In this document: one piece after another, positions 1 through 64,000 of the stretch
Layout of the letters: the number at the start of each line of letters is the position of its first letter
How positions within the stretch are numbered: position 1 is the stretch's first letter
Source: Gemmatimonadota bacterium
Lineage (GTDB): Bacteria; Gemmatimonadota; Gemmatimonadetes; Longimicrobiales; Gaopeijiaceae
Length of the DNA: 64,000 nt
Direction: 5' to 3'
NCBI GenBank assembly: GCA_007126575.1
Contig: SLBA01000051.1
Coordinates: 1 to 64,000 of the forward strand
Translations under genes and position numbers: made by a program
The notes under the pieces: model-generated
Seen by the model: the letters and a program-made list of their open reading frames with translations, nothing else
The model's database searches: none
What the model was told of the DNA's origin: nothing

Positions 1-393
1 CCTGGGGATCTTGAGCGTCTGGAGGATGGCCATGACATTGTCTTCGACGGAGAGCTTCCGGAAGACCGAGGGCTCCTGGGCGAGGTATCCGACCCCCATC
101 CTGGAACGTTTATACATCGGAACGCGGTTCAGCTTCCGGTCATCGAGGTACACCTTCCCGCCATCCGGTGCGATCAGCCCCACGACCATGTAGAAAGTGG
201 TGGTCTTCCCCGCTCCGTTCGGGCCGAGGAGTCCCACGATCTCTCCCTGCTGGACCTGGAGGTCCACCTGGTTCACGACCTTGCGTCGCGAATAGATCTT
301 GGTGAGCCCTTCGCCCCGGAGGATACTCGTCCCCTTCCTCTGCGGGAGTGTGGCCACATTCGAATCCTGCGTGAGTTCGGATCCCTCGTTCAT
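1..393 (-). CDS. lptB: LptB, LPS export ABC transporter ATPase (3' end cut by window)
   Basis: ATPase subunit that powers LPS extraction from the inner membrane as part of LptB2FGC. The visible N-terminal 131 residues carry the Walker A motif GPNGAGKTT at residues 57-65 and the Q-loop region [14 protein letters not shown] near residue 106, which is diagnostic of LptB rather than a generic ABC ATPase. A tail of about 25 residues precedes the domain. The ATG at 391-393 overlaps the stop of the upstream OstA-domain gene (ATGA). The signature motif, Walker B and H-loop lie outside the window. It is the last visible gene of the kds/lpt operon. Confidence 0.95.
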
Positions 394-2027
394 CGTCCAG
401 GTCCCCCGACCGTCTCTTGATTCCGGGCGGAGGCCGTTCCTCCACCCACCGGATCCAGCTGGATGCCGTCCACGGGCCGACCATTTCCCTGGGCCTCGAC
501 CCGATCAACCTCACCCTCGACCAGGTAGATCACGATCCGCTCTGCGACGATGTAGGAAATCGACCAGCGAGACGACGGGGGTGAGCGGACCTCTCCGGTC
601 TCTGCATCCACAACCACCACGTCGTCGCCAGCTTCCTCGTCGTCGTCCGCTGCGGCGCCGGCCTCCCCTTCGGACGGGGGCTGACGATAGAGCGTGCGCG
701 CCCCACCCGAGGATTCGAGTCTCTCGAGGCGATACTCGTCGCGTCGGACACCCCCGCCCCCCGGGGGCGTGTCGTCGGGCTCGTCCACTTCCGGAGCGTC
801 GGGGTCGATGTCCGCCGGATCCGGCGCCTCTGCCTGCGCATCGGGGAGCCGTGTAAAGGTTGCGACGATCTCCTGGCCCTCGATCCAGTCATGGTCCAGG
901 ACCATCCCGGATCCATCCCCCTCCTCGTCACTCGCCAGGGAAAGCGTGGGTGCCTGGCTCGAGGTCTCACCACGTGCCTGTCCGGTGGCCCGGATCGTCC
1001 GCGTCTCCTCCTGCGCGCCCTCGATCACGATGTTTCGCCCGAAGATCGAGATCTCCTCCGACGTCAGGGTCGCCCGCACCTCGTCGGTCCCTTCCGCGGT
1101 GACCGATTCGATCTCTTCGGCAGGCGTGAGCCGGACCAGGACATCGTCTCCGGTCAGGATCGTGCCGTCGTCGGTCTCGATCCGGCCCTCCCTTCGGGCT
1201 CTAAGCGATTCCAGCACGTCGTCGCGAAGGGTCAGGTTCACCAGACCGCCCGACGCCACAACCTCCCCGCGGACCACATTCGCGTTGCCGGTCAGGATCA
1301 GCTGCCCGCCAGGCTGATCGAAGGCGAGCGAGTCCGAGGTGGCGCGAAGATCCTCCCGATCCACCTCGACATTCCCATCGCCCCAGAAGAAGTCCTCTCC
1401 CTCGAACCGGAGTCGATCCGCCAGGATCCGATAGGGAGCGGGAGCGGGGGCGCCCGGACCGGTCGCGCTGGGAACGAGATCGGCTCGGGTCCCCGGTCCC
1501 CAGACGGTGAGCTGGTCATCGGGGCGTCCCGCGACCGCCTCGCGGTAGTCGAGGGTATCGCCCTGGACCTCGGAGCCCCGCTCCACATCGAGGAAGCGGA
1601 CCGCTCCCCGTGCGAAAAGCCGTCCCTCTCTCTCGTAGTAGTCCGCGAGGCGGGCGTCGAGCTCCCGCTCGGGGTGCCGGAACCGCACGTTCCCGATCAG
1701 TTCGGTCCGATTCGAGGCTTCGTAGACGACCGCCGAATCGGCCTGGATCCGAAGGCCGTCGGGGCAGATCAGGTAAGGCCCGCCGATATAGGTGATCCGA
1801 TTCCCGGGAGTGACCTGTCGAGTGGCGAACTCCCGGTAGTCCTCGCGGAGCGAGCAGTTTGTGCCCAGCGCGGCCTGCGCGGCCAGCGGGGCCGGCCCGA
1901 GTCCCACGAGGAACGCCGGGACGCCCGCGGGGGAATCCCCCGGTCCCGGAAGACCGATGCTCCCGAACAGGCCTCCGAACAGGAGGAGGAGTGGAACCCG
2001 AGCGGATGAACGTAGTGAGGTACTCAT
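390..2027 (-). CDS. OstA/LptA-domain LPS transport protein, enlarged
   Basis: A 545-residue exported protein with an N-terminal hydrophobic signal segment. From about residue 65 it has repeated OstA/LptA-type strands (for example [51 protein letters not shown]). E. coli LptA has about 185 residues, so this one is roughly three times longer. The C-terminal third holds an Asp/Glu/Pro-rich insert followed by a final beta-rich stretch ending in [18 protein letters not shown]. Its place between lptC and lptB (ATGA overlaps with both neighbours) supports a periplasmic LPS-bridge role. I chose the ATG at 2025-2027 because it begins a signal peptide and overlaps the lptC stop. Whether it replaces LptA alone or also LptD N-terminal functions is open. 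Confidence 0.8.
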
Positions 2028-2569
2028 CGGCCCGTCCCCCGCGCCCTGAAGTCTCTGAACTCGAGGTCGGTCGTGAAGGCCGCCCCCCGGAAGGGAGGTT
2101 CCCCCTGCTGGTACATGACGAAGGCCGAGTCGCTTCGCATCTCCTCGGCTCGAGGGTCGTAGTGCAGCTCCTGGCTCTCGAGGCGGCGCCCCTGGCCAGG
2201 AACGGTCAGAACCACGTTGCCGTACGCGGCCATCCGGTTGGTTCTCGTGTCCAGCCAGCCGCGGTCCGCCACCACGTGCGCCCGCTCCGAGCCGTCCTCG
2301 TTGTACACGTCCATCTCGAGAACGCGGAGCGCTACCGAGGTCGAATCGTTCCATTGGATCGTGGTATCGGCAACGACCTTCGCCTGGATCACCCCATCCT
2401 GAGTGAACCGGTGCACCATCCCGAAGGCGATGCCGTCCGCGTTGAACTCCAGGTACTCCGGAGGGACCGTCACCAGCGGCGCCTCCTCCTCGCACCCGGC
2501 CGCCAGGGGGAGCGCCAGGAGCACCAGAATCAGCGCCCATCGCCGGATCGTCCAGTCGGACCTGTTCAT
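2024..2569 (-). CDS. lptC: LptC-like LPS export periplasmic lipoprotein
   Basis: A 181-residue protein with a lipoprotein signal (LALPLAAGC, Cys about 26) and then a beta-rich LptC domain with the typical alternation (FGMVHRFTQDGVIQAKVVAD, SERAHVVADRGWLDTRTNRM, AYGNVVLTVPGQGRRLESQEL). LptC passes LPS from LptB2FG to LptA. In E. coli it is held by a membrane helix; here the anchor looks like a lipid. The start overlaps the kdsD stop (ATGA) and its own end overlaps the OstA-domain gene, so translation is probably coupled through the lpt block. Confidence 0.85.
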   Translation of the reverse strand: MNRSDWTIRRWALILVLLALPLAAGCEEEAPLVTVPPEYLEFNADGIAFGMVHRFTQDGVIQAKVVADTTIQWNDSTSVALRVLEMDVYNEDGSERAHVVADRGWLDTRTNRMAAYGNVVLTVPGQGRRLESQELHYDPRAEEMRSDSAFVMYQQGEPPFRGAAFTTDLEFRDFRARGTGR

Positions 2570-3594
2570 ACCATTCCTGCCTTCAAGAGATCATGGAGGT
2601 GCACGACGCCGTGCAGGCGTCGATCCCCGTCGACCACCGGAAGCGCCATGATCCCATGCTCCTCCATCTCGCGCACCACAGCACCGGCGAGCTGGCCGAG
2701 CCGGGCCAGTCTGGGCTCGGCGGTCATGACCTCGTACACCGGCAGGCCCAGAAAGTCGGGCTCGCGATCCATCAGCCGAGCCAGGTCACCCGAGGTGAGG
2801 ACCCCCACGACCCGTCGCTCGGTGTCGATGATCGGCACCGTGCCGCGCATGTGCGCGAGCGGAACGATGCAGTCGCGCATGCGGGCATCGGTCCCGACCG
2901 CGGGGTATGCGTCTCCGACCATGACATCCTCGACCCTCAGCGTGAGGCGACGGCCCAGCGCACCCCCCGGGTGGAACTGGGCGAAATCACCGGGCTCGAA
3001 GCCCTTTCTCTGGAGGAGCACCATGGCGAGGGCGTCGCCCATCGCGAGGGCCGCCGTCGTCGACGAGGTCGGGGCCAGGTCGAGAGGGCAGGCCTCGGCG
3101 GAAACGGCGCAGTCGAGCGCCACCGTGGCGTGCCGGGCGAGCGGTGAGTCCACCGCACCGGTGAGCGCAATGACCGGCAGTCCCAGGCGGGCCATGTATT
3201 CCATGAGGCCCGAAAGGTCCGACGTCGCTCCACTCTTCGAGATCACGATGCCCACATCGGCCCGGGAGACGATTCCCAGGTCGCCGTGGAGGCCATCGAC
3301 CGGATGCAGGAAGGTGGCGGGGGTCCCGGTCGACGTTAGGGTCGCCGCGAGCTTCCTCGCGATGATCCCGCTCTTGCCGACTCCACTCACGATCACCCGC
3401 CCTTCGGCCCGGTAGAGGATCTCGATGGCCCTGGCAAAGGTGTCGTCGAGCCGATCGGCCATCTCGGCCAGCGCCTCAGCCTCGTCGTGCAGTACTCGAC
3501 GGCCCTCGCGGACCAGGACACCCGCATCGGGCTCGGGGGAGGTGCGTGCGCTGGAATCGCCGCTCCGGGACTCGGTCGTCGTCGGGTCAGTCAC
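2566..3594 (-). CDS. kdsD: D-arabinose 5-phosphate isomerase (KdsD/KpsF family)
   Basis: Converts ribulose 5-phosphate to arabinose 5-phosphate, the first step of Kdo synthesis. The 342-residue protein has a SIS domain (VIVSGVGKSGIIARKLAATL, then ISKSGATSDLSGLMEY, and SAEACPLDLAPTSSTTA, the family sequence around the sugar-phosphate site). Two CBS domains follow (VEDVMVGDAYPAV and VYEVMTAEPRLARL). The chosen start is GTG at 3592-3594, which has a good ribosome site (GGGAGGACGAC directly upstream) and overlaps the kdsC stop by a few bases. In-frame upstream codons are unlikely to be used because they lie inside kdsC. Confidence 0.92.
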   Translation of the reverse strand: MTDPTTTESRSGDSSARTSPEPDAGVLVREGRRVLHDEAEALAEMADRLDDTFARAIEILYRAEGRVIVSGVGKSGIIARKLAATLTSTGTPATFLHPVDGLHGDLGIVSRADVGIVISKSGATSDLSGLMEYMARLGLPVIALTGAVDSPLARHATVALDCAVSAEACPLDLAPTSSTTAALAMGDALAMVLLQRKGFEPGDFAQFHPGGALGRRLTLRVEDVMVGDAYPAVGTDARMRDCIVPLAHMRGTVPIIDTERRVVGVLTSGDLARLMDREPDFLGLPVYEVMTAEPRLARLGQLAGAVVREMEEHGIMALPVVDGDRRLHGVVHLHDLLKAGMV

Positions 3595-4257
3595 GTCGTC
3601 CTCCCGTGGCCGTGGACGCCGCGAACTGGTCTCCGTCCCGGGCCGCCAGGTACGCGTCGACCCGCTCCTCCCACTCTCCCCGGGACTGCAGGAGGACTTT
3701 CGAGAACTCCCGCACCGCGCCACGCCCGCCTTCCCGACGGGTCGTCCAGAGGGCCTCCCTGCGGACCTCGCTCACCGCGTTGGCGACCGCCACGGGGAGC
3801 CCCACTCGCCGAAAGACGGGCAGGTCCGGAAGGTCGTCGCCGAGCATGGCGGCCTCATCCCAGGAAAGCCCATGCCGTTCGAGAATTCCCTGGACCACGG
3901 GCAGCTTGCGGGCCCCCGCCTCCTGATGGCACTCCTCGATCCCGAGTTCGCGGGCACGCGCCGCCGTGGCCGGAGACACCCGTCCCGAGACCAGCGCCAG
4001 GTGGATCCCGGCCTCGCGGAGCAGCACGAGTCCCAGACCGTCCTGGATATCGAACCGCTTGAGTTCGATGGGGCGCCCCTCGGTGTCCTCTCCGAGGTAG
4101 ACGCCCGCATCGGTGAGTACCCCGTCCACATCGAGGATGACGAGGCGGATTCGACGTGCGACATCACGGGGAATTCGCTCCGCACCGGAGAACCCTCCGC
4201 CGGATCCCAACTCGGATCCGGTTCCCTCCGGGCGGAGCAGACGGGCCCGTCGCCTCA

Positions 4258-4261
<4 letters not shown>
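3587..4261 (-). CDS. kdsC: Kdo-8-phosphate phosphatase (HAD family)
   Basis: Removes phosphate from Kdo-8-P. The 224-residue protein has the C0-type HAD motifs: LVILDVDGVLTD (nucleophile and general acid Asp), LVSGR (motif II) and MLGDDLPDLPVF (motif III/IV acidic pair). About 35 residues precede the HAD core, a little longer than E. coli KdsC. The start is ATGATG at 4256-4261; the first ATG overlaps the kdsA stop as ATGA. It sits directly between kdsA and kdsD, matching the pathway. Confidence 0.93.
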
Positions 4262-7535
<3,274 letters not shown>

Positions 7536-7589
7536 GGTGTCCCGGGGCGCCGGGGGGTCGGGGGTGCGTTTGCAAGATCCACGCCATGT

Positions 7590-7619
7590 AAGGTAGGCGC
7601 CGTGGGCCTTCGGGGGCAA
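7590..7619 (-). promoter_or_regulatory. Candidate promoter of kdsB operon
   Basis: On the minus strand TTGCCC (7614-7619) and TACCTT (7590-7595) are separated by 18 bases in the non-coding gap between the amidotransferase gene and kdsB. The same TACCTT -10 box occurs before sucC. The -35 is weak. Confidence 0.4.
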
Positions 7620-7665
7620 GGGCTCGGAGGAATTCGAGATTCGAGCGCGGGCCTCCTTCTTCGGG

Positions 7666-8244
7666 TCAGAGGCGAAGGAAGTTTCGCATCAACTCCACCC
7701 CGTACGAGGAGAAGAGCGACTCCGGATGGAACTGGATGCCCCAGACCGGGGCCGCTCGATGGCGGATCGCCTGGATCACCCGGTCGCCCCGCTCGGCGTC
7801 TCCGGACCATGCCACCGGCTCGAGCACCTCCGGCAGTTCGCGGGGATCGGTGACGAGCGAGTGATAGCGAGTCACATCGAAGGGGGAGGCGAGGCCCCCG
7901 AAAAGGCCTTCGCCGGTATGCTCGATCGGGTCGACCTTCCCGTGCATGACCTGCGGCGCCCGAATGGTGCGCCCTCCGTACGCCTCGGCGATCGACTGAT
8001 GCCCCAGGCAGACCCCCAGCACGGGGAGCCGGCCGTCGAGCGCTCGAACCAGGTCGACGGTGATCCCCGCCTCGTTGGGGGTGCAGGGTCCCGGAGAGAG
8101 GACCACCCGCTCGGGCCGCATCTCGAGCACCTCGTCGACCGACCGTTCGTCATTGCGAAGGACCACGGGATCCGTGTTCAGCCCTCCGAGCAGCTGAACC
8201 AGGTTCCAGGTGAAGGAGTCGTAGTTGTCCAGGACCAGGATCAT
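7666..8244 (-). CDS. Glutamine amidotransferase, anthranilate/aminodeoxychorismate synthase component II
   Basis: A 192-residue class I glutamine amidotransferase of the TrpG/PabA type. Visible motifs are ILVLDNYDSFTWNLVQ, RVVLSPGPCTPNEAG, the nucleophile elbow LGVCLGHQSIAEAYGG, RYHSLV and the His/Glu pair in WGIQFHPESLFSSYG. It supplies ammonia to a chorismate-using partner (TrpE or PabB) that is not in the window, so TrpG and PabA cannot be told apart; many bacteria use one protein for both. The ATG overlaps the nadE stop (ATGA). Confidence 0.9.
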   Translation of the reverse strand: MILVLDNYDSFTWNLVQLLGGLNTDPVVLRNDERSVDEVLEMRPERVVLSPGPCTPNEAGITVDLVRALDGRLPVLGVCLGHQSIAEAYGGRTIRAPQVMHGKVDPIEHTGEGLFGGLASPFDVTRYHSLVTDPRELPEVLEPVAWSGDAERGDRVIQAIRHRAAPVWGIQFHPESLFSSYGVELMRNFLRL

Positions 8245-10106
8245 CGGTAGTCCACCGGGCGGAGATAGAAGTCACCGATCGAAGTCGAGGAGACCATCGC
8301 GACCGAGGGGAGCCGCCGCTTCCAGTGGGTCCCGTTCAGCTTCCGTATCACGAGATCGACGGCGTCCCCGTCGAAGCCGGCGGAGGCGAGCTCGTTCGGT
8401 GTGAAGCCTTCGAGGAGGCCCTGCAGGATCGGATCCGCCACGGCGTAGGGCACACCGATTTCGTCCTCGTCGTGCACCCCTTCCACCAGGTCCGCCGAGG
8501 GAGGCTTCCGGATCACCTCGTCGGGCACTCCCAGGTGCTCCGCGAGCGCCAGGACCTGCGTCTTGAAGAGGTCCCCCAGGGGGTTCACCGGCGGGGAGTC
8601 GTCGGCGTGCCAGGTATAGTACCCGAACAGGCGCTCGCTCTTGTTGCCGGTCCCCAGGACCAGAGCGTCGAGCTTCGCCGACTGGTCCCAGAGCACCATG
8701 GCCCGAAACCGAGCCGCGAGATTCCCGCGACGCAGGGGGGACAGCTCCGGCTCTTCGCTCTCAATGTAGGCGTCGATACCCGCCGAGATCGGGATCACCC
8801 TCGGCTCGATCCCCAGCGCTTCCGCCACCCGTCGTCCGTGCTCGAGACTCTCTGGCGAGGAGGTCGAATAGGGCATGAGGATCGCCGTGACCGCATCGGC
8901 CCCGAAGGCACGCACGGCCAGTGAGAGCGTCACCGCCGAGTCCACGCCCCCCGACACTCCGACGACCACCCTCTCGAAGCCCCTCTGAAGGCTCACTTCG
9001 TCGTGCAGGAAGGCCAGGAGCGCGCGCTCGAGCAACGGAAGATTGAGCTCCAGAGAGGCGGGAGACGACGGGGTCGGCGGGGCCTGGGCTTCCTCTCGGC
9101 CGAGCCGATTCCGACGGTCCAGTGAAGCCCTCGAGTCGGCGATCGACGGGTCGGCGTCGCCGGTCGCCCGCTCGGCCGCACGCTCCAGCTCGGGCGCCAA
9201 CCCACGAAACGCGGCCCTGAGATCCGAAAGGAGCGGGGAGCGGAGTCGCTGTCTGGCGATCCGGGCCGGGCTCACCACCACCTCGAGGTGGTGCTCCTCG
9301 AACAGGGCGGCCCGGGCATCGACCGTCCCTCCGGGGCCGTATAGCGCGCTCCCACCCGCAAAGAGCTTCCCCCCCTCGCTCCCGATCGCCTGGGCTACCG
9401 CCAGGTATCCACCATGCTCCAGGGTGATCGCTCGACCCGCCAGATCCCACCGCTCGAGGTTCCCGGGCAGCGTTCGCCCCTTCTGATAGTCGCGCGACGG
9501 AGAGGCGGCCAGGGCCACGACCAGATCCGCTCCATCCAGAGCGAGCGTCATGGGGGGGAGGGCGTGAAGCATCTCCTCGCAGATCAGCAGGCCCATTCGC
9601 CCGAATCGGGTGTCGTAGGCCCGGATATGCCTGCCTGCCGAGACAAAGCGCCCTTCATCGAAGACGCCGTACGTGGGCAGGAAGGTCTTTCGATGCCGGT
9701 GGACCAGTTCCCATCCGTCGTCACCGGGGGTGAGATGAAAGGCCGTGTTGAACACCTCGCCGCCGTCCCGCTCGTATGCCCCGAGGATGAGGTCGGGCGC
9801 ATCGGCCTTCGGGGGACCGAGTCCACGCAGAATCCCAGTCGCGCTTCGTGCGACCTCCTCGACCCCTCCTTCGACGAAGTACCCGCTCAGGAAGGTCTCG
9901 GGGACGACGAGAATGTCGGTGCGGCCGGACCAGGATTCCGCCTCGGTGGCGACTCGACGGAGATTGTGCTCCCCCCGACCCTTGGAGGCGCGGAGTTGCG
10001 CGATCGTCAGTCGCAAGGACCCCTCGGAGGACATCCTGCCCGAGGGTCCATCCACATCGTCGGCGGTCGCGTGGCCCCTGGAGGTCGGTCCCGTTTGATC
10101 ACTCAT
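8241..10106 (-). CDS. nadE: Glutamine-dependent NAD+ synthetase
   Basis: Amidates deamido-NAD to NAD. About 621 residues in two domains. The N-terminal carbon-nitrogen hydrolase (about 30-290) releases ammonia from glutamine and has the full Glu-Lys-Cys triad: E70 (VVPETFLSGY), K140 (HRHRKTFLP) and C176 (GLLICEEML). A linker of about 60 residues leads to the C-terminal synthetase with the PP-loop VGVSGGVDSAV (about 383-393) and GTGNKSERLFGYYTWHADD. The start used is ATG 10104-10106; an ATG at 10122-10124 is possible, and another at 10032-10034 is also close to the first conserved strand (LRLTIAQLR). No strong ribosome site decides between them. Confidence 0.93.
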   Translation of the reverse strand: MSDQTGPTSRGHATADDVDGPSGRMSSEGSLRLTIAQLRASKGRGEHNLRRVATEAESWSGRTDILVVPETFLSGYFVEGGVEEVARSATGILRGLGPPKADAPDLILGAYERDGGEVFNTAFHLTPGDDGWELVHRHRKTFLPTYGVFDEGRFVSAGRHIRAYDTRFGRMGLLICEEMLHALPPMTLALDGADLVVALAASPSRDYQKGRTLPGNLERWDLAGRAITLEHGGYLAVAQAIGSEGGKLFAGGSALYGPGGTVDARAALFEEHHLEVVVSPARIARQRLRSPLLSDLRAAFRGLAPELERAAERATGDADPSIADSRASLDRRNRLGREEAQAPPTPSSPASLELNLPLLERALLAFLHDEVSLQRGFERVVVGVSGGVDSAVTLSLAVRAFGADAVTAILMPYSTSSPESLEHGRRVAEALGIEPRVIPISAGIDAYIESEEPELSPLRRGNLAARFRAMVLWDQSAKLDALVLGTGNKSERLFGYYTWHADDSPPVNPLGDLFKTQVLALAEHLGVPDEVIRKPPSADLVEGVHDEDEIGVPYAVADPILQGLLEGFTPNELASAGFDGDAVDLVIRKLNGTHWKRRLPSVAMVSSTSIGDFYLRPVDYR

Positions 10107-10359
10107 ATCTCGGTTCGGTCTCATGTGATCGAGTGCGAATACGTCTCGGATCGGGAACGCGTGCGGTCGGCCGGAAGCAACCGACCGGATGCTCCCGAAA
10201 CGTCGTGCAGAGCGTCGGGAGAAGATAACATCCCCTCGTCCGCCCGTAATGGGACGATCCGGACCCCACACCCGATCCCGGGACGGGGGGAACGGCCTCT
10301 CGGCCCGCGGGTTAGAACCCGAAACACTCACCGACGTTTCCCGAACGACAGGCCGCACC
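10107..10359. other. Divergent intergenic region nadE / S41 protease
   Basis: 253 bases separate nadE from the divergently transcribed S41 protease gene, so both promoters should lie here. I could not find a pair of boxes close to the good sigma-70 sites seen elsewhere in the window. An isolated TAGAAC at 10313-10318 lacks a -35 partner. No repeat or RNA gene was seen. Confidence 0.5.
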
Positions 10360-12009
10360 GTGACTCAGTCCGCGTCTTCACTCCGGCGTTCCTCCCTCTT
10401 CCTGCTCCTGGTCGGCCTCCTTCTGGGCGGCTCAGCCCTCGAGGCGCAGCAGTTCACCCCGTTCGAGCGTGACCAGCGGACGCAGGGCAGTCAGGCCTCG
10501 GAGGAGTCCGACGTCTTTCTCGGAGCGCTGCAGGCGATTCGCCAGCACGCCCTGACGACCCATGCGGACTCGGTGCTGTGGGAGATGGCGATCGCCGGGC
10601 TGATCCGGGAGCTCGACGATCCCTACGCGACCGTTCTGACTCCCGACGAGGTCGCGGCCTTCGAAGAGGAGAGTACGGGGAACTACGCGGGGATCGGGGT
10701 TCAGATCACGGAGTTGAACGAACAGGTCACCATCACGGCGGTGTTCCGCGGAACCCCTGCGGAGGGCGCTGGCCTCCTCGTCGGGGACCGGATCATCGGA
10801 GTCGACGAGGAAACGGACCGGGCCTGGACCGTGCAGGACGCCTCGAGCCGGATCCGAGGGGAGCGTGGGACCTCGGTGCGAGTGGTCGTGGAGCGAGACG
10901 GGATCAGCCAGCCCATCTCCTTCGACATCGAGCGCGATCAGGTTCACATCCCCGCGGTAACCGCTGAAAAGATCTTCGAAGGCTTCGACTACGTTCACCT
11001 CGACCGGGTGGCCCGCAACTCCGCGGCCGAAGTCGACTCGGTCCTCTCGGGACTGAGCGGAAGCCCCGGCCTCATCCTTGACCTGCGACAGAATCCGGGG
11101 GGGTATCTCGACGAATCGCTCCGCCTAGCCGATCTCTTCCTGGATCGAGGGGACCCACTCGTCCGCACCCGCAGTCGCACCACCCCCGGCCAGCAGAATG
11201 GGTTGAGTGAGGAGACCGCCTACTCGCGCGTCACACCCAGGATTCCGGACGTACCGATCATCGTGCTCGTGGACCGCTTCTCGGCCTCGGCCTCGGAGAT
11301 CATCGCCGGGGCCCTCCAGGACCATGATCGTGCCGTGGTCCTCGGGGAGCGCACCTTCGGAAAGGGAACGGTACAGAGCGTGGTTCCCCTGCCCGGCGGT
11401 CGCCTGATCCGGCTCACGAGCGGCGAATGGTTCACGCCACAGGGACGATCTTTGAACCGTCCCCGCGATCGTGAGGGACGTGTGATCGAGCCGGACTCGA
11501 TCCCCGAGTTCACATCGCGCTCGGGACGCCGCCTGCTGGGCGGAGGGGGAGTCTTTCCGGACCTAGAAATCGCCGCCGACACCTTCTCGTCCGAGGAACA
11601 GCGGTTTCTGACCGCCGTGGCCGAGGCCGAGATTCCGCTCATGCTCCGGCTGCAGGAATCCGCCTTCGAAGTCGCGCAGTCCGCGCGGGAATCCGGTGTG
11701 ACCCCCGAGGATTTCCCGGCCCAGCGACTCGAGGACCTCAAGGCCGTGCTGATCTCCGAGGGGCTGCCCCCGGAGACCATCACCACCGAGGCGACCGAAT
11801 ATCTCCGTTTCCGACTCGAGGACTTCCTCTATGCCCGGCTCGAGCGGGAGGACCTCTCGATCGAGGTGAAGAGCCGCAGGGATCCGGTCCTCTCGGCCGC
11901 GGTGGAGTTCCTCCGCGCGGCGCGCACGCAGGGGGACCTCTTCGCCGAGGTCGAGCGTGCGGGAGGGGTCGGGGGTCCGGCTCAGCAGGCGTCGAACCGG
12001 GAACGCTGA
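10360..12009 (+). CDS. S41 family C-terminal processing peptidase
   Basis: A 549-residue exported serine protease of the Ctp/Prc family. The GTG at 10360-10362 begins a signal peptide (SLFLLLVGLLLGGSALEAQ). A PDZ domain covers about 108-180 (GIGVQITELNEQVTITAVF). The protease core has LILDLRQNPGGYLDESL, the catalytic Ser region VDRFSASASEIIAGAL (about 304-319) and the catalytic Lys in GERTFGKGTVQSVVPLP (K335). A helical C-terminal region of about 150 residues follows. It should act in the periplasm, trimming or degrading envelope proteins. The gene stands alone on the plus strand and converges on the Xer gene with only 12 bases between the stops. Confidence 0.93.
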   Translation: MTQSASSLRRSSLFLLLVGLLLGGSALEAQQFTPFERDQRTQGSQASEESDVFLGALQAIRQHALTTHADSVLWEMAIAGLIRELDDPYATVLTPDEVAAFEEESTGNYAGIGVQITELNEQVTITAVFRGTPAEGAGLLVGDRIIGVDEETDRAWTVQDASSRIRGERGTSVRVVVERDGISQPISFDIERDQVHIPAVTAEKIFEGFDYVHLDRVARNSAAEVDSVLSGLSGSPGLILDLRQNPGGYLDESLRLADLFLDRGDPLVRTRSRTTPGQQNGLSEETAYSRVTPRIPDVPIIVLVDRFSASASEIIAGALQDHDRAVVLGERTFGKGTVQSVVPLPGGRLIRLTSGEWFTPQGRSLNRPRDREGRVIEPDSIPEFTSRSGRRLLGGGGVFPDLEIAADTFSSEEQRFLTAVAEAEIPLMLRLQESAFEVAQSARESGVTPEDFPAQRLEDLKAVLISEGLPPETITTEATEYLRFRLEDFLYARLEREDLSIEVKSRRDPVLSAAVEFLRAARTQGDLFAEVERAGGVGGPAQQASNRER

Positions 12010-12021
12010 TCGGACGGGGCG

Positions 12022-12939
12022 TCAGGCGCGCGGGTGGTGCGACCGATGCACCGACTGCAGATGCTCCCGGTTGACGTGGGTGTAGATCTGGGTGGTCGAG
12101 ATATCGCTGTGTCCCAGCAGCTCCTGGACCGTGGACAGATCCGCGCCCCCTTCGAGCAGGTGAGTCGCGCAGGTATGTCGCAGGGTGTGAGGTGACACGT
12201 CCTTCTCGAGGCCCGCACGGTCCGCGTTCTCCTTCACCGTGGTCCAGACGCTCATCCGTGTCAGCGGTCGTCCTCGCTGGTTCAGAAAGATGATGCCTTC
12301 TCCCTCGCCTCGGTCGAAGCGAGGGCGAACCTCGCGCAGGTAGCGTTCGAGCGCGTCAGCCGCCGAGCGCCCGAAGGGGATGAGGCGCTCCTTCGAGCCC
12401 TTTCCCAGAACCTTCACCGTCCGTTCTTCCATATCCACATCATGGCGAGTGAGGGCGGTGAGCTCCGAAACCCGCATCCCGGTCGCGTAGAGCAGCTCGA
12501 GGATCGCTCGGTCACGCCAGTAGACCTTGCTCGATTCCACGGGAGCCGCCAGCAGGGCCTCGACCTCGGAGGTCGTGAGGAACTCGGGGAGCACCCGGGA
12601 CGGCGCGGGAGATTCGAGCAGTTCCGTGGGATCCGCGTCGAGGCGGCCCTCGTCGAGGAGGAAGGCATAGAAGCTGCGGATCGACGAGAGCGCCCGCCGG
12701 ATCGTGGTGGCCGCAAGGCCGGAATCCTTGAGGTGGTATAGATACTCCCTCAAGTCTCGATGCCCGGCGCCGACCGGGTCCGCGATGCCCCGGCCATTCA
12801 TCCATTCGAGCAGCCGTTCGACATCGCTGACGTAGGCCATGACCGTTCGGTCGGAGAGGCCCCGGTCGAAGCTCAGGTATTCGATGAACAGCTCCACCCC
12901 CCCACCTTCGACGCTCCTCCCCTTCACCTCATCCGGCAT
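12022..12939 (-). CDS. Tyrosine recombinase, XerC/XerD type
   Basis: A 305-residue site-specific recombinase. The N-terminal SAM-like core-binding domain covers about 12-105. The catalytic domain has every active-site residue: R156 (ATGMRVSEL), K180 (VLGKGSKERLIPFG), H251 and R254 (PHTLRHTCATHLLEGG), H277 (ELLGHSDISTTQIYTHV) and the nucleophile Y286. The length and these motifs fit chromosome-dimer resolution by XerCD at dif, not a mobile-element integrase, and no attachment sites flank it. Which Xer it is cannot be settled here. It is the last gene of the fab/isp operon; its start overlaps ispF by 11 bases. Confidence 0.93.
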   Translation of the reverse strand: MPDEVKGRSVEGGGVELFIEYLSFDRGLSDRTVMAYVSDVERLLEWMNGRGIADPVGAGHRDLREYLYHLKDSGLAATTIRRALSSIRSFYAFLLDEGRLDADPTELLESPAPSRVLPEFLTTSEVEALLAAPVESSKVYWRDRAILELLYATGMRVSELTALTRHDVDMEERTVKVLGKGSKERLIPFGRSAADALERYLREVRPRFDRGEGEGIIFLNQRGRPLTRMSVWTTVKENADRAGLEKDVSPHTLRHTCATHLLEGGADLSTVQELLGHSDISTTQIYTHVNREHLQSVHRSHHPRA

Positions 12940-13438
12940 CCGGAATCCCTTCGAGAAGGGCTACGGCATGAACCGCGACTCCTTCTTCCCTTCCTTCCCA
13001 GCCCATGCCCTCGTTCGTCTTTCCCTTTATGGACACGGCGCCCGGAGGTATGGAGAGGACCGCCGCCAGTGAGTCGCGCATCCGGTCGGCAAGAGGAGAG
13101 ATTCGCGGCTCACCCTGACAGATCACCGTCACATCGACGTTCCCGACCCGGTACCCTGCCTCGCGGACGATGGCCACGGATCGAGACAGAAGCATCATCG
13201 AGTCCGCATCCCGCCACTTCTCGACACCAGGTGGAAAGTGCGTTCCGATGTCCCCCAGGGCAGAAGCACCGAGGATCGCGTCTGTGACCGCGTGGGCCAC
13301 GGCGTCTCCATCGGAAAACCCACGGAGACCCGGTACGCCGTCGATATGGATGCCCCCTAGAATGCAGGGTCGTTCCGGATCGAAGGCGTGGGAATCATAG
13401 CCAAACCCGACCCGGACACCACGCGGGGGGTGACTCAA
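12929..13438 (-). CDS. ispF: 2-C-methyl-D-erythritol 2,4-cyclodiphosphate synthase
   Basis: MEP-pathway enzyme of isoprenoid synthesis. Metal-binding Asp and His are in VGFGYDSHAF and a further His in SDGDAVAHAVTDAILG; SIKGKTNEGMGW is the C-terminal family motif. No ATG or GTG lies near the conserved N-terminus, because the nearby valine codons are GTC. The best start is TTG at 13436-13438, which overlaps the fabF stop as TTGA, the same geometry as the ATGA junctions elsewhere. That gives 169 residues, the normal family length. The next ATG or GTG in frame would add over 50 residues of fabF antisense-like sequence. Confidence 0.88.
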   Translation of the reverse strand: MSHPPRGVRVGFGYDSHAFDPERPCILGGIHIDGVPGLRGFSDGDAVAHAVTDAILGASALGDIGTHFPPGVEKWRDADSMMLLSRSVAIVREAGYRVGNVDVTVICQGEPRISPLADRMRDSLAAVLSIPPGAVSIKGKTNEGMGWEGREEGVAVHAVALLEGIPDAG

Positions 13439-14694
13439 TCCCAGCGCCGGAAGGCAAGGCACACGTTGTGTCCCCCGAATCCGAAGGAGTTCGAGAGCGC
13501 GAGCGAGACCTCCCGGTCCCTTGCACCCTCGGGGGCGTAATCCAGATCGCAGTCGGGATCGGGCTCCTTCAGATTGATCGTAGGGGGAATGCGGCCCTCG
13601 CGGCACACCAGGGCCGAGACGATGCCCTCGACCGCCCCGGCCGCACCCAGCAGATGGCCCGTCATCGACTTGGTGGATCCCACCACGATATCGTAGGCAC
13701 GGGGGCCGAGTACCGCCTTGATCGCCGCGGTTTCCGCACGGTCGTTATGCGGCGTAGAGGTGCCGTGAGCGTTCACGTAATCGACCTCTTCCGGCCGGGC
13801 ACCCGCGTCGTCGAGCGCCATGCGCATCGCCGCCTGCGCACCTTCTCCATCGGGTGCCGGCGCCGTGATGTGATACGCATCGGCTGACAGACCGTACCCG
13901 GCGACTTCGGCGATGATCGTGGCGCCACGGGCCTCGGCCCGCTCGGCCGTCTCGAGGATCAGGCACCCGGCGCCCTCACCCATCACGAAGCCGTCTCGCG
14001 TCGCATCGAAGGGGCGACTGGCGGACTCCGGTTCGTCATTTCGGGTGGACATGGCCTTCATGGCCGCGAAGCCGGCCATCGTCAAGGCGGTGATCGTGGC
14101 CTCGGTGCCCCCCGCGATGCAGGCGTCCAGGTCGCCGCGTTCGATCGCACGGGCAGATTCCCCGATCGCGTGGGCCGAGGAGGCGCAGGCGGAAACGGTG
14201 GTATAGTTGGCACCCTTGGCACCATACCGGATCGAGATCAGACCCGGTGCGATATCAGGGATGAACATCGGCACGAAGAAGGGACTCACTCGCTTCGGCC
14301 CACGATCCAGGAGCAGTCGGCACTGCTGTTCGAAGGTCGCGATGCCTCCGATCCCGCTCCCGATGATCACGCCGAAACGGCCCGCATCGACCCCCGGCGG
14401 GGGACCATCCAGCCCCGCATGGGTCATGGCCTCGTGCGCCGCCACGAGCGCGAACTGCGCGAAGCGATCGTAGCGCCGGACTTCCTTGGGATCGAGCACC
14501 TCGGACGGGTCGAAGTCCTTGACCTCGCACGCGATACGCGTCGGGAAGTCCTCGTCGGCCGGGAAGTGGCTGACCGCCGCTCCTCCGGACACTCCATCGA
14601 GGAGTGCGGACCATGCCGTCTTCACACTGTTGCCTACCGGAGTCGTCAGTCCCACTCCGGTGATCACCACTCTGCGTCGGGACCGATCAGCCAT
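13435..14694 (-). CDS. fabF: Beta-ketoacyl-ACP synthase II
   Basis: Elongating condensing enzyme of type II fatty acid synthesis. The 419-residue thiolase-fold protein has the Cys nucleophile in VSACASSAHAIGESA and the two His residues in NAHGTSTPHND and STKSMTGHLLGAAGAVEG; FGFGGHNVCLAF is near the end. The ATG at 14692-14694 has an AGGAG nine bases upstream and is preferred over an in-frame GTG at 14701-14703. It follows acpP in the operon and overlaps ispF. Confidence 0.97.
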   Translation of the reverse strand: MADRSRRRVVITGVGLTTPVGNSVKTAWSALLDGVSGGAAVSHFPADEDFPTRIACEVKDFDPSEVLDPKEVRRYDRFAQFALVAAHEAMTHAGLDGPPPGVDAGRFGVIIGSGIGGIATFEQQCRLLLDRGPKRVSPFFVPMFIPDIAPGLISIRYGAKGANYTTVSACASSAHAIGESARAIERGDLDACIAGGTEATITALTMAGFAAMKAMSTRNDEPESASRPFDATRDGFVMGEGAGCLILETAERAEARGATIIAEVAGYGLSADAYHITAPAPDGEGAQAAMRMALDDAGARPEEVDYVNAHGTSTPHNDRAETAAIKAVLGPRAYDIVVGSTKSMTGHLLGAAGAVEGIVSALVCREGRIPPTINLKEPDPDCDLDYAPEGARDREVSLALSNSFGFGGHNVCLAFRRWD

Positions 14695-14766
14695 GCGTGC
14701 CACTCCTGGTCGTCACCATCGTTCCGCCTCACCTCCTCAACCCGGCGATTCCGGGCTCAGGCGAAC

Positions 14767-15009
14767 TCAGCCCTCGGCGTTCTTCTTCAGGTAGTCGACC
14801 GCTTCCCCCACGGTCCGCATCTGCTCGGCGTCCTCATCGGGGATGTCGAGGCCGAACTCCTCTTCGAAGGCCATGACCAGCTCGACCGTGTCGAGTGAGT
14901 CCGCCCCGAGGTCCTCGACGAACGATGCTTCGGTCGTCACCTTTTCCGCCTCGACACCCAGCTCGTTCACGATGATTTCCTTCACGCGCGCTTCGATGCT
15001 ATCCGCCAT
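14767..15009 (-). CDS. acpP: Acyl carrier protein
   Basis: An 80-residue acidic carrier. The phosphopantetheine Ser is in [20 protein letters not shown]. The start is ATG 15007-15009, preceded by AAGAGG. It lies between fabG and fabF as in many fab operons and carries the growing acyl chain for every Fab enzyme encoded here, and also for PlsX and LipB. Confidence 0.97.
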
Positions 15010-15067
15010 TATGCGCCTCTTCCCTGTTGATGTGTGTGTGTTCACGAATCCTGCTGGATCGAGATGA

Positions 15068-15808
15068 TCAGATGACCATCCCACCGTCCACGGTTATCAC
15101 CTGCCCGGTAATGTAGCGAGCCGAAGGGCCTGCAAGAAAGCGGGCCACCCCGGCGATGTCCTCCGGGGCGCCGAGCCGCCCCAGAGGAATCCTGCTCATG
15201 AGAGCCTCGGTCTGCTGCTCGTCGAGCGCGCCCGTCATGTCGGTTTCAATATAGCCGGGAGCGATCGCGTTGCAGCGCACTCCCCTGGAAGCCAGCTCCC
15301 TGGCAACGCTTTTCGTCAGGCCGATCAGACCGGCCTTCGATGCCGCATAGTTCGACTGGCCCGCGTTCCCGGTGAGTCCGACCACCGAGGTGATGTTGAG
15401 GATCACCCCGTCGCGCCGCTTCATCATTCCACGAGTCACCGCCCTGGTCATGTTGAAGGCACCGCGCAGGTTCACCTCCATGACCGCATCCCAGTCCTCA
15501 TCTTTCAGTCGGAGGAGGATGTTGTCCCGGGTAACCCCGGCATTGTTCACCAGGATCGAAATCGGACCAAGCGTCTTCTCGACCTCTTTCACCGTGCGAT
15601 TCACCGCCTCGGAATCGGCAACGTCGCATGCCCATCCGGCATGACCGGTGCCGGGCAGTCCCTCGGCTGCCGCCACGGCCGCAGCTTCATTCCGTCCGAT
15701 CACCGCCACGACCGCACCCGCATCGGCCAGGGCCTCCGCTATGGCGAGACCGATGCCTCGGGATCCACCCGTGACCAGGGCCACCTCGTTGCTTTCACCC
15801 TCACTCAT
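15068..15808 (-). CDS. fabG: 3-oxoacyl-ACP reductase
   Basis: NADPH-dependent short-chain dehydrogenase of the fatty acid cycle, 246 residues. It has the dinucleotide motif [24 protein letters not shown], catalytic Ser in [14 protein letters not shown] and Tyr/Lys in [16 protein letters not shown], followed by PGYIETDMT and the C-terminal [15 protein letters not shown]. The start overlaps the fabD stop as ATGA. Confidence 0.97.
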
Positions 15809-16740
15809 CCTGGTTCCTTTCGAAATTCGGCGATGGCGTCCGGCCCCTCCAGGGCCGCACTCTCAACGCCTCTCGCGTTTCGTTTGTTCAGTCCGGTGAG
15901 CACGGATCCCGGTCCGAGTTCGAGAAACCGATCCACTCCCGACTCCACCATCGTTCCGACGGACTCCGCCCAGCGGACCGGCATGGTGAGCTGCTGCACG
16001 AGCAACCCGGGGATCTCTGCCGGATCCTCGACCGGTGCAGCCGTCACGTTCGAGATCACGGGAAAGTCCGGGCGCTCGAAGGTGACCCGTGAGAGCCTGT
16101 CCCGCAATCCCTCGACGGCCGGTTGCATGAGCGGAGAGTGAAACGCGCCCGACACATTCAGGCGAACCGCCTTCTTCGCTCCCGCATCCTTTGCTCCATC
16201 GATCGCCCGCTGCACCGCGTCCTCGTCTCCCGAGATCACGACCTGTCCGGGCGCATTCAGGTTGGCGGGAACCACGATGGAGTCGGGGCCTCTGGAGACG
16301 GCATCACAAAGCGCATCTGCATCCTCGTCGGAGATCCCGAGGAGGGCCGCCATCGCACCGGGACGGCGGGTGCCTGCCTCGTACATCAACTCGCCCCGGA
16401 GTCGGACGACCTCCAGCGCGTCGGCAAACGAGATGGCTCCCGCCGCGACCCAGGCCGAAAACTCGCCGAGGGAGTGCCCCGCGGCAAAGGTCACGGACCC
16501 CAGGGTGTCATGACATGTGCGGAAGACAGCGACCGAATGGGTCAGGATCGCCGGCTGGGCGTTCCGGGTCAGCACGAGCTCGTCGTCCGGCCCCTCCCAC
16601 ATGATTCGCGAGAGCTCGAGTCCCAGGATCTCGTCCGCTTCCTGAAAGGTCCGGCGCACCTGGGGATCGGCGCTCGCAAGGTCCCGGCCCATCCCCACGT
16701 GTTGTGAGCCCTGGCCGGGAAAGAGAAGTGCTGAGGGCAT
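15805..16740 (-). CDS. fabD: Malonyl-CoA:ACP transacylase
   Basis: Loads malonyl groups onto ACP. The 311-residue protein starts SALLFPGQGSQHVGMG and has the nucleophile elbow AAGHSLGEFSAWVAAG and the His in LNVSGAFHSPLMQPA. The ATG at 16738-16740 has GGAG about ten bases upstream; an in-frame TTG 18 bases further up is less likely. It follows plsX after a 72-base gap and overlaps fabG. Confidence 0.96.
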   Translation of the reverse strand: MPSALLFPGQGSQHVGMGRDLASADPQVRRTFQEADEILGLELSRIMWEGPDDELVLTRNAQPAILTHSVAVFRTCHDTLGSVTFAAGHSLGEFSAWVAAGAISFADALEVVRLRGELMYEAGTRRPGAMAALLGISDEDADALCDAVSRGPDSIVVPANLNAPGQVVISGDEDAVQRAIDGAKDAGAKKAVRLNVSGAFHSPLMQPAVEGLRDRLSRVTFERPDFPVISNVTAAPVEDPAEIPGLLVQQLTMPVRWAESVGTMVESGVDRFLELGPGSVLTGLNKRNARGVESAALEGPDAIAEFRKEPG

Positions 16741-16812
16741 GTTCTGGAGACTCCGCAATCTTAAGGTTTCCGTCTTCGAGTACCACGTGACCCACGACGG
16801 GGCCGTTGCCGT

Positions 16813-17811
16813 TCACGCCTCCCCGGCTCCACCCTGTCTCTGGAGCTCACCCGCCATATGATGGACCATCTGCGAATCCACCGCGCGAACCGCGACTCCG
16901 ATGGCATTCTGTACGGCTCGCGGAGTCGAGGACCCGTGACAGATGATCGTGACCCCGTTCACCCCCAGCAGCGGTGCCCCACCGTACTCTGCATAGTCCA
17001 GTACCCGAAACGCCCCATGGACATCAAGCTGAGTACCCGTCCGGTCCATCTCCTCGTGCAGGAGCGAAACGATGAACTCGGCGACGGATTCGTAGAACTT
17101 CAGGAGCACGTTCCCCACGAAGCCATCACAGACGAGGACATCGCAACGGCCCCCGATGATATCGCGGCCTTCGACATTTCCGATGAAGTTCAGACGGGGC
17201 TCCGCGCGAAGGAGCGCATGGCTCTCGAGCGCGAGTTCATCACCCTTTTCGGGCTCCTCTCCGATGTTGAGAAGCGCAATCCGGGGAGTCTCGATGCCCA
17301 TCAGGTCCTGAGCATAGATCTGACCAAGAAGGGCGAACTGATGCAGGTGGCGAGGCTTGCAGTCGACATTCGCCCCGGCATCGAGCATGAGCGTGGCGCC
17401 GCGGGATGTCGGCAGGAGGGTTCCGATCGCGGGGCGATCCAGCCCCGAGAGCGGGCGCAGAAAGATCAGCGAAGCCGCCATCACGGCTCCGGTGGAGCCG
17501 GCACTGACGAAGGCATCGACTTCGCCTTCCTTCTGAAGCCGGATTCCCCGAACGATCGAAGAATCGGGGCGCCTGCGAACGGCTGCGGCGGGCGATTCGG
17601 ATGGCAGGATGCGATCGGGAGCGTGAATCACCGAAAGCTGGCTTCGGGGCACGGATCCCGCATACCCCGACAACTCGCGCTCGATTTCCGCCTCATCTCC
17701 GATGAGCACGATTTCGAGTCGATCTCCCGCGTCACTCAGCGCCGCGAGTGCCCCTTCGACCTCTGGGCCGGGCGCGGAGTCGGTTCCGAGGGCGTCGACG
17801 GCGACCCGCAC
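16813..17811 (-). CDS. plsX: Phosphate acyltransferase PlsX
   Basis: Makes acyl-phosphate from acyl-ACP for phosphatidic acid synthesis. The 332-residue protein starts VRVAVDALGTDSAPGPEVEG, a variant of the usual AVDAMGGD opening, and has SAGSTGAVMAASL, GTLLPTSRGATLMLDAGAN, LLNIGEEPEKG, NFIGNVEGRDI and DVLVCDGFVGNVLLK. The GTG at 17809-17811 is well supported by GAGGAGGAG about seven bases upstream. It lies just after rpmF, the common yceD-rpmF-plsX-fab order. Confidence 0.96.
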   Translation of the reverse strand: MRVAVDALGTDSAPGPEVEGALAALSDAGDRLEIVLIGDEAEIERELSGYAGSVPRSQLSVIHAPDRILPSESPAAAVRRRPDSSIVRGIRLQKEGEVDAFVSAGSTGAVMAASLIFLRPLSGLDRPAIGTLLPTSRGATLMLDAGANVDCKPRHLHQFALLGQIYAQDLMGIETPRIALLNIGEEPEKGDELALESHALLRAEPRLNFIGNVEGRDIIGGRCDVLVCDGFVGNVLLKFYESVAEFIVSLLHEEMDRTGTQLDVHGAFRVLDYAEYGGAPLLGVNGVTIICHGSSTPRAVQNAIGVAVRAVDSQMVHHMAGELQRQGGAGEA

Positions 17812-17824
17812 CGGGCGCTCCTCC

Positions 17825-18007
17825 TCAGTCCAGCTCGATCTGGAGGACCGCCTGGTTCCGGTAATACCCGCAGCTTCCACACACACGGTGAGGCTGCTTC
17901 GGATCCCCGCACCGTGAACAGGTGTGAGTCGCGACGGGCTGCGCCTTGTAATGCGTACGGCGCTTCCGCTGTCGCTGCTTTGATGTCCGCTTCTTTGGGA
18001 CCGCCAT
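17825..18007 (-). CDS. rpmF: 50S ribosomal protein L32
   Basis: A 60-residue basic protein starting MAVPKKRTSKQRQRKRRTHY, with a zinc-ribbon Cys set (THTCSRCGDPKQPHRVCGSC). This is the Cys-containing form of L32. It sits between the DUF177 gene and plsX. Confidence 0.98.
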   Translation of the reverse strand: MAVPKKRTSKQRQRKRRTHYKAQPVATHTCSRCGDPKQPHRVCGSCGYYRNQAVLQIELD

Positions 18008-18021
18008 GATTCAATCCTCGT

Positions 18022-18549
18022 TTAGTCGTTCTGCAGAGCTCGGAGGGCGTCCCAACGGGGGTCGGGCTCCTCCAGAGTGCACTCGCACGTCTCATCGTTT
18101 CGATTGATCCCACACAGGGGGCAAAGCCCCTGACACTCCTCGTCACAGAGGACGAACCGGGGAATCCTGAGAAGAAGCTCCTCGCGGAGGGCGTCTCTCA
18201 TATCCAGTTCGTTCGAGGTCGGATCCAGCCATCGGATCGCCTCATCCTCTTCTTCCTCGTCCGATCCACGCAACTCGTCCGGCACACTCCAGAACAGGCT
18301 CAGTTCCTCGCGGATCGGCACCGTAACATCGGTCAGACAGCGCCGACAGCTTCGAAGCAGCTCCGTCCGCAACGTGCCCCGGGCCAGAACCTGACCCGAT
18401 GAGGTCGCCGTAAAGGTCAACTGCACGTCTACGGGGTGATCCAGCACCCCGTCATCCAGATCACCCCAGAGGGCGTCGTCGGGAGGGATTCGTCCCTCGA
18501 CGACCTGACTTCCTTTCCGATCGAGATCGGTAAGATTGACCCTGAACAT
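18022..18549 (-). CDS. yceD: DUF177/YceD family protein
   Basis: A member of the YceD (DUF177) family, which is almost always next to rpmF and has been linked to 23S rRNA accumulation in bacteria and plastids. The C-terminal half has Cys pairs (RSCRRCLTDV, LCDEECQGLCPLCGINRND) that may bind metal, and an acidic stretch (SDEEEEDEA). Two ATGs are possible, at 18553-18555 and 18547-18549. Neither has a ribosome site, and the strong promoter just upstream would place the transcript start at or near the second, so I use it (175 residues). It is the first gene of the fatty-acid operon. Confidence 0.88.
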   Translation of the reverse strand: MFRVNLTDLDRKGSQVVEGRIPPDDALWGDLDDGVLDHPVDVQLTFTATSSGQVLARGTLRTELLRSCRRCLTDVTVPIREELSLFWSVPDELRGSDEEEEDEAIRWLDPTSNELDMRDALREELLLRIPRFVLCDEECQGLCPLCGINRNDETCECTLEEPDPRWDALRALQND

Positions 18550-18557
18550 AGACATGA

Positions 18558-18587
18558 AAGTTACCGAACCATGGGCCAATCTGTCAA
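18558..18587 (-). promoter_or_regulatory. Strong sigma-70-type promoter of yceD-rpmF-plsX-fab operon
   Basis: Minus strand TTGACA (18582-18587), 18-base spacer, TAACTT (18558-18563). The -35 hexamer contains the TGA stop codon of ackA (18584-18586). The first A at a normal distance downstream is the A of the ATG at 18547-18549, so the mRNA may be leaderless. Confidence 0.7.
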
Positions 18588-19798
18588 CGATCTCGCTCTC
18601 TTTGCTCGACAATCCGTTCCGTCTCTTTCGCGATGGTGAGCTCCTCGCCGCTGCGCACCACCAGGAGGGCGACCCGACCCGAGCCAAAGCCCCCTTCTTC
18701 TCCTCCGGTCAGCGAGGCATTCTCCGGCTCGTCGACATCGATGCCGAGGAAGCCCAGACCGTCGAGCGCCCGCGCCCGAATCCCCGCCGCATTTTCGCCG
18801 ATCCCTCCGGTGAACGCCACCGCGTCCACTCCCCCCATGGCGGCGGCGCAGGCTCCGATGTATTTGCGAATCCGGTAGCAATACACATCGAGGGCGAGCT
18901 TCGCCCGCTCGTCCCCCGTCTCCTCTTCCTCTAGCAGATCCCTCATATCACCTGAAATGCCAGAAAGTCCCTGGAGACCGGAGTGCTTGTTCAAGAGCGC
19001 CGTGGCTTCGGACAGTCCGATCTCCTCGCGCGCCATCACATGAAGGATCACGGCGGGATCGACGTCCCCCGATCGGGTTCCCATGACCAGCCCCTCGAGA
19101 GGAGTGAAGCCCATCGAGGTATCGACCGACTGCCCAGCCCGGATCGCACAGGCGCTGGCGCCGTTGCCCAGGTGCAGCGAAACGAGATGGAGGGTATCGG
19201 GCTCCCGGTCCATCAGCTGAGCGGAGCGCTCGAGGACGTGCCGGTGACTGGTTCCGTGAAATCCGTATCGCCGAATCCGGTGCCGCTTGTAGAGCACGTA
19301 GGGAAGCGCGTAATGGAAAGCCTTTGGAGGGAGTGTGGCGTGGAACGCCGTATCGAATACGGCCACGTGAGGGTGCTCCGGAAGGCGCTCGCGAGCCGCC
19401 CGAATCCCGACCAGATTGTGAGGATTGTGCAACGGGGCCAGCTCGATGCAGTCGCGAATCTCGTCTTCGACGTCGTCGTCGATGATGACCGCATCGGTGA
19501 AGGCCTCTCCGCCGTGCACGACCCGATGCCCCACCCCGTCGAGCTCCTCGAGGGATTCCATGGCACCGCGATCCGGATCGTTGACCAGGTCGAGCACCGA
19601 CTGGATCGCGTCGCGGTGGTCGAGGATCGATCCCGAGCGCTTGATCCGCTCCCCGTCGGAGGTGCGCGTCTGCGTGAGGATCGCCCCACCGGCGCCGATC
19701 CGCTCGACCTGCCCGACGACCAGGGTGTCCTGGCTCCCGGTATCGATGACCTGGTACTTGACCGACGAAGAGCCCGAGTTCAGGACGAGAATCCGCAT
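18584..19798 (-). CDS. ackA: Acetate kinase
   Basis: Interconverts acetate plus ATP and acetyl phosphate. The 404-residue ASKHA-fold protein starts MRILVLNSGSSSVKYQ and has HRVVHGGEAF, VFDTAFHATLPP, YGFHGTSHRHV, SLHLGNGASACAIRAG, DTSMGFTPLEGLVMGTRSGD and AFTGGIGENAAGIR. A phosphotransacetylase is not in the window. It follows the 3-hydroxyacyl-CoA dehydrogenase gene by 7 bases and is the last gene of the sucC operon; its stop codon is part of the next operon's -35 box. Confidence 0.97.
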   Translation of the reverse strand: MRILVLNSGSSSVKYQVIDTGSQDTLVVGQVERIGAGGAILTQTRTSDGERIKRSGSILDHRDAIQSVLDLVNDPDRGAMESLEELDGVGHRVVHGGEAFTDAVIIDDDVEDEIRDCIELAPLHNPHNLVGIRAARERLPEHPHVAVFDTAFHATLPPKAFHYALPYVLYKRHRIRRYGFHGTSHRHVLERSAQLMDREPDTLHLVSLHLGNGASACAIRAGQSVDTSMGFTPLEGLVMGTRSGDVDPAVILHVMAREEIGLSEATALLNKHSGLQGLSGISGDMRDLLEEEETGDERAKLALDVYCYRIRKYIGACAAAMGGVDAVAFTGGIGENAAGIRARALDGLGFLGIDVDEPENASLTGGEEGGFGSGRVALLVVRSGEELTIAKETERIVEQRERDR

Positions 19799-19805
19799 GG
19801 TCGGA

Positions 19806-20747
19806 TCAGCCCTCCGGAAGGAGTCGATCGAGGGGCGGTTTCCCGAAATCCTCGGAGACCGGGAGACGGCGCCCGGCCGCGTCGTACCGATAGAAACCGC
19901 GTCCCGACTTTTCTCCGAGCCATCCCGCGCTGACCATCCGTCGCAGGAGGGGGGCGGGTCGGAACTGCGAGAGTCCCAGCTCCCTCCAGAGCGAGTCCAG
20001 CGCCCGGTAGACCGAATCGAGCCCGATCTCGTCGGCCAGGGCAAGCGGCCCATGGCGTGCGCCGAGACGCAGCTTCATCGCTCGGTCCACGGCGTCTCGG
20101 GTCGCGACCCCCTCCATGACCAGGTGCACCGCCTCGTTGATGAGGGTGAGGGTCAGCCGGGTCGTCACGTACCCCGGGTACTCCGCCACCTCCATCACTT
20201 CCTTCTCGAGGCGGGCCGCGACCGCGCGCGCCATTGATTCCGCACGCTCTCCGGTGTGACGCCCCCGCACCAGTTCGACCAGTGGGATCCGGCTCACCGG
20301 GTGCAGGAAGTGCATCCCGATCAGGAGGGGACGACGCTCCACCGGCAGCATTTCGGAAAGAGCGGTGATCGACAGGGTCGAGGTGTTGAGGCAGAAGACC
20401 GTCGTCGGATCGGCGATGGCGTCGATCTCTCTCAGGAGTGCCCGCTTTTCCTTTGCATCCTCGGGAATGGCCTCGAAAACGATGGGCACCCCCCGAACCG
20501 CTTCGAGGGAACTCGTGCCGTCGATCCGCGCCAGGATCGCATCGCGTTCCGACTCCGTGACCGCCCAGCGCCCCAGGTCCCGATCCAGCCCCTCCCGCAG
20601 GGCCGCACGCGCTCGATCGAGCAGGCCATCGGTACGCTCCACCATCCGAACCTCGATCCCGGCGGCCGCGAGGGCCCGGCTGATCCCGCGTCCGGCCGTT
20701 CCGGCACCCACCACGGTGGCCCGGTCGAGATCGAGGTTCGGATTCAT
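19806..20747 (-). CDS. 3-hydroxyacyl-CoA (3-hydroxybutyryl-CoA) dehydrogenase
   Basis: A 313-residue NAD-dependent dehydrogenase. The N-terminal Rossmann motif is TVVGAGTAGRGISRALA, followed by the family landmarks VFEAIPEDAKEKRALL, FCLNTSTLSITALSEM, and MHFLHPVSRIPLVELVRG, which holds the catalytic His. The C-terminal helical domain has AEYPGYVTTRLTLTLINEA and ends with GEKSGRGFYRYDAAGRR. The usual GxGxMG-type motif has Ala for Met. The substrate chain length cannot be read from sequence; it could serve butyrate/polyhydroxybutyrate or fatty-acid breakdown. The start is the ATG at 20745-20747, seven bases after ndk. Confidence 0.88.
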   Translation of the reverse strand: MNPNLDLDRATVVGAGTAGRGISRALAAAGIEVRMVERTDGLLDRARAALREGLDRDLGRWAVTESERDAILARIDGTSSLEAVRGVPIVFEAIPEDAKEKRALLREIDAIADPTTVFCLNTSTLSITALSEMLPVERRPLLIGMHFLHPVSRIPLVELVRGRHTGERAESMARAVAARLEKEVMEVAEYPGYVTTRLTLTLINEAVHLVMEGVATRDAVDRAMKLRLGARHGPLALADEIGLDSVYRALDSLWRELGLSQFRPAPLLRRMVSAGWLGEKSGRGFYRYDAAGRRLPVSEDFGKPPLDRLLPEG

Positions 20748-20754
20748 GGAATCA

Positions 20755-21174
20755 TCACAGCCCGAGGCGTTCCGCCTCCGAGAAGAAGAACCCCACCTCG
20801 CGCCGCGCATTCTCGTCGGAATCCGAGCCATGGACCGCATTCCGCTCGATCGACTCGGCAAAGAGCTTCCGCACCGTGCCCTCCGCGGCCTCTGCCGGAT
20901 TGGTGGCCCCGATGGCCTCGCGGAACCGGGCGACGGCATCCTCGGACTCCAGGACCATGGGGATCACGGGCCCCGAGGTCATGAACGACACCAGGGAGTC
21001 GAAGAAGGGGCGCTCGCGGTGCACCGCGTAGAAGGCCTCGGCCTGCGCCCGGTTCAGGCGCATCATCCGCAGGGCCCGAACCGTGAACCCCTTCTCCTCG
21101 AGGTGCGCCAAAATCTTTCCTGCTCGCCCGGCCGAGACCGCGTCAGGCTTTATGATCGCAAGGGTGTAGCTCAT
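20755..21174 (-). CDS. ndk: Nucleoside diphosphate kinase
   Basis: Transfers gamma-phosphate between nucleotides. The 139-residue protein starts SYTLAIIKPDAVSAG and has the phosphorylated His in ERNAVHGSDSDENARRE. Length is typical. In the same operon succinyl-CoA synthetase makes ATP or GTP, which Ndk can equilibrate. Confidence 0.97.
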   Translation of the reverse strand: MSYTLAIIKPDAVSAGRAGKILAHLEEKGFTVRALRMMRLNRAQAEAFYAVHRERPFFDSLVSFMTSGPVIPMVLESEDAVARFREAIGATNPAEAAEGTVRKLFAESIERNAVHGSDSDENARREVGFFFSEAERLGL

Positions 21175-21204
21175 CCGTTCATATCTCCATGAAGTGATTG
21201 TTCA

Positions 21205-21220
21205 CGGTCCCCAGGGACCG
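21205..21220 (-). other. Hairpin between CBS gene and ndk
   Basis: CGGTCC and GGACCG form a perfect 6-bp stem with a 4-base loop in the 57-base gap. There is no T-tract, so it is more likely an RNA stability or processing element than a terminator. Confidence 0.35.
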
Positions 21221-21231
21221 ATTCGGCTCCT

Positions 21232-22050
21232 TCATCCGGAGCCCGAGAGCAACGCACGAAGTACCGCCTCGCGCGTCAGAAATCCCACCATTTCACCTTC
21301 CCGCACCACCGGAAGCTGTGCCAGATCCCGGTTGGACATCATCTTTGCCGCATCGACCAGGTCCTGATCCTCGGTGACGCAGAGAACCGCCCGACTCATC
21401 ACGTCGCGGGCACGGGTGCCCGAGGTCGCCGGCCCTCCCCTTCCCTGGCCGCGCAGCGCGTGCTGGAGTGCTTCGCCGCTGGTGATGATCCCGAGCACCT
21501 GAAGGCCCTCTCCCACAACGGGAACGGCCGCCAGGTTCTTGCGTGCCATGAGATCGGCCACCTCGCTCAGAGGTGTGTCGGGATAGATCCGGTAGCTCAT
21601 GGGGGTCAGCGCGTCTCGCACCTTCCGCTGGCCTCGCAGCGAGAGCGACATCAGCCGGTCGATCCGAGCCACCGCTTCCACGGATCCTGCGGTGAGGAGA
21701 CCCGACTCCACTTCGGGGTCCGCCAGGGTGGAAACGAGCTTCTGCGTCGCCGCGGATTCGAAGCCCTGTCCCCCGCCGACACTTAGGGCAAGGATGATCC
21801 GGACAGCCTGTCCCTCGTCTCCCTCCAGGGGGTCCGGAGAGATCCCGAGCACCGCACCCGGACGCGAGTCCCCCGGAAGCAACCACACGACGCTTCGCGG
21901 CGAGGGAGTCCGAAGCTCCCGCCTACCCGGCTTCAACTCGGCTGCCTCGGGGCCGAGCGTTCGCGCGACGGCCGCCATTCCTTCCTCGAGCGTCCTGGCT
22001 TCCAGCGGAAGCAGGATTCGATCCGGAGTCAATAGTTCAGCCAGCTTCAT
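21232..22050 (-). CDS. EIIA-like domain fused to a CBS pair
   Basis: A 272-residue soluble protein of unknown role. Residues 1-130 look like a PTS EIIA (fructose/nitrogen type) fold (MKLAELLTPDRILLPLEA at the start, VRIILALSVGGGQG, VSTLADPEVESGLLTAGS). The stretch where EIIA proteins have their phosphorylated His (usually followed by Gly and a basic residue) is PSPRSVVWLLPGDSRPG and has no His. Two CBS domains follow (about 144-200 and 214-268), with VRDALTPMSYRIYPDT and ARDVMSRAVLCVTEDQ. CBS pairs usually bind adenine nucleotides. It lies between sucD and ndk. I infer a nucleotide-sensing regulator without phosphotransfer activity. Confidence 0.7.
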   Translation of the reverse strand: MKLAELLTPDRILLPLEARTLEEGMAAVARTLGPEAAELKPGRRELRTPSPRSVVWLLPGDSRPGAVLGISPDPLEGDEGQAVRIILALSVGGGQGFESAATQKLVSTLADPEVESGLLTAGSVEAVARIDRLMSLSLRGQRKVRDALTPMSYRIYPDTPLSEVADLMARKNLAAVPVVGEGLQVLGIITSGEALQHALRGQGRGGPATSGTRARDVMSRAVLCVTEDQDLVDAAKMMSNRDLAQLPVVREGEMVGFLTREAVLRALLSGSG

Positions 22051-22099
22051 GAGCCGGGGCCGTCCTCCCGCGCATTCGCGCGGTTCTGAGGGCAGAAGG

Positions 22100-22984
22100 C
22101 TAGAGCCCCAGGGCCTCCTTGATGAGGTCTCGAATGTCGACCGGCCTGCGAGCCACCGCGATCCCGTTCTCTTCGAACACCCGGATCTTTTCCTCGGCGG
22201 TCCCGGAGGATCCCGAGATGATCGCGCCCGCATGACCCATGGTCCGTCCGGGGGGGGCGGTCTGACCCGCGATGAAGCCGACGACCGGAATCTCCATGTT
22301 CGCCTTGACCCAGGCCGCGGCCTCCTGCTCGTCGGTGCCACCGATCTCTCCGATCATCACCACCGCACGAGTGTCGGGGTCCCCCGCGAACGCTTCGAGA
22401 CAGTCGATGAAGTTCGTACCGATGATCGGATCTCCCCCGATCCCGACGCAGGTGGTCTGGCCGATCCCGGCCTCGGTGAGCTGATGCACCGCCTCGTAGG
22501 TGAGTGTACCGGAGCGGGAAACCACCCCCACCGGACCCTCGGCCGTGATCTGTGCCGGAATAATCCCGACCTTCCCCTTGCCCGGGGAGATCAGTCCCGG
22601 ACAGTTCGGTCCGAGAAGGCGGACACCCCGGTCACGAACGAAGGCGTATGCCCGCGTCATGTCGAGGACGGGAATGCCCTCGGTGATCGCGACCACGAAG
22701 TCCACACCCGAGTCCGCCGCTTCCATGATCGCTCCGGAGGCGAAGGCCGGCGGAACGTAGACGACCGAGGCGTTCGCCCGGGTGGCCTCGACGGCCTCGT
22801 CCATGGTGTTGAAGATCGGGATGGACCGATCGCCGGCTTCGAAGGTCTGTCCTCCCTTGCCCGGCGTGACACCGGCCACGACGTTCGTACCGTATTCGAC
22901 CATCTGCTGCGTATGGAACGAACCGTCCCGGCCCGTGATGCCCTGGACCGCGAGACGGGTGGATGTATCGATAAAGATCGACAT
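22100..22984 (-). CDS. sucD: Succinyl-CoA synthetase alpha subunit
   Basis: The 294-residue CoA-binding and phosphohistidine-carrying subunit. Motifs are [78 protein letters not shown] and the active-site His loop [18 protein letters not shown]. It follows sucC by 33 bases. Together they run the substrate-level phosphorylation step of the TCA cycle. Confidence 0.98.
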
Positions 22985-23017
22985 GTCTTACTGATCTCCC
23001 TGCCGCTGGATTTGGAT

Positions 23018-24154
23018 TCAGGCCTGCGCCGCGAACTGTACCGCCGTTTCGACCACCTCGTCCATCGAGGTATAGGCCGAAAAGCCCGCATCCTTGAGGA
23101 TCGCGAGGGCTTCGGTCTCGTTCGTGCCGGTGAGCCGGATATAGATCGGAGTCTGGATGTCGATGCGCTTCGTCGCCTCGACGATCCCGTTCGCCACGTC
23201 ATCGCATCGGGTGATCCCGCCGAAGATGTTGAAGAGGATCACCTTCACACTCGGATCGGCCGTGATGATCTCCAGCGCGGCCACCACCTTGTCGGGGTTG
23301 GAAGACCCCCCGATGTCCAGGAAGTTGGCCGGGTCTCCTCCGTAGTACTTCACCAGATCCATCGTGGCCATCGCCAGCCCGGCTCCGTTCACACAGCAGC
23401 CCACATTTCCGTCGAGCTTCACGAAGGAGAGCGCAGCCTCGCGCGCCTTGGTCTCGGACGGCGGCTCGGCGTCGGTATCGCGGTAGGCGGCCACCTCGGG
23501 CAGCGCAGGGAGGGCATTGTCATCGATACTCACCTTCGCGTCGATCGCCTTCAAATCGCCCTCGGGGGTGACGATCAGGGGATTGATCTCAGCCAGCGAG
23601 CAGGAGTTCTCGGAAAAGGCGGCATACAGCTGGTGCATGACGCGCGTCGCCTGCTTCACCAGCTTCGGGTCCTCGTAGAGGAAGGTCGCCATGCGATAGG
23701 CCTGGTGCGGAAGGAGCCCGTACCGGGGATCGACCGGGACCCTCAGGATGGCATCGGGATTCGTCTCTGCGACCGCCTCGATATCCACGCCACCCTCGGG
23801 TGAGACCATGAAGGTCGCCGACTGCTTCTTCCGATCGATCAGTACACCCACGTAGGCTTCCGAGGTGATGTCCTCGGCCGGTGTGATCAGGACCTTCTGC
23901 ACCGTGAGCCCGTTGATCGACATCCCCAGGATCGCCTCGGCGTGCTTCCGCGCCTCCTCGGGCGACGACGCGAGCTTGACCCCGCCGGCCTTGCCCCGCC
24001 CGCCCGTGTGAACCTGGGCCTTGACCACCACGCGGCCACCCAGCTCCTGCGCGAGCTTTTCGGCCTGATCGGGGGTGGTTGCCACTTCACCCGGTGGGAC
24101 CGGGAGCCCGGCCTTCATGAAGAGTTCCTTCGCCTGATATTCGTGGATGTCCAT
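23018..24154 (-). CDS. sucC: Succinyl-CoA synthetase beta subunit
   Basis: The 378-residue ATP-grasp subunit. It starts [20 protein letters not shown] and has [26 protein letters not shown]-type sequence ([16 protein letters not shown]), [20 protein letters not shown] and [14 protein letters not shown]. The start is ATG 24152-24154, preceded by AAGGGACGG. It is the first gene of the operon sucC-sucD-CBS-ndk-hbd-ackA and has its own promoter and a structured leader of about 110 bases. Confidence 0.97.
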
Positions 24155-24202
24155 ACCGTCCCTTTCGTGATTCCCAGTTGATTCGCGGATCCCTGCGGAC
24201 CC

Positions 24203-24251
24203 GGGAGTCCCGCATGACGCGGGGGATCGAAACGATTTCGTCCGATCCCCC
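24203..24251 (-). promoter_or_regulatory. Structured 5' leader of sucC
   Basis: Downstream of the sucC promoter the RNA can form a 9-bp perfect stem: GGGGGATCG (24221-24229) with CGATCCCCC (24243-24251). An alternative inner stem is CGAAA/TTTCG (24228-24240). A second small stem (CCCGC/GCGGG) follows around 24209-24223 and shares bases with the first, so the two may compete. No T-tract follows. It matches no riboswitch family I know. Confidence 0.4.
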
Positions 24252-24270
24252 GTTCGCATAGAGCCTGTGC

Positions 24271-24299
24271 AAGGTACCCATGGGTCGAAGGGCAATCAA
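24271..24299 (-). promoter_or_regulatory. Promoter of sucC operon
   Basis: Minus strand TTGATT (24294-24299), 17-base spacer, TACCTT (24271-24276), in the only gap between the UPF0182 gene and sucC. The expected transcript start is near 24264, giving a leader of about 110 bases. Confidence 0.6.
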
Positions 24300-24319
24300 C
24301 CCATCGGGCACCTCATCGC

Positions 24320-27130
24320 TCACCCCCCGGCGGCCAGGAGTTCACGGAGTTCTCTCAGCTTGTCGCCGAAGCCCTCCCAGTCTCCCGCACGAAGCCGGGC
24401 CTCCGCCTCGTCGAGCAGGTCCAGCGCTCGCTGCGACAATTCCGGTACCTCTCCGGGGGGGGCCGCGACCGGCAGGTCGGGCACGGGGAACTCGGGAGGA
24501 TCGACCACATCCGGCCGTGCCGCCCGATCGTCCGGATCCTCCACCCGAATCTCGGTTCCCTCTCCCGCGCGAAGGGCCTGGATCGCGTCGGCGAGCCCGG
24601 TCTCCATCACGACTCGGCGTCCATCGCTCACGAGATAGCGCCGAATCTCGGGAATCGCGTCGGAGTCCGCGGCCAGGAACACGGGCTCCATGTAGAGGAG
24701 GGTCTCTCCGATCGGGATCAGGTGCAGGTGTCCGGTCCAGACCTGGCTTCCGCCCTGCCGCCAGAGCGAGAACTGCTGGGAGATTTCGGGGTCCTGCTCG
24801 ATCTGCGCTTCGATCTGCCGGGGACCCCGGACCTGGTCCTCGAGAGGGAGGTCCCACAGGAGGATTTCCGGACCGTCCTGTTCACTCCATCGGGCCGCGA
24901 GGAAGGCGGCCAGGTTCTGGCGGTCGAGCGGAACCAGCGCGGTGGAGAGGACATAGCTCTCCTCCTCCTCGCCGGGAAGGGTCAGCAGACTGTATTCCGG
25001 GCGATAGCGCAACGGGGTGGCATCGACGGAAAGCTCGGTGGTCTCGGACCAGCGATCCTGCTGCGCATGAAAGACCGCAGGCTCCTCCTGATGGTACCGA
25101 AGGAGCACCTGCAGCTGGACATCCAGGAGCCAGCGGGAGTAGCGCAGGTGGGGCCGCAGGTTGTCGGGCATCCGGTCGAGATCCTCGACCAGCCCCGGAA
25201 ACGCCGCGCGCCAGCCCTGCAGGAGAGGGTCTTCGGTGTCCACCGCGAACAAGCGCGTTTCGCCGGTCACGGCATCGATCGTGACTTTCACCGAGTTCCG
25301 GACATAGTTCACCGGGTTTCGGGTGCCGGCGTCATGCCGGACCGAGAGAGGGTACGCGCGACTCTGGGTGAAGCCTTCGAGGATCCAGTGGACCTTCCCA
25401 TCGGCCACCACCGCGTAGGGGGCCTCGGGAAAACGCAGGAAGGGTGCGAGCGCCTGCACCCGACTCCGCACGTCTCGCCGGAAGAGGAAACGACTCTCGC
25501 TCGTCACCTCGTTGGAGAGGACGATATTCGCGTCCTGGAAGTTCCAGGCGAAGACCAGCCTTCGAAGGAGCGAGCCCATCGGGATGCCCTCGGGGAAATC
25601 CTCTCCGGGAACGCCCATCGACCCGTCCGGAGCAAGAAAGCTGCTCTCGGTCTGAGCGACGATCGCGTATGCGAGCTGCGGACGGGCGCTCACGAAGACC
25701 TGAGGCCGGTTCATGCGCAACTGCTCGGGGGCCCCGATGCCGCTCCGGAACTCCGGAGGGATCGCGGTCAGGAACATCGGGAGGCGTCCATCGCCGTCCC
25801 GTCGGTTGAGTTCTCCCGCGACCGCCCCCATTCCCGTGATGAAGCGCTCCCGAAGCCTCAGGTTCTGCCACGCTCGATCCTCGGGCTGGATCCCTGCGGG
25901 GTCGAGCTCCCGCACCGAAACCGCGACCGGCTCCACCCCGTTCGCCGTCGGGTATCGATCGAAGGTCACCGAGTTGAAATCGTAATAGCGAAACCGGGCT
26001 TCGATCTGCCGGAAGGTGGCCAGAAGGGTGGTTTCGGTCCAGACAGGGAGTCGAGCGGCCCGCTCAAGGGCGAGATCCCAGTCACCGGAGGTGGGCAAGC
26101 GGTAGTCGAATCGCTGTCGATCGAGCGCACCCAGCCCGAACCCCTCGCGCGTCGCCTCGATCGCGTCGACGATGTAGGGGGTCTCGCGCACGAGCTCGTT
26201 CGGCTGGACCTGAAAGCGCTGGATCACCGCCGGATAGACCTGAACCACGATCAGGATGAGGATTCCCAGAGCCGCGCTCCCCGCCGCGGCGGGGAGGAAG
26301 CGGGACCGGAGGGTACCCCAGGCGGCCAGGCCCGCAGTGACCAGCGCCAGGAAGGCCGCCATCCGGAAGCCCGGAATCCTCGCCTGCTCGTCGGTGAATC
26401 CGAAGATCCCCTGGACCTCGGAACTCCCGTCCATCACCAGTCCGTAGGGCGCCAGGATGAACCGAACGCCGACGAGCGCCAGGAAGAGCGCCAGAAGCAC
26501 TCCCAGGTGGGTTCTGGGGAGGGCGTCGAAGGTCACCCGGCCCCCTCCCCATCGCACGACACCCGTCGCGGTGTAGCCGGCGATTACGACGGCGGCCACG
26601 AAGACGGTGGCGACCATCCCGAAGGTCACGAGCCCCGAGAGTACCTCGTAGCGAAAGAGATAGAATCCCAGATCGCGTCCCATCACCGGATCGGCCACCC
26701 CGACACTCGGGCCATTCAGGAAGAGGAGGGCCTGCAGACCGGTTCCCGACGGGAGCGCAGCGGTGAACCAGAGGCCGATCAGGGCCGCGGACCCGAGCAC
26801 GACCCAGCGTACGTACCGCTTCGGGATCTGCTCCCGGATGATGAGATCCCCGACCTTCCTCTGGATCTGGATCCCTGCGAAGGTCCGGGCCACGAAGCGC
26901 AGGTTGTACCAGGCGAGGCCACCGGTGAGAAGCCCCACTGCGAGACGCGCACCCCACTCCCACCCCGTCCGACGCCAGAAGACCCCCGTCTGCCCCTCCG
27001 AGGCGAACCAGAGGTACTCGATGTAGAGCGAGGACGCCCAGCGCAGCAGCAGGAGGGTGAGGAGCACCCCGAGGAAGCCGACCAGCAGGGTCTTGCCTCC
27101 CCGGAACCAGCTGGGAATCCGCTCAGACAT
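24320..27130 (-). CDS. UPF0182 family membrane protein
   Basis: A 936-residue protein of the UPF0182 (COG1615) family. About seven membrane segments fill the first 320 residues (for example TLLVGFLGVLLTLLLLRW, VTFGMVATVFVAAVVIAGY, AALGILILIVVQVYPAVI). A large soluble part follows, probably outside the cytoplasm, with the conserved NANGVEPVAVSVREL-like and SFLAPDGSMGVPGEDFPEG stretches. The C-terminus is acidic and Pro-rich and then helical. The function is unknown in the literature I know. The start overlaps the end of the phosphohexomutase gene by 8 bases, so the two are probably co-translated. Confidence 0.9.
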   Translation of the reverse strand: MSERIPSWFRGGKTLLVGFLGVLLTLLLLRWASSLYIEYLWFASEGQTGVFWRRTGWEWGARLAVGLLTGGLAWYNLRFVARTFAGIQIQRKVGDLIIREQIPKRYVRWVVLGSAALIGLWFTAALPSGTGLQALLFLNGPSVGVADPVMGRDLGFYLFRYEVLSGLVTFGMVATVFVAAVVIAGYTATGVVRWGGGRVTFDALPRTHLGVLLALFLALVGVRFILAPYGLVMDGSSEVQGIFGFTDEQARIPGFRMAAFLALVTAGLAAWGTLRSRFLPAAAGSAALGILILIVVQVYPAVIQRFQVQPNELVRETPYIVDAIEATREGFGLGALDRQRFDYRLPTSGDWDLALERAARLPVWTETTLLATFRQIEARFRYYDFNSVTFDRYPTANGVEPVAVSVRELDPAGIQPEDRAWQNLRLRERFITGMGAVAGELNRRDGDGRLPMFLTAIPPEFRSGIGAPEQLRMNRPQVFVSARPQLAYAIVAQTESSFLAPDGSMGVPGEDFPEGIPMGSLLRRLVFAWNFQDANIVLSNEVTSESRFLFRRDVRSRVQALAPFLRFPEAPYAVVADGKVHWILEGFTQSRAYPLSVRHDAGTRNPVNYVRNSVKVTIDAVTGETRLFAVDTEDPLLQGWRAAFPGLVEDLDRMPDNLRPHLRYSRWLLDVQLQVLLRYHQEEPAVFHAQQDRWSETTELSVDATPLRYRPEYSLLTLPGEEEESYVLSTALVPLDRQNLAAFLAARWSEQDGPEILLWDLPLEDQVRGPRQIEAQIEQDPEISQQFSLWRQGGSQVWTGHLHLIPIGETLLYMEPVFLAADSDAIPEIRRYLVSDGRRVVMETGLADAIQALRAGEGTEIRVEDPDDRAARPDVVDPPEFPVPDLPVAAPPGEVPELSQRALDLLDEAEARLRAGDWEGFGDKLRELRELLAAGG

Positions 27131-28517
27131 TCACGCCCTGCTCCCTGAGCCATCGTTCGACCTCGGACCGGATCTCGGCCAGCCGCTCCGGGGTGCGGGC
27201 TTCGAAGCGGGCGACGATCACCGGCTGGGTGTTCGAGGACCTGAGGAGCGCCCAGCCGTCTCCGAAGAGGATCCGTGCGCCGTCGACATCCAGTACCTCG
27301 TGCGACTTGCCGAAATGCTCCATCGCCGCCGAGACCACCCTGACTTTGGTCTCCTCGGTCACCTCGATCCGGATCTCGGGGGTCGAGAAGTATTTCGGGA
27401 ACGTATCGACCTGTGCCGAGAGAGGCGCATCGGTGCGATCCACCAGGTCGATCAGCCGGAGGGCGGCGTAGAGTGCGTCATCGATCCCCAGGTAGTCATC
27501 GGCAAAGCAGATGTGCCCCGAGAGCTCTCCGGCCAGCGGTGCCCCCGTCTCCTTCATCTTCTCCTTGATGAGAGAGTGACCGGTCTTCCACATGAGCGCC
27601 TGTCCTCCGGCGGCTTCGTACACCTCGGGAAGCACCTGAGAACACTTCACATCGAAGATAAGCAGCTGACCCTCACCCCCGCGACGCAGGAGTTCGAGGC
27701 CGAAGAGCAGCAGTAGGATGTCGCCCCGAATCACCCGCCCCTTCTCGTCGACGGCTCCGATCCGGTCCGCGTCTCCATCGAAGGCGACCCCGAGGTCCGC
27801 GCCATTCGCTCGGACCAGCTCGATCATGTCGACCAGGAACTCGTCGACGGTCGGGTCCGGATGATGATTGGGGAAGGTGCCGTCGGACTCGCAGTAGAGC
27901 GGGATGACCTCGGCCCCGATGGCCTCGAGGAGCCGAACCGCCACTACCGACCCGGTCCCGTTCCCGCAGTCCACCACGACCTTCACGGGTCGTTTGAGCT
28001 CGAACCGGCCGGAGAGGTCCTCGACGTATCGGTCCAGGACCGGAATGGCCTGCCGGGTCCCCTCGCCCGAGGCAAAGTCGTCGCGCTGGATCCGCGTCAT
28101 CAGCTCCTGGACACCGGCCCCGTAGAGGGAGCGGCCCAGCCGGGTCATCTTGATCCCGTTCCACTCGGGGGGATTGTGCGACCCGGTGAGCTGAATCGCG
28201 CCGTGGGTACCGAGGGTGGGCTCGGCCCACCAGGTCACCGGTGTGGGCGCCACTCCCAGGTCGAGCACATTCACACCGGTGGAGGTGACCCCCCTGATCA
28301 GGGCGTCGACCAGGCGAGGCGAGGAGGGCCGATTGTCGTATCCCACCGCGACGCGTGGGAGGTCACCGGGAATACCCCCGGGTGCATCGCGTGCGATGGC
28401 GGAAAGGAGTTCGGAGCCGTACGCACGTCCCACCGCGTGGGTCAGCTCTTCGGTGAGGTCCTCGTCGACGATCCCACGAATGTCGTACTCGCGAAAGATC
28501 TGCTCCGGTACCTTCAT
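27123..28517 (-). CDS. Phosphomannomutase/phosphoglucomutase
   Basis: A 464-residue alpha-D-phosphohexomutase of the AlgC/ManB type. It has the N-terminal FREYDIRGIVDEDL, the phosphoserine loop LTGSHNPPEWNGIKM, the Mg loop AFDGDADRIGAVD, the sugar-binding loop LAGELSGHICF, and the C-terminal phosphate loop region (WALLRSSNTQPVIVARFEA). It interconverts hexose 1- and 6-phosphates for LPS or polysaccharide sugars. It lies 75 bases downstream of nuoN and overlaps the UPF0182 gene. Confidence 0.94.
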   Translation of the reverse strand: MKVPEQIFREYDIRGIVDEDLTEELTHAVGRAYGSELLSAIARDAPGGIPGDLPRVAVGYDNRPSSPRLVDALIRGVTSTGVNVLDLGVAPTPVTWWAEPTLGTHGAIQLTGSHNPPEWNGIKMTRLGRSLYGAGVQELMTRIQRDDFASGEGTRQAIPVLDRYVEDLSGRFELKRPVKVVVDCGNGTGSVVAVRLLEAIGAEVIPLYCESDGTFPNHHPDPTVDEFLVDMIELVRANGADLGVAFDGDADRIGAVDEKGRVIRGDILLLLFGLELLRRGGEGQLLIFDVKCSQVLPEVYEAAGGQALMWKTGHSLIKEKMKETGAPLAGELSGHICFADDYLGIDDALYAALRLIDLVDRTDAPLSAQVDTFPKYFSTPEIRIEVTEETKVRVVSAAMEHFGKSHEVLDVDGARILFGDGWALLRSSNTQPVIVARFEARTPERLAEIRSEVERWLREQGVNV

Positions 28518-28550
28518 CGCATCACCATCCTGAGGCGGGTATAGGGGTTG

Positions 28551-28594
28551 GACCGCGGGTCTCGTTCCCGCTGGGCAGGGACCGACCCGCGGTC
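28551..28594 (-). terminator. Stem-loop at the end of the nuo operon
   Basis: A perfect 10-bp inverted repeat, GACCGCGGGT (28551-28560) and ACCCGCGGTC (28585-28594), with a 24-base loop, begins on the nuoN stop codon. It lacks a T-tract, so it is either a weak terminator or a 3'-end-protecting structure limiting read-through into the phosphohexomutase gene. Confidence 0.45.
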
Positions 28595-30110
28595 AGGGCC
28601 CGAGTCCGAGGAGCACGCCGCCGACCGCCCGGCCGAAGCCTCCGACCGCGACGCGTGCGCCCTCCATGAGTCCACTCGGGAAGATCCCCAGATAGATGAT
28701 CACGGCCGCACTCCCGACCAGGCCCATGCGCATCGGGAGCGGAGCCCAGACGCGGGTGTGTGCTCCCTCGACGGGCGCGGGTCGCATCCACATGTACCAC
28801 GCGACCCGCAGGTAATAGTAATAGGAGATGACCGTGACCACGGCCAGCGTGATGGCCAGCGTCCAGAGGCTGCTCTCCACCGCGCCCTGAAGCAGGTAGA
28901 TCTTCGCCATGAATCCTCCGGTGCCGGGGAATCCGGCCAACGAGAGGAGGAAGATGGTGAAAATGGTGGCGAGGAGTGGCTGGCTCCATCCGAATCCCCC
29001 GTAGTCCTCGACCTGCATTCGCTCCTCGGAATGCCCCGAGACGATCATCACCACGGCGAGCGCGCCGATGTTCATGACCGTGTAGACCAGAAGGTAGAAG
29101 AGGAGTCCCGCCATCGCGGTCTCGTTCGCGGCCGCCAGGGCCACGAGCAGGTACCCGCCGTGTGCGACCGAGGAGTAGGCGAGCATGCGCTTCACGTTGG
29201 ACTGCGAGAGGGCGATCAGATTCGGGATCACCATCGTCAGGGCCGCAAGCCACCAGATGACGGGGTACCAGGACTCGTAGAGCGCCGGGAAGGCCTCCAT
29301 GAACACCCGCACGAAGGCCACGAAGGAGGCCGCCTTGACCGCCGCCGCCATGAAGGCGGTCGTGGGTGTGGGCGCCCCCTCGTAGACATCGGGAGTCCAC
29401 ATGTGGAAGGGGACCGCGGCCACCTTGAAGGCGAATCCGATCGCCAGCAGCGCCATGCCCGCGATCAGGAGAGGCGAAAAGGCGGCACCGGCCTGAATCG
29501 CGGCGGCGATCTCGGGAAGGTTCGCGCTCCCGGTCCCGCCCCAGACGAGCGCGATCCCGTAGAGGAGAAACGCCGAGGAGAAGGCGCCGAGCAGGAAGTA
29601 CTTGAGGCCGGCTTCGGCGGACTTTCGATCTCGCCGATTCATGGCGGTCAGCACGTACGCCGCGATCGACATGGTCTCGATCGCGAGGAAGAGGAGGAGC
29701 AGGTTCCGGGTCCCGCCCATCACCATCATCCCCACCGTGGCGAGCATGAGCAGCGAGTAGAACTCTCCGATCTGCAGGCGCTGTCGGCTCAGGTATGGGA
29801 AGGAGAGGAGGATCGTCAGGCCAGCACCGGCCAGGAAGAGCCAGTTCGAGAAGAGCCGGAAGCCATCCATCGCCACCATCGAGGAGGCACCGGTGGTTTC
29901 CACCCCATGGAGCCATCCGTTGGCCAGCCCGGCCAGGAGGATGCCCACGAGTGCCACCCAGCCCAGGGGGCTCGGATCCCCCGCGGCGGGGGGGTCACGG
30001 TCCTCGGTGAAGACCCCCACCAGGAGGACAACCATGGCCGAGACACTCAGAACGATCTCGGGAAGGAAGGCCCAGAGGTAATCCGCGCTGGAAGTGAAGT
30101 CGAGTTCCAT
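28593..30110 (-). CDS. nuoN: NADH-quinone oxidoreductase subunit N
   Basis: Antiporter-like membrane subunit of complex I, 505 residues with about 14 membrane helices. Proton_antipo_M features include KYFLLGAFSSAFLLYGIAL (with the conserved Lys), FHMWTPDVYEGAPTP, KRMLAYSSVAHGGYLLVAL and GFPGTGGFMAKIYLL. It is the last gene of the nuo cluster; its stop codon begins a 10-bp stem-loop. Confidence 0.96.
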   Translation of the reverse strand: MELDFTSSADYLWAFLPEIVLSVSAMVVLLVGVFTEDRDPPAAGDPSPLGWVALVGILLAGLANGWLHGVETTGASSMVAMDGFRLFSNWLFLAGAGLTILLSFPYLSRQRLQIGEFYSLLMLATVGMMVMGGTRNLLLLFLAIETMSIAAYVLTAMNRRDRKSAEAGLKYFLLGAFSSAFLLYGIALVWGGTGSANLPEIAAAIQAGAAFSPLLIAGMALLAIGFAFKVAAVPFHMWTPDVYEGAPTPTTAFMAAAVKAASFVAFVRVFMEAFPALYESWYPVIWWLAALTMVIPNLIALSQSNVKRMLAYSSVAHGGYLLVALAAANETAMAGLLFYLLVYTVMNIGALAVVMIVSGHSEERMQVEDYGGFGWSQPLLATIFTIFLLSLAGFPGTGGFMAKIYLLQGAVESSLWTLAITLAVVTVISYYYYLRVAWYMWMRPAPVEGAHTRVWAPLPMRMGLVGSAAVIIYLGIFPSGLMEGARVAVGGFGRAVGGVLLGLGP

Positions 30111-30115
30111 ACCGA

Positions 30116-31786
30116 TCAGCCCTCATCCCGAAAGAACAGGTGAATCCGCCGCGTCCCGTCGTAGGTGCTCGTGCCCAGCGCGCTCGTGCCGAGCTCGGAG
30201 AGTTCGGAGCGCACCGGCAGCTCTCCGAGCCCGGGTTCGGTGCCCCGGTCGCGTGCGGCATCGAGGAGGGCACCCGAGGCGCCCTCGTCCACCCACTCGA
30301 TGATGGCCTGGACCCCGGGTTCCATTCGCTCGAGGATCGGCCCGGGCAAGACGCCAATCAGGAGCATCAGTCCGACGAGGGGGGAGAGCACGGCGATCTC
30401 TCGTCCCGAAAGATCCTCCATGGTACGATTCTCCTCCCGATCGAGGGGGTTGAAGAGGATCGTCTGCACCATGGGCAGCATGTAGTAGGCCGCGAAGATC
30501 ACTCCCGTGGCCGCCAGGAAGGCCAGCATGGGATAGCGCTCGAAGGTACCGAGAAGGGCCAGGAACTCACCCACGAATCCGCTCGTGCCGGGCACGCCGA
30601 TCGACGCCATGGCCGTGATCACGAGGGCGGTGGCCAGGAGGGGCGCCACCTTGGCAATTCCTCCGAAGTCATTGATCTCCCGGGTATGCCGCCGTTCGTA
30701 GAGCATTCCCAGAATGAGGAAGAGTGCTCCCGTGGAGATCCCGTGGGAGATCATCACGATCAGGCCGCCCTGCAGCCCGTTGGTGGTGAGCGCGAAGATT
30801 CCGATGACGACGAATCCCATGTGGGCGACCGAGGTATACGCCACCAGCTTCTTCGCATCGGGCTGGACCGCGGCAACCCACGCTGCGTAGATGATGCCGA
30901 TCACCCCGAGCGTGATCATGACGAGCACCACGGTGGGGTGCGCCGATGCCTCGGGGAAGAAGGGCAGGACGAACCGCAGGAAGCCGTACGCCCCCAGCTT
31001 GAGGAGGACGGCGGCCAGGACCACCGAGCCCGGGGTCGGCGCTTCGACGTGGGCATCCGGAAGCCACGTGTGGAACGGGAAGAGCGGAACCTTGATCGCG
31101 AAGGCGAGCGCGAACGCGGCGAAGAGCCAGAGCTGTTCGGTGAGCGTAAGCGGCGTGCCCAGCAGGTCGAAGTAGTGGAACGAGGCGAAACCGAAGGCCA
31201 GGTTCGACTGCCAGTACAGGTACAGGATCCCGACGAGCATAAGGAGGGACCCCAGCGCGGTGTAAAGAAAGAACTTCACCGCCGCGTAGATCCTTCGCTC
31301 GCCTCCCCAGATCCCGACGATGAAGTACATCGGGACCAGGGTCAGCTCGAAGAAGACGTAGAAGAGGAACAGATCCATCGAGGCGAACACGCCCACGATC
31401 CCCACCTGCAGGAGGAGCATGAGCGAGTAGAAGGCGCGCTGCCTCTCGCGGATGTAGTTGAACGATCCGAGGATCGCCACCGGCATGGTGAAGGTGGTCA
31501 GGAGGATCATGAAGAGGCTGATCCCGTCCATGCCGAGGGCGTACGTGACACCCCACGCCCCGATCCACTCCGTCATGCTTGTCAGCTGGAAGAGGGGTCC
31601 GTCCGGATCGAAGACCCACCAGAGCCCGAGGCTCAGCACGAAGAGCCCCAGCGCCCAGCCGAAGGCCACGTGCTTCGCCCGCTCCTCGGGGGAAAGCAGA
31701 ACCACCGCCATCCCCACCAGGGGCAACCATATGAGGGCATGCAGAATCCAGTCCGCGTAGCCCATTGCGTCGAGAAGTCCCGTCAT
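30116..31786 (-). CDS. nuoM: NADH-quinone oxidoreductase subunit M
   Basis: Antiporter-like proton-pumping subunit, 556 residues. Motifs are YALGMDGISLFMILLTTF, FYVFFELTLVPMYFIVGIW (with the conserved Glu), FPFHTWLPDAHVEAPT, KKLVAYTSVAHMGFVV and GVPGTSGFVGEFLALLG. After the last helix there is a hydrophilic tail of about 70 residues, Gly/Glu/Arg-rich, longer than in E. coli. Confidence 0.97.
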   Translation of the reverse strand: MTGLLDAMGYADWILHALIWLPLVGMAVVLLSPEERAKHVAFGWALGLFVLSLGLWWVFDPDGPLFQLTSMTEWIGAWGVTYALGMDGISLFMILLTTFTMPVAILGSFNYIRERQRAFYSLMLLLQVGIVGVFASMDLFLFYVFFELTLVPMYFIVGIWGGERRIYAAVKFFLYTALGSLLMLVGILYLYWQSNLAFGFASFHYFDLLGTPLTLTEQLWLFAAFALAFAIKVPLFPFHTWLPDAHVEAPTPGSVVLAAVLLKLGAYGFLRFVLPFFPEASAHPTVVLVMITLGVIGIIYAAWVAAVQPDAKKLVAYTSVAHMGFVVIGIFALTTNGLQGGLIVMISHGISTGALFLILGMLYERRHTREINDFGGIAKVAPLLATALVITAMASIGVPGTSGFVGEFLALLGTFERYPMLAFLAATGVIFAAYYMLPMVQTILFNPLDREENRTMEDLSGREIAVLSPLVGLMLLIGVLPGPILERMEPGVQAIIEWVDEGASGALLDAARDRGTEPGLGELPVRSELSELGTSALGTSTYDGTRRIHLFFRDEG

Positions 31787-31796
31787 TCCGCCGACC

Positions 31797-33941
31797 TCAG
31801 AAGATGAAGGCGCCGAGCACCGCGAGGGCGCTCAGGGCAAGGATGAAGGCGTACGTATTCACCTGTCCGGTCTGGAAGAGCGAGCCGAACCAGCCCACCC
31901 CCTTCGAGACGCTTCCGACCGCGTTCACGGTCCCATCGATGAGAACCCGATCGATTACACGCCAGCACCAGCGAGAGACCCCGATCAGTGGACGAACGAT
32001 GATCGCATCGTACAGCTCGTCGACGTACCACTTGTTGTAGAGGACCTTTCCGATGCCACGGTCCGGCTCGCCGTCCTCGTGCGCCGGCTGGATCGGCTGC
32101 GAAAGGAAGTAGCGGGCCGTCACGATCACGACCACCAGGGCCATCACCGTCGCGATCGCCCCCCACACGACGTGCCCACCACCCACGGGGGCCACATCGG
32201 CGTAGGCGCCGAGTTGCGAGGCCCGCACGGCGTCGGCCGACTGGGTCACCGGTGCCAGCCAGCGATCCAGCCAATCGGACATCGGGAGCACGCCGAAGCC
32301 GCCGAAGAAGGACTCGCGGACCGACCCCGGCACGTTGATCCACCCGCCGAAGACCGAAAGCACCGCCAGGATCCCGAGGGGGATCGTCATGTTGAGCGGC
32401 GCCTCGTGAAGGTGCCTGCTCTCAGGCTCGCCGGTGCGGTTCGGGCCGTGGAAGGTCATGATCATCATTCGGGTCATGTAGAAGGCCGTGAGCACGGCGG
32501 CCGCCAGGGCGATTCCCCAGAGCACGACGTACAGCCCCGAGAAGGCCCCTGCCGTTCCGACGTACCAGATGATCTCGTCCTTCGAGAAGAATCCCGCGAA
32601 GGGCCAGATTCCGGCGATCGCGAGGGTCGCTGCCCACATGGTGATCCAGGTGATCGGCATGAAGCGCCGGAGCCCCCCCATGTTCCGCATGTCCTGCGCG
32701 TCCCAGTCCTTGTGGGTCGAATGCAGCGCGTGATGCATGGAGTGGATCACCGCTCCTGCCCCAAGGAAGAGCAGGGCCTTGAAGAAGGCATGGGTCATCA
32801 GGTGGAACACGCCGGCTGCGTAGGCGCCCACCCCCACGCCCATGAACATGAACCCGAGCTGCGAGACCGTGGAGTAGGCGAGGACCTTCTTGATGTCGTA
32901 CTGCTTGAGGGCAATCGTGGCGGCGAAGAGCGCAGTGAGCGCCCCGATCGTCGCGACCGCCGCGGCCGAGACCGGAGCCAGAGCGAAAAGCACCGATGCC
33001 CTCGCCACCAGGTACACCCCGGCGGTGACCATCGTCGCGGCGTGGATCAGCGCCGAGACCGGCGTGGGCCCGGCCATGGCATCGGGGAGCCAGACATAGA
33101 GGGGAATCTGCGCACTCTTCCCCACCGCGCCGAGCAGCAGGAAGAGGGTGATCGCGGTCACGATTCCCCCACCGTAGAGCAGCGTGTCCGGTGCCGCAGC
33201 GAAGATGGCTCCGTAATCCAGCGTCCCGAAGGTGGCGAATAGCAGGAACATCGCCATCAGCAGGCCGAAGTCACCGACCCGGTTGACGATGAAGGCCTTC
33301 TTCCCCGCATCCGCCTTCTCCCGATCCTGGAACCAGAAGCCGATCAGCAGATAGGAGCAGAGACCCACACCCTCCCACCCGACGAACATGACGGGGAAGT
33401 TGGCTCCCGCGACCAGCACCAGCATGAAGAACACGAAGAGGTTCAGGTACGCGAAGTACCGAGGATAGCCCGGATCCTCCTTCATGTACCCCACGCTGAA
33501 GACATGGATGAGGAACCCGACGCCCGTGATCACCATCATCATGATCATCGAGAGCTGGTCGAGCTGGATCGCCGCGTCCACCGAAAGGGTTCCGGTCGGC
33601 ATCCAGCTCCAGTAGCTGCGGATCACCGGTTCGGTGAGCTCGACGCCCAGCAGCCGCACGAAGTTGATCGCGGTAAGGACGAAGGCACCCAGCAGCACTC
33701 CCGGCCCGATCCAGGTCGGGAGGGAATGCGTGAGCGGTACCGAACCCGCGGTGTGGTCCTCTTCGGGAATCGAGTTCCGAACGCGATCTGCCGAGCGCCG
33801 TCCGCTCACGAGAGCGAGCGCCCCGTTGAGCGCGAAGCCGAGGAGGGGCAGTAGCAGAATGAGTCCCGGGAGGAGAGGGTCGAATCCCCCGGCCCCACCC
33901 GCCTGGATCGACCCGGCGCTGATGAATCCCAGTGAAATCAT
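31797..33941 (-). CDS. nuoL: NADH-quinone oxidoreductase subunit L
   Basis: The largest antiporter-like subunit, 714 residues, with the long C-terminal lateral helix that braces the membrane arm. Motifs are FVGWEGVGLCSYLLIGFWF, QIPLYVWLPDAMAGPTPVSA, HAATMVTAGVYLVAR, KKVLAYSTVSQLGFM, MTHAFFKALLFLGAGAVIH and WPFAGFFSKDEII. It follows nuoK by 4 bases. Confidence 0.97.
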   Translation of the reverse strand: MISLGFISAGSIQAGGAGGFDPLLPGLILLLPLLGFALNGALALVSGRRSADRVRNSIPEEDHTAGSVPLTHSLPTWIGPGVLLGAFVLTAINFVRLLGVELTEPVIRSYWSWMPTGTLSVDAAIQLDQLSMIMMMVITGVGFLIHVFSVGYMKEDPGYPRYFAYLNLFVFFMLVLVAGANFPVMFVGWEGVGLCSYLLIGFWFQDREKADAGKKAFIVNRVGDFGLLMAMFLLFATFGTLDYGAIFAAAPDTLLYGGGIVTAITLFLLLGAVGKSAQIPLYVWLPDAMAGPTPVSALIHAATMVTAGVYLVARASVLFALAPVSAAAVATIGALTALFAATIALKQYDIKKVLAYSTVSQLGFMFMGVGVGAYAAGVFHLMTHAFFKALLFLGAGAVIHSMHHALHSTHKDWDAQDMRNMGGLRRFMPITWITMWAATLAIAGIWPFAGFFSKDEIIWYVGTAGAFSGLYVVLWGIALAAAVLTAFYMTRMMIMTFHGPNRTGEPESRHLHEAPLNMTIPLGILAVLSVFGGWINVPGSVRESFFGGFGVLPMSDWLDRWLAPVTQSADAVRASQLGAYADVAPVGGGHVVWGAIATVMALVVVIVTARYFLSQPIQPAHEDGEPDRGIGKVLYNKWYVDELYDAIIVRPLIGVSRWCWRVIDRVLIDGTVNAVGSVSKGVGWFGSLFQTGQVNTYAFILALSALAVLGAFIF

Positions 33942-33945
33942 GCCC

Positions 33946-34239
33946 TCACCACTTCAGGAGGTTGAAGTTGTTCACGTCCACCGTTTCGTAGTGTCGGAAG
34001 ATCGAGATGATGATTGCGAGCCCAACCGCGGCCTCGGCAGCCGCGACCGTCATCACGAAAAACACGTAGATCTGGCCTTCGATTCCGATGAAGCGGGACA
34101 ACGCCACGAAAGAGAGGTTCACGGCGTTCAGCATGAGCTCGATGCAGAGGAACATGATGATCACGTTCCTCCTCACCAGAACCCCGAGCATCCCGATCAC
34201 GAAGAGAATGGCACTGAGGATGAGCGCTTCTGCGAGCAT
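33946..34239 (-). CDS. nuoK: NADH-quinone oxidoreductase subunit K
   Basis: A 97-residue, three-helix subunit (MrpC-like). It has the two buried glutamates of the proton path: [17 protein letters not shown] in helix 2 and [18 protein letters not shown] in helix 3. It lies 5 bases after nuoJ. Confidence 0.96.
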
Positions 34240-34244
34240 CGGTC

Positions 34245-34769
34245 TCAGACCCTCCGTTTGGCGATGGCGATGGCTCCGACGAGAGCCACCAGAAGTAGGA
34301 GACCCGTGAGCTCGAAGGCCACGACGTAGTCCGTGAAGAGGGGGCGGGCGATCGATCCGATGATCCCCTGCTCCTGGATCAACTGATCCATCGCCTCGGG
34401 CCCCGGCAGCGCTTGCTCCACCGCGCTCGTCCCCGCTCCGCCCAGCTGTCGGACCAGGATCCCGGCGATCCCGCCGGTCACCGCGAAGGCCAGGATCATC
34501 CCCAGCCCCATCTTGAGGTCCTTTCGATAGTCATGCCCGAGGTTCAGGAGCATGATCACGAAGAGGAAGAGGACCATGATGGCCCCCGCATAGACGATGA
34601 TCTGGATCGCCGCGAGGAAATGCGCCTCGAAGAGCACGAAGATCCCGGCCAGGCTCGCGAGCGTCGCGACCATGAAAAGCAGGCTGCCGACGGGGTTCCT
34701 CTGGAATACCACCCCGATGGCTCCGCCCAGCGCGACCGCAGCGAAAATGTAGAAGAGGATTTCAACCAT
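34245..34769 (-). CDS. nuoJ: NADH-quinone oxidoreductase subunit J
   Basis: A 174-residue membrane subunit with five helices. The conserved helix-3 stretch is [20 protein letters not shown], with the pi-bulge region typical of NuoJ. It starts 12 bases after nuoI. Confidence 0.95.
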
Positions 34770-34781
34770 GAATTGGCGTCC

Positions 34782-35282
34782 TTACTCCGAGCGGGGGTCG
34801 GAGGGGTCCCATAGCAGCGTGGACTCATGGTCCTGCTCCATGAGTCGATCGAGGTCGTACACGAATCGCTCCCGGGTGAATTCGGCGTTCTCGAAGTGCT
34901 GGCCGACGTGGATCGCCTCGACCGGGCAGACCTCCTGGCACATGCCGCAGAAGATGCACCGGAACTCGTCGATCTCGTAGACGATCGGATAGCGATTCCC
35001 TTCGTCGTCCTCTCCACCGACCAGCCGAATGCAGTTCGCCGGGCAGACCGTCGGGCAGAGCCCGCAGGCGACACACTTGGGCCGACCGTCGGCGTGGACC
35101 TCCATCACATGGGTTCCGCGCCAACGGGGAGACAGCTTCACCGGCTCCTCGGGGTACTGATGCGTCGCCTTGTTCGGATTGACCATGTGCTTGAAGGTCA
35201 GCCCCATGCCCTTGAGCGCCGAACGCAGGTACGAGGTCTTCCCCGCGGCCGGACGTCTGAGAACCTTCACTGTCACTGCCAT
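34782..35282 (-). CDS. nuoI: NADH-quinone oxidoreductase subunit I (2x 4Fe-4S)
   Basis: Carries clusters N6a and N6b. Two ferredoxin motifs are visible: CVACGLCPTVCPANCIRL and CIFCGMCQEVCPVEAIHVG. The N-terminal amphipathic region holds GMGLTFKHMV. 166 residues. The ATG at 35280-35282 has AAGGA upstream. Confidence 0.97.
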   Translation of the reverse strand: MAVTVKVLRRPAAGKTSYLRSALKGMGLTFKHMVNPNKATHQYPEEPVKLSPRWRGTHVMEVHADGRPKCVACGLCPTVCPANCIRLVGGEDDEGNRYPIVYEIDEFRCIFCGMCQEVCPVEAIHVGQHFENAEFTRERFVYDLDRLMEQDHESTLLWDPSDPRSE

Positions 35283-35295
35283 CGTAGAGTCCTTA

Positions 35296-36603
35296 TCAGC
35301 TGATCAGAGGATTCGAAGCATCGGCCGGGAGCACGTCGGTGCGGCCAGGCAGCGGCTCCCTGAGTTCACTCACCCCATCCGGGCCGACCGCCGCCCCCGA
35401 CATGATGCGGTCTCGGTCGAGGACGAAGACGAAGGCGCCCGTCGCCACACCGCTTACCGCGGTGAGAACGGCACCGAACATGAACCCTTCGATCGCCATC
35501 TGATCGAGAACCAGGATGGTCGCCGCCACGAGCATGACGTAGGCGAGGGAGACCGGGAGCATGACCTTCCATCCGAGATGCATCACCTGGTCGTACCGGA
35601 ACCGGGGGAGGGTCCACCGCACCCAGACGAAGACCATGATGAAGAAGAAGGTCTTGAGCGAAAACGACATCAGGGTCAGCAGAGTCTTCCAGACCGCCGG
35701 TTCCGCGGCAATCGGCGCGCCCGCCGCCGTAAAGCCCGAGATCAGCTGTCCGTCGAACCAGAACATGTGGTCCCCACTCCAGAAGGGGACGCTCCACCCC
35801 CCGAGGAAGAGCGTCGCCATCAGGGCCGAGACCACGAGGATGTGGCTGTACTCGGCAATGAAGAACATCGAGAACTTCATGGCGGAATACTCGGTATGGT
35901 ACCCCGTCACCAGCTCCGACTCCGCTTCCGGGAGGTCGAAGGGAAGGCGGTTCGTCTCGGCGAAGCCGGAGATCACGAAGAGGATGAAGGCCAGCGAAAG
36001 CGGGAAGAGAAACCAGAACCCCAGAAGCTGCTGCTGCCACACGATCTCGGTGAGCGTGACGTTTCCGGCCAGCATGAAGACCGGGATCAGCGACAGCCCG
36101 AGCGCGACCTCGTAGCTGACCATCTGCGACGAGGACCGCAACGCTCCCAGGAAGGCGTACTTGTTGTTCGACGCCCACCCCGCCAGGAACATCCCGTACA
36201 CCCCCAGAGACGAGAAGGCGAGGATGAAGAGGATTCCGATCGGGATGTCGGCCACGACCATGTCCACGATGCCCCAGGGCGTCGGCAGGGGCGCGGCGAA
36301 GGGGACGACCGCGATGAGGACGACCGCCAGGATGATCGAGAGCATCGGAGCCAGAATGAAGAAGCGCTTGTTGGCCGTCGCCGGCATCGTCTCTTCTTTC
36401 AGGATGTTCTTGATCCCGTCGGCGACCGGCTGAAGCAGCCCGAACGGCCCGACCCGGTTGGGCCCCAGACGGTCCTGGATGAATCCGGAGACCCGCCGCT
36501 CGAGCAGGGTCATGTAGGCGACCACCGCGAGCGAGACGGAGAAGACCAGAAACACCTTGATCGATGAGCTGATCAGGAAGGCTGTCGGTGAAAGCTCTTG
36601 CAT
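35296..36603 (-). CDS. nuoH: NADH-quinone oxidoreductase subunit H
   Basis: Membrane subunit that forms the quinone chamber, 435 residues. Motifs are YMTLLERRVSGFIQDRLGPN, GPFGLLQPVADGIKNILKEE, FAETNRLPFDLPEAESELV and YHTEYSAMKFSMFFIAEY. The start is ATG 36601-36603. An extra soluble stretch (VPFWSGDHMFWFDG and what follows) and a C-terminal tail (DRDRIMSGAAVGPDG onward) make it about 100 residues longer than the E. coli protein. Confidence 0.96.
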   Translation of the reverse strand: MQELSPTAFLISSSIKVFLVFSVSLAVVAYMTLLERRVSGFIQDRLGPNRVGPFGLLQPVADGIKNILKEETMPATANKRFFILAPMLSIILAVVLIAVVPFAAPLPTPWGIVDMVVADIPIGILFILAFSSLGVYGMFLAGWASNNKYAFLGALRSSSQMVSYEVALGLSLIPVFMLAGNVTLTEIVWQQQLLGFWFLFPLSLAFILFVISGFAETNRLPFDLPEAESELVTGYHTEYSAMKFSMFFIAEYSHILVVSALMATLFLGGWSVPFWSGDHMFWFDGQLISGFTAAGAPIAAEPAVWKTLLTLMSFSLKTFFFIMVFVWVRWTLPRFRYDQVMHLGWKVMLPVSLAYVMLVAATILVLDQMAIEGFMFGAVLTAVSGVATGAFVFVLDRDRIMSGAAVGPDGVSELREPLPGRTDVLPADASNPLIS

Positions 36604-36680
36604 CCCGTATCGTTCTTCTCTGATGTCCGTGACGAGCCCCGGCCGGATCTCCACCTCGGGAGTCCGACCGGCCAGGGCGG

Positions 36681-36708
36681 AAGATAATGAAACCGAGTTC
36701 TACGTCAG
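36681..36708 (-). promoter_or_regulatory. Possible internal promoter before nuoH
   Basis: In the 101-base gap after nuoG, minus strand CTGACG (36703-36708) and TATCTT (36681-36686) are 16 bases apart. It would serve the membrane-arm half, nuoHIJKLMN. The match is modest. Confidence 0.25.
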
Positions 36709-38324
36709 GTCCCCGGCAGCTTCACCGGCTCATTGATCACCGCACCGCGCGTGCCGAGATGCGGGTAGCCGAGGCCCTGGAACTCCGGAACGGACCGGGC
36801 GGCCTCCTCGAACATCTCCGCTGCACCCGCCGGCACGGCGGAGCCGGTCAGGTGTGCTCTCAGGGCGGCCATGACCAGCCACCCGGGTCGTGCGGCCCCC
36901 GGAGGATGGGTTCCGGGCCAGAAGCGCTGCACCCGTCCCCCGTGGTTGGTGAAGGTCCCTTCCTGCTCCGCATGCGTACTGATCGGAAGGATCCCGTGCG
37001 CCGTCCGGGTCGCCGGAGAGGGGTACTGGCCGAGATAGATGAACAGCCCTGCCGAGGATCCGAAGTCATCGGGCTGATCGGCCAGCTCGTCTCCGACCAC
37101 GAGGAGGATCCCCTCGAAGTCATCGAGGTCCTCGAGCCCCCCCTCGGCCGCATCATCTCCCACCCGGGTCAATCCCAGGATCTCGGCCCCCTTCACGTTG
37201 GGGGCCAGGTCCCTGCGGCGTACGAGCGTAGGGAAGCCGGGCAGCGGGATCTCTTCGTCCGTCCGTGGCGACCGGTAGCGGATCTGGCCACCGCCGAGCG
37301 CGTCGACCAGGGCCTTGAGCGAGGCCATCTCCTCGTTGGAAGCGAAGGGGGACGCAACCGCGCGCACTTCGGCCCCCTTCAGCTCATCGAGTCGCCCGGC
37401 GAGAGGCTCCAGCGCCTCGTTCCACCCGCTTGCCCGCGTCATGGACTCGTCCGCCGCACGGGTCAGGGGGGCTTCGACCCGGTCTCCTCGGTTCATCCAG
37501 TCGTAGCGGTGTCGACCATAGTCGCACATCCAGTGCTGGTTGACGTCGAGGTTGGTCCGCGGCTTCAGCCGCTGCACCCGGTTGTCCCGGGTGTGCAGGT
37601 CGATGTTGCAGCCCTGCGAGCAGTTCGGGCAGATCGAGGGGGTGTGGTCCAGATCCCAGGCACGGGCCTTGTGCAGGAAGTCCTTGGAGACCAGCGCTCC
37701 GACCGGGCAGATGTCGACCACATTCCCGGCGAAATCGGCCGTCTCGAGCCCTTCGTCGAAGAAAGTGTCGATCACCGAGCGGTTTCCCCGCTCCACGACC
37801 GTGAGGAGCGGGTTCTGCTCGATCTCGTTCATGAAGCGGACGCAGCGGGTGCACATCACGCAGCGATCGCCGTAGAAGAGGACGTCGCCCCCGAAGTCGT
37901 CGCGGCCGAAGACCCGCTTGGGCTCGCGACTCCGTCCACGCTTGCGGCCCTCTGCGTGCACGTAGTCCTGGAGCTTGCACTCTCCCGACTGGTCACAGAT
38001 GGGGCAGTCGAGCGGATGGTTCGCGAGATAGAACTCGAGAACGCCCTTCCGCTGCGTCAGCGCCTTCTCGCTCTGAGTATGCACGACCTGGCCGTCCGAT
38101 GCCTGGGTCACGCAGGACGCCTGCAGCTTGGGTGCGCCCTCGACCTCTACGAGACAGAGCCGGCACTGAGCCGGCGCGGTCAGGCCCGGGTGGTAGCAAT
38201 AGTGCGGCACCCGATTCCCCATGGCTTCGGCGGCCTGGAGTATCGTGGTCCCCTTCTCGACCGTGACATCCTGACCGTCGATCGTCAGGGTCACCGTCTC
38301 GGCGTTCGTTCCGGTATCAGCCAT
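36705..38324 (-). CDS. nuoG: NADH-quinone oxidoreductase subunit G (short form)
   Basis: Iron-sulfur subunit of the peripheral arm, 539 residues. All ligands for four clusters are visible: N1b C43, C54, C57, C71; N5 H103, C107, C110, C116; N4 C155, C158, C161, C206; and N7 C232, C235, C239, C267 (C-x2-C-x3-C-x27-C). The molybdopterin-oxidoreductase-like part after residue 270 is only about 270 residues, much shorter than the 600 or more of E. coli, and ends EPVKLPGT. No leftover coding sequence follows in the 101-base gap, so this looks like a genuine short form and not a frameshift. Confidence 0.95.
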   Translation of the reverse strand: MADTGTNAETVTLTIDGQDVTVEKGTTILQAAEAMGNRVPHYCYHPGLTAPAQCRLCLVEVEGAPKLQASCVTQASDGQVVHTQSEKALTQRKGVLEFYLANHPLDCPICDQSGECKLQDYVHAEGRKRGRSREPKRVFGRDDFGGDVLFYGDRCVMCTRCVRFMNEIEQNPLLTVVERGNRSVIDTFFDEGLETADFAGNVVDICPVGALVSKDFLHKARAWDLDHTPSICPNCSQGCNIDLHTRDNRVQRLKPRTNLDVNQHWMCDYGRHRYDWMNRGDRVEAPLTRAADESMTRASGWNEALEPLAGRLDELKGAEVRAVASPFASNEEMASLKALVDALGGGQIRYRSPRTDEEIPLPGFPTLVRRRDLAPNVKGAEILGLTRVGDDAAEGGLEDLDDFEGILLVVGDELADQPDDFGSSAGLFIYLGQYPSPATRTAHGILPISTHAEQEGTFTNHGGRVQRFWPGTHPPGAARPGWLVMAALRAHLTGSAVPAGAAEMFEEAARSVPEFQGLGYPHLGTRGAVINEPVKLPGT

Positions 38325-38393
38325 GTCGCCCGCTGTCGGATATCAGGTGTAATGAGGATGAGAACTGTAAGCCTTCTTGGCGGACCGGGCGCG

Positions 38394-39686
38394 TCACGCG
38401 GCCCCGACCCGCTCACCCCTGCGAATCAGCGCCAGGTAGTCATCTCGAAACTTCTCGATCGAGGAGGCCACCGGGGCGGCCGCGGAGTCCGAGAGCACAC
38501 AGATCGTGGTGCCCGTCATCTGGTCTCCCAGCTCGAGGAGGGTGTCGAGGTCCTCTTCGGTCCCCTTCCCGTTCTCGATCCGCACCAGGATGCGCGAAAG
38601 CCACTGCGTGCCCTCGCGGCACGGAGTGCACTGACCACACGACTCGTGCGCGTAGAAGTCGACCATGCGGCGAACCTGCTTGACGATGTTCGTGGTGTCA
38701 TCCATCACGATCACCGACGCACAGCCCAGCATGGATCCGCACTCCACCACGCCCTCGTAGTCCAGGGTGCAGGTCTCGCAATCCTCGGCCGACATGATCG
38801 GTACCGAGGAGCCCCCGGGGATCACGGCCTTGAGCGTGCGGCCCGGACGGAGTCCTCCACAGACGTCGTTGATCAGCTCCATCATCGGGAATCCGAGCGG
38901 AAGCTCGTAGTTGCCCGGCCGCCGAACGTGTCCGCTCACGCAGAATAGCTTGGTACCGGGTGACTTCTCGGTGCCGAAACCGCGATACCAGGCGCCACCC
39001 CGATTGATGATGTGCGGAACCGCGGCGAGGGTCTCGACATTGTTGATCGTGGTCGGTCGGCCGAAGGCTCCCACGGCTGCGGGGAACGGCGGTTTGACCC
39101 GGGGAAGGCCACGGCGGCCTTCCAGGGAGTTCATGAGCGCCGTCTCCTCACCGCAGATATAGGCCCCCGCTCCCGCGACCACCGTGAGTTCGATGTCGGC
39201 CCCGGTGCCCAGGATGTTCTTTCCGATCAGTCCAGCCTCGTAGGCCTCTTCGACAGCGCGGGCCAGAACCTGCGTCGCCTCGAAGAACTCTCCGCGGCAG
39301 TAGATGTAGACGTGCTCCGCCTGGATCGCGTATGCCGCGATCAGGCACCCCTCGATCACCTGGTGAGGGGTCCAGCGCAGGAGCTCCCGGTCCTTGAAGG
39401 TCCCGGGCTCGGACTCGTCGGCATTGCAGCACAGGTAGTGCGGACCCTTCTTCTCCTTCGGCATGAAGGACCACTTGACGCCCGTCGGGAAGCCGGCACC
39501 ACCCCGCCCGCGAAGACCCGACGCCTTCACCTCCTCGATGACCTCCTCCCTGCTGCTCTTGAGCGCCTTCTCGAGCGCCGTGTATCCCCCCAGCTCCTTC
39601 CACCCCTCGAGCGTGCGGGTCCGGGGGTCCCCGAAGCCGCGGGAGAGCATCGGGGTTTCCTTCTCGTGCCGGTACGGGTATGCCAT
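38394..39686 (-). CDS. nuoF: NADH-quinone oxidoreductase subunit F (FMN, NADH-binding)
   Basis: The NADH-oxidising subunit, 430 residues. Motifs are GLRGRGGAGFPTGVKW (FMN/NADH binding), CNADESEPGTFKDRELL, YIYCRGEFFEA, AYICGEETALMNSLEGRRG and the N3 cluster ligands in ESCGQCTPCREGTQW. The ATG at 39684-39686 shares one base with the nuoE stop, so the two are coupled. Confidence 0.97.
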   Translation of the reverse strand: MAYPYRHEKETPMLSRGFGDPRTRTLEGWKELGGYTALEKALKSSREEVIEEVKASGLRGRGGAGFPTGVKWSFMPKEKKGPHYLCCNADESEPGTFKDRELLRWTPHQVIEGCLIAAYAIQAEHVYIYCRGEFFEATQVLARAVEEAYEAGLIGKNILGTGADIELTVVAGAGAYICGEETALMNSLEGRRGLPRVKPPFPAAVGAFGRPTTINNVETLAAVPHIINRGGAWYRGFGTEKSPGTKLFCVSGHVRRPGNYELPLGFPMMELINDVCGGLRPGRTLKAVIPGGSSVPIMSAEDCETCTLDYEGVVECGSMLGCASVIVMDDTTNIVKQVRRMVDFYAHESCGQCTPCREGTQWLSRILVRIENGKGTEEDLDTLLELGDQMTGTTICVLSDSAAAPVASSIEKFRDDYLALIRRGERVGAA

Positions 39687-40369
39687 CAGCCTGCCTCTTC
39701 GCGTAGACGGTCCAGGAGCGCGGGTACATCGTCGGCCGACACGTTCTCGTAGTAGCGGGAGTTGATCTGGACCGCCGTGGGGAATCCGCACGCCGCCAGG
39801 CACTCCACCTCGGTGATCGTGAAGAGTCCGTCTTCGGTGGTCTCTCCCATCTCGACGCCGGCGTGCTCGAGGAAGGCGGCCAGCACCTCGTCGCCCCCGC
39901 ACAGGTTGCAAGAGATGTTCGTGCAGACCTGAATCAGGAAGCGCCCCACCGGCGCCTTGTTGTACATGGTATAGAAGGTGGCCACTCCCCGGACGTACGC
40001 GTCGGAGAGCTCCAGCCGCTCCGCCACCTCGCGCATCGTCTCGGAAGAGAGATGCCCGCGGACCTCCTGCGCCAGATTCAGGGCGGGAATCAGCGCCGCC
40101 CTGGAGTCAGGGTAGCGGGAGAGGATCTTCTCGAGCCGCTCGCCGTACTCGCCCTCGAAGATCGGCGCATCGGGGGATTTCTCGTCGAGGATGTAGGGCA
40201 GCGTGGGAGCCACCGAGGGATGGCCCCCGTCCCTGCGTCGCACCCCGACGTACTCGTCGCCGCGGACCTCCTCCTCGGTGAGCTTGAAGTCCCCGGTATT
40301 TCCTGCCCATCCGGGATTCGAGAAGGGCGCGGCCCGATCCCGTCCGGTCGAACGCTTAGAATCACTCAC
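39686..40369 (-). CDS. nuoE: NADH-quinone oxidoreductase subunit E (2Fe-2S)
   Basis: Thioredoxin-fold subunit with cluster N1a: C149 and C154 (VCTNISC) and C190 and C194 (CLAAC). It has 227 residues against the usual 155-170; residues 1-70 are a hydrophilic N-terminal extension (KRSTGRDRAAPFSNPGW and onward). The start overlaps the nuoD stop as ATGA, so the extension is probably translated. Confidence 0.95.
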   Translation of the reverse strand: MSDSKRSTGRDRAAPFSNPGWAGNTGDFKLTEEEVRGDEYVGVRRRDGGHPSVAPTLPYILDEKSPDAPIFEGEYGERLEKILSRYPDSRAALIPALNLAQEVRGHLSSETMREVAERLELSDAYVRGVATFYTMYNKAPVGRFLIQVCTNISCNLCGGDEVLAAFLEHAGVEMGETTEDGLFTITEVECLAACGFPTAVQINSRYYENVSADDVPALLDRLREEAG

Positions 40370-41643
40370 CGGTCGATCTCTCCCAGGACGATGTCGAGGC
40401 TGGCGTTGACCATGATCACGTCGGCCAGCAGGCCGCCCTCGACGAGTTTCGGGATCACGGAAAGATTCACGAAGGAGGGCGGACGCACACGCCAGCGGAT
40501 CGGCTTGGAGCCCCCGTCGCTCACGACGTACATGCCCAGCTCTCCCTTCGAGCCCTCGACGGGGAAGTAACTCTCGCCCTCGGGGACCTTCAGCCCGTCC
40601 ATGATCAGCTTGAAGTGGTGGATCATGGATTCCATGTCGTTCATCGCGTCCGTCTTCGACGGGAGGACGACACGGGGGTCATCGACATTCACCGAACCCC
40701 CCGGGAGCCGATCCAGCGCCTGGTGGAGAATCCGAACGGACTGCCGCATCTCCTCCATCCGCACCATGTATCGGTCATAGCAGTCCCCGTGCTCACCGAT
40801 GGGGACCTCGAAATCATACGTTTCGTAATCGTAGTAGGGGCGGTCCTTCCGCACGTCGTAGGGAACCCCGGACGCACGCAGGTTCGGTCCCGAAAAGCCG
40901 TAGTTGATGGCATCCTCGGCCGAAATCGCCCCCACGCCCTGTGTCCTCCCCAGGTGGATCGCGTTCGTCGACAGCAGGTACTCCACCTCGTCGAGGGTCT
41001 TGATGACCCCGGTGGCGAACTCACGCACGCCCTCGGTCCACCCCTCGGGGACATCCGACATCAGCCCGCCGACCCGTGTGGCCGAAGTGGTGATTCTCGC
41101 CCCGGTGAAGGCTTCGTGCAGCGTGTAGACCTTCTCCCGCTCCTGAAAGGAGTACAGGAAGGGAGTGAACGCCCCCACATCGATCGCCCAGGTGCCGAGC
41201 CAGAGCAGGTGCGAGAAGATCCGGTCCATCTCCATCATGATGACGCGGAGGACCTTGCACCGCTCGGTGACCTCGAGGCCCATCACCTTTTCGACCGCCA
41301 TCACGTACGCACAGTTGTAGATGAGGGGCGCGAGGTAGTCCATCCGGTCGGTGAGGGTGACGATCTGATTCCAGGTCCGGTACTCGCCGAGCTTCTCGAA
41401 CGAGGAGTGCAGGTACCCGATGTTCGGCTCGCACCGAACCACCGTCTCCCCGTCGAGCTCCAGGATCAGGCGGAGCACCCCGTGCGTGGCGGGATGCTGC
41501 GGGCCGACGTTGATCAGCATGTTCTCGGAATCGAAACGGGGCTCGACCATGTCGGTTGGGGCCATCAGCCCCTGGGCCGGCATGAAGTCGGTTCCCATCT
41601 CCGGGTTCCGGGAAATCTTGTACTCCACCGTACGCTTGGACAT
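40366..41643 (-). CDS. nuoD: NADH-quinone oxidoreductase subunit D
   Basis: The 49-kDa quinone-site subunit, 425 residues. Motifs are NVGPQHPATHGVLRLILELD, GYLHSSFEKLGEYR, ATRVGGLMSDVPEGW and the C-terminal PSFVNLSVIPKLVEGGLLAD ending in IVLGEIDR. The ATG at 41641-41643 has AGGAGACC upstream. nuoC and nuoD are separate genes here. Confidence 0.97.
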   Translation of the reverse strand: MSKRTVEYKISRNPEMGTDFMPAQGLMAPTDMVEPRFDSENMLINVGPQHPATHGVLRLILELDGETVVRCEPNIGYLHSSFEKLGEYRTWNQIVTLTDRMDYLAPLIYNCAYVMAVEKVMGLEVTERCKVLRVIMMEMDRIFSHLLWLGTWAIDVGAFTPFLYSFQEREKVYTLHEAFTGARITTSATRVGGLMSDVPEGWTEGVREFATGVIKTLDEVEYLLSTNAIHLGRTQGVGAISAEDAINYGFSGPNLRASGVPYDVRKDRPYYDYETYDFEVPIGEHGDCYDRYMVRMEEMRQSVRILHQALDRLPGGSVNVDDPRVVLPSKTDAMNDMESMIHHFKLIMDGLKVPEGESYFPVEGSKGELGMYVVSDGGSKPIRWRVRPPSFVNLSVIPKLVEGGLLADVIMVNASLDIVLGEIDR

Positions 41644-41694
41644 GGTCTCCTGCTCAGTGCGGTAGGACGCGGGCGCGACGGGACGGGGCGGGCA

Positions 41695-42447
41695 TCACGC
41701 CGGCTCCGACCCGTCCGAGCTCTGCGAGGTGCTCGATGACTCGGGCTCCTCCTCGACCGGAACCGGCTCTCCACCGAGCTCCTGCCACTCCACCAGCTGG
41801 GGCTCCCGGCCCGGCCCTCGCTGGGCATCGACATAGTAGTCGTCTGCATTCAGCTCGAGTGCCCGCCGGGTCTGCTCCGCCCGCGAGAACCGGCCCCGGA
41901 GGGGGAAATCCTTGCGGAGGGGATGGCCCTCGGCGTAGTGCGTGGGCATCAGGATCCGACGCAGGTCCGGGTGGCCGCTGAAGCGGATGCCGAACAGGTC
42001 GTAGACCTCGCGTTCCAGCCAGTTCGCGGATTTCCACAGCGGCTCCACCGACTGGACCTCGAGTGCGTCCAGCGGAAGCTCGGCCTTCACCCGAAGGGCC
42101 CGCCGGTACGGGATCGAATAGAGCTGCCAGACCACCTGGAGCGGACGCCCTCCCCCGAAATCGACGGCGGTCACGTCGGAGAGGTAGTTGTAGAGATGAT
42201 CGGGGTCGTTGCGGAGCCACTCGAGGATGTCGAAGGAGCGCGAGGGTTCGACGAAGACCACGTGCTCGTCTCCCGACATCACCTCGTGGCGGAGGATGGC
42301 ATCGCCGAAGCTCTCCACCAGAGCACCCGGGGTCGGGTGCGCGCGATCCAGGCCATCGGGCATCACCGGGCCACGGGTGGAGCCCGCCTCAGACTCGTCC
42401 TCCGGAGTGACCCCGTCGTAGCCGGGTGCTCGGGGCTCAACGCTCAT
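41695..42447 (-). CDS. nuoC: NADH-quinone oxidoreductase subunit C
   Basis: The 30-kDa subunit, 250 residues. The core has LYNYLSDVTAVDFG, KSANWLEREVYDLFGIRFSG, HPDLRRILMPTHYAEGHPLR and KDFPLRGRFSR. It is flanked by an N-terminal extension of about 35 residues and a C-terminal Glu/Ser-rich tail (VPVEEEPESSSTSQSSDG). The ATG at 42445-42447 has GGGAGACC upstream. Confidence 0.95.
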   Translation of the reverse strand: MSVEPRAPGYDGVTPEDESEAGSTRGPVMPDGLDRAHPTPGALVESFGDAILRHEVMSGDEHVVFVEPSRSFDILEWLRNDPDHLYNYLSDVTAVDFGGGRPLQVVWQLYSIPYRRALRVKAELPLDALEVQSVEPLWKSANWLEREVYDLFGIRFSGHPDLRRILMPTHYAEGHPLRKDFPLRGRFSRAEQTRRALELNADDYYVDAQRGPGREPQLVEWQELGGEPVPVEEEPESSSTSQSSDGSEPA

Positions 42448-42514
42448 GAGGGTCTCCCGCGATCATTGGATACACATCGCTTGCGGCGCCGAAGGAACGG
42501 ACGGCAAGGAGGAA

Positions 42515-43195
42515 TCACGGACGCCGATCCCCGGGCCGGTCCTGATCCGCGGTCGGGATCAATCCGCTCGTACGGTTCTGTCTGGTCGAGTTTCCGAACG
42601 GGCCGGAGAGAGCCGAAACCTCTTCGGCGCCGGCCGCGGGTCGTCCCACGGAGCCGGGCTCCTCGGAACGATGCTCACTGTGCCGTGCCAGCGTCTCCCC
42701 CCTGATCTTCTCCTGGATCATCATCAGCCCGTAGATGAGCCCCTCGGGCCGGGGCGGGCAGCCGGGAACGTACACATCGACGGGGATGATCGTGTCGATC
42801 CCCTGCACCATCGAGTACGCATCGAAGATCCCGCCCGACGAGGCGCAGGCCCCCATCGAGACCGACCACTTGGGCTGCGGCATCTGGTCCCAGATCCGGC
42901 GCAGAACGGGCGCGAGCTTGTAGGGGACGCGCCCCGCACAGATCAGGACATCGGCCTGCCGGGGCGAGAACGACATCCGCTCCATCCCGAACCGCGCCAG
43001 GTCGTTCTTGGTCGCCGCCGAGGCCATCATCTCGATCGCGCAGCACGCGGTCCCGAAGGGCATCGGCCAGAGCGAATTGCGTCGTGACCAGTTGACCACG
43101 AAGTCGACCTTGGTCGTCAGAAACGTCGGCGTGCCCTCCCCGAAGATGCCGCCGGGAAGTCCGCTGCCTTTTTGCGTCGGAGTCGAAGTACTCAT
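42515..43195 (-). CDS. nuoB: NADH-quinone oxidoreductase subunit B
   Basis: The PSST subunit carrying cluster N2, 226 residues. Ligands are the Cys pair in [12 protein letters not shown] and the Cys of [10 protein letters not shown] and [11 protein letters not shown]. The last 45 or so residues (after [11 protein letters not shown]) are an extra Arg/Ser-rich tail. The start overlaps the nuoA stop as ATGA. Confidence 0.96.
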
Positions 43196-43548
43196 TCCCA
43201 ATCCAACCCTCCCTTCTGCCACTCGTAGACGAAGCCCACCACGAGAACCATCACGAAGATGGACATCGCGATGAAGCCCTCCCACCCCAGGTACCGCATC
43301 TCAACCGCCCATGGGATAAGGAAGATCGCCTCGAGGTCGAAGATGATGAAGCTGATCGCCACCATGTAGAACTTGACCGAGAACCGAGCCCGGGTATCCC
43401 CCAGCGGGATCATCCCCGACTCGTAGGGCATATCCTTTTCCGACGTCGCACGCCTCGGGTTGAGAACGTGGGACGCGACGGCCATCCCCACGGCGTTCAC
43501 GATCGAGACGCCGAACAGCATCAGGATTGGAATATAGGAAGCGGACAT
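43192..43548 (-). CDS. nuoA: NADH-quinone oxidoreductase subunit A
   Basis: A 118-residue, three-helix subunit and the first gene of the complex I operon. Motifs are [20 protein letters not shown], with the usual Cys of the cytoplasmic loop (YECG) replaced by Ser, and [13 protein letters not shown]. The start is ATG 43546-43548, with a leader of about 42 bases from the predicted promoter. Confidence 0.95.
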
Positions 43549-43596
43549 GAAATCTCGGAGATTCCGTTTGTGAAATCGTTCACTTGGTAGGGCGGA

Positions 43597-43625
43597 AATG
43601 TACCCCTGACGAGAGGAGGGGTCAA
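43597..43625 (-). promoter_or_regulatory. Promoter of the nuoA-N operon
   Basis: Minus strand TTGACC (43620-43625), 17-base spacer, TACATT (43597-43602). One of the best sigma-70-type matches in the window, placed upstream of nuoA in the nuoA/dcd divergent gap. Confidence 0.75.
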
Positions 43626-43674
43626 CCCGAGCGTGGCCGTTTTTCGGGCTTTTTTCGCCCGCATCCCCGCCCGT

Positions 43675-43703
43675 TTGCGACCACTTGAGATCCGACCTAT
43701 ACT
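43675..43703 (+). promoter_or_regulatory. Promoter of dcd
   Basis: TTGCGA (43675-43680), 17-base spacer, TATACT (43698-43703). The expected start is near 43710, leaving a leader of about 75 bases before the dcd ATG. It points away from the nuo promoter 50 bases to the left. Confidence 0.7.
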
Positions 43704-43785
43704 CCACCCGTCATTCCGGACCCGAGAGGGTGGCCGGCCTCGACCCTTCCCGACTCTGAATCCTCCCCACTCCCATACCTGCGCA

Positions 43786-44340
43786 ATGACAATCCGAAGC
43801 GACCGCTGGATCCGAGAGATGGCCCAAAATCACGGGATGATCGAACCCTTCGAGCCCGGGCAGGTCCGGGACGGCAAGATCTCGTACGGGTGTTCGTCGT
43901 TCGGCTACGATATCCGGGTGGCCCCGGAATTCAAGGTGTTCACGAACGTGCACAACGTCGTCGTCGACCCGAAGAGCTTCGACGATCGGTCCTTCGTGGA
44001 TGTGAACGCCGACACCTGCATCATTCCGCCGAACTCCTTCGCGCTGGCGCGCACGGTGGAATTCTTCCGGGTCCCCAGCGACGTCCTGGTGATCTGTGTC
44101 GGGAAGAGCACCTACGCCCGGTGCGGGATCATCGTGAACGTCACGCCCCTCGAGCCGTCGTGGCGGGGGTACCTGACGCTCGAGATCTCGAACACCACCC
44201 CCCTGCCCGCCCGCATCTACGCGAACGAGGGAATTGCCCAGCTACTCTTCTTCAGGGGCGAAGAGACCCCCGAGGTCGTCTACGCCGATCGCGAGGGCAA
44301 ATACCAGGACCAGACCGGCGTCACCCTGCCCAGGATCTGA
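43786..44340 (+). CDS. dcd: dCTP deaminase
   Basis: A 184-residue trimeric dUTPase-fold enzyme making dUTP (or dUMP, in bifunctional forms) from dCTP. Motifs are [40 protein letters not shown], and [18 protein letters not shown], with the catalytic Glu in LEISN. The start at ATG 43786 has no clear ribosome site. Upstream in-frame sequence lies in the promoter and is not coding. Confidence 0.95.
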
Positions 44341-44352
44341 ATTCGCCCGCCG

Positions 44353-44865
44353 TCAGATGGGCCCGCCCCCCTCACCATCCACACTGACCAACGTCAGTTC
44401 GAAGATCAGCCAGGAGTTCTCGGGGATCCCCTGTGGGGGGTTCCGACCATAGGCGAGAAAGGGAGGAATCAGGACGGTTCGGGTCTGCCCGACCGACATT
44501 CCGTCGACGCCTTCCTGGACCCCCGGAAGGACATCGAAGCCGCCCAGGAGAAATTCGAAGGTCTCGTCCGGTCCGGTTTCGGTGAACTGCGCCCCCGAGG
44601 GAAGCCAGCCACGAAACTCCACCTCGACGAAGGTGCCCGGACCGGCATTCGGTGGCATGCCCGGCACATCTTCTCGAATCCAGATCCCGTTGGGCGTCTC
44701 CTCGAAGTCATCGAGGTCGATCCCGAGCGACGGATCGAAGACGACCTCGTCGATCGGGAATTCGTCGGCCGGGTCCGGGGTGGTCAAATCCATGCACCCG
44801 CCGACTCCGACTCCGAGGAGAGTCAGGAGGAAGAGGGTGGCAGACTGATTGAATCGTTCACGCAT
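44353..44865 (-). CDS. FKBP-type peptidyl-prolyl isomerase lipoprotein
   Basis: A 170-residue envelope protein. A lipoprotein signal ends LLGVGVGGC (Cys 24). After an acidic spacer there is one FKBP domain with VEVEFRGWLPSGAQFTET, VLPGVQEGVDGMSVGQTR and IPPFLAYGRNPPQGIPENS, ending LIFELTLVSV, which are the residues lining the FKBP pocket. It should help proline isomerisation of exported proteins. It lies 36 bases after the amidohydrolase gene and converges on dcd with 12 bases between stops and no visible terminator. Confidence 0.92.
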   Translation of the reverse strand: MRERFNQSATLFLLTLLGVGVGGCMDLTTPDPADEFPIDEVVFDPSLGIDLDDFEETPNGIWIREDVPGMPPNAGPGTFVEVEFRGWLPSGAQFTETGPDETFEFLLGGFDVLPGVQEGVDGMSVGQTRTVLIPPFLAYGRNPPQGIPENSWLIFELTLVSVDGEGGGPI

Positions 44866-44901
44866 GCTTGTCTGGTCCCGCTGACGTGGAGGCGCGGCGG
44901 A

Positions 44902-46671
44902 CTAGCGTTCGAAGACCACCCGCCCGTCCACGATGGTTAGCATTACCTGGACCTCCTGAAGACGAGCCGCCTCGACCTCGAGAGGGTTCGCATCAAGGAC
45001 GACTAGGTCCGCGAGGAACCCCTCGCGAATTCGGCCCTTCTCCTCTTCCATACCCTCGGCCCACGCATTGTTCACCGTGTAGGCCCGCAGCGCGGTCTCG
45101 GCATCGATGCGCTCCTCGGGAATCCATCCTCCCTCCGGCTCTCCCTCGGGAGTCTGTCGAGCGACAGCGGCGTACATCCCCATCAGGGGGTTCGCCGTGT
45201 ACCATGCGGCGTTCGTCCCGGGCCAGTCACTTCCGAAGGAAAGCAGCACCCCAGCCTCGTCGAGCGTGCGGAATGCGTAGGTCCATCGAATTCGATCGGG
45301 ACCGATGCGTTCCTCCATCCAGCGCATGTCGTCGATCGCGTGGTAGGGCTGGACCTCGGCGATGACGCCCAGCTCGGCCATCCGGGCTGCGGTCTCCGGC
45401 CCCGCGAGGTGCTGCGCATGGATCACCCGGAACCGGCGGTCGTCCCGCGGCCCGTTCACCTCCTCGACCCGTTCGAAGAGGGTCAGGAGGGTGTCGATCG
45501 CATGGTCCCCGATCGCATGCACCTGTGGCCAGTAGCCCTGCGCGTCGGCCTCGATCAGGAGCCGTTCCATGTTCCCGGCCGGCTCCATCATGTCCCGCCA
45601 CGACCCGAAGCCACCGGTGTGCTCGAAGGGCTCGTAGAACATCGCGGTGGAGTTGCCCATGATCCCGTCCACGAAGCCCTTGAAGCCTCCGAGCCGAATG
45701 AAGTCCGACCCGAAATTGCGAGGCAGGCCGAGCGCCGCCTGGTACTCGGCCCGATCCATGGTGGGTCGGGCGTAGATCCGAGTGGTGAGCTCCTCTTCGT
45801 CGAGGAGGGCCTGGTAGACGGCGAACATGTTCGGGGGCGTGTTGTCATGAACCGTCGTGACGCCGAACTGCCTCAGATCGGCGAGGGCGGCGCGCGCCTC
45901 CTCCAATCGCAGCTCCATCGGCTTCGGCGGCATCGCCTGCCGTACCCGGGCCGCTGCCGCCGGAGTCAGACGCCCCGTCGGTTCCCCGTCGACACACTCG
46001 ACCCCCTCCCAGGAACAGTCGGCCCCCGCCGCCTCCAGCGCTCCCGCATTCCCGAGAAACGCCGAGCGGTCCCATCGATTCACCAGCACCGGATGGTCGG
46101 GGGTGAGGTCATCGATGATGAATCGGTCCGGAGAGAAGGGCTCGTCGCCCTCTCCCGGCTGATCCCCGGCACTCCCCATCGCCCACGCCTCGTAGGCACC
46201 CCAGTCCCCGCCCGTGATCCACGCGCCGGAAGGCATCCGCTCCACGGCTTCCCGGATCCGTTCCCGGAGGCCGTCGGGATCCGCCACATCGAGAAGGCTC
46301 GCCCCGAGCAGGAGGGCCCCGGCGGAGTTGAAGTGCGTGTGGTTGTCGATGAATCCCGGCGAAACGAAGCGTCCATCCAGCTCCACGATGCGTGTGTCCG
46401 CCCCGCGATAGGCATCGATCTCGCCCGCTGAGCCCACCGCCATGATTCGAGCGCCCCGGACAGCGACCGCCTCCGCCCGCGGGTTCTCGTCGTCTCCCGT
46501 CCAGACCACTCCTCCGGTCAGGATGAGATCCGCATCGCCCCCGGTCGTCCCCCCGTCCGCCTCCTCGCACGCGACCACCGCGAGACTCGCAACGAGTACG
46601 ACGACCGCAACGCCGATGTGCGAACGCACTCTCCTACCGACAGACTCAAGCCTCATCGACACTGCTCCCAT
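44902..46671 (-). CDS. Amidohydrolase-family lipoprotein (YtcJ-like, amidohydro_3)
   Basis: A 589-residue metal-dependent hydrolase of the amidohydrolase_3 group. The ATG at 46669-46671 has GGGAGAGGG eight bases upstream and begins a lipoprotein signal (LVASLAVVAC, Cys 35), so it is predicted to be envelope-anchored. Motifs are LILTGGVVWTGDDENPRAE, the metal-binding VSPGFIDNHTHFNSAG, VHAIGDHAIDTLL, VIHAQHLAGPETAARM and FGSDWPGTNAAW, then LADLVVLDANPLEV. The substrate is unknown; members are often annotated as predicted amidohydrolases. It follows sdhB by 99 bases. Confidence 0.88.
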   Translation of the reverse strand: MGAVSMRLESVGRRVRSHIGVAVVVLVASLAVVACEEADGGTTGGDADLILTGGVVWTGDDENPRAEAVAVRGARIMAVGSAGEIDAYRGADTRIVELDGRFVSPGFIDNHTHFNSAGALLLGASLLDVADPDGLRERIREAVERMPSGAWITGGDWGAYEAWAMGSAGDQPGEGDEPFSPDRFIIDDLTPDHPVLVNRWDRSAFLGNAGALEAAGADCSWEGVECVDGEPTGRLTPAAAARVRQAMPPKPMELRLEEARAALADLRQFGVTTVHDNTPPNMFAVYQALLDEEELTTRIYARPTMDRAEYQAALGLPRNFGSDFIRLGGFKGFVDGIMGNSTAMFYEPFEHTGGFGSWRDMMEPAGNMERLLIEADAQGYWPQVHAIGDHAIDTLLTLFERVEEVNGPRDDRRFRVIHAQHLAGPETAARMAELGVIAEVQPYHAIDDMRWMEERIGPDRIRWTYAFRTLDEAGVLLSFGSDWPGTNAAWYTANPLMGMYAAVARQTPEGEPEGGWIPEERIDAETALRAYTVNNAWAEGMEEEKGRIREGFLADLVVLDANPLEVEAARLQEVQVMLTIVDGRVVFER

Positions 46672-46770
46672 TGCGCGCCCTCTCCCGTTCCATGGTCTCG
46701 TGGTGGCCGATCCGGGCGGTTCACTCCGCCGCGTCCCCTCCAGCCCCCCGGACTCGTGGCAGAAGGCCAC

Positions 46771-47535
46771 TCAGTCGCCGGAGGTGCTCCCCGCCTTGGA
46801 CAGAGTACCCTTCAGGACGTCGCGATTCAACCTCGCGATGTAATCCACCGAGATCCCCTTCGGGCATGCTTCCTGGCAGGCACCGTGGTTCGTGCAGTTC
46901 CCGAACCCCTCCTCGTCATGCCGCTGAGCCATCGAGAGTGCTCGGTCGAGACGCTCCGTCTGTCCCTGGGGGACATAGGAAAGGTGTGCCGCCTTCGCCG
47001 CGGTGAAGAGCATCGCCGAGGCGTTCGGGCACGCCGCCACACAGGCCCCGCAGCCGATGCAGGCCGCGGCATCGAACGCGCGATCGGCGTCGGGCTTCGG
47101 GATCGGGGTCGCGTTCGCGTCCTGGGCGCTGCCGGTTCGGACCGAGATGTACCCCCCGGCCTGGATGACGCGATCGAACGAATTCCGATCCACGACCAGG
47201 TCGCGCATCACGGGAAAGGCCGTGGCTCTGAACGGCTCGATCCAGATCTCGTCGCCGTCCCGAAAGGACCGCATGTGGAGCTGGCAGGCGGTGATCAGCT
47301 TCTGAGGGCCGTGCGCCACCCCGTTGATCATCATTCCGCAGGACCCGCAGATCCCCTCCCGACAGTCGTGCTCGAAGGCGATCGGCTCCTTGCCGGCCAG
47401 GGTCAGCTCCTCGTTGACCAGGTCGAGCATGTCGAGGAAGGACATCGACTCACTGACGTCGTCCGCCCGGTAGGTTTCGAATCCCCCCTTGTCGCGGGGG
47501 CCGGTCTGACGCCAGACGTGCAGCGTGAGATTCAT
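46771..47535 (-). CDS. sdhB: Succinate dehydrogenase iron-sulfur subunit
   Basis: A 254-residue electron-transfer subunit with 2Fe-2S ligands in [20 protein letters not shown] and two further cluster motifs, [15 protein letters not shown] and [21 protein letters not shown]. The ATG shares a base with the sdhA stop (TAATG). With SdhA and the single cytochrome b it forms a type-B enzyme. Confidence 0.96.
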
Positions 47536-49448
47536 TACTTGTAGCTCCTCTGCGAGAGAGGCACGTGTTCGAAGTGCAGGGGTTCCCGATGTCGAACGGG
47601 CTCCTCTCCCACTCCCTTGAATTCCCAGATCGCCCCGTGGGCGAAGCGTTCGTCGTCGCGCTGGGCCTCGCCCTCCTCGGTCGTGTGCTCCTCACGGTAG
47701 TGGGCACCGCACGACTCGTCGCGCGTGAGCGCATCCCAGCACATGACCTCGGCGAACTCCAGGAAGTCCGCCACCCTCCCCGCCTTCTCGAGCGACTGGT
47801 TGAGCGTGTCGCCGCTGCCCGGTACGGTGACGTCGCGCCAGAAGCGTTCCCTGAGTTCGGGGATTTTAGCGAGCGCTTCGCGCAGTCCCGATTCGTTGCG
47901 GGACATGCCGCAGTGATCCCAGAGCAACCGGCCCAGCTCCTGGTGGAAGGAGTCGACGGTCCGCGAGCCCTTCACCGCAAGAAGGCGCTCCTGCGCCTGC
48001 GTGACCTCGCGAACGGTGTCGCGGGCGGCGGCGTGGTTCTCGTCGACGTCGCCCCGCGAGTGCTCGGCAAGGAAGTTCCCGATCGTGAGCGGGATGATGA
48101 AGTAGCCGTCGGCCAGCCCCTGCATGAGCGCAGACGCCCCGAGGCGATTCGCCCCATGGTCCGAGAAATTGGCCTCGCCGATCGCGAAGAGTCCCGGCAC
48201 CGTGGTCATCAGCTCGTAGTCCACCCAGAGGCCGCCCATGGTGTAGTGGGGGGCCGGGTAGATTCGCATCGGAACCTCGTAGGGGTCCTCTCCCGTGATC
48301 TTCTCGTACATCTGGAAGAGGTTGCCGTACCGCTCCGAGACGACCGCCTTGCCGAGGCGCTGGATGGCATCGCGAAAATCCAGGTAGACCCCGTTCTTCA
48401 TCGGCCCGACCCCATGTCCCTGGTCGACCATCTCCTTGGCCCTGCGCGACGCGATGTCCCGGGGGGTCAGGTTGCCGAACGAGGGGTAGAGGCGCTCCAG
48501 GTAGTAGTCACGCTCGGCATCGGGGATCTGGCCGGCAGCCCGATCGTCACCGGCGCGCTTCGGAACCCAGATCCGTCCATCGTTGCGGAGCGACTCACTC
48601 ATTAGGGTGAGCTTGCTCTGATAATCCCCGCTCTGAGGGATGCAGGTCGGGTGGATCTGCGTGAAACACGGGTTGGCGAAGCCGGCCCCGCGTCGATGCG
48701 CCCGCCAGGTCGCCGTGACGTTGCACCCCTTCGCGTTCGTCGAAAGGAAGAAGGCGTTCGAATACCCTCCGGTTCCCAGCACGACGGCGTCCGCCATGTG
48801 CGCCTCGATCTTTCCCGAAACCAGGTCCCGGGTCACGATACCGCGGGCACGCCCGTCGATCACGATGACATCGAGCATCTCGCACCGGACGTGCATCTGA
48901 ACGGTCCCTTCGTGGATCTGCCGCTCCAGCGCCTGGTAGGCGCCCAGGAGCAGCTGCTGGCCGGTCTGTCCGCGAGCGTAGAAGGTCCGGGACACCTGAG
49001 CTCCCCCGAAGGAGCGATTGCCCAGAAGGCCTCCATACTCACGGGCGAAGGGGACCCCCTGAGCGACCGCCTGGTCGATGATGTTCAGCGAGAGCTCCGC
49101 GAGGCGGTATACGTTCGCTTCGCGCGAGCGGAAGTCTCCCCCCTTCACCGTGTCGTAGAAGAGGCGATAGACGGAATCGCCGTCGCCCTGATAGTTCTTA
49201 GCGGCGTTGATCCCGCCCTGGGCCGCGATTGAGTGGGCGCGACGGGGGGAGTCGTGGAAGGTGAAGCACTTCACCCGGTAGCCCAGCTCCCCCATCGTGG
49301 CCGCCGCCGCACCCCCGGCCAGCCCCGTGCCCACCACGATGACCTCGTATTTTCGCTTATTCGCCGGATTGACCAGCTTCATGTCGAAGCGGTGCCGGTC
49401 CCACATCTGGTCGATCGGGTGATCGGGAATCCTGGCGTTCAACTCCAT
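47535..49448 (-). CDS. sdhA: Succinate dehydrogenase/fumarate reductase flavoprotein subunit
   Basis: A 637-residue catalytic subunit with covalent FAD. Motifs are [17 protein letters not shown] (dinucleotide), [18 protein letters not shown] (the FAD-linking His), [54 protein letters not shown] and [19 protein letters not shown]. The ATG at 49446-49448 has GGAGG eight bases upstream, better than an in-frame GTG at 49482-49484. The protein resembles the flavoprotein of type-B enzymes. Confidence 0.96.
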
Positions 49449-49517
49449 TCCTGCATCCTCCGTATTGGCGATCGTCGACTCCACCGGGTAGCCGGTGGGC
49501 CGGAAGGGTTTCGAGCG

Positions 49518-50210
49518 TCAGTCCAGAACGCCGATCATCACGGCGATCGGAACCGACACGTAGCCCAGGAAGAGGACCAGTGACAGTCCGGCTGCCAGTG
49601 GCCGTCGCAGCCGCTCGACTCGCGGATTCTGGACTCCGAGGGTGGCGAACACGCTCCAGATGCCATGGTACAGATGCAGCGAGAGCGCACCCACCGCCAC
49701 GATGTAGAAGAGCGCGACGGGCACCGACTGGAAGCCGATCACCAGATTCTGGTAGACCGATCCATATTCGAAGTCGGGGTGAACGTCACCCGTGGTGAAG
49801 TGCAGCAGGTGGTAGATCACGAACAGCACGATGATCACGCCGCCCCAGCGCATGGTCCTCGACGCGTAGCTGAAGACCTGGGAGTCGGGCTTGTGGTACC
49901 GACGGGTCCGGGCGGCCCGGCTCTGTCTCCACAATTGGTACGCCGCCACGATGTGCACTCCGACGGCGGCGAGCAGGGCCAGCCGCACCCCCCAGAGCAG
50001 GCCGTATTCGGGAATCAGCGGATACCCGACTTCGCGCAGGAACTGGGCATACGAATCGAGGGGGTGAACCCCCGATTCCCCCACGGCCTCGAACGCCTTC
50101 AGATTGCCGGCCATATGGCCGAACACAAATCCGATCAGAATGATTCCGCTCACTGCCATGAGCGACTTCTTCCCGACCGAGGATCGATACAGGCTCACCA
50201 CCCGACTCAT
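49518..50210 (-). CDS. sdhC: Succinate dehydrogenase cytochrome b subunit (type B, five helices)
   Basis: A 230-residue membrane anchor resembling the di-haem cytochrome b of Bacillus and Wolinella enzymes; there is no separate sdhD. Membrane segments include SLMAVSGIILIGFVFGHMAG, LALLAAVGVHIVAAYQLW, GGVIIVLFVIYHLLHFTTG, VALFYIVAVGALSLHLYHG and AAGLSLVLFLGYVSVPIAV, with His residues in each of the first four as haem-ligand candidates. Gene order C-A-B is typical of type B. It lies 4 bases after mdh. Confidence 0.93.
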   Translation of the reverse strand: MSRVVSLYRSSVGKKSLMAVSGIILIGFVFGHMAGNLKAFEAVGESGVHPLDSYAQFLREVGYPLIPEYGLLWGVRLALLAAVGVHIVAAYQLWRQSRAARTRRYHKPDSQVFSYASRTMRWGGVIIVLFVIYHLLHFTTGDVHPDFEYGSVYQNLVIGFQSVPVALFYIVAVGALSLHLYHGIWSVFATLGVQNPRVERLRRPLAAGLSLVLFLGYVSVPIAVMIGVLD

Positions 50211-50214
50211 CAGC

Positions 50215-51144
50215 TCACACCCCGTCCAGCTTGGCGATCGTGTCGCGGACGGCGCCTGCGCTCCGCTCGAGCTCGGCGCCCTCCGCGTCGGTCAATTCCA
50301 CCTCGAGTACCTCCAGGAGGCCTCCATGCCCGAGCTTGCAGGGCACTCCCAGGAAGAGGTCCTCCTGCCCGTACTCTCCCGTCAGATAGGCCGTGCACGG
50401 AAGGATCCGCTTCTTGTCCCGGACAATGGCCTCCGCCATCTGAACCGCCGCGGCAGACGGGGCGTAGTACGCGCTCCCCGTCTTCAAGTGCGCGACGATC
50501 TCCGCTCCTCCCTTCCGGGTGCGCTCGATGAGCGCATCGATGCGCGTCCGAGAGAGGAGCTGCGTCAGCGGGATCCCGCTGACCGTCGTGTAGCTGACCA
50601 GGGGGACCATCGTATCACCGTGTCCTCCCAGGACCAGCGCCTGAATGTCTTCGACCGAGCAGTCGAGCTCGAGCGCGATGAAGGAACGGTAGCGCGCCGT
50701 ATCGAGCACCCCGGCCATTCCCAGCACCCGCTCTCGAGGGAATCCCGAGGCCTTCATCGCCACGTAGGACATCACGTCGAGGGGGTTGGAGACCATGAGG
50801 ATGATCGAATCCGGCGCGACCCGAGCGATCTCTTTCGATACCGAGGCCACGATCCGGGCATTCGTCCGCAGGAGGTCGTCCCGGCTCATCCCCGGCTTCC
50901 GGGCGATCCCCGCGGTGACGATGAACAGTTCAGAACCCTCGGCTGCGTCGTACGAGGTGCTCCCGGTCACTCGACTGTCGAACCCCAGGACCGGAGCGCT
51001 CTCCCACTGATCGAGCGCCTTGCCCTGCGGGATCCCGTCCGCCACATCGATCATCACGACCGTTCCTGCTAGCTCCCCCTCGGCAAGGCGCTGGGCCGTG
51101 GTCGCCCCGACGTTCCCGGCCCCGACGACCGTGATCTTCCTCAT
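50215..51144 (-). CDS. mdh: Malate dehydrogenase
   Basis: A 309-residue LDH-like MDH. Motifs are ITVVGAGNVGATTAQRLAEG, TAGIARKPGMSRDDLL (the Arg at the substrate-specificity position indicates malate, not lactate), MVSNPLDVMSYVAMKASGF, RVLGMAGVLDTARYRSFIA and the catalytic His in VLGGHGDTMVPLVSY. The ATG at 51142-51144 has AGGA seven bases upstream. It heads the operon mdh-sdhC-sdhA-sdhB and has its own strong promoter. Confidence 0.96.
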   Translation of the reverse strand: MRKITVVGAGNVGATTAQRLAEGELAGTVVMIDVADGIPQGKALDQWESAPVLGFDSRVTGSTSYDAAEGSELFIVTAGIARKPGMSRDDLLRTNARIVASVSKEIARVAPDSIILMVSNPLDVMSYVAMKASGFPRERVLGMAGVLDTARYRSFIALELDCSVEDIQALVLGGHGDTMVPLVSYTTVSGIPLTQLLSRTRIDALIERTRKGGAEIVAHLKTGSAYYAPSAAAVQMAEAIVRDKKRILPCTAYLTGEYGQEDLFLGVPCKLGHGGLLEVLEVELTDAEGAELERSAGAVRDTIAKLDGV

Positions 51145-51191
51145 TTCGCATCCTGTGGAGAATTGATTCAGGAAGGCTGAAAAGCCGCCGG

Positions 51192-51220
51192 AAGCTACCC
51201 GGGGCACCGACGGGTGTCAA
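51192..51220 (-). promoter_or_regulatory. Promoter of mdh-sdhCAB
   Basis: Minus strand TTGACA (51215-51220), 17-base spacer, TAGCTT (51192-51197), giving a leader of about 40 bases before the mdh ATG. Confidence 0.7.
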
Positions 51221-51244
51221 CGGCAGGAAGGGGGGATATTCGTT

Positions 51245-51302
51245 GGGAAATGCCACGTTCGGAGGGATCGGGGAAATGCCACGTTCGGAGGGATCGGGGA
51301 AA
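51245..51302. repeat. 26-nt tandem repeat upstream of the mdh promoter
   Basis: Two identical 26-base copies lie head to tail at 51245-51270 and 51271-51296, followed by the first 6 bases of a third. Each copy starts GGGAAATGCC and contains ACGTTCGGAGGGATCG. On the mdh strand it spans roughly -60 to -115 relative to the predicted start, a position open to activator or repressor binding. Confidence 0.85.
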
Positions 51303-51325
51303 AACCCTGGTCGGGCCCCCCGGGG
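51300..51325 (-). terminator. Possible intrinsic terminator after the Spy/CnrX-like gene
   Basis: On the minus strand CCCCGG and CCAGGG (one C-A mismatch) with a 9-base loop are followed directly by TTTTT (51300-51304). It lies just past the stop of the last gene in the sigma-factor operon. Confidence 0.4.
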
Positions 51326-51331
51326 ACTACA

Positions 51332-51859
51332 CTAGAAGGAGCGGGCGCCGCCGTCGGATCGACCGTCGCGCCCTCTCCGCTCCAGTTCGCGAATGCGATC
51401 CACCAGGTCGCTTCTCATCTTGATGTACCGAATGAGACCGGCCGGAGACAGCACCTCGAGCAGCGCGTCTTCCTCGGACTGCTGGATCGCGATCTCGCGC
51501 TCGTGCAGTTCCATCTGGCGGGAAAGAAGCGCCCGGGCCTGCGCCTCGGATCCACCGTCGCGGGCGAACGCGTCCATGTCTCGGGCCAGCGTACGCCGGT
51601 CACGCATCAGCCCCCCCCGGGCCTCGCGATGCTCGGTCGCGATCTCGCGGATCTGCACCAGTTGAGAGTCCGTGAGATCGAGCTCGCGCATCACCCGATG
51701 CTCGAAGCCGCGAATGATGCGCGCCTGCATCTCCTGGCGCGTCATTTCGAGCCCCTGACGATCGGACGACTGCGCGTCGAGGCCGGGTGTGGGGGCGACC
51801 AGCGGCAGGACCATTACGACGCAGAGCGCCAGGAGAAGCGGCTGAACGATGCGGTTCAT
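51332..51859 (-). CDS. Spy/CnrX-like periplasmic protein
   Basis: A 175-residue exported helical protein. A signal peptide (VQPLLLALCVVMVLPLVAP) precedes a mostly helical, Arg/Glu-rich body. The first repeat has the LTxxQ signature (MRELDLTDSQLVQIREI); the second is degenerate (VLSPAGLIRYIKM). This is the Spy/CpxP/CnrX superfamily, periplasmic chaperones and metal or misfolding sensors. It overlaps the anti-sigma gene as ATGA, suggesting it tunes that anti-sigma factor, as CnrX does with CnrY. No clear metal ligands stand out apart from scattered His. Confidence 0.75.
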   Translation of the reverse strand: MNRIVQPLLLALCVVMVLPLVAPTPGLDAQSSDRQGLEMTRQEMQARIIRGFEHRVMRELDLTDSQLVQIREIATEHREARGGLMRDRRTLARDMDAFARDGGSEAQARALLSRQMELHEREIAIQQSEEDALLEVLSPAGLIRYIKMRSDLVDRIRELERRGRDGRSDGGARSF

Positions 51860-52353
51860 TGAAAGTCCTCGTCGCTGAGCAGGGCCAACAGGGTCTCGTC
51901 CGAGATTCCGTCGAGATAGGGCGCCCCGGCCACGAGCCACTCGTCGGCCAGCCATTCGATGTCTCCGTCGGCCACGGCGAGGTCCCAGCCGGACGCCTCG
52001 GAGTACGGGTCGGCCGCCTGCATCGCCAATCCCATCCCCATGGCCAGGACCAGAACGGCGGCCGCGGCCATCGAGGCGCTCCTCCACCCGCCCCGAATCC
52101 GATCGCTCTCGGCCTCGAGCCGGGCGAGCACAGCCCTCCTCAGTCCCGGTGGGGCGGCCGTGCGCGCCCTATGGACCCTCGTCATGAAGCGAATGTCCGA
52201 GGCACAGTGCAGGCAGTGCTGGGTGTGAGCCTCGACTCGCGCCCGGAGCGATGCGGACAGCCCGCGAGCCACGCCCCGGGAGGCGATGTCGAGGATTTCA
52301 CCGCACACGTCGGCTCCGTCGTTCGAGCCCTGATGGTTCATCGTTTCACTCAT
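51856..52353 (-). CDS. Zinc-finger anti-sigma factor
   Basis: A 165-residue single-pass membrane protein. The cytoplasmic part has the zf-HC2/ZAS motif H-x3-C-x2-C (H43, C47, C50 in EAHTQHCLHC) plus an upstream Cys 17. A membrane helix covers about 92-114 (SMAAAAVLVLAMGMGLAMQA). An acidic periplasmic tail of about 50 residues follows (WLADEWLVAGAPYLDGIS). It should hold the adjacent ECF sigma factor inactive. The start used is ATG 52351-52353, overlapping the sigma gene by 8 bases; ATG 52339-52341 is the alternative. Confidence 0.85.
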   Translation of the reverse strand: MSETMNHQGSNDGADVCGEILDIASRGVARGLSASLRARVEAHTQHCLHCASDIRFMTRVHRARTAAPPGLRRAVLARLEAESDRIRGGWRSASMAAAAVLVLAMGMGLAMQAADPYSEASGWDLAVADGDIEWLADEWLVAGAPYLDGISDETLLALLSDEDFQ

Positions 52354-52909
52354 CGTCTTCGAGCCATTCCCTGAGTTTGCGAATCCCATGGTGGAAGTTC
52401 ACCCGGGCCGCCCCTTCGGTCGACCCAATCGCGTGGCCGATCTCCCGGAAGCTGAGTCCGTCGAACAGCCGCAGCGAAACACTCATCCTCTGTTTGTCCG
52501 GAAGCGCATCCATCTGTCTCCTGATCCGCTCGATCTCCGAATCACGGACTGCTTCCGCCTCCGGGTCGACCCCCTCATCGGCGATCTGGATCACCGTCTC
52601 GAGGCTCTGCTCCTTTCGCCGCAGGCCCTTCCGGTATGCGGCCCTGAACTCGTTCCGGGCGATGGCCAGAAGCCACGTCCGAAAGGTGGAGTCTCCGCGA
52701 AACGCCTCCAGGGAGCGGAGCGCCTTCACGAAGGTCTCCTGAGCCAGGTCTCCCGCCTGGTCCTCGTCCTGTGTTCTGGAGAGAAGAAACCGGTACACCA
52801 GCCCTTCATGGGTCCGTATCAGTTCACTGAGGGCCTGACGGTCGCCTTTCCGGGCACGACGCAGGAGTTCCACCTCCTGCGGGTCAGGTCCTCCCTCGTT
52901 CGTGTTCAA
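52346..52909 (-). CDS. ECF (group IV) RNA polymerase sigma factor
   Basis: A 187-residue sigma factor with region 2 (LLRRARKGDRQALSELI, AGDLAQETFVKALRSLEAF, STFRTWLLAIARNEFRAAYR) and region 4 (MDALPDKQRMSVSLRLFDGL, SFREIGHAIGSTEGAARVNF). The only usable start before region 2 is TTG at 52907-52909 (an in-frame stop lies about 25 bases further up) or a GTG at 52871-52873 inside; neither has a good ribosome site. It forms a sigma/anti-sigma/periplasmic-sensor operon. Confidence 0.88.
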   Translation of the reverse strand: MNTNEGGPDPQEVELLRRARKGDRQALSELIRTHEGLVYRFLLSRTQDEDQAGDLAQETFVKALRSLEAFRGDSTFRTWLLAIARNEFRAAYRKGLRRKEQSLETVIQIADEGVDPEAEAVRDSEIERIRRQMDALPDKQRMSVSLRLFDGLSFREIGHAIGSTEGAARVNFHHGIRKLREWLEDDE

Positions 52910-52995
52910 AGAGATGTCCCGGATGGGGCGTTCGTTAAAGAAGGAGATGAAGAGGTGGGAGCGGACCCGAGCCGAACGAGGGTGGGTGGGATCTC

Positions 52996-53286
52996 CTACC
53001 CCTCCCGTCCCTCCACCTGATCTCTGAACGAGCGAGAGGGCTTGAAGACCGGCACATCCCGGGCAGGAACATCTACCGCCTCGCCCGTGCGAGGGTTCCG
53101 GGCCGTCCGTGCCTTGCGCCGTCGGAGCTTGAACGTGCCGAAGCCCCGGATTTCGATCGATTCACCCTCTTCGAGCGCCTGCTTCACCGCATTCAGGAGC
53201 CCGTCTACGACCAGGGCACAATCCTTCTTGGTCACACCCGGTCCGATGGCGTCGGCGATCTGCTCCACGAGGTCTGCTTTGGTCAT
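52996..53286 (-). CDS. HU-family DNA-binding protein
   Basis: A 96-residue nucleoid protein starting MTKADLVEQIADAIGPGVTK, with the family core GESIEIRGFGTFKLRRRKAR and the DNA-clamping arm TARNPRTGEAVDVPARDVPV followed by FKPSRSFRDQV. It could be HU or IHF-like; HU is more likely. The ATG is at 53284-53286. It has its own promoter inside the end of carA. Confidence 0.94.
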   Translation of the reverse strand: MTKADLVEQIADAIGPGVTKKDCALVVDGLLNAVKQALEEGESIEIRGFGTFKLRRRKARTARNPRTGEAVDVPARDVPVFKPSRSFRDQVEGREG

Positions 53287-53359
53287 TTGCGGCACCTGCA
53301 GGATGAGAAGGTGAGGGGTTCCGAGGCGTTCGTCCGTCGCTGCGCTGCGATGAGGGCCA

Positions 53360-53388
53360 CGGTAACCCGCGGCCGAAACCGACGTCAA
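53360..53388 (-). promoter_or_regulatory. Promoter of the HU gene
   Basis: Minus strand TTGACG (53383-53388), 17-base spacer, TTACCG (53360-53365). The TGA inside the -35 hexamer is the carA stop codon (53385-53387). The -10 is poor. Confidence 0.5.
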
Positions 53389-54539
53389 GCGACCGCGGAC
53401 CCACCGTCGGCGGCGGGCCGGGCGGCCTGCATCATCGTGACGAAGCGTTCGAACAGGTATCGAGAATCGTGCGGCCCCGGCGCGGATTCGGGGTGGTACT
53501 GAACCGAGAAGACGGGCAACGACCGGTGCTCCAGCCCCTCCACGGTGCCATCATAGAGATTCCAGTGGGTGACCCGAAGGCCCGGTGCGCCCGGAATCGA
53601 TCCGTCCTCTTCGGAACGGACGGCGAACCCGTGGTTCTGCGAGGTGATCTCGACCGTCTCGCGATCGACCGCCTTCACCGGGTGGTTTCCCCCGTGGTGA
53701 CCGAAGGGAAGCTTGAAGGTCTCCGCTCCGAAGGCCCGGGCGATCAGCTGATGCCCCAGGCAGATCCCGAAGACCGGAATCCCCCGGTCCGGGAGTGTAC
53801 GGATGGCCTCGGTCGCCACTGCGACCGCGGCGGGGTCTCCGGGACCGTTCGAGATGAAGAGTCCATCCGGATCGGCTTCCAGGATCTCGTCGAGCCCCAC
53901 GCTCGCCGGCAGCACCGTCACGCGGCACCCGAGAGCGGCAAGGAGGCGGGGGGAGTGCGCCTTGACCCCGAAGTCGTAGGCCAGGACGTGGAATCGCTCC
54001 TCTCCCTCTGCCGGGATCTCGTAGCCTTCGGTGGTCGAGACGCCGCAGGCCAGGTCGAGCCCCTCCATCTTCGGGTGGCTCCGAATGCGCTCCAGCACCT
54101 CCTGCTCATCCATCGACCCCGGGGCGATCGCCCCCCGCATGGCTCCCTGGCTGCGAATGTGCCGAGTGAGCGCCCTCGTATCGATATCGGTGATTCCGAC
54201 GACCCCGTGTTTCTCGAGATACTCCTCGAGCCCTCCTGCACTCCGCCACGACGAGGCCACGCGGGACACTTCCCGTACGATGAAACCACTCGCCGCCGGG
54301 CCCGCGGACTCCTCGTCCTCTGGGTTCACCCCGTAGTTCCCGATCAGCGGGTAGGTCATGGCCACCAGCTGTCCCGTGTACGAGGGGTCCGTCAGGATCT
54401 CCTGGTACCCGGTCATCGAGGTATTGAAGACGACCTCCCCCAGAGCAAGGCCCCCCGCCCCAAGGACGGCACCGTCGAAGCGACGCCCATCTTCGAGAAG
54501 GAGGAAGGCGGGATCGCGGTTGAAGGCTGATGAGGACAC
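53385..54539 (-). CDS. carA: Carbamoyl-phosphate synthase small subunit
   Basis: A 384-residue glutaminase subunit for carbamoyl phosphate, feeding arginine and pyrimidine synthesis. Motifs are FNTSMTGYQEILTDPSYTGQ, ITDIDTRALTRHIRSQGAM, DFGVKAHSPRLLAALG, FISNGPGDPAAV, the Cys nucleophile in PVFGICLGHQLIARAFG and the His/Glu in FSVQYHPESAPGPHDS. The GTG at 54537-54539 has AGGA eight bases upstream. The large subunit carB is not adjacent. Confidence 0.97.
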   Translation of the reverse strand: MSSSAFNRDPAFLLLEDGRRFDGAVLGAGGLALGEVVFNTSMTGYQEILTDPSYTGQLVAMTYPLIGNYGVNPEDEESAGPAASGFIVREVSRVASSWRSAGGLEEYLEKHGVVGITDIDTRALTRHIRSQGAMRGAIAPGSMDEQEVLERIRSHPKMEGLDLACGVSTTEGYEIPAEGEERFHVLAYDFGVKAHSPRLLAALGCRVTVLPASVGLDEILEADPDGLFISNGPGDPAAVAVATEAIRTLPDRGIPVFGICLGHQLIARAFGAETFKLPFGHHGGNHPVKAVDRETVEITSQNHGFAVRSEEDGSIPGAPGLRVTHWNLYDGTVEGLEHRSLPVFSVQYHPESAPGPHDSRYLFERFVTMMQAARPAADGGSAVA

Positions 54540-54636
54540 GGGCTTTTCCTGGTTCTGGGCGAGGGATCACGTCATCCGAGGCGCTGGGTACCCCTCTCTC
54601 GGCGTGACCCTTTGGTTGTCGTGGGGTCTCGGTGAA

Positions 54637-54664
54637 AATCTAGATCCAGCGAGGCTGAGGACAA
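54637..54664 (-). promoter_or_regulatory. Promoter of carA
   Basis: Minus strand TTGTCC (54659-54664), 16-base spacer, TAGATT (54637-54642). The predicted start near 54630 leaves a leader of about 90 bases. Confidence 0.55.
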
Positions 54665-54691
54665 GGGTTTCCCGGGTTTCCGTTCGCCGGG

Positions 54692-54720
54692 TTCCGGTCG
54701 CGGGCGCACGACCCTACCTT
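54692..54720 (+). promoter_or_regulatory. Possible promoter of the RNase HI gene
   Basis: TTCCGG (54692-54697), 17-base spacer, TACCTT (54715-54720). The -10 matches the box used by sucC and kdsB; the -35 is weak. Confidence 0.3.
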
Positions 54721-54876
54721 ACTCGGGCAGTCCGGGAGCGAGGTGCCGACGCGCACTCCACCACGGACGCCGCCATGCGGTCGGCCCTCCGATCGGGAGT
54801 CGCCGCCGGGTTCTTCCTTCCCTCACTTCCCTTCTCCCCGATGACATCCCCCTCGGCACCCGGTAGCACGGACCCC

Positions 54877-55455
54877 ATGCAGGTCATCATCCACGCCGAC
54901 GAATCCTGCCTGGGGAACCAGTTCAAGGACCGCAGCAATCCCGGCGGCGCCGCCGGCCTGGTGGAGTTCTGGACCGGGTCGACCTGGAAGCGTCGGGATT
55001 TCTGGCTCTCGGAACCGGGCACCACGAACAACCGGATGGCCATCCGGAGCGCCATCGAGGGTCTGAGCGGGCTGAAGCGTCCCTGCCGCGTGCGTTTTGT
55101 CTCCGATTCCCAGTACCTCGTCAAGGGCATGAGCGAGTGGATCCATGGGTGGAAGCGGCGTGGGTGGAAACGAAAGGGGGGCGCGATCGAGAACGTGGAG
55201 CTCTGGAAGGCGCTCGACCGTGCCAGCCAACGCCACGAGGTCGACTGGGAGTGGGTGCGCGGGCACGATGGGAATCCCCGCAACGAGTACGTGGACTTCC
55301 TGGCCGTCCAGGCCGCCCGGGAGCAGACTCGGTCCGGCGGCTTCGTGGAATCGGGCTTCGAGGCCTGGCTCGAATCCGAGCGGGAGGAGCGCGGTCGCTA
55401 CTTCGACTTCTTCGAGTCGGCCCCGCCCTCCGAGCGGGATTCGGAGTCCGGCTGA
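54877..55455 (+). CDS. RNase HI-like protein with altered active site
   Basis: A 192-residue RNase H-fold protein (start at ATG 54877; ATG 54841 would add 12 residues). It keeps the first Asp (D8 in IIHADESCLGN), the central Asp (D77 in FVSDSQYLVKGM), the His loop (WVRGHDGNPRNEY, H130) and the last Asp (D140). The Glu of the NNRME motif (E48 in E. coli) is Ala55 here (TTNNRMAIRSAIEGL), and the DGS after the first Asp is DES. A short insert (FKDRSNPGGAAG) and about 40 extra C-terminal residues are also seen. Its last 58 bases overlap lipB on the other strand. Confidence 0.8.
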   Translation: MQVIIHADESCLGNQFKDRSNPGGAAGLVEFWTGSTWKRRDFWLSEPGTTNNRMAIRSAIEGLSGLKRPCRVRFVSDSQYLVKGMSEWIHGWKRRGWKRKGGAIENVELWKALDRASQRHEVDWEWVRGHDGNPRNEYVDFLAVQAAREQTRSGGFVESGFEAWLESEREERGRYFDFFESAPPSERDSESG

Positions 55456-56129
55456 CACCCGAAGGTCTCCGCCATGGCCTCGATCACCCGGTCCATGACA
55501 CGGTCCATCGAGACAGGCTGCCCCAGGAGCTCCTCCAGCGAGGTCACGGCCCGCTGCTCGAGCCCGCAGGGCACGATCGAGTTGAAGTAGTCGAGATCGG
55601 TCGTCACGTTCAGCGCGAACCCGTGAGAGGTGATCCACCCCGAGGACACCCGGACTCCAATCGCCGCTACCTTCCCTCGTTCGGTCCACACCCCCGTGAA
55701 TCCGGCCGCTCTGCGCCCCTCGATTCCGAAGGCGTCCAGAACGAGGATGAGCGCGGACTCGAGATCCCGCAGATACCGGTGGAGGTCCTTCCGGTCGGGC
55801 TTCAGGTCGAGGATCGGGTAGCCCACGAGCTGTCCGGGACCATGGTAGGTGATGTCTCCGCCACGCCCGGACTCGAAGAGCTCGATCCCCCGCTCCGCCC
55901 GCTCCCGCTCGTCCGCGAGCAGGTGGGACCGATCCGTGCCGGTCCCCATGGTGATCACATGAGGATGTTCCAGGAGAAGCAGCTGATCGGGCACCCGTCC
56001 CGCCCGGCGGTGCCCGACCAGCTCCTCCTGCAGCTTCAGCCCATCCCCATAGGGGACGAGGCCCAGCCTCCGCACCTCGAGAGGCCGACGGAGTGCGGCC
56101 GGTGGGGGCTCGCTACCGGGCCTCTGCAT
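55398..56129 (-). CDS. lipB: Octanoyl-ACP:protein octanoyltransferase LipB
   Basis: First step of lipoate attachment; it moves octanoyl from ACP to lipoyl domains such as the one in the adjacent E2. About 243 residues. Motifs are LLLEHPHVITMGTGTDRSHL, SGRGGDITYHGPGQLVGYPI, GVWTERGKVAAIGVRVSSGW (catalytic Lys), SHGFALNVTTDLDYFNSIVP and the Cys in PCGLEQRAVTSLEELL. The start is ATG 56127-56129; an in-frame TTG lies 24 bases upstream. The lipoyl synthase gene lipA is not in the window. Confidence 0.95.
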   Translation of the reverse strand: MQRPGSEPPPAALRRPLEVRRLGLVPYGDGLKLQEELVGHRRAGRVPDQLLLLEHPHVITMGTGTDRSHLLADERERAERGIELFESGRGGDITYHGPGQLVGYPILDLKPDRKDLHRYLRDLESALILVLDAFGIEGRRAAGFTGVWTERGKVAAIGVRVSSGWITSHGFALNVTTDLDYFNSIVPCGLEQRAVTSLEELLGQPVSMDRVMDRVIEAMAETFGCQPDSESRSEGGADSKKSK

Positions 56130-56160
56130 GGCGACGACCGATCCGCTGCTCAACGCCTGC

Positions 56161-57591
56161 TCAGGCGTCCTCGGGGAAGGCTTCGAGCATCTCCTTCAGC
56201 GCATACAGGAAGCGCGCGGCATCGGCCCCGTCCACGATCCGGTGGTCGTAGCCGAGAGAGAAGATAGAGCGCTTCCGGATCGCGATGCTGTCCTCACCCG
56301 TCTCCGGGTCCTCGACCACGACCACTCGCTTCTCGATGGCCCCGGTCCCCAGGATGCCCGCGGTCCCCTTCGGAATGATCGGCAGGCCGACCATCGTGCC
56401 GAGAACGCCCGGGTTGGTGATCGAGAAGGTTGCACCCTGGATCTCGTCCGGCGAGAGCCGCCGGCTCCGGGCCCGCTCCGCCAGGTCCACCACCTTCGTT
56501 CCGATTCCGACCAGGGAGAGGTGATCGGCGTCGCGGATCACCGGCACGATCAGGCCCGGATCCAGATCCACCGCGATCCCGACGTTCACGTTGCCGCGGT
56601 AGATGATGTTGTTCCCCGACGCGGTCGCGTTGACCATGGGGAAGTCACGCAGAACCCTCGAGATGGCCCAGGTCACGAAGGCCGTAAAACTCACACGAGC
56701 CCCCTGCTCGGACCACTTCTTCTTGTTCTCGCGCCGAATCCGGTCCACCCTCGTGAAGTCGATCTCGATGAAGGAGTGAACGTGCGGGACGATCCGCTTC
56801 GCCACGACCATGTGCTCGGCCGTGAGACGACGGATCTTGTCCATCGTCTCGACCCGGTCCGCGTCCCGCACCGGGAACTCGGGGTGCTGCACCTCGCCGT
56901 AGAAGGTCTTCCACAGCTCCGAGGGAGCCGCCGCCGCGGGGCGTTGCTCGGTGCGGGCGGGAGCCGCCTCCTTCTTGCGAGGGGCCGCCTTCTCTTCAGC
57001 CGGCTCATCACCCGAGTCGGGCGCCTTCTCGGCCTTTTCCATGTGATCCAGGAGGTCCTGCTTGGTCACTCGACCTGCGTGGCCCGATCCCTTCACCTCC
57101 GAGAGCTCGACCCCGTGCTCGTCGGCCATCCGACGTACCACGGGGGTCGACCGCTGCTTGAGACGCTCCTCGGCGGATTCGGGCTCGTCCCGGTCATCCT
57201 CCTCCGACGGGGAATCGGCCTCCGACAGACCCTCGTCCGCCTCGTCCCCCTCATCCGCATCGTCCTCGTCGGCAGACGGATCCTCGTCGGCCGCAGTCGG
57301 TTCATCCTCCGACTCATCCGCCTCGTCCTCGTCCGAGGATGCCTGCCCGCCCTCGGTGTCGATATAGGCGACGATCGTCCCGACTTCGACGGTCTCACCC
57401 TCCTCGACCGCCACCTCGACCAGCGTTCCGGACTGGGGCGCGGGAATCTCCGCATCCACCTTGTCGGTCGAGATCTCGAGGATCGGCTCGTCTCGCTCTA
57501 CGGTGTCGCCGACCTGCTTCAGCCAGCGTGAGACGGTGCCTTCGGCGATGGATTCGCCCATCTGGGGCATGGGAACTTCGATGCGAGCCAC
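56161..57591 (-). CDS. Dihydrolipoamide acyltransferase (E2) of a 2-oxoacid dehydrogenase complex
   Basis: A 476-residue E2. One lipoyl domain (1-78) has the modified Lys44 in ISTDKVDAEIP. A strongly acidic linker (84-142, almost all Asp, Glu, Ala, Ser) leads to a peripheral-subunit-binding domain (148-184, STPVVRRMADEHGVELSEV). A second linker precedes the catalytic domain (240-476) with SITNPGVLGTMVGLPII and the active-site SLGYDHRIVDGADAARFL. The GTG at 57589-57591 has GGAG upstream and begins at the conserved fold; an ATG at 57607-57609 lies close to the predicted -10 box. Pyruvate, 2-oxoglutarate and branched-chain substrates cannot be separated from sequence alone. Confidence 0.9.
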   Translation of the reverse strand: MARIEVPMPQMGESIAEGTVSRWLKQVGDTVERDEPILEISTDKVDAEIPAPQSGTLVEVAVEEGETVEVGTIVAYIDTEGGQASSDEDEADESEDEPTAADEDPSADEDDADEGDEADEGLSEADSPSEEDDRDEPESAEERLKQRSTPVVRRMADEHGVELSEVKGSGHAGRVTKQDLLDHMEKAEKAPDSGDEPAEEKAAPRKKEAAPARTEQRPAAAAPSELWKTFYGEVQHPEFPVRDADRVETMDKIRRLTAEHMVVAKRIVPHVHSFIEIDFTRVDRIRRENKKKWSEQGARVSFTAFVTWAISRVLRDFPMVNATASGNNIIYRGNVNVGIAVDLDPGLIVPVIRDADHLSLVGIGTKVVDLAERARSRRLSPDEIQGATFSITNPGVLGTMVGLPIIPKGTAGILGTGAIEKRVVVVEDPETGEDSIAIRKRSIFSLGYDHRIVDGADAARFLYALKEMLEAFPEDA

Positions 57592-57617
57592 GTGGTTGTC
57601 TCCGTGCATCCGGTTGA

Positions 57618-57646
57618 AAGGTAGGGCGTGCAAGCAACCCTTCTAA
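57618..57646 (-). promoter_or_regulatory. Possible promoter of the E2 gene
   Basis: Minus strand TTAGAA (57641-57646), 17-base spacer, TACCTT (57618-57623), in the gap after the E1 beta gene. Good -10, poor -35. Confidence 0.3.
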
Positions 57647-57658
57647 CCTACCCCGACC

Positions 57659-58729
57659 TCAGTACTTGGCAAGGTAGCGGGCGGCGGTGACGATATCGTC
57701 GACGCCGGGTAGGAAGTAATCCTCGAGGGGCGCAGCGTAGGGTACGGGCGCGTCGATGGCGGTCACCCGAAGGATCGGAGCATCCAGCCACTCGAAGGCC
57801 TGTTCATTCACCCGCATCGAGATCTCACCGGCGATTCCGCCGGTACGGGTGTCTTCGTGAACCACCAGGAGGCGGCCGGTCTTGCGGACCGAGCGCATGA
57901 TCGCCTCGTCGTCCATGGGCAGGAGGGTCCGCAGGTCGAGAATCTCAACGGACACCCCGTCCTCCTCGAACAGCCGGTCGGCCGCCTCCGACGACCGGTG
58001 AACCATCATCCCGTAGGTGACCACGGTCAGATCCGTCCCCTCGCGGGCCACCCGGGCGCTGCCGATCGGGATCACATAATCCTCGTCGGGAAGCACCTCG
58101 CGCAGCGCCGGCGCCCGGTACAGCCCCTTGTGCTCCTCGAAGATCACCGGGTCGTCATCGCGAATCGCGGCTTTGAGCAGGCCCTTGGCATCGCGGGCGG
58201 TCGACGGGTAAACGATCTTGAGTCCCGGGGTGTGGAAGAACGCCATCTCCACGTTCTGCGAGTGGAAGGGTCCTCCCCGGTTCCCCCCTCCCACGGGGCC
58301 GCGGATCACCAGTGACTGCGGCCCACTGCCCCGGTAGAGCGAGGTCGCGATGTAGTTCGTGATCACGTCGTAGGCCGGCGAAATGAAGTCCATGAACTGG
58401 ATCTCGACGACCGGACGCAGCCCCATGTGGGCGGCCCCGGCGGCGGCTCCGGTGAATCCAGCCTCGGAAATCGGAGTATCGATCACGCGATCGGATCCGA
58501 AGTGCTCCATGAAGTCGCGGGTGACCTTGAAAGCCCCTCCGTAGACCCCGATATCCTCCCCCATCAGGAAGACGCGGTCGTCGCGCTCCATCTCCTCGAA
58601 GAGCGCCTCCGAGATCGCCTCCAGGAAGGTGACGGGTTCGCCCCGCCGGGTGCGGGTCGCGTGCGCGGGGCCTCCCGGAGCCTCGGTGGTTCCGGACGCG
58701 CCCTCCGTTCGATCCATCGAATCGCTCAC
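57659..58729 (-). CDS. 2-oxoacid dehydrogenase E1 component beta subunit
   Basis: A 356-residue transketolase-like subunit. Motifs are TFLEAISEALFEEMERDD, MGEDIGVYGGAFKVTRDF, RVIDTPISEAGFTGAAAGAA (with the Glu that activates thiamine diphosphate), EIQFMDFISPAYDVITNY, RGPVGGGNRGGPFHSQNVE and VVHEDTRTGGIAGEISMRV. These look canonical. The start is GTG at 58727-58729, overlapping the E1 alpha stop as GTGA. Residues 1-30 are a non-conserved lead. Confidence 0.92.
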   Translation of the reverse strand: MSDSMDRTEGASGTTEAPGGPAHATRTRRGEPVTFLEAISEALFEEMERDDRVFLMGEDIGVYGGAFKVTRDFMEHFGSDRVIDTPISEAGFTGAAAGAAHMGLRPVVEIQFMDFISPAYDVITNYIATSLYRGSGPQSLVIRGPVGGGNRGGPFHSQNVEMAFFHTPGLKIVYPSTARDAKGLLKAAIRDDDPVIFEEHKGLYRAPALREVLPDEDYVIPIGSARVAREGTDLTVVTYGMMVHRSSEAADRLFEEDGVSVEILDLRTLLPMDDEAIMRSVRKTGRLLVVHEDTRTGGIAGEISMRVNEQAFEWLDAPILRVTAIDAPVPYAAPLEDYFLPGVDDIVTAARYLAKY

Positions 58730-59787
58730 ATGGTCTCCGAAGTCGAAGCTGCGTTCAAGCTCGCGGAAGCCCCGCCCCCCCCCATCCTGCCCGCGGGGTC
58801 GCGATACCACGGGGGCGAAACCTCGTGTTCGCTCCAGATCGGATGAAGCGCATCGCGTCCTTCCGGCGCCGGGTCATCGAGAACGGAGCGCCGGGCGCGA
58901 TCGACCCGCTCCCGGATCTCCTCGGTCATCGCCGGGGGAAGCTCGGAAAAGGCTCGATCGTCGCCCGGGGATCCGGTCCGCATATCAGGGAGGCCTTCAT
59001 CGCCGCCCATCTCCCGGGACCCCTGAAGCTCCACCAGTTCGACCCCCCCGCCTGCCCGTGCTCGCCGAACACTCTCGGCAACCACCTCGTGCAGGACGGG
59101 CAGGTCGTCGATCGGAGCGTCCCGCCCGCGAATTCCGTACCCGTCGCAGAGGTCGAGCCACGAAGCCAGTCGGGTGGGCCGAATCCGGTCGCGGGACGCG
59201 CCGTCTCCGCCGGGTCGGGCAGCGCCGGATGGACCGGGGGCATCCACCACGACCACGAGCGGGCACCGGCGCACGGCAGCGAAGTTCAAGCCCTCGTGCC
59301 AGGCGCCCGTAGCACACTCCGAGGCGTCGGCAAGGACGAGCCCCACACGATCCTGCTTCAGCATGCGAAAGGCCAGGGTCACGCCGGCCATCACCTCGAG
59401 CGAGGTGCCGGGAGGCCGGATCGGCCCGAGAATTCCCCGCTCCAGGTCGGACCAGCAGAAGCGGGGGGCCCGTCCGCCGTCGGGCGACCGACGGCCGCCG
59501 AGGGCCTGCCGAAGGTACGCTTCGGGCTCGACCCCCATCGCCAGTACGGCGCTGCGGGTACTGATCGAGGGTGCGAGCAGGTCGCCCGTGCCGTCGGTGC
59601 GACGGTGGAGCGCGAGTGCCGCGCAGATTGCCGCTCGCGAGATCCCCTGCGCTTGGGCGTATCGGGTGGGACCTTCCGACCCGGAGGCCGGGTTCGCGCC
59701 GAGCGCTCGGTCCAGTGCCTCGGCCAGGAAGGTGAGGCGCTCGCAGTCGATGGGCCGGAACACGGACACCTCCGCTCCCGGATCCAT
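58726..59787 (-). CDS. Divergent E1 alpha-like subunit of a 2-oxoacid dehydrogenase
   Basis: A 353-residue protein in the E1 alpha position and recognisable by WHEGLNFAAVRRCPLVVVV, the counterpart of the E1 alpha stretch after GDG. The thiamine-diphosphate motif GDG...NN is changed: GDG is ADA (153-155), and the Asn pair is replaced by the VDAPG region (181-185). The Arg/His-rich loop usually phosphorylated or ordered by cofactor (RYHGHSMSD type) reads ELQGSREMGGDE. The start is ATG 59785-59787; a GTG at 59761-59763 has a better ribosome site. It could be a structural subunit or a divergent enzyme. Confidence is high for the family and low for activity. Confidence 0.72.
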   Translation of the reverse strand: MDPGAEVSVFRPIDCERLTFLAEALDRALGANPASGSEGPTRYAQAQGISRAAICAALALHRRTDGTGDLLAPSISTRSAVLAMGVEPEAYLRQALGGRRSPDGGRAPRFCWSDLERGILGPIRPPGTSLEVMAGVTLAFRMLKQDRVGLVLADASECATGAWHEGLNFAAVRRCPLVVVVDAPGPSGAARPGGDGASRDRIRPTRLASWLDLCDGYGIRGRDAPIDDLPVLHEVVAESVRRARAGGGVELVELQGSREMGGDEGLPDMRTGSPGDDRAFSELPPAMTEEIRERVDRARRSVLDDPAPEGRDALHPIWSEHEVSPPWYRDPAGRMGGGGASASLNAASTSETM

Positions 59788-59806
59788 CAGCGCGCCCGCC
59801 CGAGCC

Positions 59807-60166
59807 TCAGAGGCCGTCCGGAATCACCGGGTCGGGCGCCTCGCCGGTCCCCTCACCCCCGCCGGGAATGACGGGAGTGGGCTGCTGACCGGGAAGTTGA
59901 AAATCGTCCTGGAGAATCGATCCCGGCTCCGTACCCCGCGAGGAGAGGATCGCGAGAATCAGTGCCAGAACCATGAAGATGGTCCCCGACGTCCAGGTCG
60001 CTCGCGTCAGGAAGGTGGTCGCCTGTCGCCCACCGAGGACACCCTCGGTCGCGGTGACACCCCCACCCATCGCGGCGAGTCCGCCGCCCTTCCCCGCCTG
60101 GAGAAGGATGACCGTCGCCAGGAAGAAGCCGTTCAAGACCATCAGTGTCAGGAAAAAACCGAACAT
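59807..60166 (-). CDS. secG: Preprotein translocase subunit SecG
   Basis: A 119-residue, two-helix protein (MFGFFLTLMVLNGFFLATVI and GTIFMVLALILAILSSRG) with the conserved cytoplasmic loop ILLQAGKGGGLAAMGGG and LGGRQATTFLTRATW between them. The C-terminal 40 residues are Pro/Gly-rich and poorly conserved. It is the first gene of the group that also encodes E1, E2 and LipB. Confidence 0.94.
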   Translation of the reverse strand: MFGFFLTLMVLNGFFLATVILLQAGKGGGLAAMGGGVTATEGVLGGRQATTFLTRATWTSGTIFMVLALILAILSSRGTEPGSILQDDFQLPGQQPTPVIPGGGEGTGEAPDPVIPDGL

Positions 60167-60212
60167 ATCGAGATGCCGCCGTGGCTCAGTGCGTATTCAG
60201 AGATCAGCGTTG

Positions 60213-60236
60213 AAAAATCGGGGCTCGCGGCCCCAA
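60213..60236 (-). terminator. Intrinsic terminator after tpiA
   Basis: Minus strand stem TTGGGGC/GCCCCGA (one G-T pair, 60218-60224 with 60230-60236), 5-base loop, followed by TTTTT (60213-60217). It lies 53 bases past the tpiA stop. Confidence 0.7.
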
Positions 60237-60242
60237 TGTCAA
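60214..60242 (-). promoter_or_regulatory. Possible promoter of secG, overlapping the tpiA terminator
   Basis: Minus strand TTGACA (60237-60242) with GATTTT (60214-60219) at 17 bases. The -35 is perfect; the -10 is weak and lies in the terminator's T-tract, so the spacer is the terminator hairpin. Confidence 0.45.
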
Positions 60243-60288
60243 CGACTCGGAGTCGGACCCGGTTTCGAGTCCGCGGAAGAAGCGGGCC

Positions 60289-61074
60289 TCACGGCGCGCC
60301 TTCGATGATTCCCGCGAAGGAGACCGGGTCGAGCGAAGCTCCCCCGACCAGCACGCCGTCCACCCCCTCGGCCTTCAGCAGTTCTGCCGCATTGTCCGGC
60401 TTCACCGATCCTCCATAGAGGATCGGGATCGCCGAAGCCCGATCAGCCAGGAGCGACTCCAGGCGGCCTCGAATGAAGGCGTGGGCTCCGGAGGCGTCCG
60501 CGGGGGTGGCGGTCTCTCCGGTTCCGATCGCCCAAACCGGCTCATAGGCGACCATGAGGCGTTCACCATCGTGGATGCGGTCGCGGATCCCCCGGGGGGA
60601 CAGGGCCGCGTCGATGTGGCGACCGATGACCTCCTCGAGTCGTCCGGCCTGTCGCTCCACGAGGGTCTCACCCACACAGAGGAGGGGCGTCAAGCCGGCT
60701 CGGAAGGCGGCGGCGACCTTTCGGGCGGTGTCGTCGGGGCTCTCGCCGAAGATCTGGCGGCGCTCCGAGTGACCCACCAGGGCGAACTCGGCCCCCGCTT
60801 CTCGCGCCATCTCGGCCGAAATCTCGCCGGTGAAGGCGCCCTCCCGCTCCGGATGAATGTTCTGGACTCCGAGCCCCGCCTCGATCCCGCCGCCGCGCAG
60901 TCCCTCCACCAGCGGCGCCAGAGACACCGCGGGAGGGAAGAACAGCACCTCGACCTGCTCCCGCCCCTCCGGGCGCCGAAACGTCTCGACGAAGGCGCGG
61001 GCCCGGCTGGGCCCCATGTGCATCTTCCAGTTCCCCGCCACAATCCGGGCGTTCTCTGGGCTCCCCGACATCAT
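60289..61074 (-). CDS. tpiA: Triosephosphate isomerase
   Basis: A 261-residue TIM barrel. Catalytic residues are Lys in VAGNWKMHMGP, His in LVGHSERRQIFGES and Glu in VAYEPVWAIGTG; the phosphate loop ends ILYGGSVKPDNA. The start is ATGATG at 61069-61074 with AGGAGG upstream; the first ATG overlaps the pgk stop as ATGA. It is the last gene of comF-gap-pgk-tpiA and is followed by an intrinsic terminator. Confidence 0.97.
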   Translation of the reverse strand: MMSGSPENARIVAGNWKMHMGPSRARAFVETFRRPEGREQVEVLFFPPAVSLAPLVEGLRGGGIEAGLGVQNIHPEREGAFTGEISAEMAREAGAEFALVGHSERRQIFGESPDDTARKVAAAFRAGLTPLLCVGETLVERQAGRLEEVIGRHIDAALSPRGIRDRIHDGERLMVAYEPVWAIGTGETATPADASGAHAFIRGRLESLLADRASAIPILYGGSVKPDNAAELLKAEGVDGVLVGGASLDPVSFAGIIEGAP

Positions 61075-62345
61075 CGACCTCCTTTGGTGGCGTCTCGTTC
61101 GGAGCTGCCGAGCACGGAGCCGTCCGCCTCGCTTGCCGGGCTCAGCACCTCGACGCCGGGCAGGGACTTGCCGGACAGCAGGTCCAGCGAGGCCCCTCCT
61201 CCGGTCGAGACGTGTGACATCCGATCCAGGACCCCGGCATCGGCGGCAGCCGCGGCGGAGTCCCCTCCCCCCACGATCGTCAGTGCCCCGTCATCGTGCG
61301 CCCCTGCGATGCTCTGCGCGATCTGTATCGTGCCGTCTGCGAAGGGACGCATCTCGAAGACCCCCATGGGCCCGTTCCATAGGATCGTGCGGGCGTCGGC
61401 GAGAACCCGCGAAAAGATGGAGCGTGTGCGGGGTCCGATGTCGGCGATCCGGTCGTCCGCCTCCACCTCGGACCGGTCGACGCTGCGGGTCGACGCCGAC
61501 GCCTCGATCTCGGTCGCCACCACCACGTCCACCGGCAGCAGGAGCTTGTCGCCGGCCCGATCCATCAGCTCGCGCGCCAGGTCTACCCGGTCCGCCTCGA
61601 CCAGTGAAGCGCCGGTGTTCAGCCCCAGCGCCCGAAAGAAGGTGTTCGCCATCGCCCCTCCCACAAGCAGTCGGTCGACCCGGGGCAGGATCGCATCGAT
61701 GAGGTCGATCTTTCCCGAGATCTTGGCTCCCCCCATCACCGCAACGAAGGGACGGGACGGATTCTCGAGAGCACCGCTGAGGAAGCGCAGCTCCGTCTCC
61801 ATCAAGGCGCCGGCGACAGCGGGACCGCCCCGCTCCCGAATGGCCCGGGCCGCGCCGACATTGGAAGCCTGAGCCCGGTGAGCCGCGCCGAACGCCTCTC
61901 CCACGAAAAGGTCTCCCAGGGCCCCGAGGGACTCGGCCAGTTCGGCGTCGTTCTCGGTCTCTCCCGGCTGAAACCGGATGTTCTCCAGAAGCACGACCGC
62001 ACCGTCCTCGAGGGCCTCGATCCGTCGCGCGAGCCCGGATGAGCCCGGAGGCTCGGTCACGAAGCCCACCTCGACCCCGAGTTCCTCTCGCAGGATCGGC
62101 ACCACCGGACCCAGGGACAGCGACGGGTCGGCTTTCCCGTCGGGTCGCCCCATGTGCGAGACCAGAACCACCCGGGCTCCCGCTGCCAGGAGTCGCTGCA
62201 GGGTGGGAAGCGTGGCCGTGATCCGTGACGCGTCGGACACCGCGCCCTCGGGGGTGAGCGGCACGTTGTAGTCGACACTTACGAGGGCGCGCTGCCCACG
62301 AAGCCGGGAATCGGGAAGGTCCGAGAGGGGTAGGACCGAATCCAT
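61071..62345 (-). CDS. pgk: Phosphoglycerate kinase
   Basis: About 424 residues, a little longer than usual because of a C-terminal tail (SEADGSVLGSSERDATKGG). Motifs are RALVSVDYNVPLTPEG, VLVSHMGRPDGKADPSLSL, LLENIRFQPGETEND, VAVMGGAKISGKIDLI, WNGPMGVFEMRPFADGT and TIVGGGDSAAAA. The usual DFNVP is DYNVP here. The ATG at 62343-62345 has GGGGAG upstream; a GTG lies one codon earlier. Confidence 0.96.
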   Translation of the reverse strand: MDSVLPLSDLPDSRLRGQRALVSVDYNVPLTPEGAVSDASRITATLPTLQRLLAAGARVVLVSHMGRPDGKADPSLSLGPVVPILREELGVEVGFVTEPPGSSGLARRIEALEDGAVVLLENIRFQPGETENDAELAESLGALGDLFVGEAFGAAHRAQASNVGAARAIRERGGPAVAGALMETELRFLSGALENPSRPFVAVMGGAKISGKIDLIDAILPRVDRLLVGGAMANTFFRALGLNTGASLVEADRVDLARELMDRAGDKLLLPVDVVVATEIEASASTRSVDRSEVEADDRIADIGPRTRSIFSRVLADARTILWNGPMGVFEMRPFADGTIQIAQSIAGAHDDGALTIVGGGDSAAAAADAGVLDRMSHVSTGGGASLDLLSGKSLPGVEVLSPASEADGSVLGSSERDATKGGR

Positions 62346-62348
62346 CAC

Positions 62349-63368
62349 TCAGCTCCCCGGCAGGCGTTCCGCGACGTAGCGGGTCAGGTCCACGATGCGG
62401 CTCGAGTACCCCCATTCGTTGTCGTACCACGAAAGGACCTTGATCATCCGGTCACCGATCACCGAGGTCGACGCCAGGTCGACGACCGACGAGTGCGGGT
62501 TTCCGACGTAGTCGATCGAAACCAGGGGCAGGTCCGATGTGCCCAAGATCCCCTTCATGGTCCGCCCGGCTGCGGTCCGGAAGGCGGTGTTGACCTCGTC
62601 GACGGTGACATCCCGTTCCACCTCACAGGTCAGGTCGACCAGGGATACATCCGGGGTCGGCACCCGAATGGCCATTCCGTCGAGTTTCCCCTCCAGCTCG
62701 GGCAGGACGAGCGAAGTCGCCCGGGCCGCGCCGGTGGTGGTGGGGATCATCGACACGGCCGCCGCGCGGGCCCGCCGCAGGTCCTTGTGCGGAGCGTCGA
62801 GCGTGGTCTGGTCGTTCGTGTATGCGTGCACGGTGGTCATCAGCCCACGCACGAAGCCGAACTCCTCAAGGATCACCTTGGCCACGGGAGCCAGGCAGTT
62901 CGTGGTGCACGAGGCGTTCGAGATCACGTCGTGCGCGCTGGGGTCGTAGCGGTCCTCGTTCACCCCCAGGACGATCGTGACATCGTCGTTCTTGGCCGGT
63001 GCGGAGATGATCACCTTCCGCGCACCGGCCTCGAGGTGCTTGGCGGCCTTCGAACGCTCCGTGAAAAAGCCCGTGCACTCCACGACGATGTCGACCTCGA
63101 GTTCGGACCACGGGAGCGCGGCAGGATCCCGCTCCGAGAGCACCCGCACCTTCCCCCCGCCGATCCGGATCCCGGAATCGGTCGCCTCGACCTCGCCGGG
63201 AAAGGTCCCGTGCACAGAGTCATACTTGAAGAGGTGGGCCAACGTACGGCTGTCCGTAAGGTCGTTGACCGCAACGACCTCGAGGTTCTCGTACTGTCGC
63301 TGGAGGATGTCCCGCAGAACCAGTCGCCCGATGCGGCCGAAACCGTTGATCGCTACACGAGTCGCCAT
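62349..63368 (-). CDS. gap: Glyceraldehyde-3-phosphate dehydrogenase
   Basis: A 339-residue NAD-type enzyme. Motifs are [18 protein letters not shown], the catalytic Cys in [16 protein letters not shown], the His in [15 protein letters not shown] and the C-terminal [20 protein letters not shown]. The ATG at 63366-63368 has AGGAG nine bases upstream. Coenzyme choice (NAD rather than NADP) is suggested by VNDLTD at the end of the second beta strand. Confidence 0.97.
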
Positions 63369-63372
63369 CTAC

Positions 63373-64000
63373 TCAACTCCTTCGCTCAGTCGTTGCTGAA
63401 GATTCGGTGCCGGGGGCCGCTCGACGGCCCTCTCCGACATGAAAAAAGCCCGGTGGCGGCACACGTCCGCCACGGGGATCACGGGTCCGCCCCGGAAGCG
63501 CGCGGGCGAAGACCAGCAAGTGGATCGGTCCGAAACCGGCTGCATCCAGAACCCGGGCGATCTCACCCGCGGTCGCTCCGGTCGTGAGCACGTCATCGAC
63601 CACGATGACGGTCCCTCCTCCCGACCGCTCCGTGGCCTCTTCGACAGTCTCGAATACCCCTTGGACGTTAGCCCGGCGCTCCTCCCGGTGCAAGGCGACC
63701 TGACTGCCGCCCCCCCGGTTCCGACGCAGGGCTTCGATCACGGGTCGCCCGGTCCTGCGACTCAGCGCTTCCGCCAGTCGCAGGGCCTGGTTGTAGCCCC
63801 GCGTCCGCAGCCGATCGGCCGTCGTCGGTACCGGCACGAGAGTGGCCTCGCTCCCGGAATCCTCGAGGTCGGGGAGGAAGCGTGCCATCGCCCGCGCCAT
63901 CGGGCCCGCCATCTCGGGCCACCCCCCGTACTTCAGCGCGTGGACCATCCGGTCCGCCGGGGGAACCAGGATCGAGGCACTCCGCACCCGGACCAGCGCC
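63373..64000 (-). CDS. ComF family phosphoribosyltransferase-like protein (5' end cut by window)
   Basis: The visible C-terminal 208 residues belong to the ComF/amidophosphoribosyltransferase-like family. They have VHALKYGGWPEMAGP, LVPVPTTADRLRTRGYNQA and the PRPP-binding-like motif VIVVDDVLTTGATAGE. The frame stays open to the window edge, so the N-terminal zinc-ribbon half lies outside. ComF is known for natural transformation, but many copies are in non-competent species. It lies 4 bases upstream of gap. The C-terminus is a Gly/Arg-rich tail. Confidence 0.88.
   Translation of the reverse strand, partial: ALVRVRSASILVPPADRMVHALKYGGWPEMAGPMARAMARFLPDLEDSGSEATLVPVPTTADRLRTRGYNQALRLAEALSRRTGRPVIEALRRNRGGGSQVALHREERRANVQGVFETVEEATERSGGGTVIVVDDVLTTGATAGEIARVLDAAGFGPIHLLVFARALPGRTRDPRGGRVPPPGFFHVGEGRRAAPGTESSATTERRS

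Follow-up and report, generated by a model that had tools for sequence, protein, structure and literature searches.

A type 1 RNase H gene from a Gemmatimonadota bacterium that resembles LC9-RNase H1, with the catalytic glutamate probably relocated

Introduction

A passage in PMC8900815 gives Asp10 and Glu48 as the ligands of metal B in E. coli RNase HI, and Asp10, Asp134 and Gly11 as those of metal A. Since Gly11 is among the metal A ligands, the residue at this position lies at the metals. A Glu placed there could plausibly reach them, by analogy with RNase HII.

The closest described enzyme was deposited in the PDB as 4ibn, under the title 'Crystal structure of LC9-RNase H1, a type 1 RNase H with the type 2 active-site motif'. 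The LC9-type arrangement of the active site is already known from this one crystal structure, and the subfamily considered here is not new. The structure paper of 2013 (Nguyen et al.) is said to have described the move of the Glu from helix A to strand 1 and to have given mutational proof of its catalytic role. Reportedly, the enzymatic properties of LC9-RNase H1 resemble those of RNase H1. The motif of LC9 appears as DEDN in the title of a paper in a reference list. A passage of the review PMC6411959, on Kanaya et al. 2010, states that twelve type 1 RNase H genes were obtained from a compost library by complementation and that one of them lacked the DEDD/E motif yet was active. The text of another review, PMC9719913, does not mention LC9. 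In the open-access literature we found no publication joining RNase H1 with a Gemmatimonad, and none that deals with the distribution of this subfamily across the phylum, with the variation at the fourth position or with the replacements described below. We take the enzyme without the DEDD/E motif, unnamed in the review that reports it, to be LC9, and the source of LC9-RNase H1 is presumably a compost metagenome.

The DNA analysed in this study (the window) is a stretch of 64,000 nucleotides from a Gemmatimonadota bacterium (assembly GCA_007126575.1, contig SLBA01000051.1). The original prediction for this DNA described one of its genes as an RNase HI missing the catalytic Glu, and proposed that either the neighbouring E9 supplies the carboxylate or the protein only binds RNA-DNA hybrids and does not cut.

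Results and Discussion

The gene and its features are listed below.

54877..55455, + strand: RNase HI gene, 192 aa, with the type 2-like motif D8-E9/A55/D77/H130/D140
54898..54903, + strand: codons of D8 and E9, the first catalytic Asp and the putatively relocated Glu (Gly11 in E. coli)
54919..54933, + strand: insert after GN, residues 15-19 (QFKDR), relative to canonical rows
55039..55041, + strand: codon of A55, at the site of catalytic Glu48 in E. coli RNase HI
55105..55107, + strand: codon of D77 (D70 in E. coli)
55264..55266, + strand: codon of H130 (H124 in E. coli)
55294..55296, + strand: codon of D140 (D134 in E. coli, Asn in 4ibn, N/D/H in the subfamily)
55339..55452, + strand: C-terminal extension, residue 155 onward, with conserved G155, S159, F161 and W164

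The ATG at 54877 is plausible as the start codon, since most alignments with homologues set in at residues 1-5, although the open frame could be extended upstream to 54358. The reading frame is open, and E9 and A55 are seen in all readable rows of the type described below, which rules out a pseudogene or a sequencing slip. The protein matched the Pfam family RNase_H (PF00075) with E 3.8e-32 and 111.8 bits against a curated cut-off of 25.8. No other family was found in the Pfam scan, RNase HII (PF01351) included. With the NCBIfam equivalog for ribonuclease HI (PRK00203) the score was 150.1 bits, below the cut-off of 160. In the window as a whole, neither Rfam nor a tRNA scan gave a match.

We aligned the window protein with E. 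coli RnhA, taken from NC_000913.3. The two proteins share 44% identity over 149 aligned residues and the type 1 fold. D8, D77, H130 and D140 stand opposite D10, D70, H124 and D134, which bears out the active-site assignment of the original prediction. The differences lie at two other positions: Gly11 of E. coli is replaced by E9, so that the window protein reads DES in place of DGS, and Glu48 by A55, so that it reads NNRMA in place of NNRME. The helix A Glu of canonical bacterial RNases HI is therefore not present. Unlike the E. coli enzyme, the window protein also carries the insert and the C-terminal extension. Both had been noticed before and both are real. The insert comprises five residues (15-19) relative to the canonical rows L037 and L040, and has pLDDT below 50 in the predicted model. 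Four residues of the extension are near-invariant in the aligned rows (G155 in 67/70, S159 in 70/70, F161 in 69/70 and W164 in 70/70).

The sequence, the fold match, the co-occurrence of residues, the single branch in the tree and the pattern of replacements, all given in this section, lead us to consider the window protein very probably a type 1 RNase H like LC9-RNase H1 that is catalytically active, with its catalytic Glu relocated to E9. The Glu of helix A (E48 in E. coli) would have shifted to strand 1, where it follows the first Asp immediately, an arrangement shared with RNase HII, and A55 would be the position that it vacated. The side chain of E9 would join D8 and D77 in binding the divalent metals. 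With D140 as the putative fourth ligand, a full type 2-like D-E-D-D set would be placed on a type 1 scaffold. The cellular role would be the housekeeping one of an RNase HI, cutting RNA in RNA-DNA hybrids alongside an ordinary RNase HII.

The best PDB match of the window protein by sequence was 4ibn (E 8.1e-53; the next match had 1.6e-35), and the alignment of 4ibn shows the same pair of motifs, DES and NNRMA. The two proteins are 54% identical over 163 aligned residues. We predicted the structure of the window protein from nine input sequences (pLDDT 87.9, pTM 0.85). The top Foldseek match of the model was again 4ibn (E 2.0e-21), and VIA-align gave Z 23.8 and rmsd 2.5 with 185 residues aligned, covering model residues 1-189 and thus the C-terminal extension. 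Chlorobium and E. coli RNase HI followed with Z of approximately 20 over 140-143 residues, so the best matches of the model all have the type 1 fold. There are two differences from 4ibn. 4ibn has one residue fewer between GN and PGG, and its fourth position is Asn, as in DEDN, compared with Asp (D140) in the window protein.

In order to follow these positions among relatives, we used an alignment of 82 rows. Seventy-two rows were of the DES type (the window protein, 4ibn and 70 loci of 70 other genomes) and ten were other RNases HI, including that of E. coli. Position 9 was unreadable in six rows, namely L079-L082 (contig ends or trimming) and L038 and L039 (trimming); the trimmed part upstream of L038 and L039 reads dgsg. 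E9 was found in 68/68 readable rows of the DES type and A55 in 72/72, and the two occurred together in all 68 rows readable at both positions. Gly and Glu were paired in 8/8 readable rows of the other RNases HI. A55 at the old site, and the Glu after D8, are thus as the original prediction described them and recur throughout the type. The expression 'missing catalytic Glu' is misleading, since the Glu was most likely relocated. Of the two alternatives proposed, the one in which E9 supplies the carboxylate is strongly favoured by the DES and NNRMA motifs of 4ibn, by the type 2 motif in its title and by the co-occurrence of E9 and A55.

Another acidic residue might have replaced Glu48 instead. 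The candidate named beforehand was E61, which lies six residues past A55 in the same predicted helix (51-64). However, position 61 was Glu in only 37/68 rows, compared with 68/68 for E9, and the remaining rows had Ala, Val, Gly, Asp, Leu, Gln, Arg or His. We rejected E61 on this conservation and give almost no weight to a substitute of this kind.

The other positions were conserved to a different degree. D77 was present in 72/72 rows of the DES type and H130 in 70/70 readable ones, and D8, E9, D77 and H130 were invariant wherever they could be read. Position 140, unreadable in L083 and L084, was Asn in 49, Asp in 13 and His in 8 of the 70 readable rows. As Asn or His occupies it in 57/70, conservation does not extend to the acidic quartet as a whole, and the Asn of DEDN marks LC9 and not the clade. 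The uniform Ala at the Glu48 position and the frequent Asn or His at the fourth would suit a degenerate RNase HI that binds RNA-DNA hybrids or R-loops without cutting. Against this stand the invariant D8, E9, D77 and H130, as well as the active enzyme without the DEDD/E motif that was found by complementation (PMC6411959, in its passage on that work). Further evidence on this alternative comes from the distribution of the gene, and is given below.

We built a quick tree of 75 rows, in which columns 9, 55 and 140 were marked for dropping and L039 and L079-L084 were left out. The DES type formed one side of a single branch with SH-aLRT 96, with 66 rows, including the window protein and 4ibn, against nine outside. 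The distinct subfamily that had been proposed is in agreement with this branch. 4ibn paired with L062 inside the clade, so the window protein and LC9 belong to the same clade in this tree. The state at position 9 changed once, and the switch from Gly/Glu to E9/A55 needs one change on the tree. The state at position 140 changed at least 13 times among the DES-type rows, a rough figure given that 34/72 inner branches are open.

It is possible, and we put it forward tentatively, that after the move of the Glu the fourth metal ligand was free to vary between Asn, Asp and His throughout the class, with the lineage of the window having the complete acidic quartet. The variants would then differ in metal use or cleavage specificity. 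If true, they would show that the active site of an RNase H can be rebuilt without loss of function.

We also considered an active enzyme with a specificity shifted towards that of RNase HII, such as cleavage at isolated ribonucleotides within DNA. The adjacent Asp and Glu are common to the window protein and RNase HII, whose single match in the same genome (PF01351, on contig C98) contains the run DEVGRG, and the window protein has Asp at the fourth position. However, that RNase HII belongs to another family and is retained as a separate gene, the window protein matches RNase_H only, its fold and closest matches are type 1, and LC9-RNase H1 is reportedly RNase H1-like in its enzymatic properties. 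We regard such a shift as very improbable.

We looked for other RNases H in the same genome, a check that the original prediction had proposed. Besides the one RNase HII, the window gene was the sole PF00075 match (assembly 96.5% complete), and we could therefore reject a second RNase HI that covers for it. Further, we searched 395 sampled genomes of the phylum. The window protein had matches in 368 and none in 27. We count the DES-type gene in 364/395 genomes, because the sole RNase_H gene found in G015, G200, G286 and G068 is of another kind; this count rests on E-values (6.8e-27 or better), and residues were read in 70 genomes, some of them outside that sample. With a canonical NNRME query, strong matches (E 2.1e-75 or better) were obtained only in G015, G200 and G286 (3/395). 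All other genomes gave 4.9e-26 or worse, and among the places listed these were the DES-type gene itself.

In G015, G200 and G286 the DES-type gene was not found, also not at their carA-lipB junctions (L100 in G015, L098 in G200 and L101 in G286). In each of the three, carA and lipB share a contig stretch, where their aligned ends are approximately 0.2, 1.1 and 0.6 kb apart. G304, of the same genus as G015, has the DES-type gene at the carA-lipB junction. We saw no sampled genome with both the DES type and that canonical type. The simplest reading of this replacement pattern is that DES-type and canonical enzymes are functionally equivalent. The three canonical proteins grouped together in the quick tree. 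The absence of the gene just where the canonical enzyme was found (three genomes), and its position as the sole PF00075 match of its own genome, also argue against a protein that binds hybrids without cutting, and we consider the latter very unlikely.

Judged by the active site of E. coli, the active enzyme that we favour would look dead. A gene of its type nevertheless serves as the RNase HI in most genomes sampled from the phylum (364/395), and annotation based on Glu48 would misread it. The clade offers natural Asn, Asp and His variants at the fourth position together with three genomes in which a canonical enzyme stands in, and is useful for studies of how two-metal active sites are rearranged.

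Judging from their sequences, most sampled relatives in one bacterial class have the DES arrangement. Families f8 and f10 of this class were without the DES type in the few genomes sampled. We searched 40 genomes, picked by hand, with PF00075 and obtained no match in eight, where an RNase HI gene is either not needed or was missed through gaps in the assembly. The 40 included ten genomes negative in the protein search. Of these ten, G316, G396, G039, G041, G213, G206, G207 and G233 gave no match, and G141 and G310 a different, weaker one. Genomes of other families of the phylum have a different RNase HI with TNNQAEY or TNNEAEY (L086 of G141 and L085 of G068). G152 and G180 had two DES-type places each on separate contigs, possibly assembly duplicates, and G091 had a second, weak RNase_H match.

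A scan of genome contigs gave eight loci, four of the DES type and four others with NNRME or SQRME. In two sampled phyla other than this one, we searched with one strict motif, a 21-base pattern for DESCLGN, and obtained hits in 2/398 and 2/297 genomes. When translated, the four places yielded no match to the window protein (best tblastn E 0.10). The control in relatives was positive in 16/19; its pattern had M and those for the other phyla Y at one base, and all 16 sequences fit both. The misses were G039 and G041, which have no protein match, and G035, which reads DESCLGV. Members of the DES type may occur outside the phylum. A mobile origin was rejected, as a scan of viral contigs found no relative of the window protein and all matches in phage (330) and plasmid (737) records had less than 60% identity to it.

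In the family and order of the window, carA was located beside the DES-type gene, often together with lipB, and carA was also present in f7 and f9 loci. Neither was seen beside it in f4, f5 and f6 loci within flanks of approximately 1.5 kb. In the window, the RNase HI gene on the + strand and the convergent lipB ORF on the - strand (55398-56153) overlap at their 3' ends by 58 bases (55398-55455). An overlap of RNase HI and lipB matches was observed also in L004 and L006.
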